DNA of 64,000 bases from NCBI RefSeq assembly GCF_014852005.1, contig NZ_JACVAU010000003.1, forward strand, positions 186,001 through 250,000. Direction: 5' to 3'. The notes beneath the pieces are model-generated. The model saw only the letters and a list, made by a program, of their open reading frames with translations. It was not told the DNA's origin and did not search any database. This stretch comes from Pseudoxanthomonas sp. PXM03. GTDB lineage: Bacteria; Pseudomonadota; Gammaproteobacteria; Xanthomonadales; Xanthomonadaceae. Shown here one piece after another: positions 1 through 64,000 of the stretch (its first letter is position 1; each line of letters opens with the position of its first letter). Made by a program: the position numbers and the translations under genes.

Positions 1-322
1 TACGCGATACCGACTTCAACTTGCGCAGGTTCTTCACTACGCCGACGGCTTCTTCCACCGGCTCGCTGATGAGGGTTTCGATTTCGGAAGGCGCGGCACC
101 GGTGTACTCGGTGCGCACGGTCAGTGTGGGATAGCTCAGGTCGGGCAGCAGGTTGACCTTCAGCGAGAACAGCGCGATCACGCCGAACAGGAACATCGTG
201 ATCCAGAACATCGCCACGGTGACGCGGCGGCGGGTGGAGAACTCGACCAGTCCGCCACCCATGCTGCCATCGCCGCCCGCGTGGGGCTCGTGCTCCCCGG
301 GAACGTGGCCGGGCGCGCTCAT
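1..322 (-). CDS. RND efflux permease (AcrB/HAE1 type), N-terminal part only
   Basis: This is the first ~107 codons of an inner-membrane RND pump; the rest lies beyond the left edge. After a short Gly/His-rich leader comes FSTRRRVTVAMFWITMFLFG, the first transmembrane helix. It is followed by NLLPDLSYPTLTVRTEY and GAAPSEIETLISEPVEEAV, the typical start of the porter domain. The ATG overlaps the stop of the upstream adaptor gene in an ATGA junction, so the two are translationally coupled. The protein should take substrates from the periplasm or inner membrane, driven by the proton gradient, and pass them to the adaptor and an outer-membrane channel. The substrate cannot be told from this fragment. 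Confidence 0.9.
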   Translation of the reverse strand, partial: MSAPGHVPGEHEPHAGGDGSMGGGLVEFSTRRRVTVAMFWITMFLFGVIALFSLKVNLLPDLSYPTLTVRTEYTGAAPSEIETLISEPVEEAVGVVKNLRKLKSVSR

Positions 323-1461
323 TGCTTGGTTCCGGCAGTCTTGGCGTTTTCGGCCTTGGCGGCCACCTTGGCGGGCTCGGCGCCGATCACCTGCACCGCG
401 CTGCCTTCACGCAACGCCACCTTGCCGGCGGTCACCACCTGGTCGCCAGGCTTCAAGCCTTCGCGCACCTCGATCCACTCGCCGTCCACGTAGCCGACCT
501 TGACCGGCACGCGTACCGCCTTGCCATCGCGCACTGCGAACACGGCCGGGTCGCCGTCGTCGAGCAGGGCGACACGCGGCACCACCAGCGCGTCGGCACG
601 CTGGTCGTAGTCGATCTTGATGCGGCCGAACATGCCGGGCTGCAGCACGCCGTCACTGCCGAACGAGCAGACCACGCGGAACGTACCGCTGCCGGAGTCG
701 ACGACCGGCGAAATGCGGTCCACCGTGCCCTGGAACACCTTGCCCGGCATTGCATCGACGGCCAGCGCCACCGGCAGGCCCGCCTTCAACTTGGAAAGCT
801 CGCGTTCGGAGACGTTCAAAGTGGCTTCGAGGCGCGACTCGTCGACGATGCGGATGATCGGCGTGTTGATCTGCACGAAGTTGCCGGTCTTGATGGACCG
901 CGACGCCACCACGCCGGAAATCGGCGCGGTCACCGTGGTGTAGGACAGCTCCAGCGCGGCCATGCGGTACATGGCGCGGGCGTTGTCCAGGTCGTACTTG
1001 ATCTGGTCGACGTCGTTGGCACTGATCATCTGCTGGCCCACCAGCTGCTGCGCGCGGCGGTAGTTGTTCTCCAGCTTGCGCATCTGCGCTTCGGCCTGGG
1101 CCACCTGCAGGCGCAGGCGGTCCGGGTCCAGCCGGACCAGCGCCTGGCCGGCACGGACCACCTGTCCCTCCTCCACCATCACCGCCAGCGCGACACCGGA
1201 AGTCTTGGCGACCACCTGCGACTCGCCCAGCGCTTCCAGCGCCGCCGTGCCGCTGTAGCTGGCGGCCACCGGCCGGTGGCTGACCTTGGCGATCTCCACG
1301 GGAACGGCGTCGGGCTCCTTCGGTGCCTCGCCGTTCTTGGCCTGCGCCTCGGGCGTGGGGCCGCCCCCCTTGCAGGCGGACAGGACCAGCAGGCTGCAGA
1401 GGACAGGTACCAGCGCCAGGCGCAGGTAGGAATGACCGGAATTGGGGCGGGGTCGGGACAT
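319..1461 (-). CDS. RND efflux periplasmic adaptor (membrane fusion) lipoprotein
   Basis: 380-residue adaptor of a tripartite efflux pump. The N-terminus is a lipoprotein signal ending in a VLSAC lipobox (Cys at about residue 30). A lipoyl half-motif follows (GVALAVMVEEGQVVRAGQAL), then an alpha-helical hairpin (about residues 110-160), the second lipoyl half (TVTAPISGVVASRSIKTG) and beta-barrel and membrane-proximal domains. Length and order match the HlyD/AcrA family. The Ala/Lys-rich tail is low complexity. It is the promoter-proximal gene of an operon with the permease. No TetR or LysR repressor is adjacent, so regulation is not apparent. Confidence 0.92.
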   Translation of the reverse strand: MSRPRPNSGHSYLRLALVPVLCSLLVLSACKGGGPTPEAQAKNGEAPKEPDAVPVEIAKVSHRPVAASYSGTAALEALGESQVVAKTSGVALAVMVEEGQVVRAGQALVRLDPDRLRLQVAQAEAQMRKLENNYRRAQQLVGQQMISANDVDQIKYDLDNARAMYRMAALELSYTTVTAPISGVVASRSIKTGNFVQINTPIIRIVDESRLEATLNVSERELSKLKAGLPVALAVDAMPGKVFQGTVDRISPVVDSGSGTFRVVCSFGSDGVLQPGMFGRIKIDYDQRADALVVPRVALLDDGDPAVFAVRDGKAVRVPVKVGYVDGEWIEVREGLKPGDQVVTAGKVALREGSAVQVIGAEPAKVAAKAENAKTAGTKQ

Positions 1462-1827
1462 GGGGCGGTACCGTGGTGGTGGTGTTGTGGTGGTGTTGTA
1501 TCAAGGTATATCACCCCTGAACGACTTCCATGCGCCGAAGGTCATGGTGACTTGCGTCCGGGCCTGTGCTCGGGAAATGACATTTGCCTCTGGACGAAGC
1601 GGCGTGCGGAAGTGCGCATCCCCCTCCGTCGAGGTTGCTGGCCGCGCGCGCCCTCTCTGGCGAACGCGGGAACGTACGCATCGGCGGCAACCATTCGGCG
1701 GCACGCGACTTCACGCCACCCACGCGGAAGCACTGTGCTGTGCGCGACATTCGGTCGCAGGCTATACTTGCGTTCAGCCAAGCGCTGCGGTGGTACGTGG
1801 CGCGCGCAACCTGAGAGTTTCCCGAGA
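1462..1827. other. Intergenic region between divergent efflux operon and cytochrome genes
   Basis: 366 bases without a convincing gene. It must carry the promoters of the leftward efflux operon and the rightward cytochrome pair. A short purine/GT-rich low-complexity stretch lies at about 1470-1500, close to the efflux start. No clear operator palindrome or sigma-54/sigma-28 promoter was recognised. Confidence 0.5.
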
Positions 1828-2229
1828 ATGATGCGACTGCTGCCGCTCGCCGCTTGCCTTGCCTTGGCCGCCCTCCCGCTGGCCGCCCTGACCGCCCAAC
1901 AGGACACTCCTGCCACACCGGCCTCGGTCGAAGCCGCGGCGCCTGCCGCCGCTCCCGCTGCCGCGCCCGCACCGCTGGTCGGCAATGCCGACACCGGCCG
2001 CACGCTTACCTACACCTGCCAGGGCTGCCACGGCATCGTGGGTTACAAGAACGCCTACCCGAACTTCCATGTGCCCCGCATCGGTGGCCAGTCGGCCGAC
2101 TATCTTGCCAATGCGCTGACCGAATACCGCAACGGCAACCGCAAGCACCCCACGATGCAGGCCCAGTCGCAGAGTTTCTCCGACCAGGACATCGCCGACA
2201 TCGCCGCTTTCCTTTCCACCGTCAAGTAA
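1828..2229 (+). CDS. Periplasmic c-type cytochrome (single haem)
   Basis: 133 residues with a Sec signal peptide, an Ala/Pro-rich linker, and one haem site CQGCH at about residue 69. A candidate distal methionine lies in KHPTM, and the domain ends with the cytochrome-c helix DQDIADIAAFLS. It resembles one half of a cytochrome c4 and should carry electrons in the periplasm. Two ATGs stand in tandem (1828 and 1831); the second has the better-spaced purine-rich ribosome site. The next gene is also a single-haem cytochrome six bases downstream. Redox partners are not in the window. Confidence 0.85.
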   Translation: MMRLLPLAACLALAALPLAALTAQQDTPATPASVEAAAPAAAPAAAPAPLVGNADTGRTLTYTCQGCHGIVGYKNAYPNFHVPRIGGQSADYLANALTEYRNGNRKHPTMQAQSQSFSDQDIADIAAFLSTVK

Positions 2230-2235
2230 GCCCAC

Positions 2236-2694
2236 ATGCCCAACGCCAAGCACGCCCAGCGTCTAGCCATCGCCCTGTTCGCTGCCCTCGCCCTGGTGGC
2301 ATGTTCGAAGGTGGAAACGACGGAAACCGCCGCCGAGAATCCCGGCCACGCCAGTGGCGAGCATGGCTCCAGCTCCTCTGCCGGCCTGCCCAAGGGCCAC
2401 ATCGCCAAGGGCGAAGAACTGTCCAAGGCCAAGGGCCAGGCCACCGGCCAGAGCTGCGTGGACTGCCACGGCGCCGAAGGCAACGCGCCGATCGACGACA
2501 CCTATCCCAAGCTGGGTGGCCAGTACGCGGATTACCTGGCGCACGCGCTGCAGGCGTACCGCAGCGGCGACCGCCAGCATGCGCTGATGACCCCACAGGC
2601 TGCCGGCCTGAGCGACCAGGACATCTCCGACCTCGCCGCCTACTTCGGTTCGCGCCCCTCGCAGCTGCGTGACCTGCACGGCGTGCACGAGTAA
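2236..2694 (+). CDS. c-type cytochrome lipoprotein (single haem)
   Basis: 152 residues. The signal peptide ends in LVACS, so the mature protein is probably lipid-anchored at Cys23. A Ser/His-rich linker leads to one haem site CVDCH, a conserved [14 protein letters not shown] segment, a candidate axial Met in HALM, and the closing helix [13 protein letters not shown]. It is clearly related to the preceding gene (same GGQ-ADYL segment and C-terminal helix). The pair looks like the two halves of a di-haem cytochrome c4 encoded separately, one soluble and one membrane-tethered. A strong terminator follows. Confidence 0.87.
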
Positions 2695-2721
2695 GTCTTC
2701 GCTCCCTCGTCGGGAATGCAG

Positions 2722-2748
2722 AAACGGAGCCGCAAGGCTCCGTTTTCG
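2722..2748 (+). terminator. Intrinsic terminator of cytochrome pair
   Basis: Perfect 10-bp stem (aaacggagcc / ggctccgttt) with a GCAA tetraloop and a T-rich tail, 28 bases after the second cytochrome stop codon. Confidence 0.88.
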
Positions 2749-2776
2749 TTTGCGACATAAGAAAAAGATCAAGTGC

Positions 2777-2836
2777 GGGAGCGACGCAAGTCGCGGTGGC
2801 AGGTCGCGACGCCTCTTCGCGACTTGCGTCGCTCCC
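2777..2836. repeat. REP-like palindromic element, family A (gggagcgacg-aagtcgcg)
   Basis: Two 19-base arms, gggagcgacgcaagtcgcg and its exact reverse complement, are separated by 22 bases. The same core (gagcgacgt-agtcgcgac) recurs as inverted pairs at 29889-30021 and 32659-32719. It sits between convergent genes, as REP elements usually do. Confidence 0.85.
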
Positions 2837-2857
2837 ACCCCCGAATCATCCGCGCGA

Positions 2858-4513
2858 TCAACTGTCGGTCGGGATCGGCGTGCGCTTGACCGGAATCTCC
2901 GGCGGCGGTCGCGCCTTCGGTGGTTCGGGGAACAGGCTGCCCAGGCCGCAACCACCGCCCAACTGCAGCACCGACACCGTGCACTTGAGCTTCATGTTCG
3001 TGCCGGGGATCGAGATTTCCATTTCGCGCACGTTGCGGCGCACCCATTCGGCCAGGAGGGATTCGTTCGGCACCCAGTACTTGTCGAAGGTGGTCGGTTC
3101 GTAGTCGTAAGGGGGACGCTGCAGCCATGTGCCCGCCTCCGCCAGCTGCTCGCGTGTCCACTGATCGTTCTCGCCGCCGGGGGCACCGCGCTGAGTGGTG
3201 GCATCGCCCGCGCCGCCCGGCACCCGCAGGCTGCCGTCGGCGTTGTAGAGGCCTGGCGCATCGCGACCGTCCGCCGCGCTGTCGCCTGCTGCATTGCGGG
3301 TCGAGTTTCCCCAGTCGTCGGTGCCTGCAGGCGTGTTCCATCCGCCGGATTTCGTCGCGGCCGCCGGGCCGGGCGTGGTGGATGCGCGGGAGGGCGTGCC
3401 GCGAGACGTAGCAGGCGAAGCAGACGGGTTCGGCGCCGTTGTCCTCGCCGTTGTCGATGCGGTCGTCGCGGAACCCGTGGTGGCAGGAACCGGTGCGGCG
3501 GTGGCGGGCATAGGTCTCGGTGCCGGCTCGCGGATCTCGGCTTGCCGCACGCTGCGTTCCCGCGTGGCGATGGGGACGGGCGCCACGTCGCGTGCACGCA
3601 CCGGCACGCTGCGGACCTGGGGTGCGGGTGCCATCACCTCGCGCTCGCGTACCTGCACTTCACGCGCTGCCACGACAGGCACGTCCACGCCGCGCACAGG
3701 CGTGTCCCGGCGTATGACCGGCGCCGCGACCGGTGTGGGGATCTCGCGCACCGGTACGCCCGCCTCGCGCAGGGCCGGCAGGGTGACATCGGGCTGCCGC
3801 GGTGTCGGTGGTGGCAGCACGAACGCGCGGGTGGGTTCCGGCACCTCGGTGACCTGCAAGGGCTGGTGCGCAAGTTCGGGCTGTGGAACATGGCGAGACT
3901 GGATCTGCGGCATCTCCACCGCAACGTCGGGCAGCGCCGCTTCGGACGGTGGCGGCGAAGCCTCGGACGGCGCAGGCCGTGCCTGGGCCGCCGTGGCCGC
4001 CTCCTGCGCCGCGGAGTCGGCCTGCGCCGCCTGCTGCGAACCCGGTTCGGCCGCCTGCGCCTCGCCTCCCGCTTCCTCCGGACTGCCGTCGCCGATGATC
4101 TCCAGCCGCACGCGACTGGTGTCGCCGGCTTCCTGTGGCGGTGGCGGAATCTGGACCAGCGCCACCCACATCAGGAACAGGAAGAACAGCAGATGCACGG
4201 CACTGCTGGTGAAGCCTGCGAACCAGCGCATCCAGCGCTCTTCGCGTGGCGGAGGTCCCCAGCCCTGGTAGAACAGCGAGCGGAACGCACGCCACCGGCC
4301 CAAGGCGGCGGGCACGGCATCGGGAGGGCGGGGTGCGCGCGCCAGGAGCAGCGTGACGACCGCGTCGGCCTTCTCGCGCGTGATGCGGCCCAGCTTCTCG
4401 GGAAGCGCCCGCAACCACAGGCCCCAGCCGAACGGCAGGCCGGTGTGGCGTTCAACGATGGGGGCTGCCTTGCGCGACAGCAGCTGCGCGATGACGTCGG
4501 TGGCGTTCGTCAC
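2858..4513 (-). CDS. Proline/alanine-rich single-pass membrane protein (transmembrane repetitive protein type)
   Basis: 551 residues of unknown function. The N-terminal ~95 residues are probably cytoplasmic. One hydrophobic segment lies at about 101-121 ([19 protein letters not shown]). Then come ~300 residues of low-complexity Pro/Ala/Glu/Arg/Val sequence with repeating VxVR/EVxV-type motifs, and a C-terminal ~110-residue region with [15 protein letters not shown] and three Cys. The build (TM anchor, long periplasmic spacer, small terminal domain) resembles TonB-like or envelope-spanning proteins. It lies 15 bases downstream of nfuA on the same strand. Xanthomonad homologues are, from memory, called transmembrane repetitive protein. 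Confidence 0.7.
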
Positions 4514-4528
4514 CGGCGCTCGGCTCCG

Positions 4529-5125
4529 TCAGGCGGCGTTGCCGCGGGGGATATACGGCGCTTCGCCGGTCCCGTGATCGGTCGCGTCGCGCACCGCAGT
4601 CACGCCGGGCACACGGGCCATCAGCGTCTTCTCGATGCCCTGCTTGAGGGTGACATCGGCCATGCCGCACCCGTGGCAGCCACCGCCGAAGCGCAGCCAG
4701 ACCACGCCATCGCCGCCTACTTCCTCCACCGCCACACGCCCCTTGTGGGACGCCAGCTGCGGGTTGATCTCGTTGTCCACCACCCAGCGCACGCGTTCAA
4801 CCATCGAAGCGGAATCACCGGGCGCCTCGCCCTTGATGCGCGGTGCCTTGATGGTGAGCTGCGTGCTTGCGCCCTTCATCACGTAGTCGATCTCGGCGCC
4901 GTCCAGCCAGTGCACGCTGCCCGCATCGACATAGAGCGTGAAGCCATCGCAGTCGATGGCCCATTCGTCGCCGGCCAGGTCGCGCGGCTCGGAGAACTCC
5001 AGCCGTGCGTCGGCCTGCGCCGTGCCGGGATGGACCGCACTCAGGCGCACGCCAAGGCCGGGCAGCGCCTCGCGTTCGATCAGCTTGCGGAAGTGCGCCT
5101 GCGCGCTGTCGGAAATCTGGATCAT
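4529..5125 (-). CDS. nfuA: Fe-S cluster biogenesis protein NfuA
   Basis: 198 residues, the usual NfuA length. A degenerate A-type (IscA-like) domain occupies about residues 1-95 and a NifU-like domain the C-terminal half. The scaffold motif is [19 protein letters not shown], whose two Cys (CxxC) bind a [4Fe-4S] cluster across a dimer for transfer to client proteins. The IscA-like domain lacks the usual three cysteines, as is normal for NfuA. It is divergent from phhB with a 93-base gap, and a membrane protein gene follows closely. Confidence 0.95.
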
Positions 5126-5218
5126 GCGGGTATTCTAGCCCCCTGCCCGACAGGCATTCACGTTCACCGGCCCGTCGTCGGTCTTTGTTCAGACTGGCCG
5201 CAACGCAGGAGAGTCCCC

Positions 5219-5566
5219 ATGTCCGACCTTGTCCCTCTCGCCCGCGCGCACTGCGTGCCGTTGCGTGGCAGCGAGCACCGCCTGCCGCCTGCCCGCGTCG
5301 CCGAACTGCTGCCCCTGGTGCCGGGCTGGGAACTGGTGGAAGAAGGCCACGCACTGCTGCGGACATTTCCGTTCGACAACTACTACGAAACCATGGCGTT
5401 CGTGAATGCGCTCGCCTTCATCGCTCATGCCGAGGACCATCATCCCGACCTGGGTGTGCATTACAACCGCGCCGTCGTGCGCTACTCCACGCATGACGTC
5501 GGCGGCCTGAGCGAGAACGACTTCATCTGCGCGGCCAAGGCCAGCGCCCTGTTGGGAGAATCCTGA
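5219..5566 (+). CDS. phhB: Pterin-4a-carbinolamine dehydratase
   Basis: 115 residues, the family length. It dehydrates 4a-hydroxytetrahydrobiopterin and so recycles the cofactor of phenylalanine hydroxylase. The active-site segment [24 protein letters not shown] (residues 64-87) holds the conserved His-His-Pro and the downstream Asn-x-Val. The ATG at 5219 has caggaga at 5206-5212. Its TGA shares one base with the ATG of the next gene. No phenylalanine hydroxylase gene is nearby, so it may act elsewhere, or as the bifunctional DCoH-type protein. Confidence 0.92.
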
Positions 5567-5979
5567 TGAACCTGCGCAACGCCCGCCTCTGCTTCCTGGT
5601 TCCGCTCACCGCGCTTGTGCTGGCGGCATGCACGAAACGGGAAGAAGCGCCTGTACCCACTATCCCGCCCACCGAACTGGCGGCGACCGACACCCCGCCC
5701 CCCGTGTATCCGCCCGAAGCCGAATGCAGCAGCGAGGGCGGCACCACCGTGCTGCGCGTGACCATCGAGAAGGATGGCGTGCCATCGCGTGTTTCCCAGG
5801 CACAGGGCAGCGGCAACGCCGCCCTCGACAAGGCGGCGCTCGAAGCCGTGCAGACCTGGAAGTTCCGCGCCGCCACGCGCAACGGAAAGCCGGTGAGCCA
5901 CACCATCACCGTGCCGGTGACGTTCCCGCCCGTGCTGGAAAAGCCGACCCGTTGCTTCGCCCAAGGCAACCCGGGCTGA
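5566..5979 (+). CDS. Lipoprotein with TonB C-terminal-like domain
   Basis: 137 residues. The signal peptide ends in LAAC (Cys22), then a Pro-rich linker, then a TonB/TolA-type C-terminal fold: TVLRVTIEKDGVPSRVSQAQ, ALDKAALEAVQTWKFRAATR and GKPVSHTITVPVTF. Unlike true TonB it has no N-terminal transmembrane anchor and is predicted to be lipidated, so it may not transduce energy. Its start overlaps the phhB stop by one base. Related domains occur in two longer proteins at 28195 and 29238. Confidence 0.78.
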   Translation: MNLRNARLCFLVPLTALVLAACTKREEAPVPTIPPTELAATDTPPPVYPPEAECSSEGGTTVLRVTIEKDGVPSRVSQAQGSGNAALDKAALEAVQTWKFRAATRNGKPVSHTITVPVTFPPVLEKPTRCFAQGNPG

Positions 5980-5999
5980 CACAGGCCGAGGTCATGACG

Positions 6000-6389
6000 A
6001 TGGAAGGGATCAACGTCTGGGCGGTGCTGGTGGCAGCGGCCTGCAGCTTCCTGTTGGGCGGCATCTGGTACGGACCGCTGTTCGGCAAGGCGTGGAACAA
6101 GGCCGCGGGCATGGACCCGCAGAAGCAGGGGCATCCGGCGAAGATCTTTGGCGGCGCGTTCCTGTTTTCCCTGCTCGCAGCCGGCGTGTTCGCATCCTGG
6201 ATCGGACCGCAGCCGGCGCTGACAACCGCACTCTGCCGCGGCGCGCTGGTCGGTTTCTGCTTCGTGGCGGCCAGCTTCGGCATCAACTATCTGTTCGCGC
6301 AGCGTGGGGCGCGGCTCTGGTTGATCGACGCCGGCTACCACACGCTGCAGTTCACCCTGTTCGGCCTCGTCCTCGGCCTCTGGCACTGA
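6000..6389 (+). CDS. DUF1761-type small membrane protein
   Basis: 129 residues with four hydrophobic segments (INVWAVLVAAACSFLLGGIW; FGGAFLFSLLAAGVFASW; ALCRGALVGFCFVAASFGINYLF; LQFTLFGLVLGLW). The motif GGIWYGPLFGKAW near the N-terminus is characteristic of DUF1761. Function is unknown. An in-frame ATG at 5994 is possible, but gagg at 5988-5991 is spaced properly only for 6000. It is the last gene of the phhB operon and converges on rluC. Confidence 0.78.
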   Translation: MEGINVWAVLVAAACSFLLGGIWYGPLFGKAWNKAAGMDPQKQGHPAKIFGGAFLFSLLAAGVFASWIGPQPALTTALCRGALVGFCFVAASFGINYLFAQRGARLWLIDAGYHTLQFTLFGLVLGLWH

Positions 6390-6398
6390 CGCGATCCG

Positions 6399-7397
6399 TC
6401 AGCCAAGCCGTTCCAGTGCTTCGGCCAGATCCTCGGACAACGGGGCGCTGAGCACATACGGCGTCCTGCCGCCGTCCAGCGCGAACTGCAACGACGCGGC
6501 ATGCAGGAACAGGCGCTTCAGGCCTGCCTGCTCGCGCAGGCGCTTGTTGACGGCCGGGTCGCCGTACTTGTCGTCGCCCGCCACCGGATGACCGATGTGC
6601 TGCGCGTGCACGCGGATCTGGTGGGTGCGGCCGGTCTCGATGCGTACCTCGCAGAACGAATGCCCTCCCCGCCTTTCCAGCACGCGGAAGTGGCTCAACG
6701 ACGCCTTGCCGTCGCGATGCACCTGCACGTGCCGCTCACCGCCCTGGCGCAGGCCGATGTGCAGCGGCGCGTCCACGCTCATCACACCGTCTGGCATGCG
6801 GCCGACCAGCAGCGTCAGGTAGCGCTTCTCGATGGCACGGGTGCCGTCCTCGCTGTCCTCGCGCAGCAGCGCCTGCAGTTCCGACAGCGCCGAGCGCTTC
6901 TTCGCGATCACCAGCAGGCCGGACGTATCCCGGTCCAGCCGGTGCACCAGTTCCAGGGACTGGTGGGGCCGCAGCGCGCGCATGGTTTCGATGGCGCCGT
7001 GGCTGATGCCGCTGCCCCCGTGGCTGGCCACGCCGGTGGGCTTGTTGATGACCAGCAGCCGCTCATCCTCGAACACGATGGCCGCCTCCATCCGCTTCAG
7101 GAAGCCCACGGGGGGCGCGGATTTGTCTCCTGCATCCACGAGACTGACCGGCGGGATCCGTACCTCGTCCCCACCCTCCAGCTTCCGCTCGGCCTTCGCC
7201 CGGCCTCCGTTCACCCGCACCTGGCCGCTCCGCACCAGCTTGTAGACCAGGCTGCGTGGAGCGCCCTTCAGCTGGCCGAGCAGGAAGTTGTCCAGCCGCT
7301 GCCCGCCCCGGTCCTCCGGCACCGTGACCGTCCGCACGGCGCTCTTGGCACCCGCTGCCGGCTTGTCGGATGGGGGGGTGGGGTTGGAAGCATTCAT
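6399..7397 (-). CDS. rluC: 23S rRNA pseudouridine synthase RluC
   Basis: 332 residues. After a short basic/Pro-rich leader comes an S4 RNA-binding domain (about residues 32-90) with GAPRSLVYKLVRSGQVRVNG. The RluA-type catalytic domain follows; its active-site motif HRLDRDTSGLLV puts the nucleophilic Asp at 155, and RTHQIRVH lies further on. RluC makes pseudouridines 955, 2504 and 2580 of 23S rRNA in E. coli. It is divergent from rne, the arrangement conserved in gammaproteobacteria and the reason for choosing RluC over RluD. The ATG at 7397 gives the family length. Confidence 0.93.
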   Translation of the reverse strand: MNASNPTPPSDKPAAGAKSAVRTVTVPEDRGGQRLDNFLLGQLKGAPRSLVYKLVRSGQVRVNGGRAKAERKLEGGDEVRIPPVSLVDAGDKSAPPVGFLKRMEAAIVFEDERLLVINKPTGVASHGGSGISHGAIETMRALRPHQSLELVHRLDRDTSGLLVIAKKRSALSELQALLREDSEDGTRAIEKRYLTLLVGRMPDGVMSVDAPLHIGLRQGGERHVQVHRDGKASLSHFRVLERRGGHSFCEVRIETGRTHQIRVHAQHIGHPVAGDDKYGDPAVNKRLREQAGLKRLFLHAASLQFALDGGRTPYVLSAPLSEDLAEALERLG

Positions 7398-7779
7398 TCT
7401 GTTACACTCGGCGGGCGAGATAAGGGTTTGATTTCGCAGGGAGTTGCAGTTGGGCCAGAAGCCCGTCTCCCCGCGATTCCGGCAAGTGCGCGGCCACCGC
7501 CCCAGGGGCGGCCATGTTAGCGGCTGATCGGCAGGCCCGGATACCGCCGGGTACGTGACGGTACCTGTAGCTGAACATGTCCCGCGCGGCGCCACCTCAC
7601 CAGGGAAGCTGCCGCCGGTCCCGCAACACCTATTAGAAGAAGCGCTCCCGCGGCCTGCCGTGGTGTCGTAGCGCTGGAAACCCGATCTGCCCCGCTGCGC
7701 CTGCGCAAGGGGCGGTGCAATGTTCCAGAGGCGAAACTCCATGGCGTTCCGCGCGGTAGCAGCGCGCGAGGAACGCACA
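7398..7779 (+). promoter_or_regulatory. rluC/rne divergent promoter region and probable rne 5' leader
   Basis: 382 bases with no convincing gene. The GC-rich part nearest rne (about 7500-7740) has several short hairpin-forming stretches, for example near 7540-7570. In E. coli, rne has a ~360-nt structured leader through which RNase E autoregulates its mRNA. The size and position match, but conservation of the hairpins here is inferred. The rne ribosome site is gagga at 7768-7772. Confidence 0.5.
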
Positions 7780-10700
7780 ATGAAACGCATGTTGATCAAC
7801 GCCACGCAGGCTGAAGAACTGCGCGTGGCCATCGTCGACGGTCAGACCCTGTACGACATCGATATCGAACAGCCGTCGAAGGAACAGAAGAAGTCCAACA
7901 TCTACAAGGGCCGCATCACCCGGCTCGAGCCCTCCCTGGAAGCCGCCTTCGTCGATTACGGCGCTGACCGCCATGGCTTCCTGCCGCTGAAGGAAATCTC
8001 CCGCGATTACTTCCAGGCCGGCGTCGACCACAACAAGGCCGGCATCCGCGAACTGCTGAAGGAAGGCCAGGAAGTCGTCGTCCAGGTGGACAAGGACGAG
8101 CGCGGCAACAAGGGCGCGGCCCTGACCACGTTCATCTCGCTGGCCGGCCGCTACATGGTGCTGATGCCCAACTCGCCCACCGCCGGTGGCGTGTCGCGCC
8201 GCATCGAGGGCGACGACCGGGCCGAGCTGAAGAAGGCGATGGACGCCCTGGCCATTCCGGACGACATGGGCGTGATCATCCGCACCGCCGGCGTCGGCCG
8301 TGACGCCGAAGAGCTGCAGTGGGACCTGGATTACCTGCTCAGCGTGTGGAAGGCCATCGCCGAAGCGGCGCTGACCAAGCCGGCCCCGTTCCTGATCTAC
8401 CAGGAAAGCCGCCTGATCGTGCGCGCCCTGCGCGACTACCTGCGCAGCGACGTGGGCGAGATCCTGGTCGATACCGACGAACTGTATGAAACCGCCCGCG
8501 AGTTCATGCAGCAGGTCATGCCGCACAACCTGCGCAAGCTGAAGGCGTACAAGGACGACATCCCGCTGTTCAACCGCTTCCAGATCGAATCGCAGATCGA
8601 AGGCGCGTACGAACGCAACGTCCGCCTGCCCTCCGGCGGCTCCATCGTGGTCGACCAGACCGAAGCCCTGACCGCCATCGACGTCAACTCGGCGCGCGCC
8701 ACCAAGGGCGGCGACATCGAAGAGACTGCGTTCCACACCAACATGGAAGCGGCCGAGGAAGTGGCCCGCCAGCTGCGCTTGCGCGACCTGGGCGGCCTGG
8801 TGGTGATCGACTTCATCGACATGTCGAGCAACAAGCACCAGCGCGAAGTCGAGAACAAGCTGCAGAACGCGCTCAAGTACGACCGCGCCCGCGTGCAGAT
8901 CGGCCGCATCTCGCGCTTCGGCCTGCTCGAAATGAGCCGCCAGCGCCTGCGCCCGTCGCTGGGCGAGTCCAGCCAGATCGTCTGCCCGCGCTGCGAAGGC
9001 CATGGCCGCATGCGCAGCGTCGAGTCGCTGTCGCTGTCGATCATCCGCGTGGCCGAAGAGCATGCGATGAAGGACAACACCGGGCAGGTGCTGATCCAGG
9101 CCCCGCTCGAGATCGCCAACTTCCTGCTCAACGAGAAGCGCAGCGCCCTGCGCGAGATCGAACAGCGCCACGACGCGCCCGTCATCATCGTGGCCGACGA
9201 AGCGCTGCACACCCCGCACTACGAAGTCACCCGCATCCGCGAGAACGAGCTGGGCGAAGAAAGCAGCAAGCCCAGCTACCACCGCGGCACCCAGCGCAAG
9301 CTGCCTGTGCATGCGTTGACCAAGGCCCAGCTCAACATCCCCGCCGCGCCCGCCGTCACGCACGTGAAGCACGCGCAGCCGGCGCCGGTACGCGAAGAGC
9401 GCGAAGCCCCCGTGGCGGCCCCCGCACCGGCTCCGGTCGCCACGCCCGTCGCGGTGGCCGCACCCGCCAGCGGCGGTGTGATCGGCTGGTTCAAGCGACT
9501 GCTCGGCGGCAGCGAGGCCACCACGCCCGCACCGCAGGCGCGGCCGCAGCAGGACAACCGCCAGCGCACCGATCGCAACAACGGTCGTCGTGAAAACCGC
9601 GACACCCGCGGCCAGCAGAACCAGGGCCGTGGCGGCAAGCAGGACGGTGGCCGCCGCGACGAGCGCGGCAACAAGAGCCAGAACGCGCAGAACGGCAATG
9701 CCCAGCAGCAGAAGCCGCGCAACGAACAGCAGGCCCCGAAGCCGCAGAAAGCACAGGGCGGCCAGCAGAACGCGCAGGGCAATGCTCCGCAGCAGAAGGC
9801 ACCCAGGCAGGCGCAGCCCGGCAAGCAGGAAGGAGCGCGCCAGCCCAACGCACCGCGCACGCCCCAGCAGGAGACGGCCAAATCGGCTGCCCCGGGCGCT
9901 GACGATGCCGTGATCGCAACGGCGGCCGTGGCAGCCGTGGTCGAAACCACCCGCGTGGCAGCTGTCGTCGAGCCCGCCCTGGTCTCGTCGATCGACGCAC
10001 CGGCACTGGACACCGACGTGACGGATAGCCTGGCAACCCCGGCCAACCCGGACGCCGCTGCGGATGCCGGTGATGGTGGCGAAGGTGGCAGCCGCCGCCG
10101 TCGCGGCCGTCGTGGCGGTCGCCGCCGCCGTCGTGGCAATGGCGAAGGCGCCGCCGCCGGCGAAGAAGGCCTGTCGGTCGACGACCTCGGCAGCGATGAC
10201 GAAGCCCCGGTGGCCGACCGTTCGCAGCCCGAGTTCGATTTCGATGACGAAGAGCCGGCCGTCGCCGCTCCCCGTCAGCCGAAGCCCCAGGCCATCGATG
10301 CACCGGTACGTGAGCGCACCACGCCGGCTGCCATCGCGCCGGTCGCGGCCGTGGCTGTCATGGCAGACGTCCCGGCGGCCGAGGCGCCCCAGGCGTCGAC
10401 GCCCGCCCCCGTCGTGGTCGAGGCCGCGCAGGCGGCCGATGTCATCGAGGACGTGAAGGCCCGGGCTGTGCTCGCCCAGCCCGAGGTGACGGCCACGGTG
10501 CAGGAAGAAGCACCGGCAGCCGTCGCCATCGTCGAGACGGTGAAGGCCGAGATCGCCGCCGAACCCGTGCCGGCGCTCGAAGCGCCGGTCGTGGTGGCGG
10601 AAGCCATCGCAGCGCCCCCCGCCGCAGCCGAGGTCTCGGTGACCGACGTGCGCAGCGAGCCCGTGCAGATCGATCTGGTCGACGCCGTGAACGAAGCCGC

Positions 10701-10938
10701 CAGCGAACCTGCCGCGCCAGCAGAGGTGGCCGTGGCCACCCCCGCGCCGCAGCAGGCACCGAAACCGGCCAGCATGCCGGCAACGGGTTCGCTGTTCTTC
10801 GTCGCCGACGCCGACACACCGCCGTCGGTGACGCGCAGCCTGTTCGAGCCGGTGGTGACGCCGGTCAAGCCGGCAGCGGATGACATCGCCCGCGATGACA
10901 AGCAGGACGACGAAACCTCGGAAGAACGCAGCGTCTGA
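7780..10938 (+). CDS. rne: Ribonuclease E
   Basis: 1052 residues; the essential endonuclease of mRNA decay and rRNA/tRNA processing. It starts [19 protein letters not shown]. The S1 domain (about 38-120) and RNase H-like and 5'-sensor regions precede the DNase I-like catalytic site, with Asp in [17 protein letters not shown] (about residue 301) and in VVIDFIDM (about 344). The zinc-link CPRCEGHG lies at about 402. The last ~500 residues are disordered: Gln/Asn/Arg-rich stretches, an Arg-rich [15 protein letters not shown]-type RNA-binding patch and Ala/Val/Pro/Glu repeats. This tail would scaffold the degradosome. In-frame ATGs upstream (7720, 7741) are rejected as they precede the ribosome site. 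Confidence 0.97.
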
Positions 10939-10968
10939 CGCGCTGCACGCTCCCGATGAGGTGAAAGC

Positions 10969-10999
10969 ACACTGGCCGCGCAAGCGGCCAGTGTCGTTT
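10969..10999 (+). terminator. Probable intrinsic terminator of rne
   Basis: Perfect 11-bp stem (acactggccgc / gcggccagtgt) with a GCAA loop, 30 bases after the rne stop. The following T-tract is short (cgttt). Confidence 0.75.
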
Positions 11000-11097
11000 C
11001 AGGCTCCGCTACGTCGCGGCATCGCAGCCTGGCCTTGAATGACCCACCCGATCTGGCGCGGACCGACCCACCTGATGTCGTCTTCGGCGACTACAAC

Positions 11098-11190
11098 CGT
11101 CGTCCCGGCGCACGCTGGGACCCATCTTGACGTTGCTGTGGATACCTCGGCACGCACGGGCAATGGATTCCAGCGTTCGCTGAAATGACG
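11098..11190. repeat. Inverted repeat pair, family F (cgtc-tcc-gcg-acgctgg)
   Basis: Left arm 11098-11125 (cgtcgtcccggcgcacgctg...) and the reverse complement of right arm 11163-11190 (cgtcatttcagcgaacgctg...) agree at about three quarters of 28 positions. This is a degenerate palindromic doublet between rne and the next regulator. Apparent reading frames across it are repeat artefacts. Confidence 0.6.
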
Positions 11191-11256
11191 TGGAGAAACA
11201 GCGAGGAGTTCCGTCTGCGGTCCGGTTCGTCGGATTGGACGTTCCGGGCGGGTCGG

Positions 11257-11904
11257 TCAGAGCGCGCGCGACGGATCCATCAGTCCCCACTGCGCCGCCA
11301 GGCGCGCCAGGGCGATGTTGTCCTGCACGCCGGTCTTCTCGAACAGCCGCGTCTTGTGCGTGTTCACCGTCTTCGCACTCAGGCTCAGGCGCTTGGCGAT
11401 CTCTTCCTGGCGCAGGCCCTGCGTCAGCAGCATGGCGACCTCAAGTTCCCGCGGCGACAGCGCATCGAATGGCGACGCATCGCCGCCCACCGTATGCAGG
11501 GCGAGGTTCTGCGCCACGTTGCTGCCCAGGTAGCGCTTGCCGCGCGACACGTCGCGCACGGCACGGATCAGTTCGGCCGCATCGCCCGCCTTGCCGAGGT
11601 AACCCGACGCACCGGCTTCCAGCAACCGCTTGGGCAACGGGCCATCTTCCAGCACCGACACGATGATCACCCGCACGCCCATGTCGGCACGCACGATGCG
11701 TTCGGTCACCTCAAGCCCGCTGTAGCCCGGCAGATGTAGGTCGCACAGCACCACGTCCGGTTTGAGCTGGCGCACCATCGGCAACGCGGCCTCGCCGGTG
11801 TCCGCTTCGCCCACCACCTCGATGTCGGTTTCCGTACCGAGGATGAGGCGCATGCCGGTGCGTACGAGCGCATGGTCGTCGATGAGGAAAACGCGGATCG
11901 TCAT
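11257..11904 (-). CDS. LuxR/NarL-type response regulator, GacA/UvrY-like
   Basis: 215 residues. The receiver domain starts MTIRVFLIDDHALVRTGMRL, with a phospho-acceptor Asp in VVLCDLHLPG (about residue 54) and the conserved Lys in YLGKAG. The LuxR helix-turn-helix is ALSPRELEVAMLLTQGL to LSAKTVNTHKTRL. The whole protein resembles GacA/UvrY/SirA, which activate small RNAs that antagonise CsrA. The start at 11904 is chosen because the receiver domain begins there; an in-frame extension to 11952 has no domain support. Unlike in Pseudomonas, uvrC does not follow. No sensor kinase is adjacent. Confidence 0.88.
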   Translation of the reverse strand: MTIRVFLIDDHALVRTGMRLILGTETDIEVVGEADTGEAALPMVRQLKPDVVLCDLHLPGYSGLEVTERIVRADMGVRVIIVSVLEDGPLPKRLLEAGASGYLGKAGDAAELIRAVRDVSRGKRYLGSNVAQNLALHTVGGDASPFDALSPRELEVAMLLTQGLRQEEIAKRLSLSAKTVNTHKTRLFEKTGVQDNIALARLAAQWGLMDPSRAL

Positions 11905-12060
11905 GGGAAACGGTTGCCTTGAAGTACGGATCGAGCGTAGGTGGCCGTCCATCGCCGCGCAATTAACATTCTATCGGTTGTCGGGTCGCTACATGCAGGA
12001 AGCCACATTCGGCACACGCATCCGCTGCGGCATACTCCGGCTTTCCCAAAGGAATCCGAC

Positions 12061-12933
12061 ATGCCCGGCATCCGTCCGTATCTCCGCGCTGCCCTGTTGC
12101 TCTCCCTTGCTGCCATCATGCCCGCCTGGGCCGATGACGGCGTCTCCGATCGCTGGCACACGCAGGTCGGCGATGTCAGCGCGCACGCCGACACCACGGC
12201 GCGAGGCGATGCGATCAGCCGACGGCTCGACGCACTGGGCATCGCGTGGAAGCGCGAAGCGTTCGAGCAGGACGGCCAGGCCGGCCACAACCTCGTCGCC
12301 GATCTCGGTGGCCCCGACGGTGCGCCGCTGCTGCTGATCGGCGCGCATTACGACCAGGTGGACGTGGGCCATGGTGCGACCGACAACGCCTCGGGCGTGG
12401 CGGCCGTGCTGGAACTGGCGCAGGCCCTGAAGGCCAAACCCCTCGCCGGCCATCGCGTGCAGGTCGCGTTCTGGGATCTCGAAGAGAAGGGCCTGCTGGG
12501 CTCGCGCGCATGGGTCGCCACGCCCGGCCGCGAAAAGCCCGCGCTGTACGTCAACTTCGATGTGTTCGGCTGGGGCGACACCTTGTGGATGATGGCGCCG
12601 GACGCCGGCACGCCGCTGGTGGCCGCCCTGCGTACCGCCAGCCAGCACGAGAAGCTCGGTTTCCAGCCCGGCGACAAATACCCGCCCACCGACCACCTGG
12701 CCTTCCTCAAGGCGGGCTGGCCGGCGGTGTCGTTCTCGCTGGTCGGCGGCGACGAGATCGACCCGATCCTCGCGGTCTTCGGCGGTGCCAAGCCGGACCG
12801 GATGCCCAAGGTGATGCAGGTGATCCACAGCCCGCGCGATACCACGGCCGAGCTGGACCGTGCCCGCGTTGACGACGCCTTGCGCGTGGTGGAAGCGGGT
12901 CTGCGCGCCTGGGATGCCGCTCCGGCGCCCTGA
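12061..12933 (+). CDS. Exported M28-family zinc peptidase
   Basis: 290 residues with a Sec signal peptide (cleavage near AWA-DD, residue 23). Metal-ligand motifs of the M28 aminopeptidase family are visible: LLIGAHYDQVDVG (His, Asp), GATDNASGVAAVLELA (bridging Asp), WDLEEKGLLGS (catalytic Glu pair), FDVFGWGD and a distal IHSPRDT. It should cleave N-terminal residues or small substrates in the periplasm or outside. The preferred ATG has aagga upstream. A perfect terminator hairpin follows, so it is monocistronic. Confidence 0.85.
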   Translation: MPGIRPYLRAALLLSLAAIMPAWADDGVSDRWHTQVGDVSAHADTTARGDAISRRLDALGIAWKREAFEQDGQAGHNLVADLGGPDGAPLLLIGAHYDQVDVGHGATDNASGVAAVLELAQALKAKPLAGHRVQVAFWDLEEKGLLGSRAWVATPGREKPALYVNFDVFGWGDTLWMMAPDAGTPLVAALRTASQHEKLGFQPGDKYPPTDHLAFLKAGWPAVSFSLVGGDEIDPILAVFGGAKPDRMPKVMQVIHSPRDTTAELDRARVDDALRVVEAGLRAWDAAPAP

Positions 12934-12953
12934 ACACACCTGCCTCAACACAC

Positions 12954-12985
12954 ATGCAAACGGGCCCTGGGGGGCCCGTTTGCAT
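12954..12985 (+). terminator. Hairpin terminator after M28 peptidase
   Basis: Perfect 14-bp stem (atgcaaacgggccc / gggcccgtttgcat) with a TGGG loop. There is no T-tract, but the stem contributes A and T runs on both strands. Confidence 0.7.
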
Positions 12986-13363
12986 ATGGACGAGAACACG
13001 CCTGGCTCTTCGGGCGGCGACGGTGTCGGACTCGCGGTCCACCGCCAGGCGCAGCAAGGAACAGGGGGTGTCCGGTGCGCTGCGTTCGGTTCTCTCGTGG
13101 CGCCCTGGGTGCCAGCCTTGCGGCTCGGAAGCAGGGTTGCGCGGGGGACGGAGGGGGTGGTTCCGCCTGCCCGACCACTGGCGACGTTTTACGTTGGCAT
13201 TTGCGAAGACGGCGTGTACGGCATTCAGCTGCAGCGCACGGTTTCATGACGCCGGCTCCACATCGATGAACCCGGGCGAACGGCCCCGGGGGCGGATTCG
13301 CATCCACCTCACGGATCGCTGCGTAATTTCGTGTCAGGCACGCGCATTTCCCTAACAGCCGCC
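12986..13363. other. Gene-poor intergenic stretch
   Basis: 378 bases between the M28 gene and a small ORF. Both strands have reading frames but none with coding character, a ribosome site or recognisable motifs; several are Arg/Pro-rich and look like GC-driven artefacts. No repeat or RNA gene was recognised. Confidence 0.5.
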
Positions 13364-13585
13364 ATGATGACTTTCGACCTGTTCCACGACGCCACCGATG
13401 ACGGCAGCTACGAGCTTTCCATCAACGAGTCCGCGCCCCTTCACTTCGCCAGCCGCGGCGCGGCACTGGGCTACGCCATCAAGCTGGCCAACCAGCGTCA
13501 CCAGCAAGGGCTCGATTACGCCATCAACATCGAGGGCGGCGACGGCCGCTGGCGCCTGTTCAATGGCTGGCGGCTCTGCGCCTGA
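13364..13585 (+). CDS. Small conserved-looking protein, DUF2188-like layout
   Basis: 73 residues starting MMTFDLFHDATDDGSYEL. Its layout (short beta strand, helix GAALGYAIKLANQRHQQG, final strand with GGDGRWRLFNGW) recalls the DUF2188 family of small alpha/beta proteins. The match is structural impression only. The upstream sequence lacks a strong ribosome site. Codon use is typical of the genome, which favours a real gene. Confidence 0.5.
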   Translation: MMTFDLFHDATDDGSYELSINESAPLHFASRGAALGYAIKLANQRHQQGLDYAINIEGGDGRWRLFNGWRLCA

Positions 13586-13684
13586 CATCGCGGGCCCGAT
13601 GACGGCATTGACGTCCGCATCCGGCGAGTAGCCTGCGCGGCGGCATGGCACCCTGTATGCCCATTCCAATGCCGGCCGCTGCCC

Positions 13685-14491
13685 ATGACCGCCTCCTCTG
13701 ACGCCGTCACCCGTTTCCGCCAGCTCCATCAGCAGGGCCTGCTGCGCCTCGCCAACGCGTGGGATGCCGGCACCGCACGCCTGATCGAACACCTTGGCGC
13801 CCCCGCCGTGGCGACCACCAGCGCCGGCCTGGCATGGGCGCTGGGGTATCCGGATGGCGACCGCCTCCAGCCCGATGCACTGCTGCACGCCGTGGGCGGC
13901 ATCGTGCGCGCCCTCCATGTGCCATTGACCGTCGATGTGGAAGGCGGTTACTCCGACGACCCTGCCACCGCTGCCGGCACGGTGATGCGCGTGGTGCAGG
14001 CCGGCGCTGCAGGCATCAACCTGGAAGACGGCGCAGGCGAGCCCGTACTCCTCGCCGCCAAGATCCGCGCGATCCGGACCGCTTGCGCTGCGCAGGGGCT
14101 GGACGTCTTCATCAACGCGCGCACCGATGTCTACCTGCGCGGACTGGTCACGGAAACCGCGCGCATCGACGAAACCCTCGCACGCGCCAAGGCCTACCGC
14201 GAAGCCGGCGCCGATGGCCTGTTCGTGCCGGGCCTGATCGACGCCGATGCCATCGCCACCCTGGCCGCACGCTGCGGCATGCCGCTCAACGTGATGCTGC
14301 GCCCGCAGTTGCAGGATCTCGCCGCGCTGGAACGTCTCGGCGTGCGCCGCATCAGCACCGGCTCGGCGCTAGCCGAGTCGATGTACGGACGCCTGGGTGC
14401 GCAGGTGGAGGAATTCCTGCGCGATGACCGCACCGCCCTGCCCGATCCCCAGGCAATGGGCTATGGCGCGATCAACGGCTTGTTCGCCTGA
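13685..14491 (+). CDS. Isocitrate lyase/PEP mutase-family enzyme
   Basis: 268 residues forming the whole of an ICL/PEPM TIM barrel. It opens with LLRLANAWDAGTARLIEHLG and has TTSAGLAWALGYPDG, the metal-binding segment LTVDVEGGYSDD, GINLEDGAGEPVL, and NARTDVYLRG. Members cleave or form C-C or C-P bonds next to carboxylates. The canonical ICL Cys signature KKCGH is absent, so it belongs to the broad 'isocitrate lyase/phosphoenolpyruvate mutase' group often annotated in this form; the substrate is unknown. It appears monocistronic. Confidence 0.85.
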   Translation: MTASSDAVTRFRQLHQQGLLRLANAWDAGTARLIEHLGAPAVATTSAGLAWALGYPDGDRLQPDALLHAVGGIVRALHVPLTVDVEGGYSDDPATAAGTVMRVVQAGAAGINLEDGAGEPVLLAAKIRAIRTACAAQGLDVFINARTDVYLRGLVTETARIDETLARAKAYREAGADGLFVPGLIDADAIATLAARCGMPLNVMLRPQLQDLAALERLGVRRISTGSALAESMYGRLGAQVEEFLRDDRTALPDPQAMGYGAINGLFA

Positions 14492-14509
14492 CAACGCACA
14501 CGGCATGAG

Positions 14510-14721
14510 CGGGTAGGATTTTTCCTACAGCACGTCGGGGCGACGACCGACGGCAAATGTGACGGCTTTCGACGACGATGCTCGCGTCCCCGGCAGCACG
14601 CCCTGCGCAGGCCACGAAAGGCCGCTCTGCAATGGAAACGGGCGCTGCCTTGAGCAAGCAGCACTGCCGGAGCCGGGGACTCCCCCTTCAGACCCGACCC
14701 TCTTTGGTCGGGTTTTCTTTT
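14510..14721 (+). ncRNA. Candidate small RNA between PEP-mutase gene and ggpPS
   Basis: About 200 bases with no supported plus-strand gene end in a textbook intrinsic terminator. A small hairpin gtagga-tttt-tcctac lies at its left end (14512-14527). Other local pairs, for example cgtcggggcgacgaccgacg, suggest a structured transcript. Read-through from the gene ending at 14491 would also use this terminator, so an independent RNA is only a hypothesis. It does not match tmRNA, 6S or SRP RNA. Confidence 0.25.
14692..14721 (+). terminator. Intrinsic terminator, plus strand
   Basis: 8-bp stem acccgacc / ggtcgggt with a 6-base loop, followed by ttttcttttt-like T-rich sequence on the plus strand only. 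It ends either the PEP-mutase-family transcript or a separate RNA. Confidence 0.85.
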
Positions 14722-14734
14722 GGCGGCAGCAGGA

Positions 14735-14848
14735 TCAGCCGTTGCCGCCGCCCAGCCAGAGCTCGGGCATCTGCAGCAGGCCGAACAGCACCAGCGCCGT
14801 CGCGGCGATCAGCATCCAGGCCATGCTCCGCACCAGCAGGTTGCGCAT
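14735..14848 (-). CDS. Small single-pass membrane protein (37 aa), putative
   Basis: Starts MRNLLVRSMAWMLIAATA, continues with a hydrophobic stretch of about 20 residues and ends LWLGGGNG. This is one basic-flanked transmembrane helix, typical of bacterial small membrane proteins. agggaaa lies about 7 bases before the ATG on the minus strand. It is 72 bases downstream of ggpPS on the same strand, so it may be the last gene of that transcript. Too short for homology reasoning. Confidence 0.45.
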   Translation of the reverse strand: MRNLLVRSMAWMLIAATALVLFGLLQMPELWLGGGNG

Positions 14849-14919
14849 GTAAGGGTTTCCCTGTCCCGTGTGTGACACAACTATCGACGCAGGCGCGCGA
14901 CGAGTCAAAGGTAAATGCA

Positions 14920-17217
14920 TTAAGCCGCGATGGCCGTCCGCGTTTCCGCATTTACCTCACCCTCCACGCCCCGCGCTGCGGCAAGGAACTCCCTGCCCCA
15001 GCGCGACAGATCGTAGTGGCGGACGATGTCGTACAGCCTGCGCTGGCGGTCTTCGCGCTCACCCGGTGTCATCACCAGCGCGTGCCGCAATGCGCGCGCG
15101 AGATCCGCAGGATCGTGCGGATTGGTCAGCACCGCGCCCTTCAGTTCCGCCGCCGCGCCGGCGAATTCCGACAACACCAGCACGCCATCGCCACCCTCCA
15201 GGCCCTGCACGGCGACGAACTCCTTCGCCACCAGGTTCAGGCCATCGCGCAGCGGCGTGATCCACATGACATCGGCGGCGGCGTAGTGCGCCACCACGTC
15301 GGCGAATGGCAGCACGCGTGCGAAGAAACGCACCGGCGTCCAGTCCAGCTGCGACAGCCGCCCGTTGATCCGGCCCACCGCCTGTTCGATCTGTTGCTGC
15401 AGCGGGCGGTATACCGTCATCTCCTTCGCGGCCGGCACGCACACCAGTACCAGCGTCACTTCGCCCTGCAGTTCCGGGGACTCGTCCAGCAGGCGCTCGA
15501 ACGCATGCAGCTTCTGCAGGATGCCCTTGGTGTAGTCCAGCCGCTCGATCGACAGCACCAGCTTGCGCCGGCCGATCTCGTCGCGGATGCGCACGATGTC
15601 CTCGGCCACCTGCTCCGTTTCCAGGCACGCCCGGATGCGGCCCACGTCGGTGCCGATGGGATGCGCGCCGATGCGCACCGTGCGGCCGTCGATGCGCAGT
15701 TCGGTCGCCATGTCCTCCACGCCCACCGCGCAGCCGAATGTCAGGAAGCGCGGCGCGCACTGGGCGCGCGCGGTGACTTCCACCGGGAACGTGCTGCGTA
15801 CGGCGTCGGTGAAGTTTTCCGCGTGGCGCGGGATGTGGAAGCCCACGTAGTCGCACGCCAGCAGGCTGCCGAGGATCTCGCGGCGCCACGGCAGGATCGC
15901 GAAGATGTCGGCCGACGGGAACTGGGTGTGGTGGAAGAAGGCGATGGTCACGTCCGGACGCAGCTCGCGCAGCACCGACGGCACCATCCACAGGTTGTAG
16001 TCGTGCAGCCACACCGTCGCGCCCGGGGCGGCCTCGGCGGCGGCGGCTTCGGCAAAGCGGCGGTTGACGCGCTTGAACAGCGCCCAGTCGTCCTCGTTGA
16101 AGCGCGCGCGCTCCCAGAAGCTGTTGATCACGGGCCAGAACGCTTCTTTCGAGAAGCGCTTGTAGAACACGTCCACCTCGTGCTTGCTCAACGGCACGTG
16201 GGTCGCAGTGAGGCCGGGGTAGCGCGCCGCATCCACCGGCGTGTGCACCTCCAACGGCGGTCCCTTCGGATCGTCCACCGTCCAGGCCACCCACGAGCCG
16301 GGCTGGCCCTCGCCGAAGAAACTCAGCAGGCTGGGAATGATGCCGTTGGGCGAACTGTGCGGGCGACGCACGCGCTTGCCGTCGACGATGTGTTCTTCAT
16401 ACGGCAGGCGGTGGTAGACCATCACCAGTTCCGCCTTGCCGGGCGCGTGCGTGGGCGGCGCGTAATCGTCGGCCCGCAACAGGTCGAAGTGCGCCATCGC
16501 CTGCAGGATACCGCCGCAACCCGGCGCCTCCGCATGCAGCACCTGGTCCATGCCGGCGGTGGCGGCGAGCAGCGCGGGCTCGGAGTCGCCCACGCACACG
16601 CCGGGGAAACCTTCACCGTACATCGACAGGTCGTTGAGCGTGTCGCCGGCCACCAGCACGCGGCCGTGTTCCAGATCGAGTTCGGCCACCAGCGCCGTCA
16701 GCGTGCTGCCCTTGCGTGTGTCGCGCGGCAGGATGTCCAGGTAACGGTCGGCCGAATACAGCACCTCGCAGCCCAGCGATGCCGCCACGGCGTCCACCTC
16801 GGCGTGGATGGTCGACAGCTGTTCCGGATGGCAGTAGTACGAGCAGCGGCGTTCCTGCGGCACTTCCTGCCGCACCAGCGTCGGGAAGCGGTGCATCGCC
16901 TCCGCCACCACGTGCTCACCCGGCCAGCGCGCTTCGATCGCCGACTGCAGCGGCTGGATCGGCTGCATGTCGGCGGTGCGCAGCACGGTGGCGCCCACAT
17001 CGCAGATCAGGTAGTCCGGCGTGGGCAGGCCGGGATCGGCCAGCAGCGGCAGGATCGCCTCGCGCCCTCGCCCGGTGACCCAGGCGAGTTGCACGCCGGG
17101 ATGCGCGTCGACCAGGTGATACAGCTGTTTGCGCGCGACCGGATCGCCGGCCAGGAACGTGCCGTCCAGGTCGGTGGCCAGCAGCAATGGATCGGGGGTT
17201 TTCTTCAACAGGCTCAT
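14920..17217 (-). CDS. ggpPS: Bifunctional glucosylglycerol-phosphate synthase/phosphatase
   Basis: 765 residues. The N-terminal HAD phosphatase (about 1-255) has LLLATDLDGTFLAG (nucleophile Asp16, Asp18) and VLVAGDTLNDLSMYG (about 205-219). A GT20 glycosyltransferase follows from about 265, starting VMVYHRLPYEEHI and SSPNGIIPSLLSFFG, then WLHDYNLWMVPSVLR, FFHHTQFPSADIF, SIERLDYTKGI and PLRDGLNLVAKEFVA. The SPNGI segment marks GgpS rather than trehalose-phosphate synthase OtsA. Phosphatase-synthase fusions of this order are known from Stenotrophomonas rhizophila. It would make the compatible solute glucosylglycerol from ADP-glucose and glycerol 3-phosphate, in one protein, under salt stress. 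Confidence 0.88.
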   Translation of the reverse strand: MSLLKKTPDPLLLATDLDGTFLAGDPVARKQLYHLVDAHPGVQLAWVTGRGREAILPLLADPGLPTPDYLICDVGATVLRTADMQPIQPLQSAIEARWPGEHVVAEAMHRFPTLVRQEVPQERRCSYYCHPEQLSTIHAEVDAVAASLGCEVLYSADRYLDILPRDTRKGSTLTALVAELDLEHGRVLVAGDTLNDLSMYGEGFPGVCVGDSEPALLAATAGMDQVLHAEAPGCGGILQAMAHFDLLRADDYAPPTHAPGKAELVMVYHRLPYEEHIVDGKRVRRPHSSPNGIIPSLLSFFGEGQPGSWVAWTVDDPKGPPLEVHTPVDAARYPGLTATHVPLSKHEVDVFYKRFSKEAFWPVINSFWERARFNEDDWALFKRVNRRFAEAAAAEAAPGATVWLHDYNLWMVPSVLRELRPDVTIAFFHHTQFPSADIFAILPWRREILGSLLACDYVGFHIPRHAENFTDAVRSTFPVEVTARAQCAPRFLTFGCAVGVEDMATELRIDGRTVRIGAHPIGTDVGRIRACLETEQVAEDIVRIRDEIGRRKLVLSIERLDYTKGILQKLHAFERLLDESPELQGEVTLVLVCVPAAKEMTVYRPLQQQIEQAVGRINGRLSQLDWTPVRFFARVLPFADVVAHYAAADVMWITPLRDGLNLVAKEFVAVQGLEGGDGVLVLSEFAGAAAELKGAVLTNPHDPADLARALRHALVMTPGEREDRQRRLYDIVRHYDLSRWGREFLAAARGVEGEVNAETRTAIAA

Positions 17218-17543
17218 GCAGGTGCACTCCCAGTGGGTGGTGTGCCGCGCACGGAGGCACGACGCGACGCGTCAACGGACGCAGGCGGGGATTGATCGCA
17301 TCGGAAAGGCGCTGCAAGGCAGGCGCAGGAAGAGGGTTGCCGCGTGCGGAACACGCTGCGCGCAAGCGCGCTGCAGATGCGCGTCCTTCCCCGGATGTGG
17401 ACGCGGACATCGACTGATGCGATGCAGCATTGTAGTCCGCATCGCTCACGCGAAGGTCAACGCGATGTTAAGAACGTTGAATTTCGCCGGGAAATCCGCA
17501 CCTTTTCCAACATCACTGCACGTGCATCACGTGCGAGCCACGC
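17218..17543. other. Upstream region of ggpPS
   Basis: 326 bases between the leftward LysR gene and ggpPS; it must contain the ggpPS promoter, plausibly salt-responsive. No clear -35/-10, sigma-E-like or operator sequence was recognised. The last ~90 bases (17450-17540) are less GC-rich than the surroundings. Reading frames here have no coding character. Confidence 0.45.
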
Positions 17544-18458
17544 TCACGCACGCATCGTGGTCGCCGACACCAGCGCATCGATCAACGCGCGCGATGCCGC
17601 GGAGAGGCGACGGTGCGGCGCGTAGATCAACGAGAACGGACGCGTGCGTCCCGACAGGTGCGGCAACACACGCACCAGCTCCGCCCCGCGACGCGTGCAG
17701 GCATCGATGATGAAGTCGTACGTCTGGCAGATGCCCACGCCGGCCTGTGCCAGCGACACCACGCCCAGCACGTCATCGGACACCTCGATGCGCGAGCACG
17801 GCACCCAGTCCACGTCACCGCCGTCCACGCGGAACAGCCACGGCGCCACGCGTCCGCTGCTGGGCAGCACGAACGGCAGGCATGCATGCGCCGCCAGGTC
17901 GTCCAGCGTCTGCGGCGTGCCATGCGCAGCCAGGTAGTCCGGTGAGGCCACCACGCTGAGCGTCGCGTCCTCCAGCGTCCTGCCCACCAGCCCGCTGTCG
18001 GGCAGCGCGCCCAGCCGGATGGCCAGGTCGTAGCCCTCGGCCACCAGGTCCACGTTGCGGTTGGCGATGTTCACTTCCAGCCGCACCTGCGGGTGCTGCT
18101 GCACGAAGTCCCGCAGCAGCCACGGCAGCCGGTAGTGGCCGTAGGTGGTCGGCACGCTGAGCCGCACCTGCCCGCTGAGCGTGCCGGCCTCGCCCTGCAC
18201 CGCGCGCTCGGCATCGTCGATCAGGTGGAACGCGGCACGCGCCTGTTCCACGTACAGGCGGCCGGCCTCGGTCAGGCTGGTCCGGCGCGTGGTCCGCCGC
18301 AGCAACTGGTTGCCCAGCCGCGTCTCCAGCCGGGCGACCGCGCGGCTGATCACCGACGGCGTGGTGGACAGCGCCACCGCCGCGGCGGTCAGCGAGCCGT
18401 GATCCACCACCGCCACCAGCGCCTCGACATCGGCCAGGTGATCGAACCGTCGCGCCAT
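17544..18458 (-). CDS. LysR-family transcriptional regulator
   Basis: 304 residues. The N-terminal winged helix is LADVEALVAVVDHGSLTAAA to VISRAVARLETRLGNQLLRR, followed by a typical substrate-binding domain with VPTTYGHYRLPWLLRDF and GYDLAIRLG. The ATG at 18458 has ggagg upstream on the minus strand. It is divergent from the DJ-1/PfpI gene with a 108-base gap, the classical LysR-target layout, so that gene is its likely target. The effector is unknown. Confidence 0.9.
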   Translation of the reverse strand: MARRFDHLADVEALVAVVDHGSLTAAAVALSTTPSVISRAVARLETRLGNQLLRRTTRRTSLTEAGRLYVEQARAAFHLIDDAERAVQGEAGTLSGQVRLSVPTTYGHYRLPWLLRDFVQQHPQVRLEVNIANRNVDLVAEGYDLAIRLGALPDSGLVGRTLEDATLSVVASPDYLAAHGTPQTLDDLAAHACLPFVLPSSGRVAPWLFRVDGGDVDWVPCSRIEVSDDVLGVVSLAQAGVGICQTYDFIIDACTRRGAELVRVLPHLSGRTRPFSLIYAPHRRLSAASRALIDALVSATTMRA

Positions 18459-18566
18459 TCTTGCCTCCGGAGAACAGATGAATCCCTCTCGGACCAATTT
18501 ATCGCCTCGCGCGCCGGGAATACAGTGCGCGCCATCCCGGGCTTCCCGCCCGCACCGGAGACCCAC

Positions 18567-19409
18567 ATGAAACTGCTCGCCCCCCTCGCCGCTGCCGTCC
18601 TGCTCGCCGTCGCCTCGGCCAACGCCCAGGCCGCCCACGTACTGGTGGTGCTGTCCGATGCCGACCACCTCGACCTGCGCGACGGCCAGATCTACCCCAC
18701 CGGCTTCTACCTCAACGAACTGATGCAGCCGGTCAAGGCGCTGCGCGACGCCGGCCACGAGATCACCTTCGCCACGCCGGAAGGCCGCGCACCGACGGTG
18801 GACCGCACCTCGGTGGACAAGGCCTACTTCGGCAACGACGCTGCCAGCCTGCAATCGCACGCCGACCTGCTGGCGCAGTTGAAGCTGACGTCCGCCACCC
18901 AGTCGCCGGTGCTCAGCCTGGCCCGGGTGGAACAGATCGGTTACGGCGAATTCGACGCCGTCTACATGCCCGGCGGCCACGCGCCCATGCAGGACCTGCT
19001 GGCCAGCCCGGCGCTGGGCCGCCTGCTGACCGACTTCCACCAGCAGGGCAAGCCCACCGCCCTGGTCTGCCACGGCCCCATCGCCCTGCTCTCCACGCTG
19101 CCGGGCAACGCCGCCTTCGTGCAGCGGATGGAGCGCGACAACCGCGCCCCGGCGCCGGCCGACTGGATCTATGCCGGCTATCAGGTCACGGTGATCAGCA
19201 ACGAGGAAGAAGAACAGGCCAAGGCTGCGCTCAACGGCGGCCGCATGAAGTTCTACCCGCAGACGGCACTGCAGCAGGCGGGCGTGCAGTACCGCAGCAA
19301 TGCCCAGCCGTGGCAGTCGAACGTGGTGGTCGATCGGGAACTGATCACCGGCCAGAACCCGGCCTCGGCGGTGGGTGTGGCGAAGGTGTTGCTGGAGCGG
19401 TTGGACTGA
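18567..19409 (+). CDS. Exported DJ-1/PfpI-family protein (type 1 glutamine amidotransferase-like)
   Basis: 280 residues. A signal peptide is predicted (MKLLAPLAAAVLLAVASANAQAA), which is unusual for this mainly cytosolic superfamily. The DJ-1/PfpI fold shows VLSDADHLDLRDGQIYPTGF, YMPGGHAPMQDL and the nucleophile elbow ALVCHGP (Cys168). The long insertions resemble the Hsp31/glyoxalase III-like branch, so chaperone, deglycase or methylglyoxal-related activity is possible. ggag lies upstream of the ATG. It is divergently paired with a LysR regulator. Confidence 0.82.
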   Translation: MKLLAPLAAAVLLAVASANAQAAHVLVVLSDADHLDLRDGQIYPTGFYLNELMQPVKALRDAGHEITFATPEGRAPTVDRTSVDKAYFGNDAASLQSHADLLAQLKLTSATQSPVLSLARVEQIGYGEFDAVYMPGGHAPMQDLLASPALGRLLTDFHQQGKPTALVCHGPIALLSTLPGNAAFVQRMERDNRAPAPADWIYAGYQVTVISNEEEEQAKAALNGGRMKFYPQTALQQAGVQYRSNAQPWQSNVVVDRELITGQNPASAVGVAKVLLERLD

Positions 19410-19471
19410 CCCTCACCGACCGGCGCCTGCCCAGCGCCTGCCTTTCCGGCGGGCGCAGGGGGCGCCCGTAC

Positions 19472-19745
19472 GTCTCTTCTCACACAAAGAGTGTCGCGAC
19501 ACCCTGAAAGGTCCGTTCTTCTCACAGTAGGGGTATCGCGACACCCGAAAAGATCCGTTCTTCTCACAGTAAGGGTGTCGCGAGACCGGAAAAGATCCGC
19601 GCGACACTGAAAAAGGTCCACGCGAGACCGAAAAAGCGTCTCTCTTCTCACAGTCCGGGTATCGGGAGACCGGAAAAGACCCATGCGACACCGGAAAAGA
19701 GTGGCGCGCGACTAAAAAAGGTCCAACGACCTTCGCGACACGCTC
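19472..19745. repeat. 21-bp-periodic repeat array
   Basis: A degenerate array with strict 21-bp phasing. Type-B units (tcgcgacacccgaaaagatc and relatives) begin at 19494, 19536, 19578, 19599, 19620, 19662 and 19683, all spaced by 21 or 42. Type-A units (cttctcacagtaagggt and relatives) begin at 19476, 19518, 19560 and 19644, spaced 42, 42 and 84. Phase is lost after about 19700. Because 21 is a multiple of three, every frame shows 7- or 14-residue peptide repeats, but no frame has a ribosome site. It fills the gap between two convergent genes. Confidence 0.85.
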
Positions 19746-19749
19746 GGCG

Positions 19750-20916
19750 TCAGTCGATGAACGCCTTCTTGCCGTATTCCCAGTTCCACGGCACGCCGGT
19801 TTCCCCCAGCACGAAGGCCACCAGCCGCGGGAATGCGCGCTCGGCGCGCACGTCGTTGCCCAGGATCACCACGCAGCGCCTGCGCTGCTTCACGCACACC
19901 CAGGTGTTGCCGGTGGAATCGTTGTGCCCGCCCTTGTAGAAGCCGGGGCCCTGCGGTCCCTCGAACACCACCACGCCCAGCCCGGCGGCCAGGTCCTTGC
20001 GGCGCTGCGCGGGCGGGAGTTCGTCCTGCAACGTGGGGAATTGCGAAGCCGTCGTGATCGGCCGTTGCGGCGACGTCATCGCGGCGAACGTGTCCGCGCG
20101 CAAGCCCTCGCCGTTGATGTACGCCGCGGCGACGTTCGCCATGTCGGCGATGGTGGTATCCATCGAACCGGCGGCACGCACGCGGCTACGTTCGTCGTGC
20201 GGCTCGACGGTGCCGTCTTCTGTCCAGCCATCGGCGAGGTTGGCGGCGAAGTCGGGGCGCCAGATCATGCTGGTGTTCGGCATGCCGAAACGGTCGAACA
20301 CGCGCCGCTGCATCTCCGCGCCGAGGTCCAGGCCCAGCCCGCGCTCGATCACGTACTGCAGCAGGATCAGGCCCTCGCCCGAGTACGCATAACGGGTGCC
20401 GGGATCGAAGTGGAAGCGCAGCTTCCCGTCGGGTTCGAGGTAGGCGAAGTTGGCGAAGCCGCTGCTGTGGGTCAGCAGGTGGCGTGCGGTGATCGTCTTC
20501 CAGCGCGGATCGCCGGCCAGATCGGGCCACGGGCCGTAGGCGTCTTCGGCCGGGTACTCGGTCAGCGGCTTGTCGAGGTACTCGCCGACGGGACGGTCCA
20601 GGTCGAGCCTGCCCTCCTCCACCAGTTGCATCACGGTGTAGGCGAACACCGCCTTGGTCAGCGAGGCGCCGTACATCACGGTGTCGGTCTGCAACGGATC
20701 GCCTTTCGCATTGCGCTGGCCGTAGGCGGCCACGTGCACCACCTTGCCATCGTCGATCACCGCGATGGCAAGGCCGTTGGCCTGCGCGGCCTTCATCGCA
20801 GCGGCGACTTCGGCATCCAGCGCGGCGCGGGTGGGAATGGGATGCGGCGCAGGTCCTGCCGCAGACGCGGCGAACGGCAGCATGGCGAGCAGGCAGATTC
20901 CGAGCAGTGGACGCAT
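19750..20916 (-). CDS. Exported serine beta-lactamase-family hydrolase
   Basis: 388 residues with a Sec signal peptide (cleavage near ASA-AG). The beta-lactamase/penicillin-binding fold has the nucleophile motif SLTK (Ser85, Lys88), LLTHSSGFANF and the second-motif tyrosine in RYAYSGEGLILLQYVIE (Tyr178, with Gly in place of the usual Asn). KGGHNDSTGNTW is probably the KTG-equivalent. Such class C-like proteins are usually esterases or peptidases rather than resistance enzymes. The stop lies directly next to the 21-bp repeat array. Confidence 0.85.
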   Translation of the reverse strand: MRPLLGICLLAMLPFAASAAGPAPHPIPTRAALDAEVAAAMKAAQANGLAIAVIDDGKVVHVAAYGQRNAKGDPLQTDTVMYGASLTKAVFAYTVMQLVEEGRLDLDRPVGEYLDKPLTEYPAEDAYGPWPDLAGDPRWKTITARHLLTHSSGFANFAYLEPDGKLRFHFDPGTRYAYSGEGLILLQYVIERGLGLDLGAEMQRRVFDRFGMPNTSMIWRPDFAANLADGWTEDGTVEPHDERSRVRAAGSMDTTIADMANVAAAYINGEGLRADTFAAMTSPQRPITTASQFPTLQDELPPAQRRKDLAAGLGVVVFEGPQGPGFYKGGHNDSTGNTWVCVKQRRRCVVILGNDVRAERAFPRLVAFVLGETGVPWNWEYGKKAFID

Positions 20917-21013
20917 GACCCCTCCTGTTTCAGCCCGATGATACGGACTCCAGGGAGTGGGTTAAGCGTCGGAAGTCACGGGGTTGGCAGCACCCGACGC
21001 GTCGGCCCGTCGG

Positions 21014-21295
21014 TTACGCCAACAGGATCTTCATCAGCGCGACCGTCGCCACGGCCGCCACCAGCCAGATCGTCACGCGCTTGAGCAACGCGGCATCCAG
21101 TGCCCCGGCCGCCCGCGCTTCGCGTGACGGAGTGAAACCCACGACCAGCACATGCACCGGCAGCGCGACCACCAGCAGGAACGCGAACACCCAGTTCAAC
21201 GTCTCGTCCCCCAATCGCGGCCAGATCAACGGCATCACGATGCCGGCGAAGAGGCCGGCGATGGCGGCGGTGAGGGGGGTGGGGGTGAGTTTCAT
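21014..21295 (-). CDS. Small membrane protein, three predicted helices
   Basis: 93 residues of unknown function. Hydrophobic segments lie at about 8-25 (LTAAIAGLFAGIVMPLIWP), 34-53 (NWVFAFLLVVALPVHVLVVG) and 72-92 (VTIWLVAAVATVALMKILLA), with a charged loop PSREARAAG between the last two. The Pro/Thr start MKLTPTPLTAAIAG follows a purine-poor leader. Codon use matches the genome. Confidence 0.65.
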   Translation of the reverse strand: MKLTPTPLTAAIAGLFAGIVMPLIWPRLGDETLNWVFAFLLVVALPVHVLVVGFTPSREARAAGALDAALLKRVTIWLVAAVATVALMKILLA

Positions 21296-21366
21296 GCTGG
21301 TGGCGTTGCGTTGAGGCTTGATCGCAGTCTAACGGACGACGGGTAGAGGATCGGCTCCCGAATGGT

Positions 21367-21982
21367 CGTAGGATGGGTCGAGCGAAGCGACACCCATCAA
21401 CACCATCCCCGAGGTCAAGGAATGACCGACTACCGACGCACCCTCATCCCCGGTGCCACCTACTTCTTCACCGTCAATCTCGCCGACCGTCGTGAAACGC
21501 TGCTGGTCGACCACATCGACCTGTTACGCGATGCATTCCGGTACGTGCGCCGCCGCCATCCGTTCGATATCGACGCCATGGTCGTGCTTCCGGATCACCT
21601 GCACGCCATCTTGACCTTACCATCCGGCGACGCCGATTTCCCCCTGCGCTGGCGCCTTATCAAGACCTGGTTTTCACGCCACCTGCCCCACGGCGAACAT
21701 CGACGCGCGAGCCGTATCAACGAAGGCGAGCGCGGCATCTGGCAACGGCGATATTGGGAGCATCTGATACGCGATGAGGCCGACTTCGCGCGGCATGTGG
21801 ACTACATCCACTGGAATCCGGTGAAGCATGGGCACGTGGCGCGTGATGTGGATTGGCCTTACTCCACATTCCATCGGTTTGTGCAGGATGGGGTGTTGAC
21901 GGAGAATTGGGCTTGCGCTGAAAACGACGCTGGCTTCGGAGAGCGCTACTGATGGGTATCGCTGCGCTCAACCCATCCTACG
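21367..21982 (+). mobile_element. RAYT unit: transposase gene flanked by inverted REP elements (family B)
   Basis: Left REP 21367-21398 (cgtaggatgggtcgagcg-aagcgacacccatc) and right REP 21951-21982 (gatgggtatcgctgcgctca-acccatcctacg) are inverted copies. They bracket a REP-associated tyrosine transposase gene, and the right REP overlaps its stop codon. The same REP occurs as close inverted pairs at 22839-22927 and 23749-23854. RAYTs process single-stranded REP hairpins and are thought to spread them. Confidence 0.85.
21422..21952 (+). CDS. REP-associated tyrosine transposase (RAYT, Y1/IS200-like)
   Basis: 176 residues. The HUH nuclease fold opens with YFFTVNLADRRETLL. The metal-binding HUH motif is in MVVLPDHLHAIL (His-Leu-His) and the catalytic tyrosine is in VDYIHWNPVKHGHV. 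Both are intact, so the enzyme looks active. Length and motifs fit the RAYT subgroup rather than IS200/IS605 TnpA. The ATG at 21422 follows agg/aagga; the frame extends upstream only through REP sequence. Confidence 0.92.
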   Translation: MTDYRRTLIPGATYFFTVNLADRRETLLVDHIDLLRDAFRYVRRRHPFDIDAMVVLPDHLHAILTLPSGDADFPLRWRLIKTWFSRHLPHGEHRRASRINEGERGIWQRRYWEHLIRDEADFARHVDYIHWNPVKHGHVARDVDWPYSTFHRFVQDGVLTENWACAENDAGFGERY

Positions 21983-21985
21983 GGC

Positions 21986-22801
21986 CTAAGTACGCGGCCT
22001 TTCATTTCCTGCGGGGGTCTCGTCCGTTGAGGTCGCAATACTAGGCAGCCCCCCATCACGTCCGGTTTGCTCTTGAAAGAGCTGAAGCCTCCGATGGACC
22101 ATTTCCGAGTGCGCTTCCATCCCAAGCGCTCTCGTCGCATAGATGAAAGACAGGCCCGCTCGGTAAACCACGTTCCATACATCGTCCGCGTAGTCGACAA
22201 TCTTGTGCGTACCATGCATGCCGCGCACCAGGAACATCTCGCTACGATCGTCGTAGATTTCCATGATCTGTGGCGCTGCTCCGTGCACATAGCCGGAGTA
22301 GGCTTTATGCACGACGTTCGCGACTACATTCGCGCCACTCGGATTATCTAGAAAACTAGAGTTATAAGCGTGAATCTTCTTCCTCCGCACTTGATCTCTA
22401 GTCTTGTGCGATGCAACGGTATGTTCGAAATCCTCGAACTCTTCTTCCCAAAAGCCACTCAGAAACCTTCGGTGGAGGTCTGTTTCGCCCTCTGTGATTG
22501 CAAGCGAAAGGAACAGCACATCTTCATTTGCTTCGTCGATAGTTCTTTGAATTATCGCTTGTTCCATAACGTGCCCCTCATTCAATAGAATAAAAGCGGC
22601 ATGCAGGGCGCTAAGGATTTTCGCCAGCTTCAGAATGATTGCATGCGGGACATCGCGCTGCGGCAAGCGAAGCATGTAATTGTTCTCGCCCACCTCAACG
22701 GGAACAGGCTTAGTGATGCCTGATTCTATGTCCCGGAAGACACGCTCGTACGTCGTGATGATTAGTCCGTGTGGACGAAGATCGATGTATTTCTGAGCCA
22801 T
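21986..22801 (-). CDS. Unknown low-GC protein inside the REP block
   Basis: 271 residues, not recognised. It is mainly helical, with a central region resembling ILKLAKILSALHAAFILLNEG followed by MEQAIIQRTIDEANEDVLFLSLAI, loosely like DUF5677-type proteins. A charged stretch EEEFEDFEHTVASHKTRDQVRRKK and a Ser/Thr-rich tail follow. GC content and codon use are clearly lower than in neighbours, for example many AT-ending codons at 22330-22600, indicating recent acquisition. REPs lie within 4 bases of its stop and 38 bases before its start. There is no signal peptide or catalytic motif that I can name. Confidence 0.72.
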   Translation of the reverse strand: MAQKYIDLRPHGLIITTYERVFRDIESGITKPVPVEVGENNYMLRLPQRDVPHAIILKLAKILSALHAAFILLNEGHVMEQAIIQRTIDEANEDVLFLSLAITEGETDLHRRFLSGFWEEEFEDFEHTVASHKTRDQVRRKKIHAYNSSFLDNPSGANVVANVVHKAYSGYVHGAAPQIMEIYDDRSEMFLVRGMHGTHKIVDYADDVWNVVYRAGLSFIYATRALGMEAHSEMVHRRLQLFQEQTGRDGGLPSIATSTDETPAGNERPRT

Positions 22802-22838
22802 ATGTCTTCCCGATTCTTCGAACTTAGCACCGCTAGGA

Positions 22839-22927
22839 CGTAGGATGGGTTGAGCGCAGCGATACCCATCATCACGGACCATCCGACACAACGAACCGAT
22901 GGGTATCGCTACGCTCAACCCATCCCA
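22839..22927. repeat. Inverted REP pair (REPIN-like), family B
   Basis: Copy 22839-22870 (cgtaggatgggttgagcg...) faces copy 22898-22927 (gatgggtatcgctacgctca...), separated by 27 bases. This head-to-head doublet is the form proposed as the mobile unit moved by RAYTs. Each copy matches those flanking the transposase with one to three differences. Confidence 0.88.
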
Positions 22928-22939
22928 CCTTTCTTGCGG

Positions 22940-23728
22940 TCAAGAGGCCGGAAGAAACGCCCCCGCCTCGACAAGCTCGACGCCCGGCGCAGACCGCAAA
23001 CAGGCTGCCAGCTGAGGAACGTGTCCTTGGCCGTAGAACACCACCGCGCGATCACCGGGCTTGAGGGCCTGCAGCAGGCGCGCGCAGATCGCGAAATTGC
23101 GCTTCGCCCAGGCGGCATTGAGTTCGACACCGGGCTGTTGCTCGCCGCTTCCGTAGCGCAGGAACTCCGCGTAGAAGCTCGCGGCCTCATCGAGGGCTTG
23201 CGGGGTATTCATTTCGCGCAGCACGCCGCCGATGCTGTGGGTGGTCTGCAGTGCGGTAATGCGCGCCGTGATGCCCTGGGCCTGCGCCATCAGTGCTTGC
23301 AGATCGCCTGACTTGCCATTGGCCTGCGCCCACGCGCTCAACGGTTCGAATGGGAAGTCACCCGGGACATCCAGCCCGTGAACGCGTTCGAGCCCGACTT
23401 GCTTGGCCAAGCGGAATCCCAACTGCACAACCTCATTGCGGGAGGCCGGCAGCGTGCCGTCGAGATAACGCGCGTAGTTGTCGCGCGCCGCTTCAGCCGG
23501 CCACTCGACGCCAACGAATGTCGGCTGGAACCCGGCCAGGGCATCGGTCACCGCCTGCAGTTCTGCCTGACGCCGGGGCACCGTGACGTCCACCGACTCC
23601 ACGTTGGCCTGGTCCTGACCCGGATTGCTGAAGTGGTAGGTGCCTACGACGATGACGCGCGCCGGCGGGTCGGAGGCCCACGCGGCCCCATGGAGAAGGA
23701 GCAATGCCAGCACTAGAAGACGACGCAT
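22940..23728 (-). CDS. Exported protein of DUF5694 type (TraB/PrgY-like)
   Basis: 262 residues with a signal peptide (MRRLLVLALLLLHGAAWA). The mature part starts with VIVVGTYHFSNPGQD, where a Gly-Thr-x-His motif near the N-terminus recalls TraB/erythromycin-esterase-like metalloproteins. GVEWPAEAARDNYARYL and RAVVFYGQGHVPQLAACL near the end supply further conserved Glu and His. Function is unknown; a periplasmic hydrolase is plausible. An in-frame ATG at 23782 lies in REP sequence and is rejected in favour of 23728. Confidence 0.75.
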   Translation of the reverse strand: MRRLLVLALLLLHGAAWASDPPARVIVVGTYHFSNPGQDQANVESVDVTVPRRQAELQAVTDALAGFQPTFVGVEWPAEAARDNYARYLDGTLPASRNEVVQLGFRLAKQVGLERVHGLDVPGDFPFEPLSAWAQANGKSGDLQALMAQAQGITARITALQTTHSIGGVLREMNTPQALDEAASFYAEFLRYGSGEQQPGVELNAAWAKRNFAICARLLQALKPGDRAVVFYGQGHVPQLAACLRSAPGVELVEAGAFLPAS

Positions 23729-23748
23729 GACCGGTTCCTCCAACACGC

Positions 23749-23854
23749 AGGATGGGATGAGCGTAGCGCCTTTCAACGACAAAGCCGATTACCAATCAGC
23801 GCGGAGATAAGACACCCCGAAGCGATGGGTATCGCTACGCTCAACCCATCCTAC
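23749..23854. repeat. Degenerate inverted REP pair, family B
   Basis: A decayed left copy (23749-23770, aggatgggatgagcgtagcg) faces a well-preserved right copy (23824-23854). They lie between the DUF5694-like gene and tRNA-Ser. Confidence 0.75.
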
Positions 23855-23872
23855 ATTTCATGGTTGCCGAAG

Positions 23873-23962
23873 TGGCGGAGAGAGTGGGATTCGAACCCAC
23901 GGTAGGCTTGCACCTACGGCAGTTTTCAAGACTGCTGCCTTAAACCGCTCGGCCATCTCTCC
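23873..23962 (-). tRNA. tRNA-Ser (UGA anticodon)
   Basis: 90-base tRNA with a 7-bp acceptor stem (ggagaga / tctctcc) and an encoded CCA end. The D arm is GCCGAGCGG-type, the anticodon loop reads cttgaaa giving UGA, a long class II variable arm (cgtaggtgcaagcctacc) is typical of serine, and the T arm has gttcgaatc. A REP pair and the LysR gene flank it. Confidence 0.97.
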
Positions 23963-24075
23963 GTTGTCTGGAACTGCCCGCGACCCCATCGCGGTGCATC
24001 GCCACCCTGCCCCGGCGGCGCGCCCGGCCCCTTGCAGGCCGGACGGCATTTTCGCACGAACACCCTGCCCGTGGC

Positions 24076-25083
24076 TTACGAGGCCTTCTTCACCTTGCCC
24101 GCCTTGGTGTTGTCGATGGCCATCGCGATGGCCTTCTCCTTCTCCTCCGAACACTTGCCGCCGCAATCCAGGCGCGAAGATTCGATCTGCTGCGGCAGGT
24201 GCTCGGCCAGGAAATCGATGAACACCCGCACCGCCGGCAACATGCCCCGGCGCGAGGCGAACACCGCATGGCAGATGCCCTGCGGCAGGCTCCACTCCGG
24301 CAGCACCACCTCCAGCTCGCCCTTGCGCACCGCGTCGGCGCACACCGTCTCCGGCAGCAGCGTGATGCCGTAACCGTCCTTCGCCATCGACTGCAGCAGC
24401 GGGAAATCGAACCCCGCCAGGCGCGGATTCAACTCGATGCGGCGCACCTCGCCATTGGGCCCATGCAGCTCCCAGCGCTGTCGCGCCTCGTCCTCGCTGA
24501 TGCTGAGCGTGACGTGCTCGGCCAGGTCTTCCGGCACCTTCGGGCGGCCGGCGCGGTTGAGGTACTTCGGGCTGGCCACCAGCAATTCCTGGATCTGGCC
24601 GAAGCTGCGCATCACCAGGCTGCCGTCGTCGTCCAGCTTGGCGCGCACGCGCAGGGCCACGTCGTAACCCTCGTTGATGATGTCCACGCGGCGGTTGTTG
24701 ACGTGCAGCTGCAACCGCACCTTCGGATACTTGTCGAGGAAGGCCGGCAGGATCTTCGGCAACTGCATCTGCGCCACCGCCACCGGCACGCTGACACGCA
24801 CCACACCACGCGGTTCCGCGCTCAGGCGATCGACCACCTCGCGCGCGGCCTGGGCTTCGGCCAGCATCGTCTGCGCATGGCGGTGCACGCTCATGCCCAC
24901 GTCCGTCACCGCGAAGCGGCGGGTGGAGCGCTGCAGCAGGCGTACGCCCAGGTCGGTCTCCAACTGGCTGATGCGCCGGCTCAGGCGGGACTTGGGGATG
25001 CCCAGCGCCCGTTCCGCCGCGGCGAAGCCGCCGTGGTCCACCACCATCGCGAAGTAATAGAGGTCATTGAGGTCGTGCTGCAT
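24076..25083 (-). CDS. LysR-family transcriptional regulator, probable regulator of azoR
   Basis: 335 residues. The helix-turn-helix is LNDLYYFAMVVDHGGFAAAE to SRLSRRISQLETDLGVRLLQR, followed by an effector domain with VPVAVAQMQLPKILPAFLDKYP and GYDVALRVRAKL. The C-terminus is longer than usual and Cys/Lys/Glu-rich (SSRLDCGGKCSEEKEKAIAM), a possible metal- or redox-sensitive tail. It is divergent from azoR with a 116-base gap; quinone- or electrophile-responsive LysR/azoR pairs are common. Confidence 0.9.
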   Translation of the reverse strand: MQHDLNDLYYFAMVVDHGGFAAAERALGIPKSRLSRRISQLETDLGVRLLQRSTRRFAVTDVGMSVHRHAQTMLAEAQAAREVVDRLSAEPRGVVRVSVPVAVAQMQLPKILPAFLDKYPKVRLQLHVNNRRVDIINEGYDVALRVRAKLDDDGSLVMRSFGQIQELLVASPKYLNRAGRPKVPEDLAEHVTLSISEDEARQRWELHGPNGEVRRIELNPRLAGFDFPLLQSMAKDGYGITLLPETVCADAVRKGELEVVLPEWSLPQGICHAVFASRRGMLPAVRVFIDFLAEHLPQQIESSRLDCGGKCSEEKEKAIAMAIDNTKAGKVKKAS

Positions 25084-25199
25084 GAATTAGTCTCGCCTTT
25101 AGAACGATCAGTGACGTTTAACCACGTTTATCCCATCAATGCAACGACCTACAGTATTCTCCAACGCGGTTGAGGCCGCATCCCGACCGGAGAACCACC

Positions 25200-25778
25200 A
25201 TGAAACTATTGCATATCGACAGCAGCGCCCTGGCCGACAATTCGGTCAGCCGACAGCTCACCGCCGCCATCGTAGCCCGTTGGCAGGACAGCGTGCCCGG
25301 GCTGGAGGTCACCTACCGCGACCTCGACGCCAACCCGCTTCCGCACCTGACCAACGCCGTACTGGGTGGGGGCGATGCCGCCGCCGTACAAGCCGCCGAG
25401 CAGGCGATGCAGGAATTCCTGGCCGCCGATGTCATCGTGGTCGGCGTGCCGCGCTACAACTTCGGCGTCCCGTCCACGCTGAAAGCCTGGATCGACCGCG
25501 TGGCGGTGGCCGGCCGTACCTTCAAGTACACCGAGAACGGCCCCGTCGGCCTGGCCGGCGGCAAGCAGGTGATCGTGGCCGAGGCCAGCGGTGGCGAATA
25601 CGCCGGTACGGCGATCGACTTCGTGGCGCCGTACCTGAAGCAGGTGTTCGGCTTCCTCGGCATCACCGACGTGGAGTTCATTCGTGCCGAGCGCGTGGCG
25701 TATTCGCCGCAGCACAAGGCCGAAGCCATCGAAACCGCGCTGGCCAGCATCCCCGCACCGCTGCGCAAGGCGGCCTGA
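25200..25778 (+). CDS. azoR: FMN-dependent NADH azoreductase/quinone reductase
   Basis: 192 residues. The flavodoxin-like fold starts MKLLHIDSSALADNSVSRQL, the phosphate-binding loop for FMN. It continues with GVPRYNFGVPSTLKAWIDRV and VAEASGGEYAGT. The enzyme reduces quinones by two electrons, and azo dyes, using NADH; its usual role is protection from thiol-depleting electrophiles. The ATG at 25200 has ggag at about 25190. A divergent LysR gene probably controls it. Confidence 0.93.
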   Translation: MKLLHIDSSALADNSVSRQLTAAIVARWQDSVPGLEVTYRDLDANPLPHLTNAVLGGGDAAAVQAAEQAMQEFLAADVIVVGVPRYNFGVPSTLKAWIDRVAVAGRTFKYTENGPVGLAGGKQVIVAEASGGEYAGTAIDFVAPYLKQVFGFLGITDVEFIRAERVAYSPQHKAEAIETALASIPAPLRKAA

Positions 25779-25837
25779 GCCTTCGGGTCGCGGGACGGGG
25801 CCGGTATGCTGCCGGCACCCGTTTCCGCCACCCGCCG

Positions 25838-26572
25838 ATGCCCGCCCGGAACACCACGCCCGACGCGATCGACGCCCCAGAGGCGCTGGCCCTGCTGAAA
25901 GCCGCCGCCCGCCCGGACCACCGCGCCGGGCTGGCGCGATACGGCATTCCCGACACGCACGCGCTGGGCGTACCGATGCGCGAGATCCAGGCGCTGGGCA
26001 AGCGCATTGGCCGTCGTCACGCCATGGCCCACCCCCTCTGGGACAGCGGCATCTACGAAGCCCGCCTGCTGGTGGCCTTCATCGCCGATCCCACGCACCT
26101 CACCCCTGCGCAGATGGACCGCTGGTGCCGACAGTTCGACAACTGGGCGGTCTGCGACACGCTGTGCCTGCACCTGTTCGACCGCAGTCCGCATGCATGG
26201 GGACGGATCGATGCCTGGGCGCTCAAGCGCGGTGAGTTCGAAAAACGCGCGGCGTTCGCGCTGCTCGCCGGACTGGCGGTGCACGACCGCCACACGCCGG
26301 ATGCGCCCTTCCTCGCCGGGCTGGCCCACGTGGACGCGGCGGCTGGCGATGCGCGCAACTTCGCCAGCAAGGGCGTGAGCTGGGCGCTGCGTGCCATCGG
26401 CCACCGCAATGCGGCGCTGCATGCCGAAGCGATCGACCGGGCCACCGCGCTGGCGGCGACCGACGATCCGGCGCGACGCTGGGTCGGCAAGGATGCGTTG
26501 CGCGACCTGGGCCGCGCGGCGGTGCTCGCCAAGGTGGCAAAGGCGACGAAGGGACGTGCGAAGAAGGCTTGA
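25838..26572 (+). CDS. DNA alkylation repair protein (AlkD-like HEAT-repeat glycosylase family)
   Basis: 244 residues, all-helical HEAT-like repeats. Recognisable segments are RYGIPDTHALGVPMREIQALGKRIG, YEARLLVAFIADP, WCRQFDNWAVCDTLCLHLFD and NFASKGVSWALRAIGHRN. AlkD-type enzymes excise 3- and 7-alkylpurines. The WxxCD segment is conserved in the family. The start at 25838 gives the normal length. Flanked downstream by a family D repeat; no operon partner. Confidence 0.88.
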   Translation: MPARNTTPDAIDAPEALALLKAAARPDHRAGLARYGIPDTHALGVPMREIQALGKRIGRRHAMAHPLWDSGIYEARLLVAFIADPTHLTPAQMDRWCRQFDNWAVCDTLCLHLFDRSPHAWGRIDAWALKRGEFEKRAAFALLAGLAVHDRHTPDAPFLAGLAHVDAAAGDARNFASKGVSWALRAIGHRNAALHAEAIDRATALAATDDPARRWVGKDALRDLGRAAVLAKVAKATKGRAKKA

Positions 26573-26576
26573 TGCT

Positions 26577-26794
26577 CCCCTCTCCCCGCGCGCGGGGAGA
26601 GGGTGCCGAAGGCGGGTGAGGGGCGAGCGGAGACGGGATGCCGGAAGCGCTCACTCGCCCCCGACGTTCGATCAGAAGCAGACAGCGGGACGGAAAGACC
26701 CGAGCGAACAGCAGCCCCTCATCCGCCCTCCGGGCACCTTCTCCCCGCTGGCGGGGAGAAGGCATTTGCTCCACCTTCTCCGCGCGGGAGGAGG
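26577..26794. repeat. Long inverted repeat element, family D (cccctctccccgc...)
   Basis: Left part 26577-26623 carries a hairpin cctctccccgc-gcgcggggagagg followed by gtgccgaaggcgggtgaggg. Right part 26715-26762 is its inverted, imperfect copy, and a third fragment lies at 26771-26794. A second element of the same family is at 31364-31479. It occupies the gap between the convergent AlkD-like and serS genes. Confidence 0.85.
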
Positions 26795-26802
26795 AACAGG
26801 CG

Positions 26803-28179
<1,377 letters not shown>

Positions 28180-28194
28180 TCACCGGTGATTCCC

Positions 28195-28842
28195 ATGTCG
28201 GCCCAGCAACCGCACGAACCGCACTTCACCTTCCGCCTGCCCCGCACCGCCCTGCGCAACGCCGCCATCGCCTTCGGCATCGGCCTGCTGCTGTTCGTGA
28301 TCGTCTGGTGGGCGGGCCGCGACGACGGTTTCTACACGCCGGAAGCCACCGTGCCGGGAAAATCGCTGCCGGTCGAGGCGCTGCCCGAGCCCCTTTCCAC
28401 CGGCGATGGCGCCAGCGGCATGGAAGAACCCGCACCACGACCGGCCGCCGAGGAGCGCCCGCAGCTGGTGGAAGAAAAGCCGATGCCCGCGCCCGTGTCG
28501 GAAACACCGATGCCCGTGGCACCGGCCGATGCCACGCCGTCGGCGGCGGGTGTTCCGCTCGCCCCCGGCGACGTGCCCGTGCCGATCCCCGGCCAGACAC
28601 CCGCGCCCGAGTACCCGCCGTCTGCCATGCGCAATGGCGCGGAAGGCACGGTGATGGTGCGGGTGGAAGTGGGCGCGGACGGCGTTCCCACCGCTGTCGA
28701 TGTGGCCCAGCGCAGCGGCTCCCGTGATCTGGATCGCGCTGCGGTGGACGCCGTGCGCCGCTGGCGCTTCCAGCCCGCCCAGCGCGATGGCCAGGCGGTA
28801 AGCGGTGCGGTGACGGTGCCGATCGATTTCAAGATGCGGTGA
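28195..28842 (+). CDS. TonB-family protein
   Basis: 215 residues. A short cytoplasmic N-terminus, one transmembrane helix (about 24-42, AAIAFGIGLLLFVIVWWAG), a Pro/Glu/Ala-rich periplasmic spacer (about 60-135) and a TonB C-terminal domain: PEYPPSAMRNGAEGTVMVRV, RDLDRAAVDAVRRWRFQPAQ and SGAVTVPIDF. The architecture is that of an energy transducer to outer-membrane receptors, but no exbB/exbD is adjacent. It is divergent from serS. A paralogue follows at 29238. Confidence 0.85.
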   Translation: MSAQQPHEPHFTFRLPRTALRNAAIAFGIGLLLFVIVWWAGRDDGFYTPEATVPGKSLPVEALPEPLSTGDGASGMEEPAPRPAAEERPQLVEEKPMPAPVSETPMPVAPADATPSAAGVPLAPGDVPVPIPGQTPAPEYPPSAMRNGAEGTVMVRVEVGADGVPTAVDVAQRSGSRDLDRAAVDAVRRWRFQPAQRDGQAVSGAVTVPIDFKMR

Positions 28843-28919
28843 TCGCGGTGCCGGTATCGGGCACGATGCCACTAGGGCGCATGCAAAACCCCGCCTGAAA
28901 ATCGAGACCGCTCAAGTGT

Positions 28920-29023
28920 CGTTCGTGGTGAGCCTGTCGAACCACGCTCTTCGCGGGACATCGAAAAGCCAAGACAGCGCGCCTTGGTTCTAGAAGCGTG
29001 GTTCGACACGCTCACCACGAACG
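28920..29023. repeat. Inverted repeat element, family C (ttcgtggtgagc-tgtcgaacc)
   Basis: Left arm 28920-28948 (cgttcgtggtgagcctgtcg...) and right arm 28995-29023 are inverted copies with one or two mismatches. They lie inside a 395-base gap (28843-29237) between the two TonB-family genes that otherwise holds no gene. A second copy lies at 35020-35150. Confidence 0.87.
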
Positions 29024-29237
29024 GAGCACGTCTTCGGAGCTTGTCATGCGCCACGAGTCTTGGCGCGATCCCGAAGCGCTTGCCGTATGCACGCGACCTG
29101 CACACACGTGAACGCGGGTTCCAGTACCTGAACTCAAACCGGCCCGTTTCATCGCGACATCACGCATCGCAAACATCGCCCCGCCAAGACTCGGCCCCGT
29201 TCCAACGCGGAACCCACAACGCGAAACGGAGGTTCAC

Positions 29238-29804
29238 ATGTCGATTCCCACAAACAACGAGTACCGCACCCCGGATACCGTGGAAGACACCACGGTGGAA
29301 CCGCGCCGCACCACCTCGCCCGTACTGCTGATGCTGCTGGCCCTCGCGGTCACGGCTGCAGGCCTGGTGTGGTGGACGCAGTCGCGACATGCCGGCACCG
29401 AAACGCCGGTCGCCACGCTGCCTGCCCCGGTGGCGGATGATGCCGCCAATGCGCCGACCAATGAGCGCGCGGCCGCCACGGCCGACCGCAAGCGCGCCGA
29501 GCGCACTGCGGCCGCTCGTCCGGCTTCGATCAGCCGCGATGCCCGTCCGCTGGCCAGCAACGCCGAGCCGAAGTATCCGGCCTCGATGCTGCGCGCCGGT
29601 GTCGGCGGTACCGTCGTGGTGTTGGCCGAGGTCGATGCGCAGGGCCACCCGATCGACGTGCGCGTGGTCGAGCGCAGCGGTGAACGCGACCTGGATCGCG
29701 CCGCGCTGACCGCCGTGCGCCAGTGGCGCTTCGAGCCGGCCATGCGCAATGGCAAGGCGATCGCCACCAGCGTGAAGGTGCCGGTGGACTTCAAGCCCAT
29801 CTAA
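29238..29804 (+). CDS. TonB-family protein (paralogue)
   Basis: 188 residues. Cytoplasmic N-terminus, one transmembrane helix (about 27-46, TSPVLLMLLALAVTAAGLVWW), an Ala/Arg/Thr-rich spacer and a TonB-like C-terminus: EPKYPASMLRAGVGGTVVVL, RDLDRAALTAVRQWRFEPAM and SVKVPVDFKPI. The last ~90 residues are very like those of the 28195 protein, indicating tandem duplication. The spacer is short, so it may not span the periplasm as TonB does. A strong terminator follows. Confidence 0.83.
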   Translation: MSIPTNNEYRTPDTVEDTTVEPRRTTSPVLLMLLALAVTAAGLVWWTQSRHAGTETPVATLPAPVADDAANAPTNERAAATADRKRAERTAAARPASISRDARPLASNAEPKYPASMLRAGVGGTVVVLAEVDAQGHPIDVRVVERSGERDLDRAALTAVRQWRFEPAMRNGKAIATSVKVPVDFKPI

Positions 29805-29844
29805 GCGCTGCACCGCTCCGCACAGGGAGCTGACGAGGAGAGAA

Positions 29845-29876
29845 AAAGGGGGACGCGCGCGCGTCCCCCTTTCTCA
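29845..29876 (+). terminator. Intrinsic terminator after second TonB-family gene
   Basis: 12-bp perfect stem (aaagggggacgc / gcgtccccctt-t) with a GCGC loop and a short T/C tail; A and T runs on both sides could make it bidirectional. Confidence 0.85.
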
Positions 29877-29888
29877 TGCCTGGCTTCT

Positions 29889-30021
29889 TGTAGGAGCGAC
29901 GTAAGTCGCGACCATGGTCCTTCCGCAACAGGATCACGGCAAGCAACCGCGGGATAGGCGCGGAACGGGAGAGCAATACAGGAACCCGGGGTCTGCGGTC
30001 GCGACTCACGTCGCTCCTACA
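29889..30021. repeat. REP-like inverted pair, family A
   Basis: tgtaggagcgacgtaagtcg... at 29889-29913 faces ...cgactcacgtcgctcctaca at 29997-30021, with 83 bases between. It lies between a convergent TonB-family gene and aroA, 14 bases from the aroA stop. Confidence 0.87.
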
Positions 30022-30034
30022 GAAAGCGAAAGCG

Positions 30035-31345
30035 TCACGCCTTCCGCAACGCAAACCCCGCGCCGGTCGCCAGGCCGTCGTAGTTCGGGAACGAGGTCGC
30101 CACGTTGGCGACATCGCCGATGCGCACTTCGCCAGTTGCGACCTGCCCGGCGATGGAGAACGCCATCGCGATGCGGTGGTCGCCGTGGGAATCCACGGTG
30201 CCGCCGTGCAGCGGGCCCGGAAAGATCGTCGCGCCGTCGGGCGTCTCGTCCACGCGCAGGCCGAGCGCACGCAGGCCGTTGGCCATGCTGGCCAGGCGGT
30301 CGGATTCCTTCACCCGCAGTTCCGCAGCACCGCGCACAACCGTGGGACAGTTCGCCGCTGCCGCCGCGACGAACAGCGCGGGGAACTCATCGATCATGTC
30401 CGGCACCAGCGCTTCTGGCACCTCGATGCCCTGCAGCGGCGCGTGACGCACCACCAGATCGGCCACCGGCTCGCCGCCGTGCTCGCTGGCATTCTCTTCG
30501 CTGATGTCCGCACCCATCAGGCGCAGCGCCTGCAGCAGGCCGGTGCGGCGCGGATTCAGGCCGACGGCGCGCAGGCGCAGCTCGGACCCGGGAATGATGC
30601 TGGCGGCGACCAGGAAGAACGCGGCCGACGAAAAATCCGCGGGCACGGCGATGTCGGTCGCCTTCAGGCGCTGCCCGCCGCGCAGGCGCGCGAAGCCGGG
30701 CGAGAAGTCGATGTCCACGCCGAACGCCTTCAGCATGCGCTCGGTGTAGTCGCGGGTGGGATGCGGCTCGCGCACGAGGGTTTCGCCATCGGCATACAGG
30801 CCCGCCAGCAGGACGGCGGACTTCACCTGGGCACTGGCGACTTCCAGCGTGTAGTCGATGCCCGTCAACGGCTGGCCGCCGTGGATGCGCAACGGTGGCA
30901 GGCCGCCTTCTTCGGTGTCGATGCGCGCGCCCATCGAGGAAAGCGGCCCGGTGACGCGGCGCATGGGGCGCTTGGACAAGGATTCGTCGCCGACCAGCAC
31001 GCTGTCGAACGGCTGCGCCGCCAGCAGCCCGGCCAGCAGGCGCATGCCGGTGCCGGCGTTGCCGCAGTCCAGCGCACCCTCCGCAGGCTTCAGGCCATCC
31101 ACGCCCACGCCGTGCACGACGCGCCGCGACGGCGACGGGGTCTCCACGCGTACGCCGAGCCGCGAGAAGATCGCGGCGGTGGCACGGGTGTCCTCGCCTT
31201 CCAGGAAACCGTCGATCGTCGACATGCCGTCCGCCAGCGCGGCGAACATCACCGCGCGGTGGGACACCGACTTGTCGCCGGGGATGTCGAGGGTGCCGCT
31301 CAGAGGTTGGCCTGCGGATGCGATCCAGTCTTGCTTGCTGCTCAT
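30035..31345 (-). CDS. aroA: 5-enolpyruvylshikimate-3-phosphate synthase
   Basis: 436 residues, class I/II EPSPS size; sixth step of the shikimate pathway. Key segments are LDIPGDKSVSHRAVMFAALA (PEP-binding Lys), CGNAGTGMRLLAGLL, ASAQVKSAVLLAGL, PDMIDEFPALFVAAA (catalytic Asp-Glu), RVKESDRLASMANGL and DHRIAMAF. The NAGTGMR and DEFP forms are typical. It is the last gene of serC-pheA-aroA. A family D repeat sits in the 141-base gap upstream. The start at 31345 (MSSKQDW) is chosen; an in-frame extension into the repeat is rejected. Confidence 0.97.
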   Translation of the reverse strand: MSSKQDWIASAGQPLSGTLDIPGDKSVSHRAVMFAALADGMSTIDGFLEGEDTRATAAIFSRLGVRVETPSPSRRVVHGVGVDGLKPAEGALDCGNAGTGMRLLAGLLAAQPFDSVLVGDESLSKRPMRRVTGPLSSMGARIDTEEGGLPPLRIHGGQPLTGIDYTLEVASAQVKSAVLLAGLYADGETLVREPHPTRDYTERMLKAFGVDIDFSPGFARLRGGQRLKATDIAVPADFSSAAFFLVAASIIPGSELRLRAVGLNPRRTGLLQALRLMGADISEENASEHGGEPVADLVVRHAPLQGIEVPEALVPDMIDEFPALFVAAAAANCPTVVRGAAELRVKESDRLASMANGLRALGLRVDETPDGATIFPGPLHGGTVDSHGDHRIAMAFSIAGQVATGEVRIGDVANVATSFPNYDGLATGAGFALRKA

Positions 31346-31363
31346 TCCATCTCTCGTGTTCTG

Positions 31364-31479
31364 CCCCCTCCCCCGCTTGCGGGGGAGGGCTGGGGTGGGG
31401 CAAGCGGGCGCTGGGGGCAAGCATTCACGGTTCGCCCCCATCCGCCCTTCGGGCACCTTCCCCCGCAAGCGGAGGAAGG
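31364..31479. repeat. Long inverted repeat element, family D
   Basis: ccccctcccccgcttgcggg-ggagggctggggtgggg at 31364-31400 and its inverted, imperfect counterpart at 31436-31479. It fills the pheA-aroA gap and starts only 19 bases upstream of the aroA ATG. Confidence 0.83.
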
Positions 31480-31486
31480 ATGTGCG

Positions 31487-32632
31487 TCAAGGCACCGCGA
31501 CCGGATACGAGCCCAGCACCTTGATCTGCGCCGAATGCTGTTTCAGTTCGGCCAGCGCCTGTTTCATCGCCTCGTCATCGATGTGGCCGGCCAAGTCGAT
31601 GAAGAAACCGTACTCCCACTTGGCGTGGTGCGAGGGCCGCGACTCGATGCGGTTCATGCTGATGCCGTGGCGCGCGAACGGGCTGAGCACGTCGAACAGC
31701 GCGCCGGGCTTGTCGTGGATGAAGACCAGCACGGAGGTGCGGTCGTGGCCCGACGGCGGGAAGATGCTGCGGCCGATCACCAGGAAGCGCGTGGTGTTGT
31801 CCTTGTCGTCCTGAATCGGGCTCATGACGACCTTCTTCAGGCCGTACACGTGGGCGGCGCTTTCGCCGCCGATGGCGGCTGCGTCGTCATTGCCGCGCGC
31901 GCGGCGCGCGCCCTCGGCGTTGCTCGACACCGGCACCTTCTCCACCTTCGGCAGGTTGGCACGCAGCCAGCCCGCCGTCTGCGCGAAGGACTGCGGGTGC
32001 GCGTAGATGCGCTCGATGTCGTCGATGCGGCCCGTGCGCGACATCAGGAACTGGTGCACCCGCAGCTCGACTTCGCCGCAGATCTTCAGGTCCGAGGTCA
32101 GGAACATGTCCAGGGTGATCTGGATCGTGCCCTGCCCCGAGTTCTCCACCGGCACCACGCCGAAATCGGCATTGCCGCTGGCCACTTCCTGGAACACTTC
32201 TTCGATGCTCGCCAGCGGCAGCCCGTGCGCCGAGCGGCCGAAATGCTTGAGCACGGCCTGCTGGCTGAAAGTGCCTTCGGGGCCGAGGTAGCCAATCTTC
32301 AATGGCTCCTGCTGCGCCAGGCAGGCCGACATGATCTCGCGGAACACATGCACCAGCACTTCGTCGCTGAGCGGGCCTTCGTTGCGGTCCACCACCATGC
32401 GCAACACCTGGGCCTCGCGCTCGGGACGGTAGTAGTCGACGGCGGCGGCGAGCTTGCCCTTGGCCTTGCCGACCTGGTGGGCGAAGCGCGCGCGCTCGGC
32501 GATCAGCGACTGGATCTGGCGGTCGATGCCGTCGATCTTGGCGCGCACGTCGGAGAGGGCCGGAGCGGGCGTGGCTTCGGTCTTCTTGCTGGCTGCAGGC
32601 TTCTTGGTGGGTTTGCTGGGCTTGGAGGCCAT
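31487..32632 (-). CDS. pheA: Bifunctional chorismate mutase/prephenate dehydratase
   Basis: 381 residues. After a Lys/Pro/Ala-rich leader, an AroQ chorismate mutase domain (about 25-110) has ALSDVRAKIDGIDRQIQSLI and REIMSACLAQQ. The prephenate dehydratase domain (about 112-290) starts IGYLGPEGTFSQQAV and has VVPVENSGQGTI and DNTTRFLVIG. The ACT domain (about 300-375) has HDKPGALFDVLSPFARHGISM and ESRPS, the phenylalanine-sensing motifs for feedback inhibition. It converts chorismate to phenylpyruvate. Confidence 0.97.
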   Translation of the reverse strand: MASKPSKPTKKPAASKKTEATPAPALSDVRAKIDGIDRQIQSLIAERARFAHQVGKAKGKLAAAVDYYRPEREAQVLRMVVDRNEGPLSDEVLVHVFREIMSACLAQQEPLKIGYLGPEGTFSQQAVLKHFGRSAHGLPLASIEEVFQEVASGNADFGVVPVENSGQGTIQITLDMFLTSDLKICGEVELRVHQFLMSRTGRIDDIERIYAHPQSFAQTAGWLRANLPKVEKVPVSSNAEGARRARGNDDAAAIGGESAAHVYGLKKVVMSPIQDDKDNTTRFLVIGRSIFPPSGHDRTSVLVFIHDKPGALFDVLSPFARHGISMNRIESRPSHHAKWEYGFFIDLAGHIDDEAMKQALAELKQHSAQIKVLGSYPVAVP

Positions 32633-32658
32633 GTTTCAAGTTTCCTGGGGAAGCTTTC

Positions 32659-32719
32659 TGTAGGAGCGACGTGAGTCGCGACCTGAAGGTTGGCGGTCGC
32701 GACTCACGTCGCTCCTACA
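32659..32719. repeat. REP-like inverted pair, family A
   Basis: tgtaggagcgacgtgagtcg... at 32659-32683 and its exact inverted copy at 32695-32719, separated by 11 bases. It could form a 25-bp stem in the serC-pheA transcript, in the 97-base gap between those genes. Confidence 0.92.
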
Positions 32720-32729
32720 ACAGCTTTGA

Positions 32730-33815
32730 TCATCCGTTACGCTGCTGGAAATCCTGCATGAACTGCACCAGCGCCTGTGCGCCTTCCACCGGCAGCGCGT
32801 TGTACAGCGAAGCGCGGATGCCACCGACCGCCTTGTGCCCCTTCAGCGCCAGCAGGCCGGCGGCCTTGGATTCGGCCACGAAGCGCGAGGTCAGCGTCTC
32901 GTCGGGCAGGAAGAACGGGATATTCATCCGCGACCGCACGGCCGGGGCCACTTCATTGCGGTAGAAGCCGCCCGACGCATCGATGGCACCGTAGACCAGC
33001 GATGACTTCATCGCGTTGCGGCGCGCGAATTCGGCCACGCCGCCTTCGGCAAGCATCCACTTGAACACCAGCCCGGCCAGGTACCAGTTCCAGGTCGGCG
33101 GCGTGTTGAGCATGGAGTCGCGTTCGGCATGCGAGCGGTAGTCGAAGATGTCGGCCCGCGGCTGCCCGCTGCGCTCGAACAGGTCCTTGCGGATGATGAC
33201 CACCGCCACGCCGACCGGGCCGAGGTTCTTCTGCGCACCGGCATAGATCACGCCGTACTTCGATACGTCCAGCGGCTCGGAAGCGATCGAGGAGCTGAAA
33301 TCGGCGAACAGCGGCACGTCGCCCACGTCCGGGGTGTCGCGGAACTCGACGCCGTGGATGGTCTCGTTGGCGGTGATGTGCACGTAGGCCGCATCCGGCG
33401 TGAGCTGCCAGGTACTACGGGCCGGGATGTCGTGGAAGCCGCCGGCCTCGCCATCGGCGGCGATGTTGACGGTGCAGTACGGCCTGGCCTGCTTGATCGC
33501 GGTCTTGCCCCAGTGGCCGGTCACCACGTAGTCGACCACCTGGCCTGGGGCGGCGAAGTTCAGTGCAAGCAGGGCCTGGTGGGTGGTGGCACCACCGGAC
33601 AGGAACAGCACGGCGTAGTCGTCCGGGATGCCGACCAGGGCGCGCAGGTCGGCCTCGGCCTGTGCGGCCACGGCGATGAAATCCTGGCTGCGGTGGCTGA
33701 TTTCCACGATGGACGCGCCGATGCCGTTCCAGTCGAGCATCTCGGCCTGGGCCTGCCGCAACACCGACTCGGGCAACGTGGCGGGACCGGCACTGAAGTT
33801 GAACGCGCGCGTCAT
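32730..33815 (-). CDS. serC: Phosphoserine aminotransferase
   Basis: 361 residues, standard length. It starts [20 protein letters not shown], characteristic of Ser[50 protein letters not shown] (PLP-binding Lys in AQKN) and [17 protein letters not shown] follow. It makes phosphoserine for serine and 4-phosphohydroxythreonine for pyridoxal phosphate. First gene of serC-pheA-aroA; usually gyrA lies upstream in xanthomonads, but here it is divergent from msrP. Confidence 0.97.
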
Positions 33816-34020
33816 GGGGCACCTGGAAGAATGAACGGCTAGTATGCCGCAGGGCATCCGTTGCATGGGCAACCATGCGCAAGTTGGGGCATGAAATGCG
33901 GGCGGACTGCATCCCGCACCGGGCCATGGACGTATAGGCTTGCAGCAGATCCTCCCCAGGCCGGGAATTTTCCCGCCGCACAGGCGTCCAAGAACACCTG
34001 CAACGTTCCGGAGTTTCCCC

Positions 34021-34989
34021 ATGTCCCTGCGCGACGCCTTGCGAATCCCCTCCTCCGAGATCACCGACGAGTCCGTATACCGGGAGCGGCGCGCCCTGCT
34101 GCGTGCCTTCGCGATGGCGCCGGCGCTGGCCCTGTCCGGTTGTGCGGAGGCCGAGCCGCCTCCGCCCCCCAGGATGACGGTGACGCCCGAGCAGGCCCGG
34201 TCCGGATTCCGCACGACAGAGGAACTGACCCGGTACGAAGACGTGGCGAGTTACAACAACTTCTACGAGTTCGGCACCGGCAAGGCCGACCCGTCCACCG
34301 CACGCAAGACACTGAAGACTTCGCCGTGGTCGGTGGTGGTGGGCGGCGAATGCGCGAAGCCGGGCCGGATCGCGCTCGAAGACCTCCTGAAGGGGCTGAC
34401 ACCCGAAGAGCGCATCTATCGCCTGCGCTGCGTCGAAGGCTGGTCGATGGTGATCCCATGGCTGGGCGTGCCACTGGGCGAGGTGCTGAAGAAGTTCCAG
34501 CCGACCGCCAAGGCCAAGTACGTCGCCTTCACCACACTGGCCGATCCGGTGCAGATGCCCGGCGTGCGCTACCGCTCGATCAACTGGCCCTACCGCGAGG
34601 GCCTGCGCATCGACGAGGCGATGCATCCCCTCACCCTGCTGGCCACCGGCCTGTACGGCAAGCCGCTGCCGCAGCAGAACGGCGCGCCGCTGCGCCTGGT
34701 GGTGCCGTGGAAGTATGGGTTCAAGAGCATCAAGTCGATCGTCGAGATCAAGTTCGTCGAAAAGATGCCCGAAACCGCGTGGCATGACCTGCAGCCGTCG
34801 GAGTACGGGTTCTTCTCCAACGTGAATCCCAGTGTCGACCATCCACGCTGGAGCCAGAAGACCGAGCGCCGCATCGCCGGCAAACAGAGCAAGCTGTTCG
34901 CCGAGCGCATCCCGACACGCATGTTCAATGGCTATGCCGACCAGGTGGCGTCACTGTATGCAGGCCTGGACCTGAAGAAGTGGTATTGA
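34021..34989 (+). CDS. msrP: Protein-methionine-sulfoxide reductase catalytic subunit MsrP
   Basis: 322 residues, periplasmic molybdopterin enzyme. The N-terminus has a twin-arginine-type signal ([21 protein letters not shown]). The mature part has [20 protein letters not shown], the molybdenum-ligating Cys in [15 protein letters not shown], and [20 protein letters not shown]. It reduces methionine sulfoxide in envelope proteins and takes electrons from the haem protein MsrQ, encoded next. The 308-base gap to msrQ holds a family C repeat. Confidence 0.95.
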
Positions 34990-35019
34990 TGGCCCGATCG
35001 TGCCGGGGCCTCAAGACCC

Positions 35020-35150
35020 GTTCGTGGTGAGCCTGTCGAACCACGCCCTCCGAAACCTCGTGGAAATCCGGGCCGCGCATTTCGACGCGACACAAGCAGG
35101 TTCTTCAAACACTCCGCAAAAAGCGTGGTTCGACAGGCTCACCACGAGCG
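35020..35150. repeat. Inverted repeat element, family C, between msrP and msrQ
   Basis: ttcgtggtgagcctgtcgaa... at 35020-35047 faces ...ttcgacaggctcaccacgag at 35122-35150. It is inserted in what should be a two-gene operon; the rest of the 34990-35297 gap holds no gene. Confidence 0.88.
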
Positions 35151-35297
35151 CCCGTGCCCGCAAGCAGGTCCTTGGGGGGCGCTGCGATCAAGGGCGGTCC
35201 GGCGGGCTTGCAACCCACGGCATCCTGAATTCCGGTTCCTGCCCTCCCGCACCCGATCACCGCATCGCCCTCCTCCTGACATCGACCTGACCCCTGC

Positions 35298-35927
35298 ATG
35301 ACCAAGACAACCCCGCGCATCATCGCCGCCAAGACCCTGGTCCATGCCCTGGCACTCACTCCGCTGGCGATCCTGTCCTGGCAGTTCTTCGACGTATGGC
35401 AGACAGGAAGCGATGCACTGGGCGCGGACCCGGTGGCGGAGATCGAGCACCGTACCGGCCTGTGGGCGCTGCGGCTGCTGATGGTGGCCCTGGCCATCAC
35501 GCCGCTGCGCCAGTTGACGGGCAAGGCCGTGCTGCTGCGCTTCCGGCGCATGCTGGGCCTGTACGCGTTCTTCTACGCCACGCTGCACCTGTCGGCCTAC
35601 CTGGCGCTGGACCTGCGCGGCTACTGGACGCAGATCTTCGAAGAGATCGTCAAGCGTCCCTATATCACCGTCGGCTTCACCGCGTGGCTGCTGCTGGTGC
35701 CGCTGGCGATCACCTCCACCCAGGGCTGGATGCGTCGGCTCGGCCGGCGCTGGGGCCAGCTGCACAAGCTCGTCTATGCGATCGGAGTGCTCGCCGTGCT
35801 GCACTTCTGGTGGCTGGTGAAGTCGGACATCCGCGAGCCGCTGCTGTATGCGGGCATCCTGGCCGCGCTGCTGGGGTGGCGCGCCTGGAAGAAGATCAGC
35901 CTGCGCCGAACAGCAACAGCGCGCTGA
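35298..35927 (+). CDS. msrQ: MsrQ haem-binding membrane subunit
   Basis: 209 residues with five or six transmembrane helices. Haem ligand candidates are seen in KTLVHALALTPLAIL, YATLHLSAYLAL and GQLHKLVYAIGVLAVLHFWW. The latter part, with KSDIREPLLYAGILAALL, is typical of the YedZ/MsrQ family. It passes electrons from the quinone pool to MsrP. The C-terminus overlaps the convergent FHA gene by 32 bases. Confidence 0.94.
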   Translation: MTKTTPRIIAAKTLVHALALTPLAILSWQFFDVWQTGSDALGADPVAEIEHRTGLWALRLLMVALAITPLRQLTGKAVLLRFRRMLGLYAFFYATLHLSAYLALDLRGYWTQIFEEIVKRPYITVGFTAWLLLVPLAITSTQGWMRRLGRRWGQLHKLVYAIGVLAVLHFWWLVKSDIREPLLYAGILAALLGWRAWKKISLRRTATAR

Positions 35928-36729
35928 GCGCGCCGGCCATCAGCAAGGCTGCCAGCAGCAGCCAGGGCCAACGCAACACGGATGATGACGACGCCGGGGC
36001 GATGTCGCCGGCTGCGGGTGTCGGCCCTGTTTCGTCCTGCTGCGCAGGCTCGTCCGACTTGGCGCTGGGCGCCCACGGCACCTCCAGCACGAAACGATGC
36101 TGTGCATCGAAGACGATCTGGTCGCCGGCCACGAGCAGCGCATCGCGCACCGCCACACCGTTCACCCGGGTGCCATCGGCGGATCCCAGATCGCGCAGCA
36201 GGACGCGTTCACCGCGCAGTTCGAGCCGGGCATGGCGCTCGGCGAACGCCGGGTCGTCCACGCGGATATGGGCATCGCGCGCACGTCCGACCACGCGCGG
36301 CTGCTCGAGGGACACACTCTTGCCGTGGTACTTGCCGCCCAGGCCCCGCAGCACCACACGGACATCGCCCTGGCCGGCGTCGCTTTCCCGCAGGTCCGCG
36401 GCCGACTGGTAGCCCGACTGCAGCAGCAGTTCCACGCCTTCCACGTAGACCGCATCGCCCGGACGCAGCACCGCCATCCGTTTCACCGGACGGCCGTTGA
36501 TGTGCACGCCCCGCATGCCGTTGGCCACCTGCAACCACAGGCCGCGCCGGTCCACGCAGATCTGCGCGAGCAGCGCACCCTGCAGCGCATCGCCGACACC
36601 GACCGTGCCCGCCGCTTCACGCACGATGCGGTGCACGCCGGTGGTGAGCGGCCGGTCGGGCGAAGGGCGATTTGCGAAGTGAAGTCTGAGGTTCTGCACG
36701 CCCCGCGAGCCTATCAGGTTGAGGCGCAT
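35896..36729 (-). CDS. Tail-anchored FHA-domain protein
   Basis: 277 residues. An N-terminal FHA-like region (about 25-105) contains GVHINGRPVKRMAVLRPGDAVYVEG. A canonical FHA domain (about 135-215) has RVVGRARDAHIRVDDPAFAERHARLEL, LRDLGSADGTRVNGVAV and GDQIVFD: the Gly-Arg, Ser/Ala-x-x-His and Asn-Gly signatures of phosphothreonine binding. After a Glu/Pro/Ser linker one hydrophobic helix closes the protein (WPWLLLAALLMAGALSALLLF). A tail-anchored phosphopeptide sensor; no Ser/Thr kinase or phosphatase is nearby. The start at 36729 excludes an unrelated in-frame extension. Confidence 0.82.
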   Translation of the reverse strand: MRLNLIGSRGVQNLRLHFANRPSPDRPLTTGVHRIVREAAGTVGVGDALQGALLAQICVDRRGLWLQVANGMRGVHINGRPVKRMAVLRPGDAVYVEGVELLLQSGYQSAADLRESDAGQGDVRVVLRGLGGKYHGKSVSLEQPRVVGRARDAHIRVDDPAFAERHARLELRGERVLLRDLGSADGTRVNGVAVRDALLVAGDQIVFDAQHRFVLEVPWAPSAKSDEPAQQDETGPTPAAGDIAPASSSSVLRWPWLLLAALLMAGALSALLLFGAG

Positions 36730-36797
36730 CCGGCAGCCCCGGCTTGGCACATGCCCATCACGCTGCGCAGAATAGCGCCGGACAAAGGGAGCCCCGC

Positions 36798-37073
36798 ATG
36801 GCCAGCATCGATATCCTGCACCCGCATTCCAAGTCGCCGAAGCAGGCGCGCAAGGCGGTCGAAGACGTGGCAAAGAAACTGTCCGAGCGCTTCGACATGG
36901 AGTACGGCTGGGACGGCGACACGCTGAACTTCAGCCGTTCGGGTGTGGACGGAAAGATCGCCCTGCTCGCCGACACGCTGCGCGTCACCGCCAACCTGGG
37001 CTTCCTGCTGTCGGCGATGAAAGGCCCCATCGAAGCCGAGATCCGTCGGGTCCTGAGCGACAAGTTCGACTGA
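36798..37073 (+). CDS. Polyhydroxyalkanoic acid system family protein
   Basis: 91 residues matching the small PHA-granule-region family: SIDILHPHSKSPKQARKAVEDVAKKL, then EYGWDGDTLNFSRSGVDGKI and a terminal helix GPIEAEIRRVLSDKF. These proteins occur next to PHA genes or phasins; their biochemical role is undefined. The ATG at 36798 follows aaaggga. It precedes an FFLEELY-motif gene and lies near a patatin and a phasin gene. Confidence 0.78.
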   Translation: MASIDILHPHSKSPKQARKAVEDVAKKLSERFDMEYGWDGDTLNFSRSGVDGKIALLADTLRVTANLGFLLSAMKGPIEAEIRRVLSDKFD

Positions 37074-37076
37074 ACG

Positions 37077-37802
37077 TCAGTCGCGGAACGGGTCGGGTTC
37101 GTCCTCGAACAATCGCTGCGACACGGCGCGCTCTGCCCGCTCGATGTCGCGCACGAAAGCCTTGCCGTCGCCGAGTGCGGCGAAGGCCGCGAATCCCCGT
37201 TCCAGGAATCCCTGTAGCTCACCCAGCCCGGTAGCCTTTGCCGGGCCGCGCGACAGCTTGAGCAGGGTGGCGACGCCGGGCGTCTTCACCGCTCGCGCCA
37301 GGCCCACTCCCACCTCGGCGATCAGGTCGATCTGGTGCCCGCGCAAGCGCGGCAGGCCCACCTCACGATAGGCACGCCCGTACAGTCCGGCGTCCAGCTT
37401 GCGGCGATTCGGCGCCAGCCGATGCAGCGCCTCGGCCATCCGCATGTCCAGCGCGTGCGTCAGCACGCCCAGTTCGATCCCGTGCGCCACGGTCTCCAGC
37501 ACGGCGCCTGGCAGCAGGCGCTGCATCATCGGCATCACCTTTGCGACATTGGCGTCGCGCTTGCTGAAGTCATGGTCGCCATAGACGTCGGTCAGGAAGA
37601 ACATCGCCGCCGCGCGCCGCGTCGGGTCGTTCAGGAAATGCTCGAAGCTGGTCTCCAGCCGTGCCGCCTGCCAGCGCCGCAGCTCCGGCAGCCAGCGCAG
37701 CCGATTGCGGGGCTCCTGCACCGGATCATGCAGGGCCTGGTGCCAGGCCAGGCGTCTGCCAACGCGTTCGATCAAGGGATTTCCTGAGGCCATGCCGGCC
37801 AT
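37077..37802 (-). CDS. FFLEELY-motif family protein, function unknown
   Basis: 241 residues, helical and soluble. The family hallmark is AAAMFFLTDVYGDHDFSKRDANVAKVMPMM, where FFLTDVYG replaces the usual FFLEELYG. LETVAHGIELGVLTHALDMRMAEAL and KTPGVATLLKLSRGPAKATG follow. The start could be 37802 or 37793; neither has a strong ribosome site. Divergent from the patatin gene by 78 bases. A longer frame to 37916 runs through the divergent promoter and is rejected. Confidence 0.7.
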   Translation of the reverse strand: MAGMASGNPLIERVGRRLAWHQALHDPVQEPRNRLRWLPELRRWQAARLETSFEHFLNDPTRRAAAMFFLTDVYGDHDFSKRDANVAKVMPMMQRLLPGAVLETVAHGIELGVLTHALDMRMAEALHRLAPNRRKLDAGLYGRAYREVGLPRLRGHQIDLIAEVGVGLARAVKTPGVATLLKLSRGPAKATGLGELQGFLERGFAAFAALGDGKAFVRDIERAERAVSQRLFEDEPDPFRD

Positions 37803-37880
37803 GATCCGGGGCCGCTGCGGGCGCCGCAACCCGGCGGCGGGTCGGCTACACTCGGGCGGCAAGGTCACCACGGGTAGTAC

Positions 37881-39125
37881 ATGCTTTCGATCCACAGTGC
37901 GCGGCGGCGGGGCCACAACGGCAAGATCGGGCTGGCCATCGCCGGCGGCGGTCCCATCGGGGGCATGTACGAGCTGGGCGCGCTGCGTGCCCTGGACGAA
38001 GCCCTCGACGGCCTGGACCTGACCCGGATGGACTGCTATGTCGGCGTCAGTTCCGGTGCATTCCTCGCCGCCGGGCTGGCCAACCGGATGGGCACGGCCG
38101 AGATGTGCCGCATCTTCATCACCGGCACCAGCGACGATGCGGAATTCCGGCCCGAAACCTTCCTGCGCCCGAATGTCGGCGAGTACCTGCGCCGTGCGGC
38201 CAGCCTCCCCGGCCTGTACGCCGACTGGCTGAACCGGCTGGTACGCAATCCGCGCCGCGCGACGCGCTGGTCCGACATGTTCCTGCGTTTTGGCGGCCTG
38301 GTACCCACCGGCATCTTCGACAACGAGGAAGTGGAGCGTTTCCTGCGCGACATCTTCAGCCGCCGTGGCCGCAGCAATGACTTCCGCACGCTCGACGCGG
38401 ATCTCTTCGTCGTCGCGGTCGATCTCGACAGCGGCGAGGCCGTGCGCTTCGGCGAGGAAGGCTGGGACGACATCCCGATCTCACGCGCCGTGCAGGCCAG
38501 CTCCGCCCTGCCCGGCCTGTATCCCCCAGTGGAGATCGGGGGCCGGCATTTCCTCGATGGCGCCCTGCGCCGGACCATGCATGCCAGCACGGTCCTGGAC
38601 CGTGGCATCGACCTGATGATCGGCATCAACCCGCTGGTGCCGTTCGATGCGAACCAGGCCACGCCCCAGGCCGACGAAGCCGAACAGGTGGGCCTCGCAA
38701 GCGGCGGCCTCCCGGCCGTGCTGTCGCAGACCCTGCGCACTCTGCTGCAGTCGCGCATGCAGATCGGCATGGAGAAATATCCGCATCGCTACCCGGATAT
38801 CGACCAGCTGGTGTTCGAGCCCAATTCGGACGACAGCGAACTGTTCTTCACCAATCTCTTCAGCTTCTCTTCGCGCCACCGGGTCTGCCAGCTGGCCTAC
38901 CGCAACACGCTGGCCGACCTGCGCAAGCGCGCGTCGGTGCTCAAGCCCATGCTGGCCGCGCACGGCATCCGCTACAACGAGGACATCGTCAACGACCGCC
39001 ACCGTTCCATCCTCGACGGGCTGGACGTGATGCCGCGGATGACCGAAACCACGGCGCGCCTGCGGCGTGCCCTGGACGACGTGGACCAGCTCGTGTCGCG
39101 GCATCGCGCGGCCCGTCGCGGCTGA
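37881..39125 (+). CDS. Patatin-like phospholipase
   Basis: 414 residues. The patatin catalytic features are present: oxyanion loop GLAIAGGGPIGGMYELGALRAL, nucleophile elbow CYVGVSSGAFLAAG (Ser about 56) and the catalytic Asp in GGRHFLDGALRR. The C-terminal half (about 260-414) is family-specific, with SSRHRVCQLAYRNTLADLRKR. Such proteins hydrolyse phospholipids or neutral lipids, or act as intracellular PHA depolymerases. Here a PHA-system protein and a phasin flank it, which favours a granule role. Confidence 0.85.
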   Translation: MLSIHSARRRGHNGKIGLAIAGGGPIGGMYELGALRALDEALDGLDLTRMDCYVGVSSGAFLAAGLANRMGTAEMCRIFITGTSDDAEFRPETFLRPNVGEYLRRAASLPGLYADWLNRLVRNPRRATRWSDMFLRFGGLVPTGIFDNEEVERFLRDIFSRRGRSNDFRTLDADLFVVAVDLDSGEAVRFGEEGWDDIPISRAVQASSALPGLYPPVEIGGRHFLDGALRRTMHASTVLDRGIDLMIGINPLVPFDANQATPQADEAEQVGLASGGLPAVLSQTLRTLLQSRMQIGMEKYPHRYPDIDQLVFEPNSDDSELFFTNLFSFSSRHRVCQLAYRNTLADLRKRASVLKPMLAAHGIRYNEDIVNDRHRSILDGLDVMPRMTETTARLRRALDDVDQLVSRHRAARRG

Positions 39126-39220
39126 TGTACTCACGGCCGCGTCACCGGCTGGTGTGAAAACTCTAGACAGCACGCCGATTCTGGCGCGCAATCCCCGACA
39201 CCACCCACCGACGGAACGCC

Positions 39221-39787
39221 ATGGCCACGCTGAAGAAATCCGCACGCAAGAAGACCGCTTCTGCATCCGCTTCCAAGAACGACAACCTGCAGGCCCAGGC
39301 CGAGCAGATGTCCAAGCGCCTGGGCGAATCCGCACAGCAGGTATGGCTGGCAGGCGTGGGCGCTTTCGGGCGCGCGCAGGCCGAAGGCACCAAGCTGTTC
39401 GAAACGCTGGTGAAGGAAGGCCTGTCGCTGGAGCAGACCACGCGCAAGGTGGCGGGCGGCAAGGCCCAGGCCATGCGCGATGCGATGGAGACCACCGTCG
39501 GCCAGGCGCGCGAACGCGCGTCGGATACCTGGGACCGTCTGGAGAAGGTGTTCGAAGAGCGCGTGCATCGCGCGCTGCGCCGTCTCGAGGTGCCCAGCCG
39601 CGAGGATCTGTCCGCGCTCATCGATCGTGTTGACGCACTGAATGCCCAACTGCGCACGATGGGCGGTGCACCGGCCACCAAGCCGTCCCGTGCCAAGCGC
39701 AGCACCAAGCCGGCCGTCAAAAAACCGGCGCCTGCCGCGAAGAAAACGCCCGCGAAACGTGCAGCGCGCAAGAAGGCTGCACCATAA
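39221..39787 (+). CDS. Phasin-family protein (PhaF/PhaI type)
   Basis: 188 residues. The phasin helix region (about 22-125) has SKRLGESAQQVWLAGVGAFGRAQAEG then LFETLVKEGLSLEQTTRKVA. The tail is a histone H1-like Lys/Ala/Pro repeat (KPAVKKPAPAAKKTPAKRAARKKAAP), which in PhaF binds DNA and helps partition PHA granules. A ribosome site ggaa/gaacgcc precedes the ATG. A terminator with a long loop follows. A shorter relative is encoded at 46231. Confidence 0.87.
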   Translation: MATLKKSARKKTASASASKNDNLQAQAEQMSKRLGESAQQVWLAGVGAFGRAQAEGTKLFETLVKEGLSLEQTTRKVAGGKAQAMRDAMETTVGQARERASDTWDRLEKVFEERVHRALRRLEVPSREDLSALIDRVDALNAQLRTMGGAPATKPSRAKRSTKPAVKKPAPAAKKTPAKRAARKKAAP

Positions 39788-39866
39788 GGTTGCATGCGCA
39801 TTTTCATGCGTATTTCTGAATAAAATTTTGTTGCGCGGCAACATCGAATGGCGTAACAATCATTCC

Positions 39867-39932
39867 AGCCCGCCAGTCCATCGAAGTTCGTTTGCTCCCC
39901 TCCCCTTACGGCTTCGGACTGGCGGGCTTTTC
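39867..39932 (+). terminator. Terminator after phasin gene, long loop
   Basis: 13-bp perfect stem agcccgccagtcc (39867-39879) / ggactggcgggct (39916-39928) with a 36-base loop and TTTT(C)TTT tail. The region before it (39788-39866) is AT-richer than the surroundings. Confidence 0.75.
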
Positions 39933-40030
39933 TTTGCCTGCCGCCCGGCGCGGGCACCCGCCAGCACAGACAGCCGTGGGTGCGGCCCGGTAGAATCGCG
40001 GGCCTAATAACAACAACGCACCCGCGACGC

Positions 40031-40981
40031 ATGTCCATTTGGCTCCTCGGTTTGGCGGTCACCCTTGTGACCGGTGCGGCAGCCACCGCCTATCTCTGGC
40101 TTGTGCGGCGCCCCAGCGACGAAATGTCCTACGGGCTGCATGCCCTGTCCGGATTGCGCTGGAGGGAATTCTCGAAACTCGTCCTTGCCGCGATGGCAGG
40201 CCGTGGCCTGGTCGAAACCGGCCCCGACCCCCAGGAGTCCCGCGAACCCCAGACGACCTTCCTGCTCGCGCGCGGCCAGGAAAAGTGGCTGCTCTCGTGC
40301 AAGCACGGTTCGGCCTACCGGATCGCCGCTGCCCCGGTACAGGAACTTGCGGCCAGCATCCGCCTGGGTGCGGCCAGCGGCGGCATCCTCGCCACCGAGG
40401 GCAAAGTGGAAAAGGAAGGCCGGGAGGCGGCCCAGGGCAACAACATCGAGTTGCTCGACGGGCCGCGGCTGTGGCCGGAAGTCCGACACCTTATCGAGCC
40501 GAGCCTGCGCGAGCAGATCGTGACCTATGCATCGGCACGCGCCAAACGGCATGTCGGCATCAGCTGGCTCGGGGCGGTGACGCTCGGTGCCCTCGCCATG
40601 GCGGGATGGGCCGGCAGGCAGGCGGCGGACACGAGCGTCGATGCACGGCCGGCAGCAACCGTGCCGGCACGAACGGTCAGCGCACCTGCACCCGCCACGC
40701 CTGCGCCGCAGGAAGCCTTCCGCGAACCGACGCAGGAAGAACTGGAAGCACAGATGCGCAGCGTGCTCCAGGCGCTGTCGAAAACCCCCGGCATTACCCG
40801 CGGCGTCTGGCAGACCAAGCTGACGCTGAGCATCGATCGCATGGGCAGCGAGAAGGAAATATGGCCGTGGATCTGCCTGGAACTGGAGCGCTACCCGGCG
40901 CTGCGCGCCACCCGCGTGCAGCTCAACCCGCCACCGGGCAGCAGCGAGCCGGTGCGCTGGCGCCAGTGCAAGACGATGTGA
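40031..40981 (+). CDS. Membrane-anchored Mrr-like restriction endonuclease-fold protein, probably inactive
   Basis: 316 residues. One N-terminal helix (WLLGLAVTLVTGAAATAYLW) and an Mrr-type fold (about 40-160) with LRWREFSKLVLAAMAGRGL, QEKWLLSCKHGSAYRI, SGGILATEGKVEKEGREAA and IELLDGPRLW. The usual catalytic Asp after the first strand is not evident, and the Q-x-K motif appears as SCK, so DNA cleavage is doubtful. A second helix near 185-205 (ISWLGAVTLGALAMAGWAG) and a C-terminal periplasmic region with a conserved-looking GVWQTKLTLSIDRMGSEKEI follow. Confidence 0.72.
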   Translation: MSIWLLGLAVTLVTGAAATAYLWLVRRPSDEMSYGLHALSGLRWREFSKLVLAAMAGRGLVETGPDPQESREPQTTFLLARGQEKWLLSCKHGSAYRIAAAPVQELAASIRLGAASGGILATEGKVEKEGREAAQGNNIELLDGPRLWPEVRHLIEPSLREQIVTYASARAKRHVGISWLGAVTLGALAMAGWAGRQAADTSVDARPAATVPARTVSAPAPATPAPQEAFREPTQEELEAQMRSVLQALSKTPGITRGVWQTKLTLSIDRMGSEKEIWPWICLELERYPALRATRVQLNPPPGSSEPVRWRQCKTM

Positions 40982-41062
40982 TTCCGCCGCGACACTTCGT
41001 CGCTGTGCGCCCGGGCAGCGCTGCAGGATGATCGTGCTGCCGTCGACCCACGTCCCGTTTCA

Positions 41063-41491
41063 ATGAACGATCCTGCCGCTCCTACGCCTTACGACCGCAT
41101 CGGCGGTGAAGCCTGCCTGCGCCGGATAACCCAACGCATGTACGCGCTGATGGACACGTTGCCGGAAGCCGCCGCCGTCCGCGCGCAGCATCCGGCCACG
41201 CTCGACGGCAGCGAGCAGAAGCTGTTCGAGTTCCTCAGCGGCTGGCTGGGTGGCCCACCGCTGTTCACGCAGAAGCACGGTGCTCCCATGCTGCGCGCCC
41301 GCCACCTGCCCTTCCGGATCGGCATGGAGGAAGCCAGCGGCTGGCTGGCCTGTTTCCATGGTGCGATGGTCGAGACAGTCGAAGACGCCGAGCTGCGTGA
41401 CTTCCTGTGGTCCCGGATCGAACCGCTGGCGCTGCATATGCGAAACATGCAGGCGGTGCCGTTGCGGTGGGCGGACCCCCAGGACGCGTAG
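41063..41491 (+). CDS. Group II truncated haemoglobin
   Basis: 142 residues. The 2-on-2 globin fold shows PYDRIGGEACLRRITQRMYALM, LFEFLSGWLGGPPLFTQKHG, the proximal histidine in RARHLPFRIGMEEASGWL and a Trp at the G-helix position typical of group II (TrHbO). It binds oxygen or nitric oxide and may aid redox or NO metabolism. The gene is short, monocistronic and convergent with the acyl-CoA reductase gene; a perfect palindrome lies between them. Confidence 0.9.
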   Translation: MNDPAAPTPYDRIGGEACLRRITQRMYALMDTLPEAAAVRAQHPATLDGSEQKLFEFLSGWLGGPPLFTQKHGAPMLRARHLPFRIGMEEASGWLACFHGAMVETVEDAELRDFLWSRIEPLALHMRNMQAVPLRWADPQDA

Positions 41492-41532
41492 AGCGGGGTT
41501 TGTTCCGCTGCTCCTGTGTCAGTGACGTGGCG

Positions 41533-41562
41533 GCATAGAGCCGAGCAGGCTCGGCTCTATGC
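41533..41562. repeat. SMAG-like palindrome, likely bidirectional terminator
   Basis: Perfect 14-bp palindrome gcatagagccgagc / gctcggctctatgc with a 2-base loop. The tagagccgagc core is that of the SMAG repeats of Stenotrophomonas maltophilia. It stands 42 bases after the haemoglobin stop and 7 bases from the acyl-CoA reductase stop. Confidence 0.83.
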
Positions 41563-41568
41563 AAAGCG

Positions 41569-43557
41569 CTACCAGTGCACGCCCCGCATCAACGACGCGA
41601 ACGCGATCTGCTCCTGGCTGGGCGCTGCTTCCTTCAACGCCTTGCGGTCGCCCTTGGCTGCGGCCGAATCCGGGAACAACTCGAACGCAGTGTTCATCAC
41701 CACCTCGTAGGCCTTCGGCGCCACGGCGTTGACCAGCGCCGCGAAGATGCCCAGGCGCGTGGCGATGCGGCTTGGCTTCTCGATGATGGCCTTCACCAGC
41801 AGGTCGGCCGCCTCCTCCGGCGACAGCGTCGGCACGCTGTCGTACATCTTGGTCGGCGCGATCATCGGCGTCTTCACCAGCGGCATGTTGATGGTGGTGA
41901 AGCTGATGCCCTTGCCCGACAGCTCGCCCTGCGCGCAGCGGCTGAACGCATCCAGCGCCGCCTTCGATGCGACGTAGGCAGAGAAACGCGGTGAATTGGC
42001 CAGCACGCCGATGGAACTGATGTTGATGATGTGGCCCTTGCGACGCTCGGTCATCTTGGGCAGGAAGCCCATGATCAGGCGGATGCTGCCGAAATAGTTC
42101 AGCTGCATCGTGCGCTCGAAATCGTGGAAGCGGTCGTAGCTGGCCTCGATGGAACGGCGGATCGAGCGACCCGCATTGTTGATCAGGATGTCCACATGGC
42201 CATGCTCGTCCAGCACGGTCTTCACCAGCCGGTCGCAATCGGCCATGTCGGCCAGGTCGGCGGTGTATGCGAACACCTTGCCGCCCGCCTTCTTCATGTC
42301 GTCGCGGGCCTTGAACAATTCTTCCTCGCCACGCGCCACGATGATCGTGGTGGCACCGGCTTCTGCCACGCGTTGCGCCGTCGACAAGCCGATGCCGGAC
42401 GAGCCGCCGGTGATCACCACCACCTTGTTGCGCACCTTGCCCTTCAGCGAGCGGTCGATGAACAGGTCCGGATCGAGGTGGCGCTCCCAGTAATCCCACA
42501 GGCGCCAGGCGTAGTCGTCCAGGCGCGGCACGGCGATGCCGCTACCCTTCAGCGCCCGCTCGGTCTCGCGGCTGTCGAAGCGCGTCGGATAGGTGATGAA
42601 CTTCAACACTTCCTTCGGGATCTTGAAGTCGCGCAGCAGCATGCCGATGAAACGGCGTACCGGCGGCAGGTTGCCGACCGCCGCGCGGATCCCGCTGGGG
42701 ACGAAGGCGAACATGCGCGCATCCAGGCGCATCGTCATTTCCGGCGCATGGCCGGCGCGGGCGAAGGTGTTCAGCACCTCACCCACGCGCATCGGTTCCG
42801 GATCGGTCAGATGGAACGTGTGTCCGTCCAGCTTCGGCTTGTGCGCGATGTGGTCCATCGCATCGGCCACGAAATCCACCGGCACGATATTGATGCGCCC
42901 ACCCTCGATGCCGAGCACCGGCATCCACGGTGGCAGCAGTTCGCGTAGTTTCTTGATCAGGGTGAAGAAGTAGTACGGGCCGTCGATCTTGTCGATCTCG
43001 CCGGTCTTCGAATGGCCCACCACCATGCCCGGACGGTAGATGCGCCATTTGATGCGCTTCTCGTTGCGCACCAGCCCCTCGGATTCGTGCTTGGTGCGCA
43101 GGTAGGGATCATCCAGTCCTTCGGCTTCCTCGAACATGTCCTCGCGGAAGATGCCCGGATACAGCCCGGCCGCCGCGATGGAACTGGTGTGGTGGAAGCA
43201 CCCGGCCTTCAGTGCGGCGGCCAGATCGAGCGCATGCTGGGTGCCGTCGATGTTGGCGGCCTGTTGCGCTTCGCGGGTCGCGGTCAGGTCATAGATGGCC
43301 GCCAGATGGAAGAAGTGCTTCACCTTGCCGGTCAGTGCACGCAGCTGGGCAGGCGTCAGGCCGCACTTTGGCTTGGTCATGTCGCCGTGCACCACGGACA
43401 CGCGCTTCATGTCCCAGCCGGCCTTCTTCGCGATGGCGTCGAACTTCTTCTGCGAGTCCTTGCGGACCAGCACGTGGACCGTCCCGCTGCGCTTGAGGAG
43501 ATTGCCGACCAGGTAACGGCCAATGAATCCTGTGGCGCCCGTGACGAAATAGCTCAT
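41569..43557 (-). CDS. Two-domain fatty acyl-CoA reductase
   Basis: 662 residues. The N-terminal extended SDR domain (about 1-365) starts YFVTGATGFIGRYLVGNLLKR and has YLRTKHESEGLV with YFFTLIKKLRELLPPWMP. The C-terminal classical SDR domain (about 375-640) has VVVITGGSSGIGLSTAQRVAE, ILINNAGRSIRR and SAYVASKAALDAFSRCA. The total length and both domains match the Marinobacter aquaeolei fatty acyl-CoA reductase of the Maqu_2507 type, which reduces acyl-CoA or acyl-ACP to fatty alcohol with NADPH. Simple 'SDR family' annotation would miss this. The ATG at 43557 gives the family N-terminus. An acyl-CoA-binding protein gene lies 152 bases away in divergent orientation. Confidence 0.88.
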   Translation of the reverse strand: MSYFVTGATGFIGRYLVGNLLKRSGTVHVLVRKDSQKKFDAIAKKAGWDMKRVSVVHGDMTKPKCGLTPAQLRALTGKVKHFFHLAAIYDLTATREAQQAANIDGTQHALDLAAALKAGCFHHTSSIAAAGLYPGIFREDMFEEAEGLDDPYLRTKHESEGLVRNEKRIKWRIYRPGMVVGHSKTGEIDKIDGPYYFFTLIKKLRELLPPWMPVLGIEGGRINIVPVDFVADAMDHIAHKPKLDGHTFHLTDPEPMRVGEVLNTFARAGHAPEMTMRLDARMFAFVPSGIRAAVGNLPPVRRFIGMLLRDFKIPKEVLKFITYPTRFDSRETERALKGSGIAVPRLDDYAWRLWDYWERHLDPDLFIDRSLKGKVRNKVVVITGGSSGIGLSTAQRVAEAGATTIIVARGEEELFKARDDMKKAGGKVFAYTADLADMADCDRLVKTVLDEHGHVDILINNAGRSIRRSIEASYDRFHDFERTMQLNYFGSIRLIMGFLPKMTERRKGHIINISSIGVLANSPRFSAYVASKAALDAFSRCAQGELSGKGISFTTINMPLVKTPMIAPTKMYDSVPTLSPEEAADLLVKAIIEKPSRIATRLGIFAALVNAVAPKAYEVVMNTAFELFPDSAAAKGDRKALKEAAPSQEQIAFASLMRGVHW

Positions 43558-43709
43558 GACGACCCCTATCCTCAAGTTGTATGGGCGAGCCCCTCCGACT
43601 GCCCTGCGGCCTAACTTGCCAGAGCCGCCCAGATTCGACAATCCCGTCACGCATTGACCGCTTCCACCACCCGTGGTGTGATGGCCTGGATCACTGGGAG
43701 GGATCATCC

Positions 43710-43967
43710 ATGGCAGACCTCAAGAGCGCGTTCGACCAGGCATCCAAGGACATCCAGACGCTGTCCGAGCGCCCGGACAACGACACGTTGCTGCGGCTTT
43801 ACGGCCTTTACAAACAAGGCGCAGAAGGTGATGTGAAGGGTGACAAGCCGGGTTTCTTCGACTTCGTCGGTACCGCCAAGTACGAAGCCTGGGCCAAGCT
43901 CAAGGGCACGGCGCAGGAAGACGCACAGAAGAAGTACGTGGACCTGGTGAAGAAGCTGCTGGCCTGA
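43710..43967 (+). CDS. Acyl-CoA-binding protein
   Basis: 85 residues, the eukaryotic-like ACBP four-helix fold: SAFDQASKDIQTL, then DTLLRLYGLYKQGAEGDV, PGFFDFVGTAKYEAWAKLKG and a final helix. The conserved YGLYKQ, K-W-x-A-W segments bind the acyl chain and CoA phosphate. It carries long-chain acyl-CoA in the cytosol. The ATG at 43710 follows ggagggatc. It probably shares its transcript with the TetR gene (8 bases downstream) and is divergent from the acyl-CoA reductase, to which it may supply substrate. Confidence 0.93.
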   Translation: MADLKSAFDQASKDIQTLSERPDNDTLLRLYGLYKQGAEGDVKGDKPGFFDFVGTAKYEAWAKLKGTAQEDAQKKYVDLVKKLLA

Positions 43968-43975
43968 AGCCCGAC

Positions 43976-44602
43976 GTGGCGCGCGATACCCGCCAGCGCA
44001 TCCTCGACGCCGCCCTCGCGATGTTCAACACGCAGGGCGAGCCGCATGTCACCACCAACCACATCGCCGACGAGCTGGAGATCAGCCCGGGCAACCTGTA
44101 CTACCACTTCCGCAACAAGGACGACATCATCGAGCAGCTCTTCGCGCGGTACGAAGAGCGGATGGATGCTGCGCTGACGCCCCCCACCGACCGGCTGCCG
44201 GGGCTGGAGGACATCTGGCTGCAGTTGCACCTGGTGTTCGAGTGCATCTGGGACTACCGCTTCCTGTATCGGGACCTGGTGGAAATCCTGAGCCGCAACC
44301 GGCGGCTGCGCATGCGCTTCGCCCGCATCCTCAAGCGCGCCGATGACAGCGCGCATGCGGTGATGCGCGGCATGGGCCAAGCCGGCGTGATGCGGGCGTC
44401 GGCCGCAGAATTGGCCGCCACCGCCACCAACGTGCTGGTCATCTCCACTTTCTGGCTGAACTACGCGTCGACGCGTGGCGAGAAGGACGAACAGGCCGCC
44501 ATCCGCCAAGGCATCGTGCAGGTGATGATGCTGGTGGCACCGTTCCTGCGCGACGCGGAACGCGTGCACCTGAACACGCTGACGCAGGCCTATACCAACT
44601 AG
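43976..44602 (+). CDS. TetR-family transcriptional regulator
   Basis: 208 residues starting at GTG. The helix-turn-helix (about 8-55) has ARDTRQRILDAALAMFNTQG, VTTNHIADELEISPGNLYYHF and RNKDDIIEQLF. The ligand domain contains a TetR_C-type YRFLYRDLVEILSRN. The start is 8 bases after the ACBP stop, so the two are likely co-transcribed. Regulators of this type (FabR/FadR-like) commonly sense acyl-CoA, which fits the neighbours, but the ligand is inferred. Confidence 0.9.
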   Translation: MARDTRQRILDAALAMFNTQGEPHVTTNHIADELEISPGNLYYHFRNKDDIIEQLFARYEERMDAALTPPTDRLPGLEDIWLQLHLVFECIWDYRFLYRDLVEILSRNRRLRMRFARILKRADDSAHAVMRGMGQAGVMRASAAELAATATNVLVISTFWLNYASTRGEKDEQAAIRQGIVQVMMLVAPFLRDAERVHLNTLTQAYTN

Positions 44603-44614
44603 CGTGCTTGCCCG

Positions 44615-44693
44615 TGGGAGGGGCTTCAGCTCCGACGCTGTGCAGTCAGATCAACGAGGATCATGGGAAAGGCATCGGGGCTGAGCCCCTCCA
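44615..44693. repeat. Inverted repeat pair, family E (gggaggggcttcagc-ccgac)
   Basis: tgggaggggcttcagctccg (44615-) faces catcggggctgagcccctcc (44673-). The arms pair over about 20 bases with few mismatches. It lies between the convergent TetR and WYL-regulator genes. Confidence 0.8.
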
Positions 44694-44717
44694 ACATTAC
44701 TTCGGCGAAGCCGGGAA

Positions 44718-45671
44718 TCAGGCCGCCGCCAGCGCATCGCCCAGCCGCGCCGACGCCGCACGCAGTTCCGGCAGCAGGCCACGATCATCCAGCATCTCGA
44801 ACTCCGGCCCCACCAGGGCCAGCAGCGCGAGCAGCGCCTCGACGGATTCGGCGCCCAGCTCCAGCACGCAGTGGTGTGCATCGCCGGCTTCCAGGATCCC
44901 GCACCAGGTGGGCACCCGTGTCGCCTGCTCTTCCACCGACCCCGGCAGCCGCAGCCTCACCTGGAAGCGGGTGAACGGCTGGGTGATCGATTTCGCGACG
45001 TAGTCCGCCACGTCGCCGGGAAAGTCGCGCGGCGGGAACTGGGTGCCGGTATCGTGCAGCGCCTGCACACGGTCCACGCGGAACGTCCGCCAGTCCTCGC
45101 GTTTCAGGTCCCAAGCCACCAGGTACCAGCGGCTGCCGGTATGCACCAGACGCAGCGGTTCGATCAGCCGCTCGCTGGCTCGCTGCGTGCGGTCGCGGTA
45201 CTGCATGCGCAGGCGGAAGCCGTCGCGGCAGGCACCGGCGATGCGCAGCAGCGCGTCCACATCGGACGTGGGCGCACCGCCGGCGAGCGACAGCGTGACC
45301 GAATACAGGGCACTGGCGCGCTTGCGCAACCGCGCCGGCAACCACTGGTCCAGCTTGGACAGCAGCCGCAGCGCGGTGTCCTCCATCCGGCCCACGCTGG
45401 CCGCCGCCGTGCGCAGTGCCACCGCCACGGCCACGGCCTCGTCATCCTCCAGCAGCACCGGCGGCATGGTCGCGCCGGAGCCCAGCCGGTAGCCGCCGCC
45501 CAGGCCTGGCGACGCATCAATGGGATACCCGAGCTCGCGCAGGCGCTCCACGTCGCGGCGCAGCGTGCGGCGGTCGATTTCCAGCCGCTGGCTCAGTTCC
45601 GCGCCCGTCCAGTGACGGCGCGACTGGAGCAGCGACAGCAGGCGGAGCAGGCGGTTGGATGTGCTGAGCAT
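44718..45671 (-). CDS. HTH/WYL-domain transcriptional regulator
   Basis: 317 residues. An HTH_11 domain (about 5-60) has RLLRLLSLLQSRRHWTGAEL and RRTLRRDVERLRELGYPI. The WYL domain (about 135-220) has RTQRASERLIEPLRLVHTGSRWYLVAWD, in which RWYLVAWD is the WYL signature. A WCX-type C-terminal extension completes the protein. WYL regulators often sense nucleic acids or small ligands. It is divergent from a GFA-family gene with an 86-base gap, its likely target. Confidence 0.88.
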   Translation of the reverse strand: MLSTSNRLLRLLSLLQSRRHWTGAELSQRLEIDRRTLRRDVERLRELGYPIDASPGLGGGYRLGSGATMPPVLLEDDEAVAVAVALRTAAASVGRMEDTALRLLSKLDQWLPARLRKRASALYSVTLSLAGGAPTSDVDALLRIAGACRDGFRLRMQYRDRTQRASERLIEPLRLVHTGSRWYLVAWDLKREDWRTFRVDRVQALHDTGTQFPPRDFPGDVADYVAKSITQPFTRFQVRLRLPGSVEEQATRVPTWCGILEAGDAHHCVLELGAESVEALLALLALVGPEFEMLDDRGLLPELRAASARLGDALAAA

Positions 45672-45757
45672 GGGCGCAGTATGCCGCCCATTGAGGACTG
45701 ATTCTGTCCTCGATGTCCGCCACACTGGAAGCTCGTCTCCCGCCGGAAGGAAACCCC

Positions 45758-46165
45758 ATGACCGTGCAGACCTATCAGGGCAGCTGCCATTGCGGCGCCG
45801 TGCGTTACGAAGTCGACCTCGACCTGGCCGCCGGCAGTGGCCGTTGCAACTGTTCGATCTGTACCAAGACGCGCTACTGGGGCACGGTGGTCCGGCCGGA
45901 CGCTTTCCGCCTGCGGCAGGGCGAAGAGGCGCTGACCCGCTACCCCTTCGGCAGCGGCGCGGCCGAGCACCTGTTCTGCCGGCACTGCGGCGTGAAGTCG
46001 TTCGGCCGGGGCGAGCTGGAAGTCCTCGGCGGCCGCTACTACTCGGTGAACCTGGCCTGCCTGGACGACATGGAGCCGGCCGCGCTGGCGCAGGTCCCGA
46101 TCCGCTACGCCAACGGCCGCGACAACGACTGGTTCTCCGAACCCGCCGTCACCGCGCACCTCTGA
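45758..46165 (+). CDS. GFA-family (glutathione-dependent formaldehyde-activating-like) zinc protein
   Basis: 135 residues. The GFA zinc motifs are complete: GSCHCGAVRYEV, GRCNCSICTKTRYWG and EHLFCRHCGVKSFGRGE. These cysteines hold two zinc ions. The family name comes from the formaldehyde-activating enzyme Gfa, but most members have unknown substrate. The ATG at 45758 has aagga upstream. A strong hairpin terminator follows. Confidence 0.88.
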   Translation: MTVQTYQGSCHCGAVRYEVDLDLAAGSGRCNCSICTKTRYWGTVVRPDAFRLRQGEEALTRYPFGSGAAEHLFCRHCGVKSFGRGELEVLGGRYYSVNLACLDDMEPAALAQVPIRYANGRDNDWFSEPAVTAHL

Positions 46166-46181
46166 TCGGGAACGCATGACA

Positions 46182-46206
46182 GAACGCCCCGGGAACCGGG
46201 GCGTTC
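46182..46206 (+). terminator. Hairpin terminator after GFA-family gene
   Basis: Perfect 11-bp stem gaacgccccgg / ccggggcgttc with a GAA loop, shared by the convergent phasin-like gene. No clear T-tract. Confidence 0.7.
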
Positions 46207-46230
46207 GGGACGCGTTGCTTCCGTGGGCCG

Positions 46231-46641
46231 TCAGGCCCGGTTGCGGCGCGCCGGCCGTTTGGCCACCGGCTTGCGGACGGGGGTGGCGCGGGCGCGCTTG
46301 GCGACCGGCTTCTTGCGGGCGCGGGGCGCGGCCTTCCGGGCGGGCTGCTTCAGGCCCAGTTTGGTCAGCACTGGTTCCAGGCGGGTTTCCACCTCGGCAC
46401 TGAACCGGCCCACGCGGGCCTCGCCCTGTTCACGGACTTCGGCCAGGCGGTCAAGTACGTCGCGCTGCGCCTGGCCGGCGAAGCTCCCGGCCTGTTCGCG
46501 CGCCGCCTGCAACCGGCCAGCGGCATCGGTCGCGGCCGCGACGGCTTCACGGCGCGCGACGGCGATCAGGCCCAGTCCGGCAAGCCAGACGTGGCGCAGG
46601 GTGGGTTCGGGGGTCTTGCGGGTGGTCTTCCTGGCGGCCAT
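46231..46641 (-). CDS. Phasin-like protein with basic tail
   Basis: 136 residues. TLRHVWLAGLGLIAVARREA is followed by an amphipathic helical region (LDRLAEVREQGEARVGRFSA) and a Lys/Arg/Pro/Ala tail (PRARKKPVAKRARATPVRK). The WLAGLG segment and basic tail match the phasin at 39221 in miniature. The start is uncertain (46641 or 46656); no good ribosome site is seen. Nucleoid or granule association is inferred from the tail only. Confidence 0.65.
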   Translation of the reverse strand: MAARKTTRKTPEPTLRHVWLAGLGLIAVARREAVAAATDAAGRLQAAREQAGSFAGQAQRDVLDRLAEVREQGEARVGRFSAEVETRLEPVLTKLGLKQPARKAAPRARKKPVAKRARATPVRKPVAKRPARRNRA

Positions 46642-46806
46642 GGGGGCAGTCCACATGCCGACCACGATGGCCGGCTTCCATGACGCGATGCTGTCCTGCC
46701 GGCGTCGAGCAATCACACTATTGGCCGCTCGCGCGACGGAATGCGTAGGGGTTGCCTGACGACCGCGTTCGCGGCGATGCTCCCCGCATCCTGGGAGGGA
46801 CGACCA

Positions 46807-47661
46807 ATGGCAGGAAAGTCTTCGAAGTGGGCTGCGTTTCCGCATGACGCCAAGGGCTACGCCTATACGGGCGATGCATTGAAGAAGGCGTGGCCGGCGC
46901 TGCATGCCGGCGACCAGGAGCCCTACCCCGACGAAAAGCGCGCCAAGGCGTTGATCGCTGCCGCAGGCAAGGCAGCCAAAGGCATCGAACCCGCCGACCT
47001 CGCGCAGCGCCTGCAGGATGCGTGGCGCGCGTTCCACCGCGGCGACTTCCAGGCCGCGTATGAGGCCGGTGAAGTCCTGGGCCCGCTGGGCGCTTCGGTC
47101 GCGGTCAAGGCGCTGGGCATCCATGCCACCTATCTGGTGGAAGACGAATCCGAGCAGCTCAAGCGCTTCGAACAGGCCGCGAAACTGGCCGAAGCCGCCA
47201 TCAAGGCACTGCCCGAGGAAGCCAACAGTCATTACCGGCACGCCTTCGCGCTCGGCCGCTACAGCCAGGGCCTGAGCATCGCCAAGGCGCTCAAGCAGGG
47301 CATCGCGGGCAAGGTCCGCACCGCACTGGACGCCACGCTGAAACTGGATCCCAAGCATGCCGAAGCGCATACCGCGCTGGCGCTATACCACGCCGAGATC
47401 ATCGACAAGATCGGCGCGATGATCGGCGGCCTGACCTACGGCGCCAAGGCGAGTGAAGCCGAGTCGCATATCAGGACCGCGCTCAAGCTGACACCGGACT
47501 CGCCCATCGCGCACGTGGAATACGCGAACGTGTTGCTGCTGCTTCACGGCGACAAGAAGGAAGACGCGGCGGCGGCATCCTTCGAGAAAGCCGGCAAGCT
47601 CAAGCCGCGCGACGCCATGGAAGCGCTGGATGCTGCCCACGCGAATGCGCAGATCGAGTAA
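46807..47661 (+). CDS. TPR-like helical repeat protein
   Basis: 284 residues, helical repeats without signal peptide or membrane segment. Recognisable repeat helices are RLQDAWRAFHRGDFQAAYEAGE, FEQAAKLAEAAIKAL, AALDATLKLDPKHAEAHTALALYHAEI and AESHIRTALKLTPDSPIAHVEYANVLLLL, each with TPR-like Ala/Leu/Tyr spacing. The N-terminus has KWAAFPHDAKGYAY. Not recognised beyond the fold; a protein-protein adaptor is likely. gggaggga precedes the ATG. The next gene overlaps its end. Confidence 0.75.
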   Translation: MAGKSSKWAAFPHDAKGYAYTGDALKKAWPALHAGDQEPYPDEKRAKALIAAAGKAAKGIEPADLAQRLQDAWRAFHRGDFQAAYEAGEVLGPLGASVAVKALGIHATYLVEDESEQLKRFEQAAKLAEAAIKALPEEANSHYRHAFALGRYSQGLSIAKALKQGIAGKVRTALDATLKLDPKHAEAHTALALYHAEIIDKIGAMIGGLTYGAKASEAESHIRTALKLTPDSPIAHVEYANVLLLLHGDKKEDAAAASFEKAGKLKPRDAMEALDAAHANAQIE

Positions 47662-48217
47662 GACGGTTTCCTTCGTGCTGGCCGCGCTGTGGCTGGCTGG
47701 CGTACCTGTCGTGTCGGCACAGTCGGTTACCGACGTGCCACCCGCGCCCGCGCCCGTTGCGGCCGGCGCACCGTCCGATACCTTGCTCGATGCCCTCACC
47801 TGCCGCACGGCCAACGGCGATCTCGCCACCCTGTTGCAACGGCTCCGCCGCGAGCGTCCGACGGAATTCACCCAGACCGAGCGTCAGTTCAGCGCGCCGA
47901 TGATGGATCTTTACCGCCTGGCCGAACCCGTGCAGGCGTGGGGGCATCACAGTGATGCCGTCGTCATCACCGACAACCGCGTCCTGCTGCTGGTGGATGA
48001 CTCCATCGAGCAGGCGGCGGTGCAGCTGGAACGCGCGCTGGAAGACAGCCGCGATGCCCCCCTGTCCGGCGCCCTCGATGATTTCCATGCCCTGGTGATC
48101 TATCCCGGCGAACACCCTGGCCTCAGGCAACGCACATTGATCGGCTGCGAATACCGCATGCCCGGCGTGTTGCTGCTGGCCGATCCCGCTGACGCGTGGC
48201 GCACGCCGCAGCCCTGA
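47645..48217 (+). CDS. Exported protein of unknown function
   Basis: 190 residues from the ATG at 47645, with a signal peptide (SKTVSFVLAALWLAGVPVVSA). The mature part has one Cys pair candidate (ALTCRTANGD and LIGCEYRM) and the motifs FSAPMMDLYRLAEPVQAWGHHSDAVVIT and RVLLLVDD. No family recognised. It overlaps the end of the TPR gene by 17 bases in another frame, so the two are probably translationally coupled. Another in-frame ATG lies at 47630. Confidence 0.6.
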   Translation: MRRSSKTVSFVLAALWLAGVPVVSAQSVTDVPPAPAPVAAGAPSDTLLDALTCRTANGDLATLLQRLRRERPTEFTQTERQFSAPMMDLYRLAEPVQAWGHHSDAVVITDNRVLLLVDDSIEQAAVQLERALEDSRDAPLSGALDDFHALVIYPGEHPGLRQRTLIGCEYRMPGVLLLADPADAWRTPQP

Positions 48218-48305
48218 GGCCGGCGCCTCCACACCGCGCAGCGGCGTACCCCGATCACACCGCCCCCTGCCGTGCCGCCGCTTAGCGGCATCGCGCACCC
48301 GTTCT

Positions 48306-48377
48306 TTAGGCCACTTCGCGCACCCCGGAAACCGCCGGTTTTCCCGCGCGATTACGTGGCCTAACACATTTTTTCGC
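48306..48377 (+). terminator. Probable terminator/stem-loop before the flagellin promoter
   Basis: Outer arms ttaggccac (48306-48314) and gtggcctaa (48356-48364) enclose a second palindromic part (cgcg...ggaaacc-gcc-ggttttcc...cgcg). The sequence cacattttttcgc follows, giving a T-run nine bases past the stem. It may insulate the flagellin operon from the gene upstream. Confidence 0.55.
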
Positions 48378-48385
48378 ACCTGCCC

Positions 48386-48412
48386 TAAAGGTTTTTTCGG
48401 CAGCGCCGTTAT
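48386..48412 (+). promoter_or_regulatory. Sigma-28 (FliA) promoter of the flagellin genes
   Basis: TAAA at 48386-48389, a 15-base spacer, then GCCGTTAT at 48405-48412; the consensus is TAAA-N15-GCCGATAA. It lies 94 bases before fliC. Neither of the other two flagellin genes has such a sequence directly upstream. Confidence 0.9.
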
Positions 48413-48506
48413 TCATTTCGCAACACGAAGACGACTAGCCACCACAAAACAAACCGGCAGCGTCTTTTCCCTTCAACGCCGTGAATCCAAATAAGAGGAG
48501 ACGAAC

Positions 48507-49703
48507 ATGGCACAGGTAATCAACACGAACACGATGTCGCTCAACGCTCAGCGCAACCTGAGCACCAGCGGCGCTTCATTGGCCACCACCATCCAGCGCC
48601 TGTCGTCGGGCCTGCGCATCAACAGTGCGAAGGACGACGCCGCCGGTCTGGCCATCTCCGAACGCTTCAGCACCCAGATCCGCGGCCTCGACGTCGCCGT
48701 GCGCAATGCCAACGACGGCATCTCGCTGGCCCAGGTCGCCGAGGGTTCGCTGACCGAAATCGGCAACAACCTGCAGCGCATCCGCGAACTGGCCGTGCAG
48801 TCGGCCAACGCCAGCAACTCCAGCTCTGACCGCGCGGCGCTGAATGCCGAAGTCAAGCAGCTGACCTCCGAAATCGACCGCGTCGCCAAGCAGGCCGACT
48901 TCAACGGCACCAAGCTGCTGGACGGCTCGTTCACCAGCCAGCTGTTCCAGGTCGGCGCCAATGCCGGCCAGGCGATCGCCATCGACAAGGTGGTCGACGC
49001 CCGCGCCCTGACCCTGGGCGGCTCGCAGTTCGACAGCGGCACGCTGGCCATCACGGCTGCGGCTTCCGCCACGGCGGACATCACCATCACCGGTCTGACC
49101 CTCACCGACAGCGCCGGCAATGCCGTCGCCTTCGATGACCTGACCGTCAAGAGCGCCGGTTCGGTCGCGGCCACCAACGAAGCCGCCGCCAAGGCGCTGG
49201 CCGCCCATATCAACGGCAAGCTCGGCGAAACCGGCATCTACGCCAACGTCGATGCCGCCGGCACCGGCCTGGAGCTGACCTCGGTCAAGACCAGCGTGGA
49301 CGCCAACGGCGACTTCGCGGCCTTCGGCGTCGCCATCACAGGCGGCACGTACACCGCGACGGCCGTCGCCACCAGCGAAGTGCCGAAGTTCGTGTCCGAC
49401 CTGGACATCTCGGATTTCGCCGGCGCCCAGCAGGCCCTGGAAATCGTCGACAAGGCGCTGACGGCCGTGAACGGCTCGCGCGCCGACCTCGGCGCGATCC
49501 AGAACCGCTTCACCTCGGTGGTCGCCAACCTGCAGACCAGCTCGGAAAACCTGGCCGCTTCGCGCAGCCGCATCCGCGACACCGACTTCGCCAAGGAAAC
49601 CGCCGAACTGACCCGTACCCAGATCCTGCAGCAGGCCGGTACGGCCATGCTGGCCCAGGCCAACCAGGTGCCGCAGAACGTAATGAGCTTGTTGCAACGC
49701 TGA
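48507..49703 (+). CDS. fliC: Flagellin, first of three
   Basis: 398 residues. The conserved N-terminal D0/D1 region (about 1-170) starts MAQVINTNTMSLNAQRNLST and the C-terminal D0/D1 ends SLLQR. The middle (about 170-300) is variable and rich in Ala, Thr, Asp and Gly, and forms the exposed D2 domain. Typical motifs: ADFNGTKLLDGSFTSQLFQV and SRIRDTDFAKETAELTRTQI. Ribosome site aagaggag. This copy differs from the other two at several positions even in the conserved ends (Met10 for Ile, Ala for Ser in RELAVQSANASNS), so it is the most diverged of the set. Confidence 0.97.
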   Translation: MAQVINTNTMSLNAQRNLSTSGASLATTIQRLSSGLRINSAKDDAAGLAISERFSTQIRGLDVAVRNANDGISLAQVAEGSLTEIGNNLQRIRELAVQSANASNSSSDRAALNAEVKQLTSEIDRVAKQADFNGTKLLDGSFTSQLFQVGANAGQAIAIDKVVDARALTLGGSQFDSGTLAITAAASATADITITGLTLTDSAGNAVAFDDLTVKSAGSVAATNEAAAKALAAHINGKLGETGIYANVDAAGTGLELTSVKTSVDANGDFAAFGVAITGGTYTATAVATSEVPKFVSDLDISDFAGAQQALEIVDKALTAVNGSRADLGAIQNRFTSVVANLQTSSENLAASRSRIRDTDFAKETAELTRTQILQQAGTAMLAQANQVPQNVMSLLQR

Positions 49704-49782
49704 ACCAGGTATCCCCGGCGGCACGGCGGGGATCGTTGGAAAACTTTTCCCCCGTGCAGAAAACGCCTAAGGAGTAGAACTC

Positions 49783-50928
49783 ATGGCACAGGTCATCAAC
49801 ACCAACACCATCTCGCTGAACGCGCAGCGCAATCTGAGCAGCAGCGGGGCTTCACTGGCCACCACCATCCAGCGTCTTTCGTCCGGCCTGCGCATCAACA
49901 GCGCCAAGGACGACGCCGCCGGTCTGGCCATCTCCGAACGCTTCAGCACCCAGATCCGTGGCCTGGACGTTGCCGTGCGCAACGCCAACGACGGCATCTC
50001 GCTGGCCCAGGTCGCCGAAGGTTCGCTGACCGAAATCGGCAACAACCTGCAGCGCATCCGTGAGCTGTCGGTGCAGTCGGCCAACGCGACCAACTCTTCG
50101 TCCGACCGCGCCGCGCTGAATGCCGAAGTCAAGCAGCTGACCTCCGAAATCGACCGCGTTGCCAAGCAGGCCGATTTCAACGGCACCAAGCTGCTGGACG
50201 GTTCGTTCACCAGCCAGCTGTTCCAGGTCGGTGCCAATGCGTCGCAGGCCATCGCCATCGACAAGGTCGTCGATGCGCAGGCCGATGCACTGGGCAACGT
50301 GAAGTTCGCTGCCGACGTCACCAGCGCGGCCATCGCCGATGCCGCCGCCGACGGCAGCATCGCCGACCTGACCATCAACGGTGTGACCATCGCGGACGTC
50401 GAGTACACGAACGGCACGAGCGGTGAGGACATCGCCAAGGGTCTGGCCGCTGCCATCAACGCCAAGCTGGGCGAGACCGGCGTGTACGCCTCGGTCGACG
50501 CCGATCAGGTCACCCTGACCTCGGTCAAGGCCGACACCGATCTGGTCGTGGGCGGCACGGTCACCGGTTCGGGCCTGACGGCTGCGACCACGGCGGCATC
50601 CGCCGGCACCGCGCAGTTCGCCAAGGACCTGGATATCACCACGTTCGAAGGCGCGCAGAAGGCCCTGGAAATCGTCGACGCTGCCCTGACCTCGGTCAAC
50701 AGCGCGCGCGCCGACCTGGGTGCGGTGCAGAACCGCTTCACCTCGGTGGTCGCCAACCTGCAGACCAGCTCGGAAAACCTGGCCGCCTCGCGCAGCCGCA
50801 TCCGCGACACCGACTTCGCCAAGGAAACCGCCGAACTGACCCGCACCCAGATCCTGCAGCAGGCCGGTACGGCCATGCTGGCCCAGGCCAACCAGGTGCC
50901 CCAGAACGTGCTCAGCCTGCTCCGCTAA
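49783..50928 (+). CDS. fliC: Flagellin, second of three
   Basis: 381 residues. Same conserved ends as the first copy with Ile at position 10 and a shorter variable centre (about 172-280) including GVTIADVEYTNGTSGEDIAKG. Its first ~510 bases differ from those of the third copy at only three positions that I can see. Ribosome site taaggag. A promoter was not recognised in the 79-base gap, so it is probably transcribed from the fliC promoter. Confidence 0.97.
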   Translation: MAQVINTNTISLNAQRNLSSSGASLATTIQRLSSGLRINSAKDDAAGLAISERFSTQIRGLDVAVRNANDGISLAQVAEGSLTEIGNNLQRIRELSVQSANATNSSSDRAALNAEVKQLTSEIDRVAKQADFNGTKLLDGSFTSQLFQVGANASQAIAIDKVVDAQADALGNVKFAADVTSAAIADAAADGSIADLTINGVTIADVEYTNGTSGEDIAKGLAAAINAKLGETGVYASVDADQVTLTSVKADTDLVVGGTVTGSGLTAATTAASAGTAQFAKDLDITTFEGAQKALEIVDAALTSVNSARADLGAVQNRFTSVVANLQTSSENLAASRSRIRDTDFAKETAELTRTQILQQAGTAMLAQANQVPQNVLSLLR

Positions 50929-50940
50929 CGCGGTGAAGCG

Positions 50941-50975
50941 CCGGAACGGGTGGTCTCCATCGCCACCCCTTCCGG
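50941..50975 (+). terminator. Hairpin between second and third flagellin genes
   Basis: Nearly perfect 13-bp stem ccggaacgggtgg / ccaccccttccgg (one mismatch) with a 9-base loop and no T-tract. It may be a partial terminator or an mRNA-stabilising element that adjusts the relative amounts of the flagellins. Confidence 0.5.
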
Positions 50976-51018
50976 CCCGGGCTTCTCCCCTTCGTAATCC
51001 CGCCTAGAGGAAACTTCC

Positions 51019-52224
51019 ATGGCACAGGTCATCAACACCAACACCATCTCGCTGAACGCGCAGCGCAATCTGAGCAGCAGCGGGGCTTCACTGGCCACCA
51101 CCATCCAGCGTCTTTCGTCCGGCCTGCGCATCAACAGCGCCAAGGACGACGCCGCCGGTCTGGCCATCTCCGAACGCTTCAGCACCCAGATCCGTGGCCT
51201 GGACGTTGCCGTGCGCAATGCCAACGACGGCATCTCGCTGGCCCAGGTCGCCGAAGGTTCGCTGACCGAAATCGGCAACAACCTGCAGCGCATCCGTGAG
51301 CTGTCGGTGCAGTCGGCCAACGCGACCAACTCTTCGTCCGACCGCGCTGCGCTGAATGCCGAAGTCAAGCAGCTGACCTCCGAAATCGACCGCGTCGCCA
51401 AGCAGGCCGATTTCAACGGCACCAAGCTGCTGGACGGTTCGTTCACCAGCCAGCTGTTCCAGGTCGGTGCCAATGCGTCGCAGGCCATCGCCATCGACAA
51501 GGTCGTCGATGCGCAGGCCGATGCACTGGGCGGTGCGATGTTCGCCACCGCGACGTTCACCACGGCCACCCCGGCCGACGGCACCACCGATCTGAAGATC
51601 GAAGGCCTGCAGCTGACGAACGCCGACGGCACCGCCGTCACCATCGACACCGTCGAAGTGGCAGCGCAGGGCACGGCCGCGGGTACGCGTGACGCCGCCG
51701 CCACCGCGCTGGTCGGCGCGATCAACGCCAAGATCGGCGAGACCGGCGTGCTGGCCGAGCTGGGTGCCAACGGCGCCGTCAACCTGACCTCGGTCAAGGA
51801 CAGCGTGGATTCGGATGGCGACTTCCTGGGCATCGCCGTGGAAACCGGCACCTGGACCGGCGGTACCGCTCCGGCCGACGTGGCCGCCAGCACCGTCGCG
51901 ACGACCAAGCAGTACGCCAGCAACCTGGACATCTCGACCTTCAAGGGCGCGCAGCAGGCCCTGGAAATCGTCGACAAGGCGCTGACGGCCGTCAACAGCG
52001 CGCGCGCCGACCTGGGTGCGGTGCAGAACCGCTTCACCTCGGTGGTCGCCAACCTGCAGACGAGCTCGGAAAACCTGGCCGCTTCGCGCAGCCGCATCCG
52101 CGACACCGACTTCGCCAAGGAAACCGCCGAACTGACCCGCACCCAGATCCTGCAGCAGGCCGGTACGGCCATGCTGGCCCAGGCCAACCAGGTGCCCCAG
52201 AACGTGCTGTCCCTGCTGCGCTGA
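51019..52224 (+). CDS. fliC: Flagellin, third of three
   Basis: 401 residues. N-terminal region as in the second copy; the variable centre (about 172-300) differs, with TDLKIEGLQLTNADGTAVTI and GTWTGGTAPADVAAS. The C-terminal D1/D0 is identical in protein to that of copy two (SAR-ADLGAVQNRFTSVVA, ending NVLSLLR). Ribosome site agaggaaac. A strong terminator follows, closing the flagellin operon. Confidence 0.97.
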   Translation: MAQVINTNTISLNAQRNLSSSGASLATTIQRLSSGLRINSAKDDAAGLAISERFSTQIRGLDVAVRNANDGISLAQVAEGSLTEIGNNLQRIRELSVQSANATNSSSDRAALNAEVKQLTSEIDRVAKQADFNGTKLLDGSFTSQLFQVGANASQAIAIDKVVDAQADALGGAMFATATFTTATPADGTTDLKIEGLQLTNADGTAVTIDTVEVAAQGTAAGTRDAAATALVGAINAKIGETGVLAELGANGAVNLTSVKDSVDSDGDFLGIAVETGTWTGGTAPADVAASTVATTKQYASNLDISTFKGAQQALEIVDKALTAVNSARADLGAVQNRFTSVVANLQTSSENLAASRSRIRDTDFAKETAELTRTQILQQAGTAMLAQANQVPQNVLSLLR

Positions 52225-52307
52225 TACGCGGCACGCTTCATCCACAGTTCCTCCTAGTTACCTGTCGTCACGGACGGATTCGTCTCCCTCCGTTTGGCAG
52301 TACCCCA

Positions 52308-52339
52308 ACCCCCTCCGGCGACGGAGGGGGTATTTTTTT
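52308..52339 (+). terminator. Intrinsic terminator of the flagellin operon
   Basis: 10-bp perfect stem accccctccg / cggagggggt with a GCGA loop followed by ATTTTTTT. Confidence 0.92.
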
Positions 52340-52349
52340 GTGGGTGATC

Positions 52350-52409
52350 GGTGATTGGTGATTGATGGCGGGATTCTGCGAGTTAGCGCCTCGCCAATCA
52401 CCAATCACC
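52350..52409. repeat. Inverted repeat ggtgattggtgattg
   Basis: 15-base arms ggtgattggtgattg (52350-52364) and caatcaccaatcacc (52395-52409), each internally duplicated (ggtgatt twice), separated by 30 bases. It lies between the flagellin terminator and the fliD promoter. Confidence 0.8.
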
Positions 52410-52503
52410 GCTTTCTGGCACAAACCCTGCATCAGCTCCTGCGCCCGCATTTCTCACCAGTCGCCGGACCCACGGCGGCGGTGGGAGACGGAGAGATGCG
52501 GGC

Positions 52504-52530
52504 TAAAGAACGGCCGCGGCAGGCCGCTAC
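52504..52530 (+). promoter_or_regulatory. Sigma-28 (FliA) promoter of fliD operon
   Basis: TAAA at 52504-52507, a 15-base spacer and GCCGCTAC at 52523-52530, the same layout as the fliC promoter. It lies 88 bases before the fliD ATG. Confidence 0.82.
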
Positions 52531-52540
52531 TGAAACTGCA

Positions 52541-52592
52541 CGGGCGGGCCCCATCCGGTACCGGATGCCAGGCCCGCCCGGCCACCCTTTTT
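52541..52592 (+). promoter_or_regulatory. Stem-loop with T-tract in the fliD leader
   Basis: Arms cgggcgggcc (52541-52550) and ggcccgcccg (52571-52580) enclose the palindrome atccggtaccggat (52553-52566). gccaccctttttc follows, a T-tract seven bases after the stem. It lies just after the predicted start of transcription and before the fliD ribosome site, so it could act as an attenuator or stabiliser. Confidence 0.6.
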
Positions 52593-52618
52593 CGGAAGGG
52601 CACTGACAGGAGACGGCA

Positions 52619-53983
52619 ATGGCAGACTATTCGCTGGGTTATGGCGGCATCGGCACCGGGATGGACATCAACGGCATGGTGTCCCAGCTGGTGGCGGCCG
52701 ATCGCGCGCCTGCGGAGAACCGCCTGACCCGCATCGAAAGCCAGGCCAAGTTCAAGCTGTCCGCACTGGGCACGGTCAGTTCCGCCTTCAGCAACCTGGA
52801 CAAGGCCCTGACCGCGCTGAAGGCCGCCACCGCCTTCGATACCCGCACCGTCAAGTCCGCCACCGACACGGTCGTTGGCGCCACGGTGGGCAGCGGGACG
52901 CCCAACGGCACGTATGCGGTCGAAGTGGTCGAACTGGCCACCGCCAACAAATGGATCACCAACCAGCCGGTGACCGCCGGCACGACCTTCGGCGCCGGCC
53001 AATTGACGCTGACGGTGGGCGGCGAGGCGCTGGCCATCGACATCGACGCGGACAGCTCGCTGCAGGATGTCCGCAGCGCGATCAACGACGCCGCCCGCAG
53101 CAAGGGCGTGCAGGCCAGCGTGTTGACGTCCAATGACGGGCTCTACCTGTCCGTGTCGTCCGACAAGACCGGCGCGGCCAACGGCATCTCGCTCGCGTTC
53201 ACCTCCGGTGGCAGCGACCTGCAGGCGCTGGCCGCCAGCCTGCAGGAACGCGTCCCCGCCGCCGATGCCGAAGTGAAGATCGACGGCCTGACCGTCACCG
53301 CCAGCGGCAACAAGATCACCGACGCCGTGCCCGGCCTGACCCTGGACGTGAAGACGAAGGGCACCAGCACCGTCACCGTGTCCACCGACACCGCTGCCGC
53401 CAGCAAGCTGATCCAGGATTTCGTGACCGCGTACAACGCGGCCATCGGCGCCATCAACACCTCGACCAAGTACAACGCAGAAAGCGATGAGCCTTCTGCC
53501 CTGACCGGCGACGCGCAGATGCGCAGCGCTTCGGGCCAGTTGAGGAATGTGCTCAGCGGCGTGCTGGGCGACCTCGCCTCGCAGGGCCTGGACGCCAAGA
53601 CGCTGGGCCTGCAGACCAAGGGCTATCCATCTTCCGACGGCACCCTGGTATTCGACAGCAGCAAGTTCACCGCCGCGCTGGTCAGCAACCCGGAGAAGAT
53701 CCGCAGCGCCTTCACCGGCGACAGCGGCTTCGCGGGCAAGCTGCAGGCGGCCGTGGGCAGCTACATCGGCACCAATGGGGCTTTCACCCAGCGCACCAGC
53801 GGCCTGAATGCCCAGATCAAGGACGTCGCCACGCAGCGCCTGGCCCTGGACGCGCGAATGGAAGCCGTCGGCAACCGCTACAAGGCCCAGTTCGTGGCGA
53901 TGGATTCGATGGTCGCCCAGATGAGCAGCACCAGCAGCTACCTGGCCCAGCAACTCGCCTCGCTCGCCAACCAGACCGGATAA
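52619..53983 (+). CDS. fliD: Flagellar filament capping protein FliD
   Basis: 454 residues. The N-terminus has IGTGMDINGMVSQLVAADRAP, the FliD_N hallmark, and the coiled C-terminus has TQRLALDARMEAVGNRYKAQFVAMDSMVAQMSSTSSYLAQQL. The middle contains a flagellin-IN-like region (about 150-200). It caps the growing filament and folds flagellin subunits. Ribosome site aggaga at 52609-52614. First gene of fliD-fliS-fliT-pilZ. Confidence 0.96.
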   Translation: MADYSLGYGGIGTGMDINGMVSQLVAADRAPAENRLTRIESQAKFKLSALGTVSSAFSNLDKALTALKAATAFDTRTVKSATDTVVGATVGSGTPNGTYAVEVVELATANKWITNQPVTAGTTFGAGQLTLTVGGEALAIDIDADSSLQDVRSAINDAARSKGVQASVLTSNDGLYLSVSSDKTGAANGISLAFTSGGSDLQALAASLQERVPAADAEVKIDGLTVTASGNKITDAVPGLTLDVKTKGTSTVTVSTDTAAASKLIQDFVTAYNAAIGAINTSTKYNAESDEPSALTGDAQMRSASGQLRNVLSGVLGDLASQGLDAKTLGLQTKGYPSSDGTLVFDSSKFTAALVSNPEKIRSAFTGDSGFAGKLQAAVGSYIGTNGAFTQRTSGLNAQIKDVATQRLALDARMEAVGNRYKAQFVAMDSMVAQMSSTSSYLAQQLASLANQTG

Positions 53984-54037
53984 CCGCCGATTCGAACCGC
54001 CGTCGGGTGACGCGCGGGGATCGCAGGAGAAAATGGA

Positions 54038-54454
54038 ATGTCATCGCATTCGTACGCCGCCCAGTACCGCAACACCGGCCTCAGCAGCGCCGTCATGGAC
54101 GCCGATCCGCATCGCCTGGTGGCCCTGCTGCTGTCGGGCGCCTGCGAACGCCTGCGACTGGCGGACGCGTGCATGGAACGTGGCGACCTGGCACGCAAGG
54201 GCAAGGCGATCGGCGAAGCGTGCGCGATCATCGGGCACCTCAATGGCTCGCTGGATCATGAGGCAGGCGGCGAAATCGCAGGCAGTCTCTCCGCACTGTA
54301 CGACTACGTGCAGACGCGCCTGATCGATGCCAACCTGCACAACGATGCCGCCGCACTGCGCGAGTCGCTCGATCTGCTTGGCGAGATCGAGTCCGCCTGG
54401 AACGCCATCCCCTCCGAGCAGCGCCAGCCCCCGGCCATGGCCGCCGCGCGATGA
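54038..54454 (+). CDS. fliS: Flagellin export chaperone FliS
   Basis: 138 residues, helical. AAQYRNTGLSSAVMDADPHRLVALLLSG is the typical start (YxxT...P..L...L), followed by AIIGHLNGSLDHEAGGEIA and LYDYVQTRLIDANLHND. FliS holds flagellin C-termini unfolded for export. Here it serves three flagellins. ATGA overlap with the next gene couples translation. Confidence 0.95.
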   Translation: MSSHSYAAQYRNTGLSSAVMDADPHRLVALLLSGACERLRLADACMERGDLARKGKAIGEACAIIGHLNGSLDHEAGGEIAGSLSALYDYVQTRLIDANLHNDAAALRESLDLLGEIESAWNAIPSEQRQPPAMAAAR

Positions 54455-54756
54455 ACGCCACACCGGCCCTCGACGACCTCTTCGCCCAGCTCGACGGCAT
54501 GCGCCATGCCTTGCACGCGGGCGAACTGGAAGACGTCGAGCGCCTGCTCAACCGTCACGACCATGACGTGCGGGCCTTCCTGCATGCCGACGGTGGCCGC
54601 TCGGCCGGTTACGACGCGCTGGCCGTGTTGCTGCGTGCGCAACTGGAACTCCAGAAGTCGATGCAGGATGCGCGCGAACAGGTGCGTATCCGCATGCATG
54701 TCAACCAGAGCGCCGACCGCGCCGCGCGCGCCTACCTTTCCGTTGTCGAGGGGTGA
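54451..54756 (+). CDS. fliT: FliT-like flagellar chaperone
   Basis: 101 residues, helical (LDDLFAQLDGMRHALHAGEL, ELEDVERLLNRHDHDVRAFL, LRAQLELQKSMQDAREQVR). Sequence similarity to enterobacterial FliT is weak, so the call rests on size, helical character and position after fliS, with which it overlaps by four bases. FliT chaperones FliD and can modulate flagellar gene expression. Confidence 0.75.
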   Translation: MNATPALDDLFAQLDGMRHALHAGELEDVERLLNRHDHDVRAFLHADGGRSAGYDALAVLLRAQLELQKSMQDAREQVRIRMHVNQSADRAARAYLSVVEG

Positions 54757-54759
54757 GCC

Positions 54760-55350
54760 ATGACCGCTTCGATCATCCTCGTGGAGCACCCTGCCGAGCA
54801 CGCGCTGTTCGATGGCGCGCTCACCTGCGAGGTGGTGCTGCCCGCGCGCTTTGACGCGGGTTCACGTGTCCTGATGCAGGCCCCGTCGGAGGCCCTGCTG
54901 AAAGGGTTGGCGGTCGCCGAGGACGTGCGCGGCGAAGACCCGGACGACCGCAAGGAAGCCACCCCCACGCAGCAGCGCATCGAAGCCAAGCTGGACCTGG
55001 TGCTGTCGCTGCTCGGCCGGCTGGCGCGCAGCCAGCACGAAACCCTGCCCGCCACCCCGTTGCGCTGGTCGCACCGTGGCCTGCGCCTGGATGTCGTGTC
55101 GCCGCCGGAACTGGCCGTCGGCGCCGCCGGCGTGGTGACCGTGCAGCCCGCCACCTGGTTGAGCGACCACATCGAACTGCCCGCCACGTTGCTGGCACAG
55201 GCTGAAGGCTCGCAAGGCATGCAACATCTCTGGCTGCAGTTCGACACCCTGGGCGCCGGCCTTGCCGAGGCCATGGACCGCCACCTGTTCCGCCTGCATC
55301 GCCGCCAGATCGCCGAAGCCCGCCAGTCCCAGCACGCAGCTCGTCCGTAG
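54760..55350 (+). CDS. PilZ-like domain protein
   Basis: 196 residues. The N-terminal half (ASIILVEHPAEHALFDGALTC) and the C-terminal half (WSHRGLRLDVVSPPELAVGAAGVVTV and FRLHRRQ) surround a helical linker. The WSxxGLRL segment resembles the PilZ core D/NxSxxG, but the RxxxR c-di-GMP arginine motif is not obvious, so it may be an atypical PilZ that does not bind the nucleotide. Position in the fliD operon, three bases after fliT, and not found alone, suggests a flagellar control function. Confidence 0.7.
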   Translation: MTASIILVEHPAEHALFDGALTCEVVLPARFDAGSRVLMQAPSEALLKGLAVAEDVRGEDPDDRKEATPTQQRIEAKLDLVLSLLGRLARSQHETLPATPLRWSHRGLRLDVVSPPELAVGAAGVVTVQPATWLSDHIELPATLLAQAEGSQGMQHLWLQFDTLGAGLAEAMDRHLFRLHRRQIAEARQSQHAARP

Positions 55351-55565
55351 CCACCTTTCGCGCATCCACGCCCACTGCGGCATCCGCGATGTGCACGCAT
55401 CACACGCCGCGATTGCGGTATTCGCCCTTTTCACGGAAACACGGTCACCACAAGTGTGACTGATGTCGTGGTTTCACTTTCCCATCGCGATTCTGAATTG
55501 GCGCACGCGGACAGCGCGGCTATCGTGACATCACCAAGCAACGCGATATCGACTGGTTCTTCCCT

Positions 55566-56198
55566 GTGCGTGTACTCATCGTCGACGACCACACCCTGGT
55601 CCGCGCCGGCATCGGCCGGCTGCTGCAGTCATTGCCCGACGTGGATGTCGTGGCCGAAGCCTGCAACGCGCAACAGGCGCTGGACATGGCGGCAATCCAC
55701 CGCCCGGACCTGATCCTGCTCGACCTCTCCCTGCCCGACCGCAGCGGGCTCGACCTGCTTCCGCTGCTGCGCGAATCGCTGCCGCAGACCCGCGTGGTGA
55801 TCATGTCCATGCACAACGATCCCACCCAGGTGCGCGTGGCGCTGGACCGCGGCTGCGCCGGTTTCGTGGTGAAGGAAGCCGCGCCGATGGAACTTGAACT
55901 CGCCCTGCGCGCCGCCGCCAGCGGCCAGGTGTTCCTGAGTCCGCAGGTGTCCTCGAAGATGCTGGCGCCGATGCTCAACCCGCAGCGTCCCACCGGCATC
56001 GCCGCGCTGTCGCCGCGGCAGCGCGAGATCCTGCGCCAGCTGGGCAGCGGCATGAGCAGCAAGGAAATCGCGGCCCAACTCGGCATCAGCGTGAAGACGG
56101 TGGAAACCCACCGTGCACGAATGATGGAATCGCTGGGCTGCCGTCGCGCCAACGATCTGCTGTTGCTGGCCGCACGCCACCAGAACGAACTGGCCTGA
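55566..56198 (+). CDS. LuxR-type two-component response regulator
   Basis: 210 residues starting at GTG. The receiver starts VRVLIVDDHTLVRAGIGRLL, with the phospho-acceptor Asp in LILLDLSLPDRSG and the switch Lys in FVVKEAAP. The LuxR helix-turn-helix is ALSPRQREILRQLGSGM to ISVKTVETHRARMMESL. It lies within the flagellar island between the fliD operon and rpoN2; no sensor kinase is adjacent. The 215-base gap upstream has no recognised promoter. Eight T residues at 56354-56361 may mark transcript end. Confidence 0.87.
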   Translation: MRVLIVDDHTLVRAGIGRLLQSLPDVDVVAEACNAQQALDMAAIHRPDLILLDLSLPDRSGLDLLPLLRESLPQTRVVIMSMHNDPTQVRVALDRGCAGFVVKEAAPMELELALRAAASGQVFLSPQVSSKMLAPMLNPQRPTGIAALSPRQREILRQLGSGMSSKEIAAQLGISVKTVETHRARMMESLGCRRANDLLLLAARHQNELA

Positions 56199-56436
56199 GC
56201 CTTGCAGGAACGGCGTGGATGACCCCCGCCGGCGACGGATTCCCGTTGCCGCATCGCCCTGACGGGCACTTCCCATCGACGATAACCCGACGCTGTAGGG
56301 GAAACCCTGACGGCCAGTGGGGCGCGCCCGCAGCACAACCAGAAACGCCCTGATTTTTTTTCCGTCACCCGACATCCAAAGTGTTCACACGATGTGAAGC
56401 CGACCTCGGCACGCCATCGAATCGGGGACAACGGGA

Positions 56437-57861
56437 ATGAAGACGGGACTTTCCACCCAGCTCGGCCAGCAACTCCACCTGACGCCGCAACTGCTGCAGT
56501 CGATCCGGCTGCTGCAACTGGACGGCCTGCAGCTGGAGATGGAAGTGCGCCGCGCACTGGACCTCAATCCGCTGCTCGAAGTCGAAGAAGCCCAGGATGC
56601 CGAGACGGTCGCCGAGATCGACGTGCTGCCGGCGCAGGACGCCGCCGCCCTCGATGCCGCCGCGTTCGACGAACTGCCCGAATCCAGCCTGTGGGACGTG
56701 GCCGGCGCCAACTGGCAGGACGGCGACGACGACCGCATGCAGCGGGTCGAGGCCGGCGAATCCAGCGACCCGCACGTGCGCGTGCTCGACCGCCTGGCGC
56801 TGGAACTGGATGGCCGGGCGCTGGACGTGGTCGCCTTCTGGCTTGAGCACACCAACGATGCCGGCTACCTGGAGCAGGCGCCCGACACCCTGGCGCTGTT
56901 GGCCTCGGCCCGCTTCGACCTGACCACCGACGCTGCGCTGCTGCTGCGCGAGCGCCTGCTGCGCGGGGAATTCCCCGGCCTGGCCGCCGCCGACGTGCGC
57001 GAATGCCTGCAGGTGCAGCTGGACTGCCTGCAGGGCCGCGTGCCCGGCCGCCACGTCGCCCGCCGCATCGTCGCCGAAGGCCTGGCGCTGCTGGCCGCAC
57101 ACGAATACGACGCCCTCGCCCGACTGCTGGACCTGGAACTCGACCAGGTGATGGAAGGCGTGCGCCTGGTGCTGTCGCTGGATGCCCGTCCTGGCGCGTC
57201 GCTGGCGCCGGCACCGACCGGCTACATCGTCCCCGACGTGGTCGCCTGGCACGCCGACTGCGCCTGGCGCGTGGCCCTGAACCCGGCGACCACGCCGCGC
57301 GTGCGGGTCAATCCGATGCAGGAGCGCGCACTGGACCAGGCCGAAGCCTCCGAAGGCGCCGGCAAGCTGCGCGAGCTGCTGCAGGAAGCGCGTTGGCTGA
57401 CCCGTGGCCTGTCGATCCGTTACGACACCCTGCTGCGGACGGCACGCGCCATCGTCGAGCGCCAGGCCGGTTTCCTGGCCCAGGGCGATGAAGCGATGGC
57501 CCCGCTGACGCTGAAGGAAATCGCCGATGCCATCGGCATGCACGAATCCACCGTCTCGCGCATCACCACCGGCAAGTACATGCAGACGCCGCGCGGCACG
57601 TTCGAGCTCAAGCACTTCTTCGCGGTGCGCTTGGAAGGCGCCAACGTGTCCGGCCCGGCCGTGCGCGCCATGGTGCGCCGCCTGATCGATTCCGAACCGG
57701 CCGGCAAGCCGCTGGCTGACGAAGCCATCGCCGGCCTGCTGGCCCGCCAGGGCATCCACATTGCCCGCAGAACTGTGGCGAAGTACCGGGAACAGCTCGA
57801 TATCGCTCCCGCCCGGGAACGCCGACGCGCTACCGTACCGGTCTTGGCCAAGGCCGGATAA
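56437..57861 (+). CDS. rpoN2: RNA polymerase sigma-54 factor, flagellar copy RpoN2
   Basis: 474 residues. The Gln/Leu-rich activator-interacting region I is at the start (STQLGQQLHLTPQLLQSIRLLQL). An acidic linker follows. The core-binding and DNA-binding regions contain LKEIADAIGMHESTVSRITTGKYM, and the RpoN box is ARRTVAKYREQL near the C-terminus. Xanthomonads have two rpoN genes; this copy, placed in the flagellar cluster before vemR and fleQ, is the RpoN2 that controls flagellar genes there. A sigma-54 promoter before fliE is its probable target. Confidence 0.95.
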   Translation: MKTGLSTQLGQQLHLTPQLLQSIRLLQLDGLQLEMEVRRALDLNPLLEVEEAQDAETVAEIDVLPAQDAAALDAAAFDELPESSLWDVAGANWQDGDDDRMQRVEAGESSDPHVRVLDRLALELDGRALDVVAFWLEHTNDAGYLEQAPDTLALLASARFDLTTDAALLLRERLLRGEFPGLAAADVRECLQVQLDCLQGRVPGRHVARRIVAEGLALLAAHEYDALARLLDLELDQVMEGVRLVLSLDARPGASLAPAPTGYIVPDVVAWHADCAWRVALNPATTPRVRVNPMQERALDQAEASEGAGKLRELLQEARWLTRGLSIRYDTLLRTARAIVERQAGFLAQGDEAMAPLTLKEIADAIGMHESTVSRITTGKYMQTPRGTFELKHFFAVRLEGANVSGPAVRAMVRRLIDSEPAGKPLADEAIAGLLARQGIHIARRTVAKYREQLDIAPARERRRATVPVLAKAG

Positions 57862-57879
57862 GAACGGAGCACGACCGCA

Positions 57880-58252
57880 ATGAGCAAGATCACCGTATTG
57901 CTGGTGGACGATCACGAAGGTTTCATCAACGCCGCCCTGCGCCACCTGCGCAAGGTGGAGTGGCTGGACATCGTGGGCCGCGCCAGCAACGGCCTGGAAG
58001 CCATCGAACGCTCGGAGACCCTGCGTCCGGACGTGGTGCTGATGGACCTGGCCATGCCGGAGATGGGGGGCCTGCAGGCTACCCGCCTCATCAAGACGCA
58101 GGACGCACCGCCCTTCATCGTGATCGCCAGCCATTTCGACGACGCCGAGCACCGCGAACATGCGATGCGCGCCGGTGCCGACGAATTCGTCAGCAAGCTT
58201 TCCTACATCCAGGAAGTCTTGCCCATCCTCGAAAGGTTCAAAGACAGCCGCC

Positions 58253-58260
<8 letters not shown>
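57880..58260 (+). CDS. vemR: Single-domain response regulator VemR
   Basis: 126 residues, a receiver domain only. Acidic pocket Asp10/Asp11 (VLLVDDHEG), phospho-acceptor Asp56 (VLMDLAMPE), the conserved Thr/Ser position (VIASHFD) and switch Lys106 (FVSKLS). Position between rpoN2 and fleQ is that of vemR in Xanthomonas, where it modulates FleQ activity, virulence and motility. It starts 18 bases after rpoN2 and overlaps fleQ by eight bases, so FleQ is the likely partner. Confidence 0.93.
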
Positions 58261-59713
<1,453 letters not shown>

Positions 59714-59733
59714 CTGGCGACGGACGGCGTTTT

Positions 59734-59750
59734 CGGCACGGGTCTTGCAA
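59734..59750 (+). promoter_or_regulatory. Sigma-54 promoter of the fliE operon
   Basis: cggcacgggtcttgcaa: GG at 59735-59736 and GC at 59747-59748, spaced 12 bases apart, against the consensus TGGCACG-N4-TTGCA. It lies 41 bases upstream of fliE and just after fleQ. Confidence 0.92.
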
Positions 59751-59790
59751 CTGATCTGACAAGACACCCCGACGACCGAAGCACCCGCCC

Positions 59791-60150
59791 ATGTCCGACG
59801 TCTCCTCCATCCTCTCGCAGATCCGCAGTTACCAGCACCAGGTCGGTACGCGTGCCCTCGAGCCGATGCCGAACCCGGGTGCGTTCACCCCGAACCGGGT
59901 GGGGCTCGAGCAGCCGGGCGTCAAGGCGCCGAGTTTCGGCGACACGCTGCAGAACGCGCTGCAAGGCGTGAACGAAGCACAGAAGACGTCCGGCGCGCTC
60001 GCGCAGGCCTTCGAACTGGGCGACCCGCGCGCGGACCTGGCACGGGTGATGGTGGCCGCGCAGCAGTCGCAGGTGGCCTTCCGCGCCACGGTGGAAGTCC
60101 GCAACCGCCTGGTGCAGGCGTACCAGGACGTCATGAACATGCCTTTGTAG
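59791..60150 (+). CDS. fliE: Flagellar hook-basal body protein FliE
   Basis: 119 residues. Typical FliE_C segment: VKAPSFGDTLQNALQGVNEAQKTSG, AFELGDPRADLARVMVAAQQSQVAFRATVEVRNRLVQAYQDVMNMPL, with the conserved C-terminal QAYQDVMNMP. It links the MS ring to the rod. The stop codon lies within a 15-base tandem repeat that extends into the gap before fliF. Confidence 0.95.
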   Translation: MSDVSSILSQIRSYQHQVGTRALEPMPNPGAFTPNRVGLEQPGVKAPSFGDTLQNALQGVNEAQKTSGALAQAFELGDPRADLARVMVAAQQSQVAFRATVEVRNRLVQAYQDVMNMPL

Positions 60151-60186
60151 GTCCCGCCTTTGTAGGTCCCGCCGTTGTAAAACCCG
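60142..60186 (+). repeat. Three 15-bp tandem repeats across the fliE stop codon
   Basis: cctttgtaggtcccg occurs at 60142-60156 and 60157-60171, and a decayed third copy (ccgttgtaaaacccg) at 60172-60186. The fliE TAG stop is inside the first copy. Confidence 0.9.
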
Positions 60187-60252
60187 CCGCCGCAATGCCC
60201 GACCGCTGACCGCCCCACTCCACCGAGCCGACCGCGCAGGAACCGCACCACC

Positions 60253-61926
60253 ATGGCCCTGACCCTTTCCAAGGAAGCCCTGAAGGAATCGCTGACCGCC
60301 GACAAGGCAGGCGCGGCGCTGACCAGGATCCAGGACGCGCGCGTGTTCAAGCAGATGGGCACGCTGCTGCTGATCGCCGGTGCGGTCGCCGTGGGAATGA
60401 TGGTGTTCTTCTGGTCGCAGAAACCCGCCTACACACCGCTGTATACCGGCCTGGACGCGAAGGCCACCGCCGAAGCCACCGACATGCTGCGCGCGGCGCA
60501 GATCCCGTTCCAGCTGGACCAGGGCACCGGTGCCATCTCCGTGCCGGAAGAAAACCTGCACGACGCCCGCCTGAAGCTGGCCGGCGCCGGCCTGGCCGAA
60601 AGCGGACGCCTGGGCTTCGAGATGATGGAGCGCGATCCGGGCTTCGGTGTCAGCCAGTTCGTCGAGAACGCACGCTACCAGCACGCGCTGGAAACCGAAC
60701 TCGTCCGCACCATCACCACCCTGCGCCCCGTGCGCGACGCTCGCGTGCATCTCGCCATTCCCAAGCCCAGCGCCTTCACCCGCCAGCGCGAAGTGGCCAG
60801 CGCGTCGGTGGTGCTGGACCTGCGCTCGGGCGCCCTGCTGGAACGCAACCAGGTGGATGCCATCGTGCACCTGGTGTCGTCGTCCATCCCCGACCTCGCC
60901 CCCGAACGCGTCACCGTGGTCGACCAGAGCGGCCGCATGCTCACCATCAGCGACCCGAACAGCGAAGCCGCGCTCAACGCCGCCCAGTTCGAACGCGTGC
61001 GCAAACTGGAGACCTCGTTCAACGACCGCATCCGCGAACTGCTGGAGCCGCTCACCGGCCCAGGCCGCGTGAATGCCGAAGTCGCGGTGGACATGGACTT
61101 CTCGGTCACCGAGGAGGCGCGCGAAACCTTCGCCAATGATCCGGCCAAGATCCGCAGCGAGCAGGTCAGCCAGAACAGCGTCGCCGGCACCGGCCCGGAG
61201 GGCGTGCCCGGCGCCACCAGCAACACGCCGCCCGGCCCCAACGCGGCCGCCGCGCCCAATCCCGCCGCGCCGGTCGAGACCAGCAGCAGCGCCACCCGCA
61301 ATTTCGAAATGGACCGCACGCTGCAGCACACGCGCCAGCCGGCCGGCCGCGTGCGCCGCGTCACCGCCGCCGTGCTGGTCGACCACGTGCCGCGTACCGG
61401 CGAGAACGGCAAGGTGGTGATGACCGCGCTGGACGCCGCCACGCTGACCCGCATCGAAGCGCTCGTGAAGGAAGCCGTGGGCTTCGACGCGGCGCGCGGC
61501 GATTCGGTGTCGGTGATGAACGCACCGTTCGTGCGCGAAACCGAGGCACCGCAGGACGTGCCGTTCTGGGAAAGCCCGTGGCTGCACAACCCCATGCTGC
61601 GCGACATCGCCCGCTACGGCCTGGGCGCGCTGGTGGTGATCGCGCTGCTGTTCGGCGTGCTGCGTCCGGCCATGCGCCAGATCATCCACCCCGCCGCCCG
61701 GCGGAAGGTGGAGGACGAGGACGACGGCATCGACGTCACCGTGATGGACGATGACGACATGCAGGCCGGCGCTGTGGCCACGCTGTCGCACGACGCGCTG
61801 CCCCCGATGCGCGCCCTGCCCTCCGACGCCTACGAAGACCGCCTGCGCCAGGCGCGCGAGGCGGTGAAGACCGATTCCAAGCAGGTGGCGCAGGTAGTGA
61901 AGGACTGGGTGGCCAGCGATGAATAA
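60253..61926 (+). CDS. fliF: Flagellar MS-ring protein FliF
   Basis: 557 residues. N-terminal transmembrane helix (about 36-55, MGTLLLIAGAVAVGMMVFFW), YscJ/FliF domain with PAYTPLYTGLDAKATAEATDML and GRLGFEMMERDPGFGVSQFVENARYQHALETELVRTI, a Pro/Ala/Asn-rich middle (about 310-345), and a second helix near 455-473 (YGLGALVVIALLFGVLRPAM). The acidic C-terminus ending VVKDWVASDE binds FliG. Its last eight bases overlap fliG. Confidence 0.96.
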   Translation: MALTLSKEALKESLTADKAGAALTRIQDARVFKQMGTLLLIAGAVAVGMMVFFWSQKPAYTPLYTGLDAKATAEATDMLRAAQIPFQLDQGTGAISVPEENLHDARLKLAGAGLAESGRLGFEMMERDPGFGVSQFVENARYQHALETELVRTITTLRPVRDARVHLAIPKPSAFTRQREVASASVVLDLRSGALLERNQVDAIVHLVSSSIPDLAPERVTVVDQSGRMLTISDPNSEAALNAAQFERVRKLETSFNDRIRELLEPLTGPGRVNAEVAVDMDFSVTEEARETFANDPAKIRSEQVSQNSVAGTGPEGVPGATSNTPPGPNAAAAPNPAAPVETSSSATRNFEMDRTLQHTRQPAGRVRRVTAAVLVDHVPRTGENGKVVMTALDAATLTRIEALVKEAVGFDAARGDSVSVMNAPFVRETEAPQDVPFWESPWLHNPMLRDIARYGLGALVVIALLFGVLRPAMRQIIHPAARRKVEDEDDGIDVTVMDDDDMQAGAVATLSHDALPPMRALPSDAYEDRLRQAREAVKTDSKQVAQVVKDWVASDE

Positions 61927-62929
61927 CGTACAGGAACCGGCACTCAACGGCGTGCAGCGCGCAGCCGTGCTGCTGCTCTCCCTCGGCGAGGAAGATGCCG
62001 CCGAAGTGCTCAAGCACATGAACGCCAAGGAGGTGCAGAAGCTCGGCATCGCCATGGCCACCATCTCCGGCGTCAGCCGCGAGCAGGTGATGCAGGTCAT
62101 GGCCACGTTCGGCGAATCGCTGGACAAGCAGACCTCGCTGGGCATGGGCGCCGACGACTACGTGCGCAAGGTACTGGTGCAGGCACTGGGCGAAGACAAG
62201 GCCGGCAGCCTGATCGACCGCATCCTGCTGGGCCGCAACACCACCGGCCTGGACACGCTGAAGTGGATGGACCCGCGCGCGATCTCGGACCTGGTGCGCA
62301 ACGAACACCCGCAGATCATCGCCATCGTGCTGGCCCACCTGGACAGCGACCAGGCCGCCGACACGCTCAAGCTGCTGCCCGAGCGCACCCGCACCGACGT
62401 GCTCCTGCGCATCGCCACGCTGGACGGCATCCCGCCGAATGCACTGAACGAGCTCAACGAGATCATGGAGCGCCAGTTCGCCGGCAACCAGAACCTCAAG
62501 GCCTCCAGCATCGGCGGCGTCAAGGTCGCGGCGAACATCCTCAATTTCATGGACTCCGGCCAGGACCAGCTCATCCTAGGCAACATCACCCAGGTCGACG
62601 CCGACCTGGGCGCACGCATCCAGGATCTGATGTTCGTGTTCGACAACCTGGCCGACCTGGGCGACCGCGAACTGCAGGCGCTGCTGCGCGAAGTGCCGAA
62701 CGATCGCCTCGGCCTGGCGCTGCGCGGCGCCGACGCCAAGGTGAAAGAAAAGATCACCCGCAACATGTCCCAGCGCGCCGCGCAGATCCTGGTCGAAGAC
62801 ATGGAAGCACGGGGCCCGGTGCGCCTGTCCGATGTGGAAGGCGCGCAGAAGGAAATCCTCGCCATCGTGCGCCGCCTGGCTGACCAGGGCGTGATCTCGC
62901 TGATGGCCGGTGCCGAGGAAATGGTATGA
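61919..62929 (+). CDS. fliG: Flagellar motor switch protein FliG
   Basis: 336 residues, the usual size. N-terminal LNGVQRAAVLLLSLGEEDAAEVL, the middle EHPQ motif (RNEHPQIIAIVLAHL), and the C-terminal charged torque helix with FDNLADLGDRELQALLREVPNDRLGLALRGA and REKITRNMSQRAAQILVEDME-like sequence. It rotates against the MotA stator and joins FliF to FliM/FliN. Overlaps fliF by 8 and fliH by 4 bases. Confidence 0.97.
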   Translation: MNNVQEPALNGVQRAAVLLLSLGEEDAAEVLKHMNAKEVQKLGIAMATISGVSREQVMQVMATFGESLDKQTSLGMGADDYVRKVLVQALGEDKAGSLIDRILLGRNTTGLDTLKWMDPRAISDLVRNEHPQIIAIVLAHLDSDQAADTLKLLPERTRTDVLLRIATLDGIPPNALNELNEIMERQFAGNQNLKASSIGGVKVAANILNFMDSGQDQLILGNITQVDADLGARIQDLMFVFDNLADLGDRELQALLREVPNDRLGLALRGADAKVKEKITRNMSQRAAQILVEDMEARGPVRLSDVEGAQKEILAIVRRLADQGVISLMAGAEEMV

Positions 62930-63543
62930 GCACGCCGTCGCCGCTGCGCTGGATGCCCGCGCCGCTCGATGTCGTCGTCGCGGCGCCCGCCCCCGAGCAG
63001 GAAGCCCCGCCGCTGGTACCGCCGACGATCGAAGAGATCCAGGCCATCCAGGATGCCGCGTACCGCGAAGGGCTCGAACGCGGATTGGCCGAAGGCCATG
63101 CCGAAGGCTTCGCGACCGGCCAGACCGAAGTCCGCCGGCTGGCCGCACAGATGGAAGGCATCCTCGACAACTTCTCGCGCCCGCTGGACCGGCTCGAGAA
63201 CGAAGTCGTCGCTGCACTGTCCGAACTTTCCGTCCGCATTGCCGGTGCCCTGGTGGGCCGCGCCTACCAGACCGACCCGATCCTGCTGCAGGAGTTGGCC
63301 ACCAGCGCACTGGATGCCGTCGGCGGCGCGCAGCGCGAAGTGGAACTGCGGCTGCATCCCGACGACATCGCGGCCCTGACCCCGGTGCTGGCGATGGCTC
63401 CGGGTACGCGACTGACGGCGGACACCTCGCTCAGCCGCGGCGACCTGCGCGTGCATGCCGAAAGCGTACGCATCGACGGGACGCTGGAGGCCCGCCTGCG
63501 CGGCGCGCTGGAAACCGTGCTCAACCGGAGCACGCGCGCATGA
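62926..63543 (+). CDS. fliH: Flagellar export ATPase regulator FliH
   Basis: 205 residues. A Pro-rich start, the GxxxG-like helix YREGLERGLAEGHAEGFATG with repeated Gly spacing, and a C-terminal domain with LSVRIAGALVGRAYQTDPILLQELATSALDAVGG and ELRLHPDDIAAL, typical of FliH/YscL. It binds and inhibits FliI and brings it to the export gate. It overlaps fliG and fliI by four bases each. Confidence 0.93.
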   Translation: MSTPSPLRWMPAPLDVVVAAPAPEQEAPPLVPPTIEEIQAIQDAAYREGLERGLAEGHAEGFATGQTEVRRLAAQMEGILDNFSRPLDRLENEVVAALSELSVRIAGALVGRAYQTDPILLQELATSALDAVGGAQREVELRLHPDDIAALTPVLAMAPGTRLTADTSLSRGDLRVHAESVRIDGTLEARLRGALETVLNRSTRA

Positions 63544-64000
63544 GCGCCCAACCGCTGGAATGGCTGACCGCCCGCGACCTGCGCCTGTCCGCGCGCCTGT
63601 CGCAGATCAATCCCGAGCTCGGTGGCCGCGGCCTGATCCGCGAAGGCATCCTGCGCCGTGCCGTCGGCCTCACCCTGGAGGCCATCGGCTGCGAAGCGCC
63701 GATGGGCGCCACCTGCAAGGTGGAAGTGGTCGACGGCGGCTGGGTGGATGCCGAAGTCGTCGGCTTCTCGGGCGAACGCACCTACCTGATGCCCAGCGCC
63801 GAACTGCACGGCCTGCTGCCGAACGCGCGCGTGGTGCCCTCGCGGCGGCGCGGCGGCGTCGAGGTGGGCGAAGGGCTGCTGGGGCGCGTGATCGACAGCG
63901 ATGGCGTGCCGCTGGACGGCCGTGGCCCGATCCGGGCCGAAGGCAGCGTCAGCCTCGCGGGCATGGCGATCAACCCGCTGTCGCGCGAACCGATCACCCA
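63540..64000 (+). CDS. fliI: Flagellum-specific ATP synthase FliI, N-terminal part
   Basis: The first ~153 residues of the export ATPase; the rest lies beyond the right edge. It starts MSAQPLEWLTARDLRLSARL and has the beta-barrel segments GLTLEAIGCEAPMGATCKVE, GFSGERTYLMPSAELHGLLP and EVGEGLLGRVIDSDGVPLDG typical of F1-like ATPases. The ATP-binding site is not reached. It overlaps fliH in an ATGA junction. Confidence 0.96.
   Translation, partial: MSAQPLEWLTARDLRLSARLSQINPELGGRGLIREGILRRAVGLTLEAIGCEAPMGATCKVEVVDGGWVDAEVVGFSGERTYLMPSAELHGLLPNARVVPSRRRGGVEVGEGLLGRVIDSDGVPLDGRGPIRAEGSVSLAGMAINPLSREPIT

Follow-up and report, generated by a model that had tools for sequence, protein, structure and literature searches.

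The window analyzed here, a stretch of 64,000 nucleotides from Pseudoxanthomonas sp. PXM03, holds a tandem array of 21-bp units, which we call tiles. The array lies between a DJ-1/PfpI family gene on the plus strand and a serine hydrolase gene on the minus strand, and the two genes converge on it, as the first-pass annotation of the locus had described. A gene for a RAYT (REP-associated tyrosine transposase) is found about 1.7 kb from the array. The features of the locus are as follows.

18552–19409, plus strand: DJ-1/PfpI family gene (PF01965; start not settled), convergent on the array
19476–19727, plus strand: 12-tile array (21 bp per tile), with TCT (19473–19475) just ahead
19476–19496, plus strand: A tile 1 (CTTCTC linker type)
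19518–19538, plus strand: A tile 2
19560–19580, plus strand: A tile 3
19581–19643, plus strand: three consecutive B tiles (A/T-linker type)
19644–19664, plus strand: A tile 4
19665–19727, plus strand: three consecutive B tiles, end of the array
19728–19745, plus strand: degraded half-tile, out of register, with TCGCGACAC at 19733–19741
19750–20916, minus strand: serine hydrolase with beta-lactamase fold (PF00144), convergent on the array
21368–21398, plus strand: GTAG-headed REP upstream of the RAYT gene, not of the array type
21422–21952, plus strand: RAYT gene (NF047646, 197 bits, cut-off 80), about 1.7 kb from the array
21951–21981, minus strand: inverted GTAG-headed REP downstream of the RAYT gene

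The RAYT start was placed at 21422, within an open reading frame running from 21362, as residue 24 of that frame is where the match to the family starts. Inside 19475–19699, TRF scored arrays of period 42, 21 and 84 at 180, 81 and 207, the three top scores of the window. A sequence-agnostic lag score, defined as matches at lags 21/42/63/84 minus those at other multiples of 3, had its maximum over the 64 kb at 19472 (0.36), and control periods of 15–33 gave at most 0.118. By both measures the 21-bp array proposed for 19472–19745 is real. It consists of 12 in-register tiles in the order ABABABBBABBB; the mosaic of A and B units noted earlier stands, with one B tile more than had been listed. Both unit types are indeed present, although they have a common anatomy. 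The reported phasing of A/T runs also holds, since almost all tiles have an A/T-rich linker in phase, an exception being the fourth A tile (AGTCC). The same genome has at least four arrays (on contigs C5 and C3, and two on C4).

The anatomy of the unit was derived from 384 tiles out of 32 arrays. In these arrays the tile follows a 3-5-5-5-3 layout of half core, arm, linker, arm and half core. The linker resembles A5 or T5; A tiles have ACTAA there, after CTTCTC(A/T)C. Each tile edge bisects a 6-bp core, which makes the palindrome cross the tile boundary, and the array can therefore also be described as 16-bp dyads with 5-bp spacers. Dyad cores are mostly AACGTT and TCGCGA: at the 211 edges that do not lead into an A tile, AAC met GTT in 55 cases and TCG met CGA in 48. 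Complementarity at these 211 edges was 0.643, compared to 0.443 after shuffling across all arrays (z 12.4) and 0.564 after shuffling within the same array (z 7.5), and the excess sits mostly in the core. Arms paired at four or more of five positions at 65 of the 211 edges (36 in shuffles) and perfectly at 23 (10.7 in shuffles). As most of the excess lies in the core and the count of perfect arms falls within the shuffle maximum of 25, the arm signal is modest. Edges leading into an A tile (n = 141) are not palindromic and showed no excess (complementarity 0.224). Inside B tiles complementarity was 0.422, above the all-array shuffle (0.380) but not above the same-array shuffle (0.428). The arms differ widely from array to array. 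In the window, five of the 11 array edges pair at 5/8 or more positions, an example being the boundary palindrome formed by GGGTATCG and CGACACCC with 7/8 pairs, and the three edges leading into A tiles do not pair (1–2/8). Two apparent features were discarded: a 10.5-bp distance between the two best dyads (30/54), since an exact 21-bp repeat with one dyad contains the other, and an inverted A linker in some arrays, where it is the A5/T5 linker that differs.

Arrays of the same or closely related tile kinds, some of them remnants, were found in 14 of 38 Pseudoxanthomonas genomes. At least 59 arrays are listed; they were gathered from match lists, belong to both tile families and include weak remnants in G301 (0.81 Mb), G021 (1.23 Mb) and G019 (C16). 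Carrier genomes have 2–8 array loci each among the matches listed, in a count that excludes solitary tiles. With BLASTN the window array was detected in 8 of 61 and in 5 of 297 genomes, its own genome included both times and all hits in one genus. A covariance model built from 90 A and B units recovered, at E 0.1, 14 of the 38 genus genomes among the matches listed, G027 only at 0.015. Applied to the family at E 0.01 with stricter filters, the same model matched 7 of 297 genomes, all in one of 54 genera, with no match in the other 53. A pattern of two A tiles 42 bp apart, scanned over 84,980 species, returned six stretches, five of them in Pseudoxanthomonas. The sixth (L073) comes from a contig of 4 kb that bears the label Nostoc sp. 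CHAB 5824; it is similar to P. mexicana L043 in both its tiles and its right flank, and so is probably a contaminating Pseudoxanthomonas contig. A wide taxonomic distribution is ruled out by the BLASTN, covariance model and pattern searches. Phage or plasmid cargo was also rejected: the window array had no phage or plasmid match, and the two-A-tile pattern gave no match in viral contigs. Related tile kinds, of the TTTCGATCCA type and the AGGCT type, have the same 21-bp pitch. In the open-access literature that was searched we found no mention of these arrays, and a term search of PMC12306157 gave no relevant match. Four other repeat loci were dismissed as arrays, L145 and L206 as a coding repeat and L230 and L252 as simple repeats. 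The repeat in L145 (~2971–3400, G024 C3) is an imperfect 21-bp (7-codon) coding repeat as judged by its open frame and a false positive of the lag scan.

In a parE tree of 20 genomes, comprising the 14 carriers and six chosen non-carriers and rooted on G010, the carriers and G013 formed one clade with a local support of 0.994. In a gyrB tree of all 38 genomes with a midpoint root, 11 carriers and G013 grouped together, and G000, G014 and G301 fell elsewhere. Since the gyrB tree splits the carriers, a single origin rests on parE. The conflict between the gyrB genes of G000, G014 and G301 (L263, L262 and L260) and parE could reflect gyrB transfer. Judged by eye from translations, different genes adjoin the arrays in related species (L031, L034, L037, L058 and the window), and the arrays may sit at gene-order breakpoints.

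The spacing of the tiles is tightly kept. Of 121 distances from one A tile to another, counted in 30 of the 32 arrays (the other two having a single A match), 118 were multiples of 21. L041, L057 and L070 hold the three breaks; register also slips close to the L036 array end and, with a spacing of 43, at one point in L079. Comparison of relatives had been suggested as a check, and in them the 21-bp spacing is indeed kept while unit order and number vary. The refuting case named earlier, an array confined to one strain and with drifting spacing in relatives, did not hold up, as there are at least 59 arrays in 14 species and, in the 30 arrays counted, 118/121 spacings are intact. Tile identity is less stable. 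In G014 the array adjoining the same DJ-1/PfpI gene has AGGC-type tiles, unlike the window; the two neighborhoods have 4.8 kb in common, and the gene on the other side of the array differs. In G020, G027 and G016 the TTTCGATCCA tile type comes after the same serine hydrolase. Tile letters thus turn over while the 21-bp pitch persists.

Multiples of 21 would also be preserved by unequal exchange in a passive minisatellite without function. TRF scores the array as a tandem repeat, and as in minisatellites and VNTRs the units run head to tail and copy number differs by whole tiles: six of the 15 gaps found in 14 pairs of related arrays were 21, 42 or 63. The ratio of gaps to substitutions was alike in arrays (15 per 680) and flanks (77 per 2463) when all gaps were counted, in a comparison where the flanks take in genes and have gaps of many lengths and where pairs have members in common. 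On the other side, two more of the 15 gaps add up to 21 (1+20) and the remaining seven lie at the end of, or beyond, one partner's array; of the 15 clade members sampled for parE, 14 carry arrays among the matches listed; and the 118/121 spacings are intact despite large divergence. Furthermore, substitutions are not spread evenly along the tile. Between related arrays, changes were found at 65/468 core, 102/676 A linker and 190/780 arm positions. By tile segment the rates were 0.15 for the A linker, 0.11–0.17 for the half cores, 0.18 for the B linker and 0.23–0.25 for the arms. Cores and CTTCTC/A linkers thus change at ~0.6 times the arm rate, as estimated from ten overlapping pairs with tiles matched by best offset and A tiles recognized partly by their linker. 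The uniform drift of sequence and spacing expected of a minisatellite was not observed, and the tile-type mosaic, clade-wide persistence and rate differences along the tile set the arrays apart from minisatellites and VNTRs. We therefore disfavor this explanation as unlikely.

We also considered the direction of the arrays relative to replication, with the origin assumed from gene order to lie beside gyrB. Of the 21 arrays on gyrB-bearing contigs, 18 have the CTTCTC strand directed away from the origin and hence along the fork. This set includes L035, L062 and L081 with one A match each and omits the array of G027 at 0.03 Mb, which has no clear A tile. The exceptions are the arrays of G014 (2.33 Mb), G301 (0.81 Mb) and G028 (1.44 Mb). 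When arrays were grouped by shared flanks, 7/8 groups were mostly with the fork; grouping by one common flank chained 35 of the 59 arrays, probably via REP/RAYT sequence in the flanks, and was set aside as unreliable. The window array itself seems to run against the fork, GC skew being negative in all eight 8-kb bins. The GC skew of small loci had no predictive value for the replichore (13/21), and orientation is therefore not extendable to 33 further arrays (17/33 positive). The CTTCTC strand would be the lagging-strand template, which we treat as a lead and not as a result.

A 21-bp pitch, dyad symmetry, slowly changing cores and A linkers, A/T linkers in phase and a possible replication-direction bias (18/21) would suit an operator-like array, in which a dyad-symmetric DNA-binding protein would occupy 16-bp sites every two helical turns on one face of the DNA, separated by A/T spacers. 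Such binding could be cooperative and could possibly serve looping or a nucleoid or segregation function. Sites also repeat at whole helical turns in iterons, centromere-like sites and operator arrays. The present arrays differ from these in lying at several chromosomal places per genome and in having arms that are not conserved, and the window array had no plasmid or phage match. The wide arm variation among arrays and the different tile letters of the G014 array at the same DJ-1/PfpI gene are odd for one binder, and edges leading into A tiles are not palindromic (0.224). An operator-like array thus seems doubtful, if a reasonable contender.

The genomic positions of the arrays bear on a role at the level of RNA or protein. 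Among 55 scanned regions, 15 positions were convergent, 28 codirectional, 5 divergent and 7 unclassified, according to crude gene calls that missed the RAYT gene of the window. Arrays in these regions lie between genes or touch gene ends, with the exception of L062, an array missed by the scan. Such positions agree with a chain of small hairpins at mRNA 3′ ends that would act as terminator, attenuator, stability element or sRNA. Predicted RNA folding was at least 2 sd more stable than that of dinucleotide shuffles in 25/30 arrays for the CTTCTC strand, and A-C mismatches are depleted at dyads (99 vs. 117.6) while G-T mismatches are not (129 vs. 133.8). However, the other strand folds as well (20/30), L033 folds less stably than its shuffles, and array orientation does not track the neighboring genes. 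In the window, a scan of 19350–19800 turned up a single terminator-like site, where 0.7 were expected, and nothing promoter-like. A search of 19300–19900 against Rfam up to E 5 gave three matches, all far under gathering scores, in agreement with the earlier remark that no named family like it was known to the annotator. An RNA-level element is, on this balance, rather improbable. A protein-coding repeat, which would have spoken against a non-coding role, finds even less support. The pitch of 21 corresponds to seven codons; of the 30 arrays, 21 are free of stops in the best frame, which is on the minus strand, and 18 in one frame of the plus strand. Yet this best frame has stops in the other 9/30 arrays, no frame is open in all 30, and strand relative to the genes varies, which makes coding hardly credible.

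The RAYT gene of the window is associated with REPs of its own. A GTAG/GTGG-headed REP (GGATGGGT...ACCCATC) occurs in five copies, at 21368–21398, 21951–21981, 22840–22870, 22898–22928 and 23824–23854, of which the first two flank the RAYT gene in inverted orientation as in a classic REPtron. The flanking copies were found with a pattern taken from the visible REP; an initial inverted-repeat search around the gene had found none. Arrays are over-represented near one clade of such genes. In the 14 carriers 34 RAYT genes of this clade were gathered (E 1e−20), and 16 of the 59 arrays, including that of the window, lie within 2 kb of a clade member, against 0.16 expected under even placement. None of the 59 arrays is near any of 23 other Y1_Tnp genes. 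The 16 RAYT-adjacent arrays represent three neighborhoods with common flanks, or 11 positions if both flanks must match; with only three independent neighborhoods the Poisson figure is not readable as a P-value. Repeat clusters in L165, L169 and L180, found by looking beside RAYT genes, were left out of the count. Those in L165 (~6218–6560, G000 C4) and L180 (~5160–5540, G029 C1) are of a third, more irregular kind, with AAGGCAATTTGCCTT palindromes and GGTGAGA elements 0.7–1.7 kb from RAYT genes, and L169 (~7833–8200, G016 C4) has a cluster of GCGCGCAAG-type units with a rough 21-bp spacing ~3 kb from a RAYT gene.

Co-occurrence gave a mixed picture among the matches listed: 13 of the 15 parE clade members on the tree have both arrays and a clade RAYT; a clade RAYT is missing, too, from G013, the one genome without arrays inside the carrier clade; G301 has arrays without one; and 10 array-free genomes have a clade RAYT. 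No 21-bp array was found at 27 RAYT loci of array-free congeners (~4 kb per side where contigs allow), where a lag score of 0.174 was due to a coding repeat, or at 16 RAYT loci in other genera, where a score of 0.11 was due to a simple repeat. The flanks of 29 further RAYT loci (~1.5 kb per side; 25 from other genera) were also without an array.

Of known systems, BIMEs and REP clusters with their RAYT genes (REPtrons) are closest in behavior. Like the arrays, they are extragenic palindromic units in regular clusters in which palindromy is partly kept despite letter change, and many BIMEs and REP clusters are rayt-linked; the dyads and their positions between genes or at gene ends fit this description. 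A REP or BIME carries a GTAG/GGAG tetranucleotide head on each unit, and usually over 100 dispersed units are present per genome; its repeat stands on either side of its rayt gene, and RAYT binds and cleaves the unit in single-stranded form. The arrays differ in their short dyads (16 bp), their 21-bp pitch and their scarcity of GTAG tags, and array loci are few per genome (solitary units being outside this count). GTAG/CTAC, the form of the head that was counted (GGAG being outside the count), is rare in the tiles: the 384 tiles contain it 11 times and mononucleotide shuffles 59 times, so that a head is not present on each unit. The array repeat also differs from the REP of the window RAYT and, at this one gene, does not stand on both sides of it. 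The family works most like a BIME, but neither its head sequence nor the REP belonging to the neighboring RAYT makes it one. The Mb REPs of the Marinomonas REPtron, which according to the accessible part of PMC8266576 are very small hairpins with 5-bp stems processed by RAYT on single-stranded DNA, resemble the putative hairpins of the arrays in size. They differ in having a GTAG guide, and RAYT processing of the arrays is only putative.

Our best reading is that the arrays, with their 16+5 anatomy, kept register, restricted distribution, slower cores and A linkers, lack of a frame open throughout and enrichment near a RAYT clade, form an unnamed, clade-restricted family of extragenic, pitch-fixed hairpin arrays that is BIME-like. 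For their origin we tentatively propose RAYT-assisted turnover of 21-nt hairpin tiles, as one possible account. Since 16-nt dyads are set 5 nt apart, the pitch is 21 nt. Each dyad would fold into a small hairpin in single-stranded DNA, probably on the lagging-strand template, which is the target of IS608 and ISDra2 (accessible part of PMC6006769). Whole 21-nt tiles would be added, removed and replaced near RAYT loci through the joint action of a hairpin-recognizing HUH enzyme from the RAYT clade and of recombination between tiles. Such whole-tile hairpin turnover would account for letters that shift at a constant pitch. Arrays at gene 3′ ends may secondarily affect transcripts or supercoiling in BIME fashion. 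For RAYT-assisted turnover we count the register (118/121), the edge complementarity, the slower cores and linkers, the RAYT proximity, the absence of both array and clade RAYT in G013, the orientation (18/21) and the direct association of one third of rayt genes with BIMEs (accessible part of PMC2817692). Against it count the reduction to three neighborhoods, G301, the 10 array-free genomes with a clade RAYT and the array-free RAYT loci elsewhere, as well as the GTAG REPs that the window RAYT has of its own, the GTAG-poor tiles, the modest arm pairing, the orientation reducing to 7/8 groups and the window array seemingly running against the fork.

In a more far-reaching form, to which we give little credence, the arrays would be a letter-free, pitch-fixed repeat class, where a RAYT acting on single strands of the lagging-strand template would set the 21-nt period and rebuild tiles at RAYT-rich neighborhoods. 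If true, the arrays would be a record of enzyme geometry and not of sequence. The keeping of spacing but not of letters offers a clean handle on how clusters of bacterial palindromic repeats are built, which is an open question for BIMEs and domesticated RAYT transposases. The question is testable, since among the sampled clade members some species combine arrays with RAYT, one has arrays alone and one lacks both.
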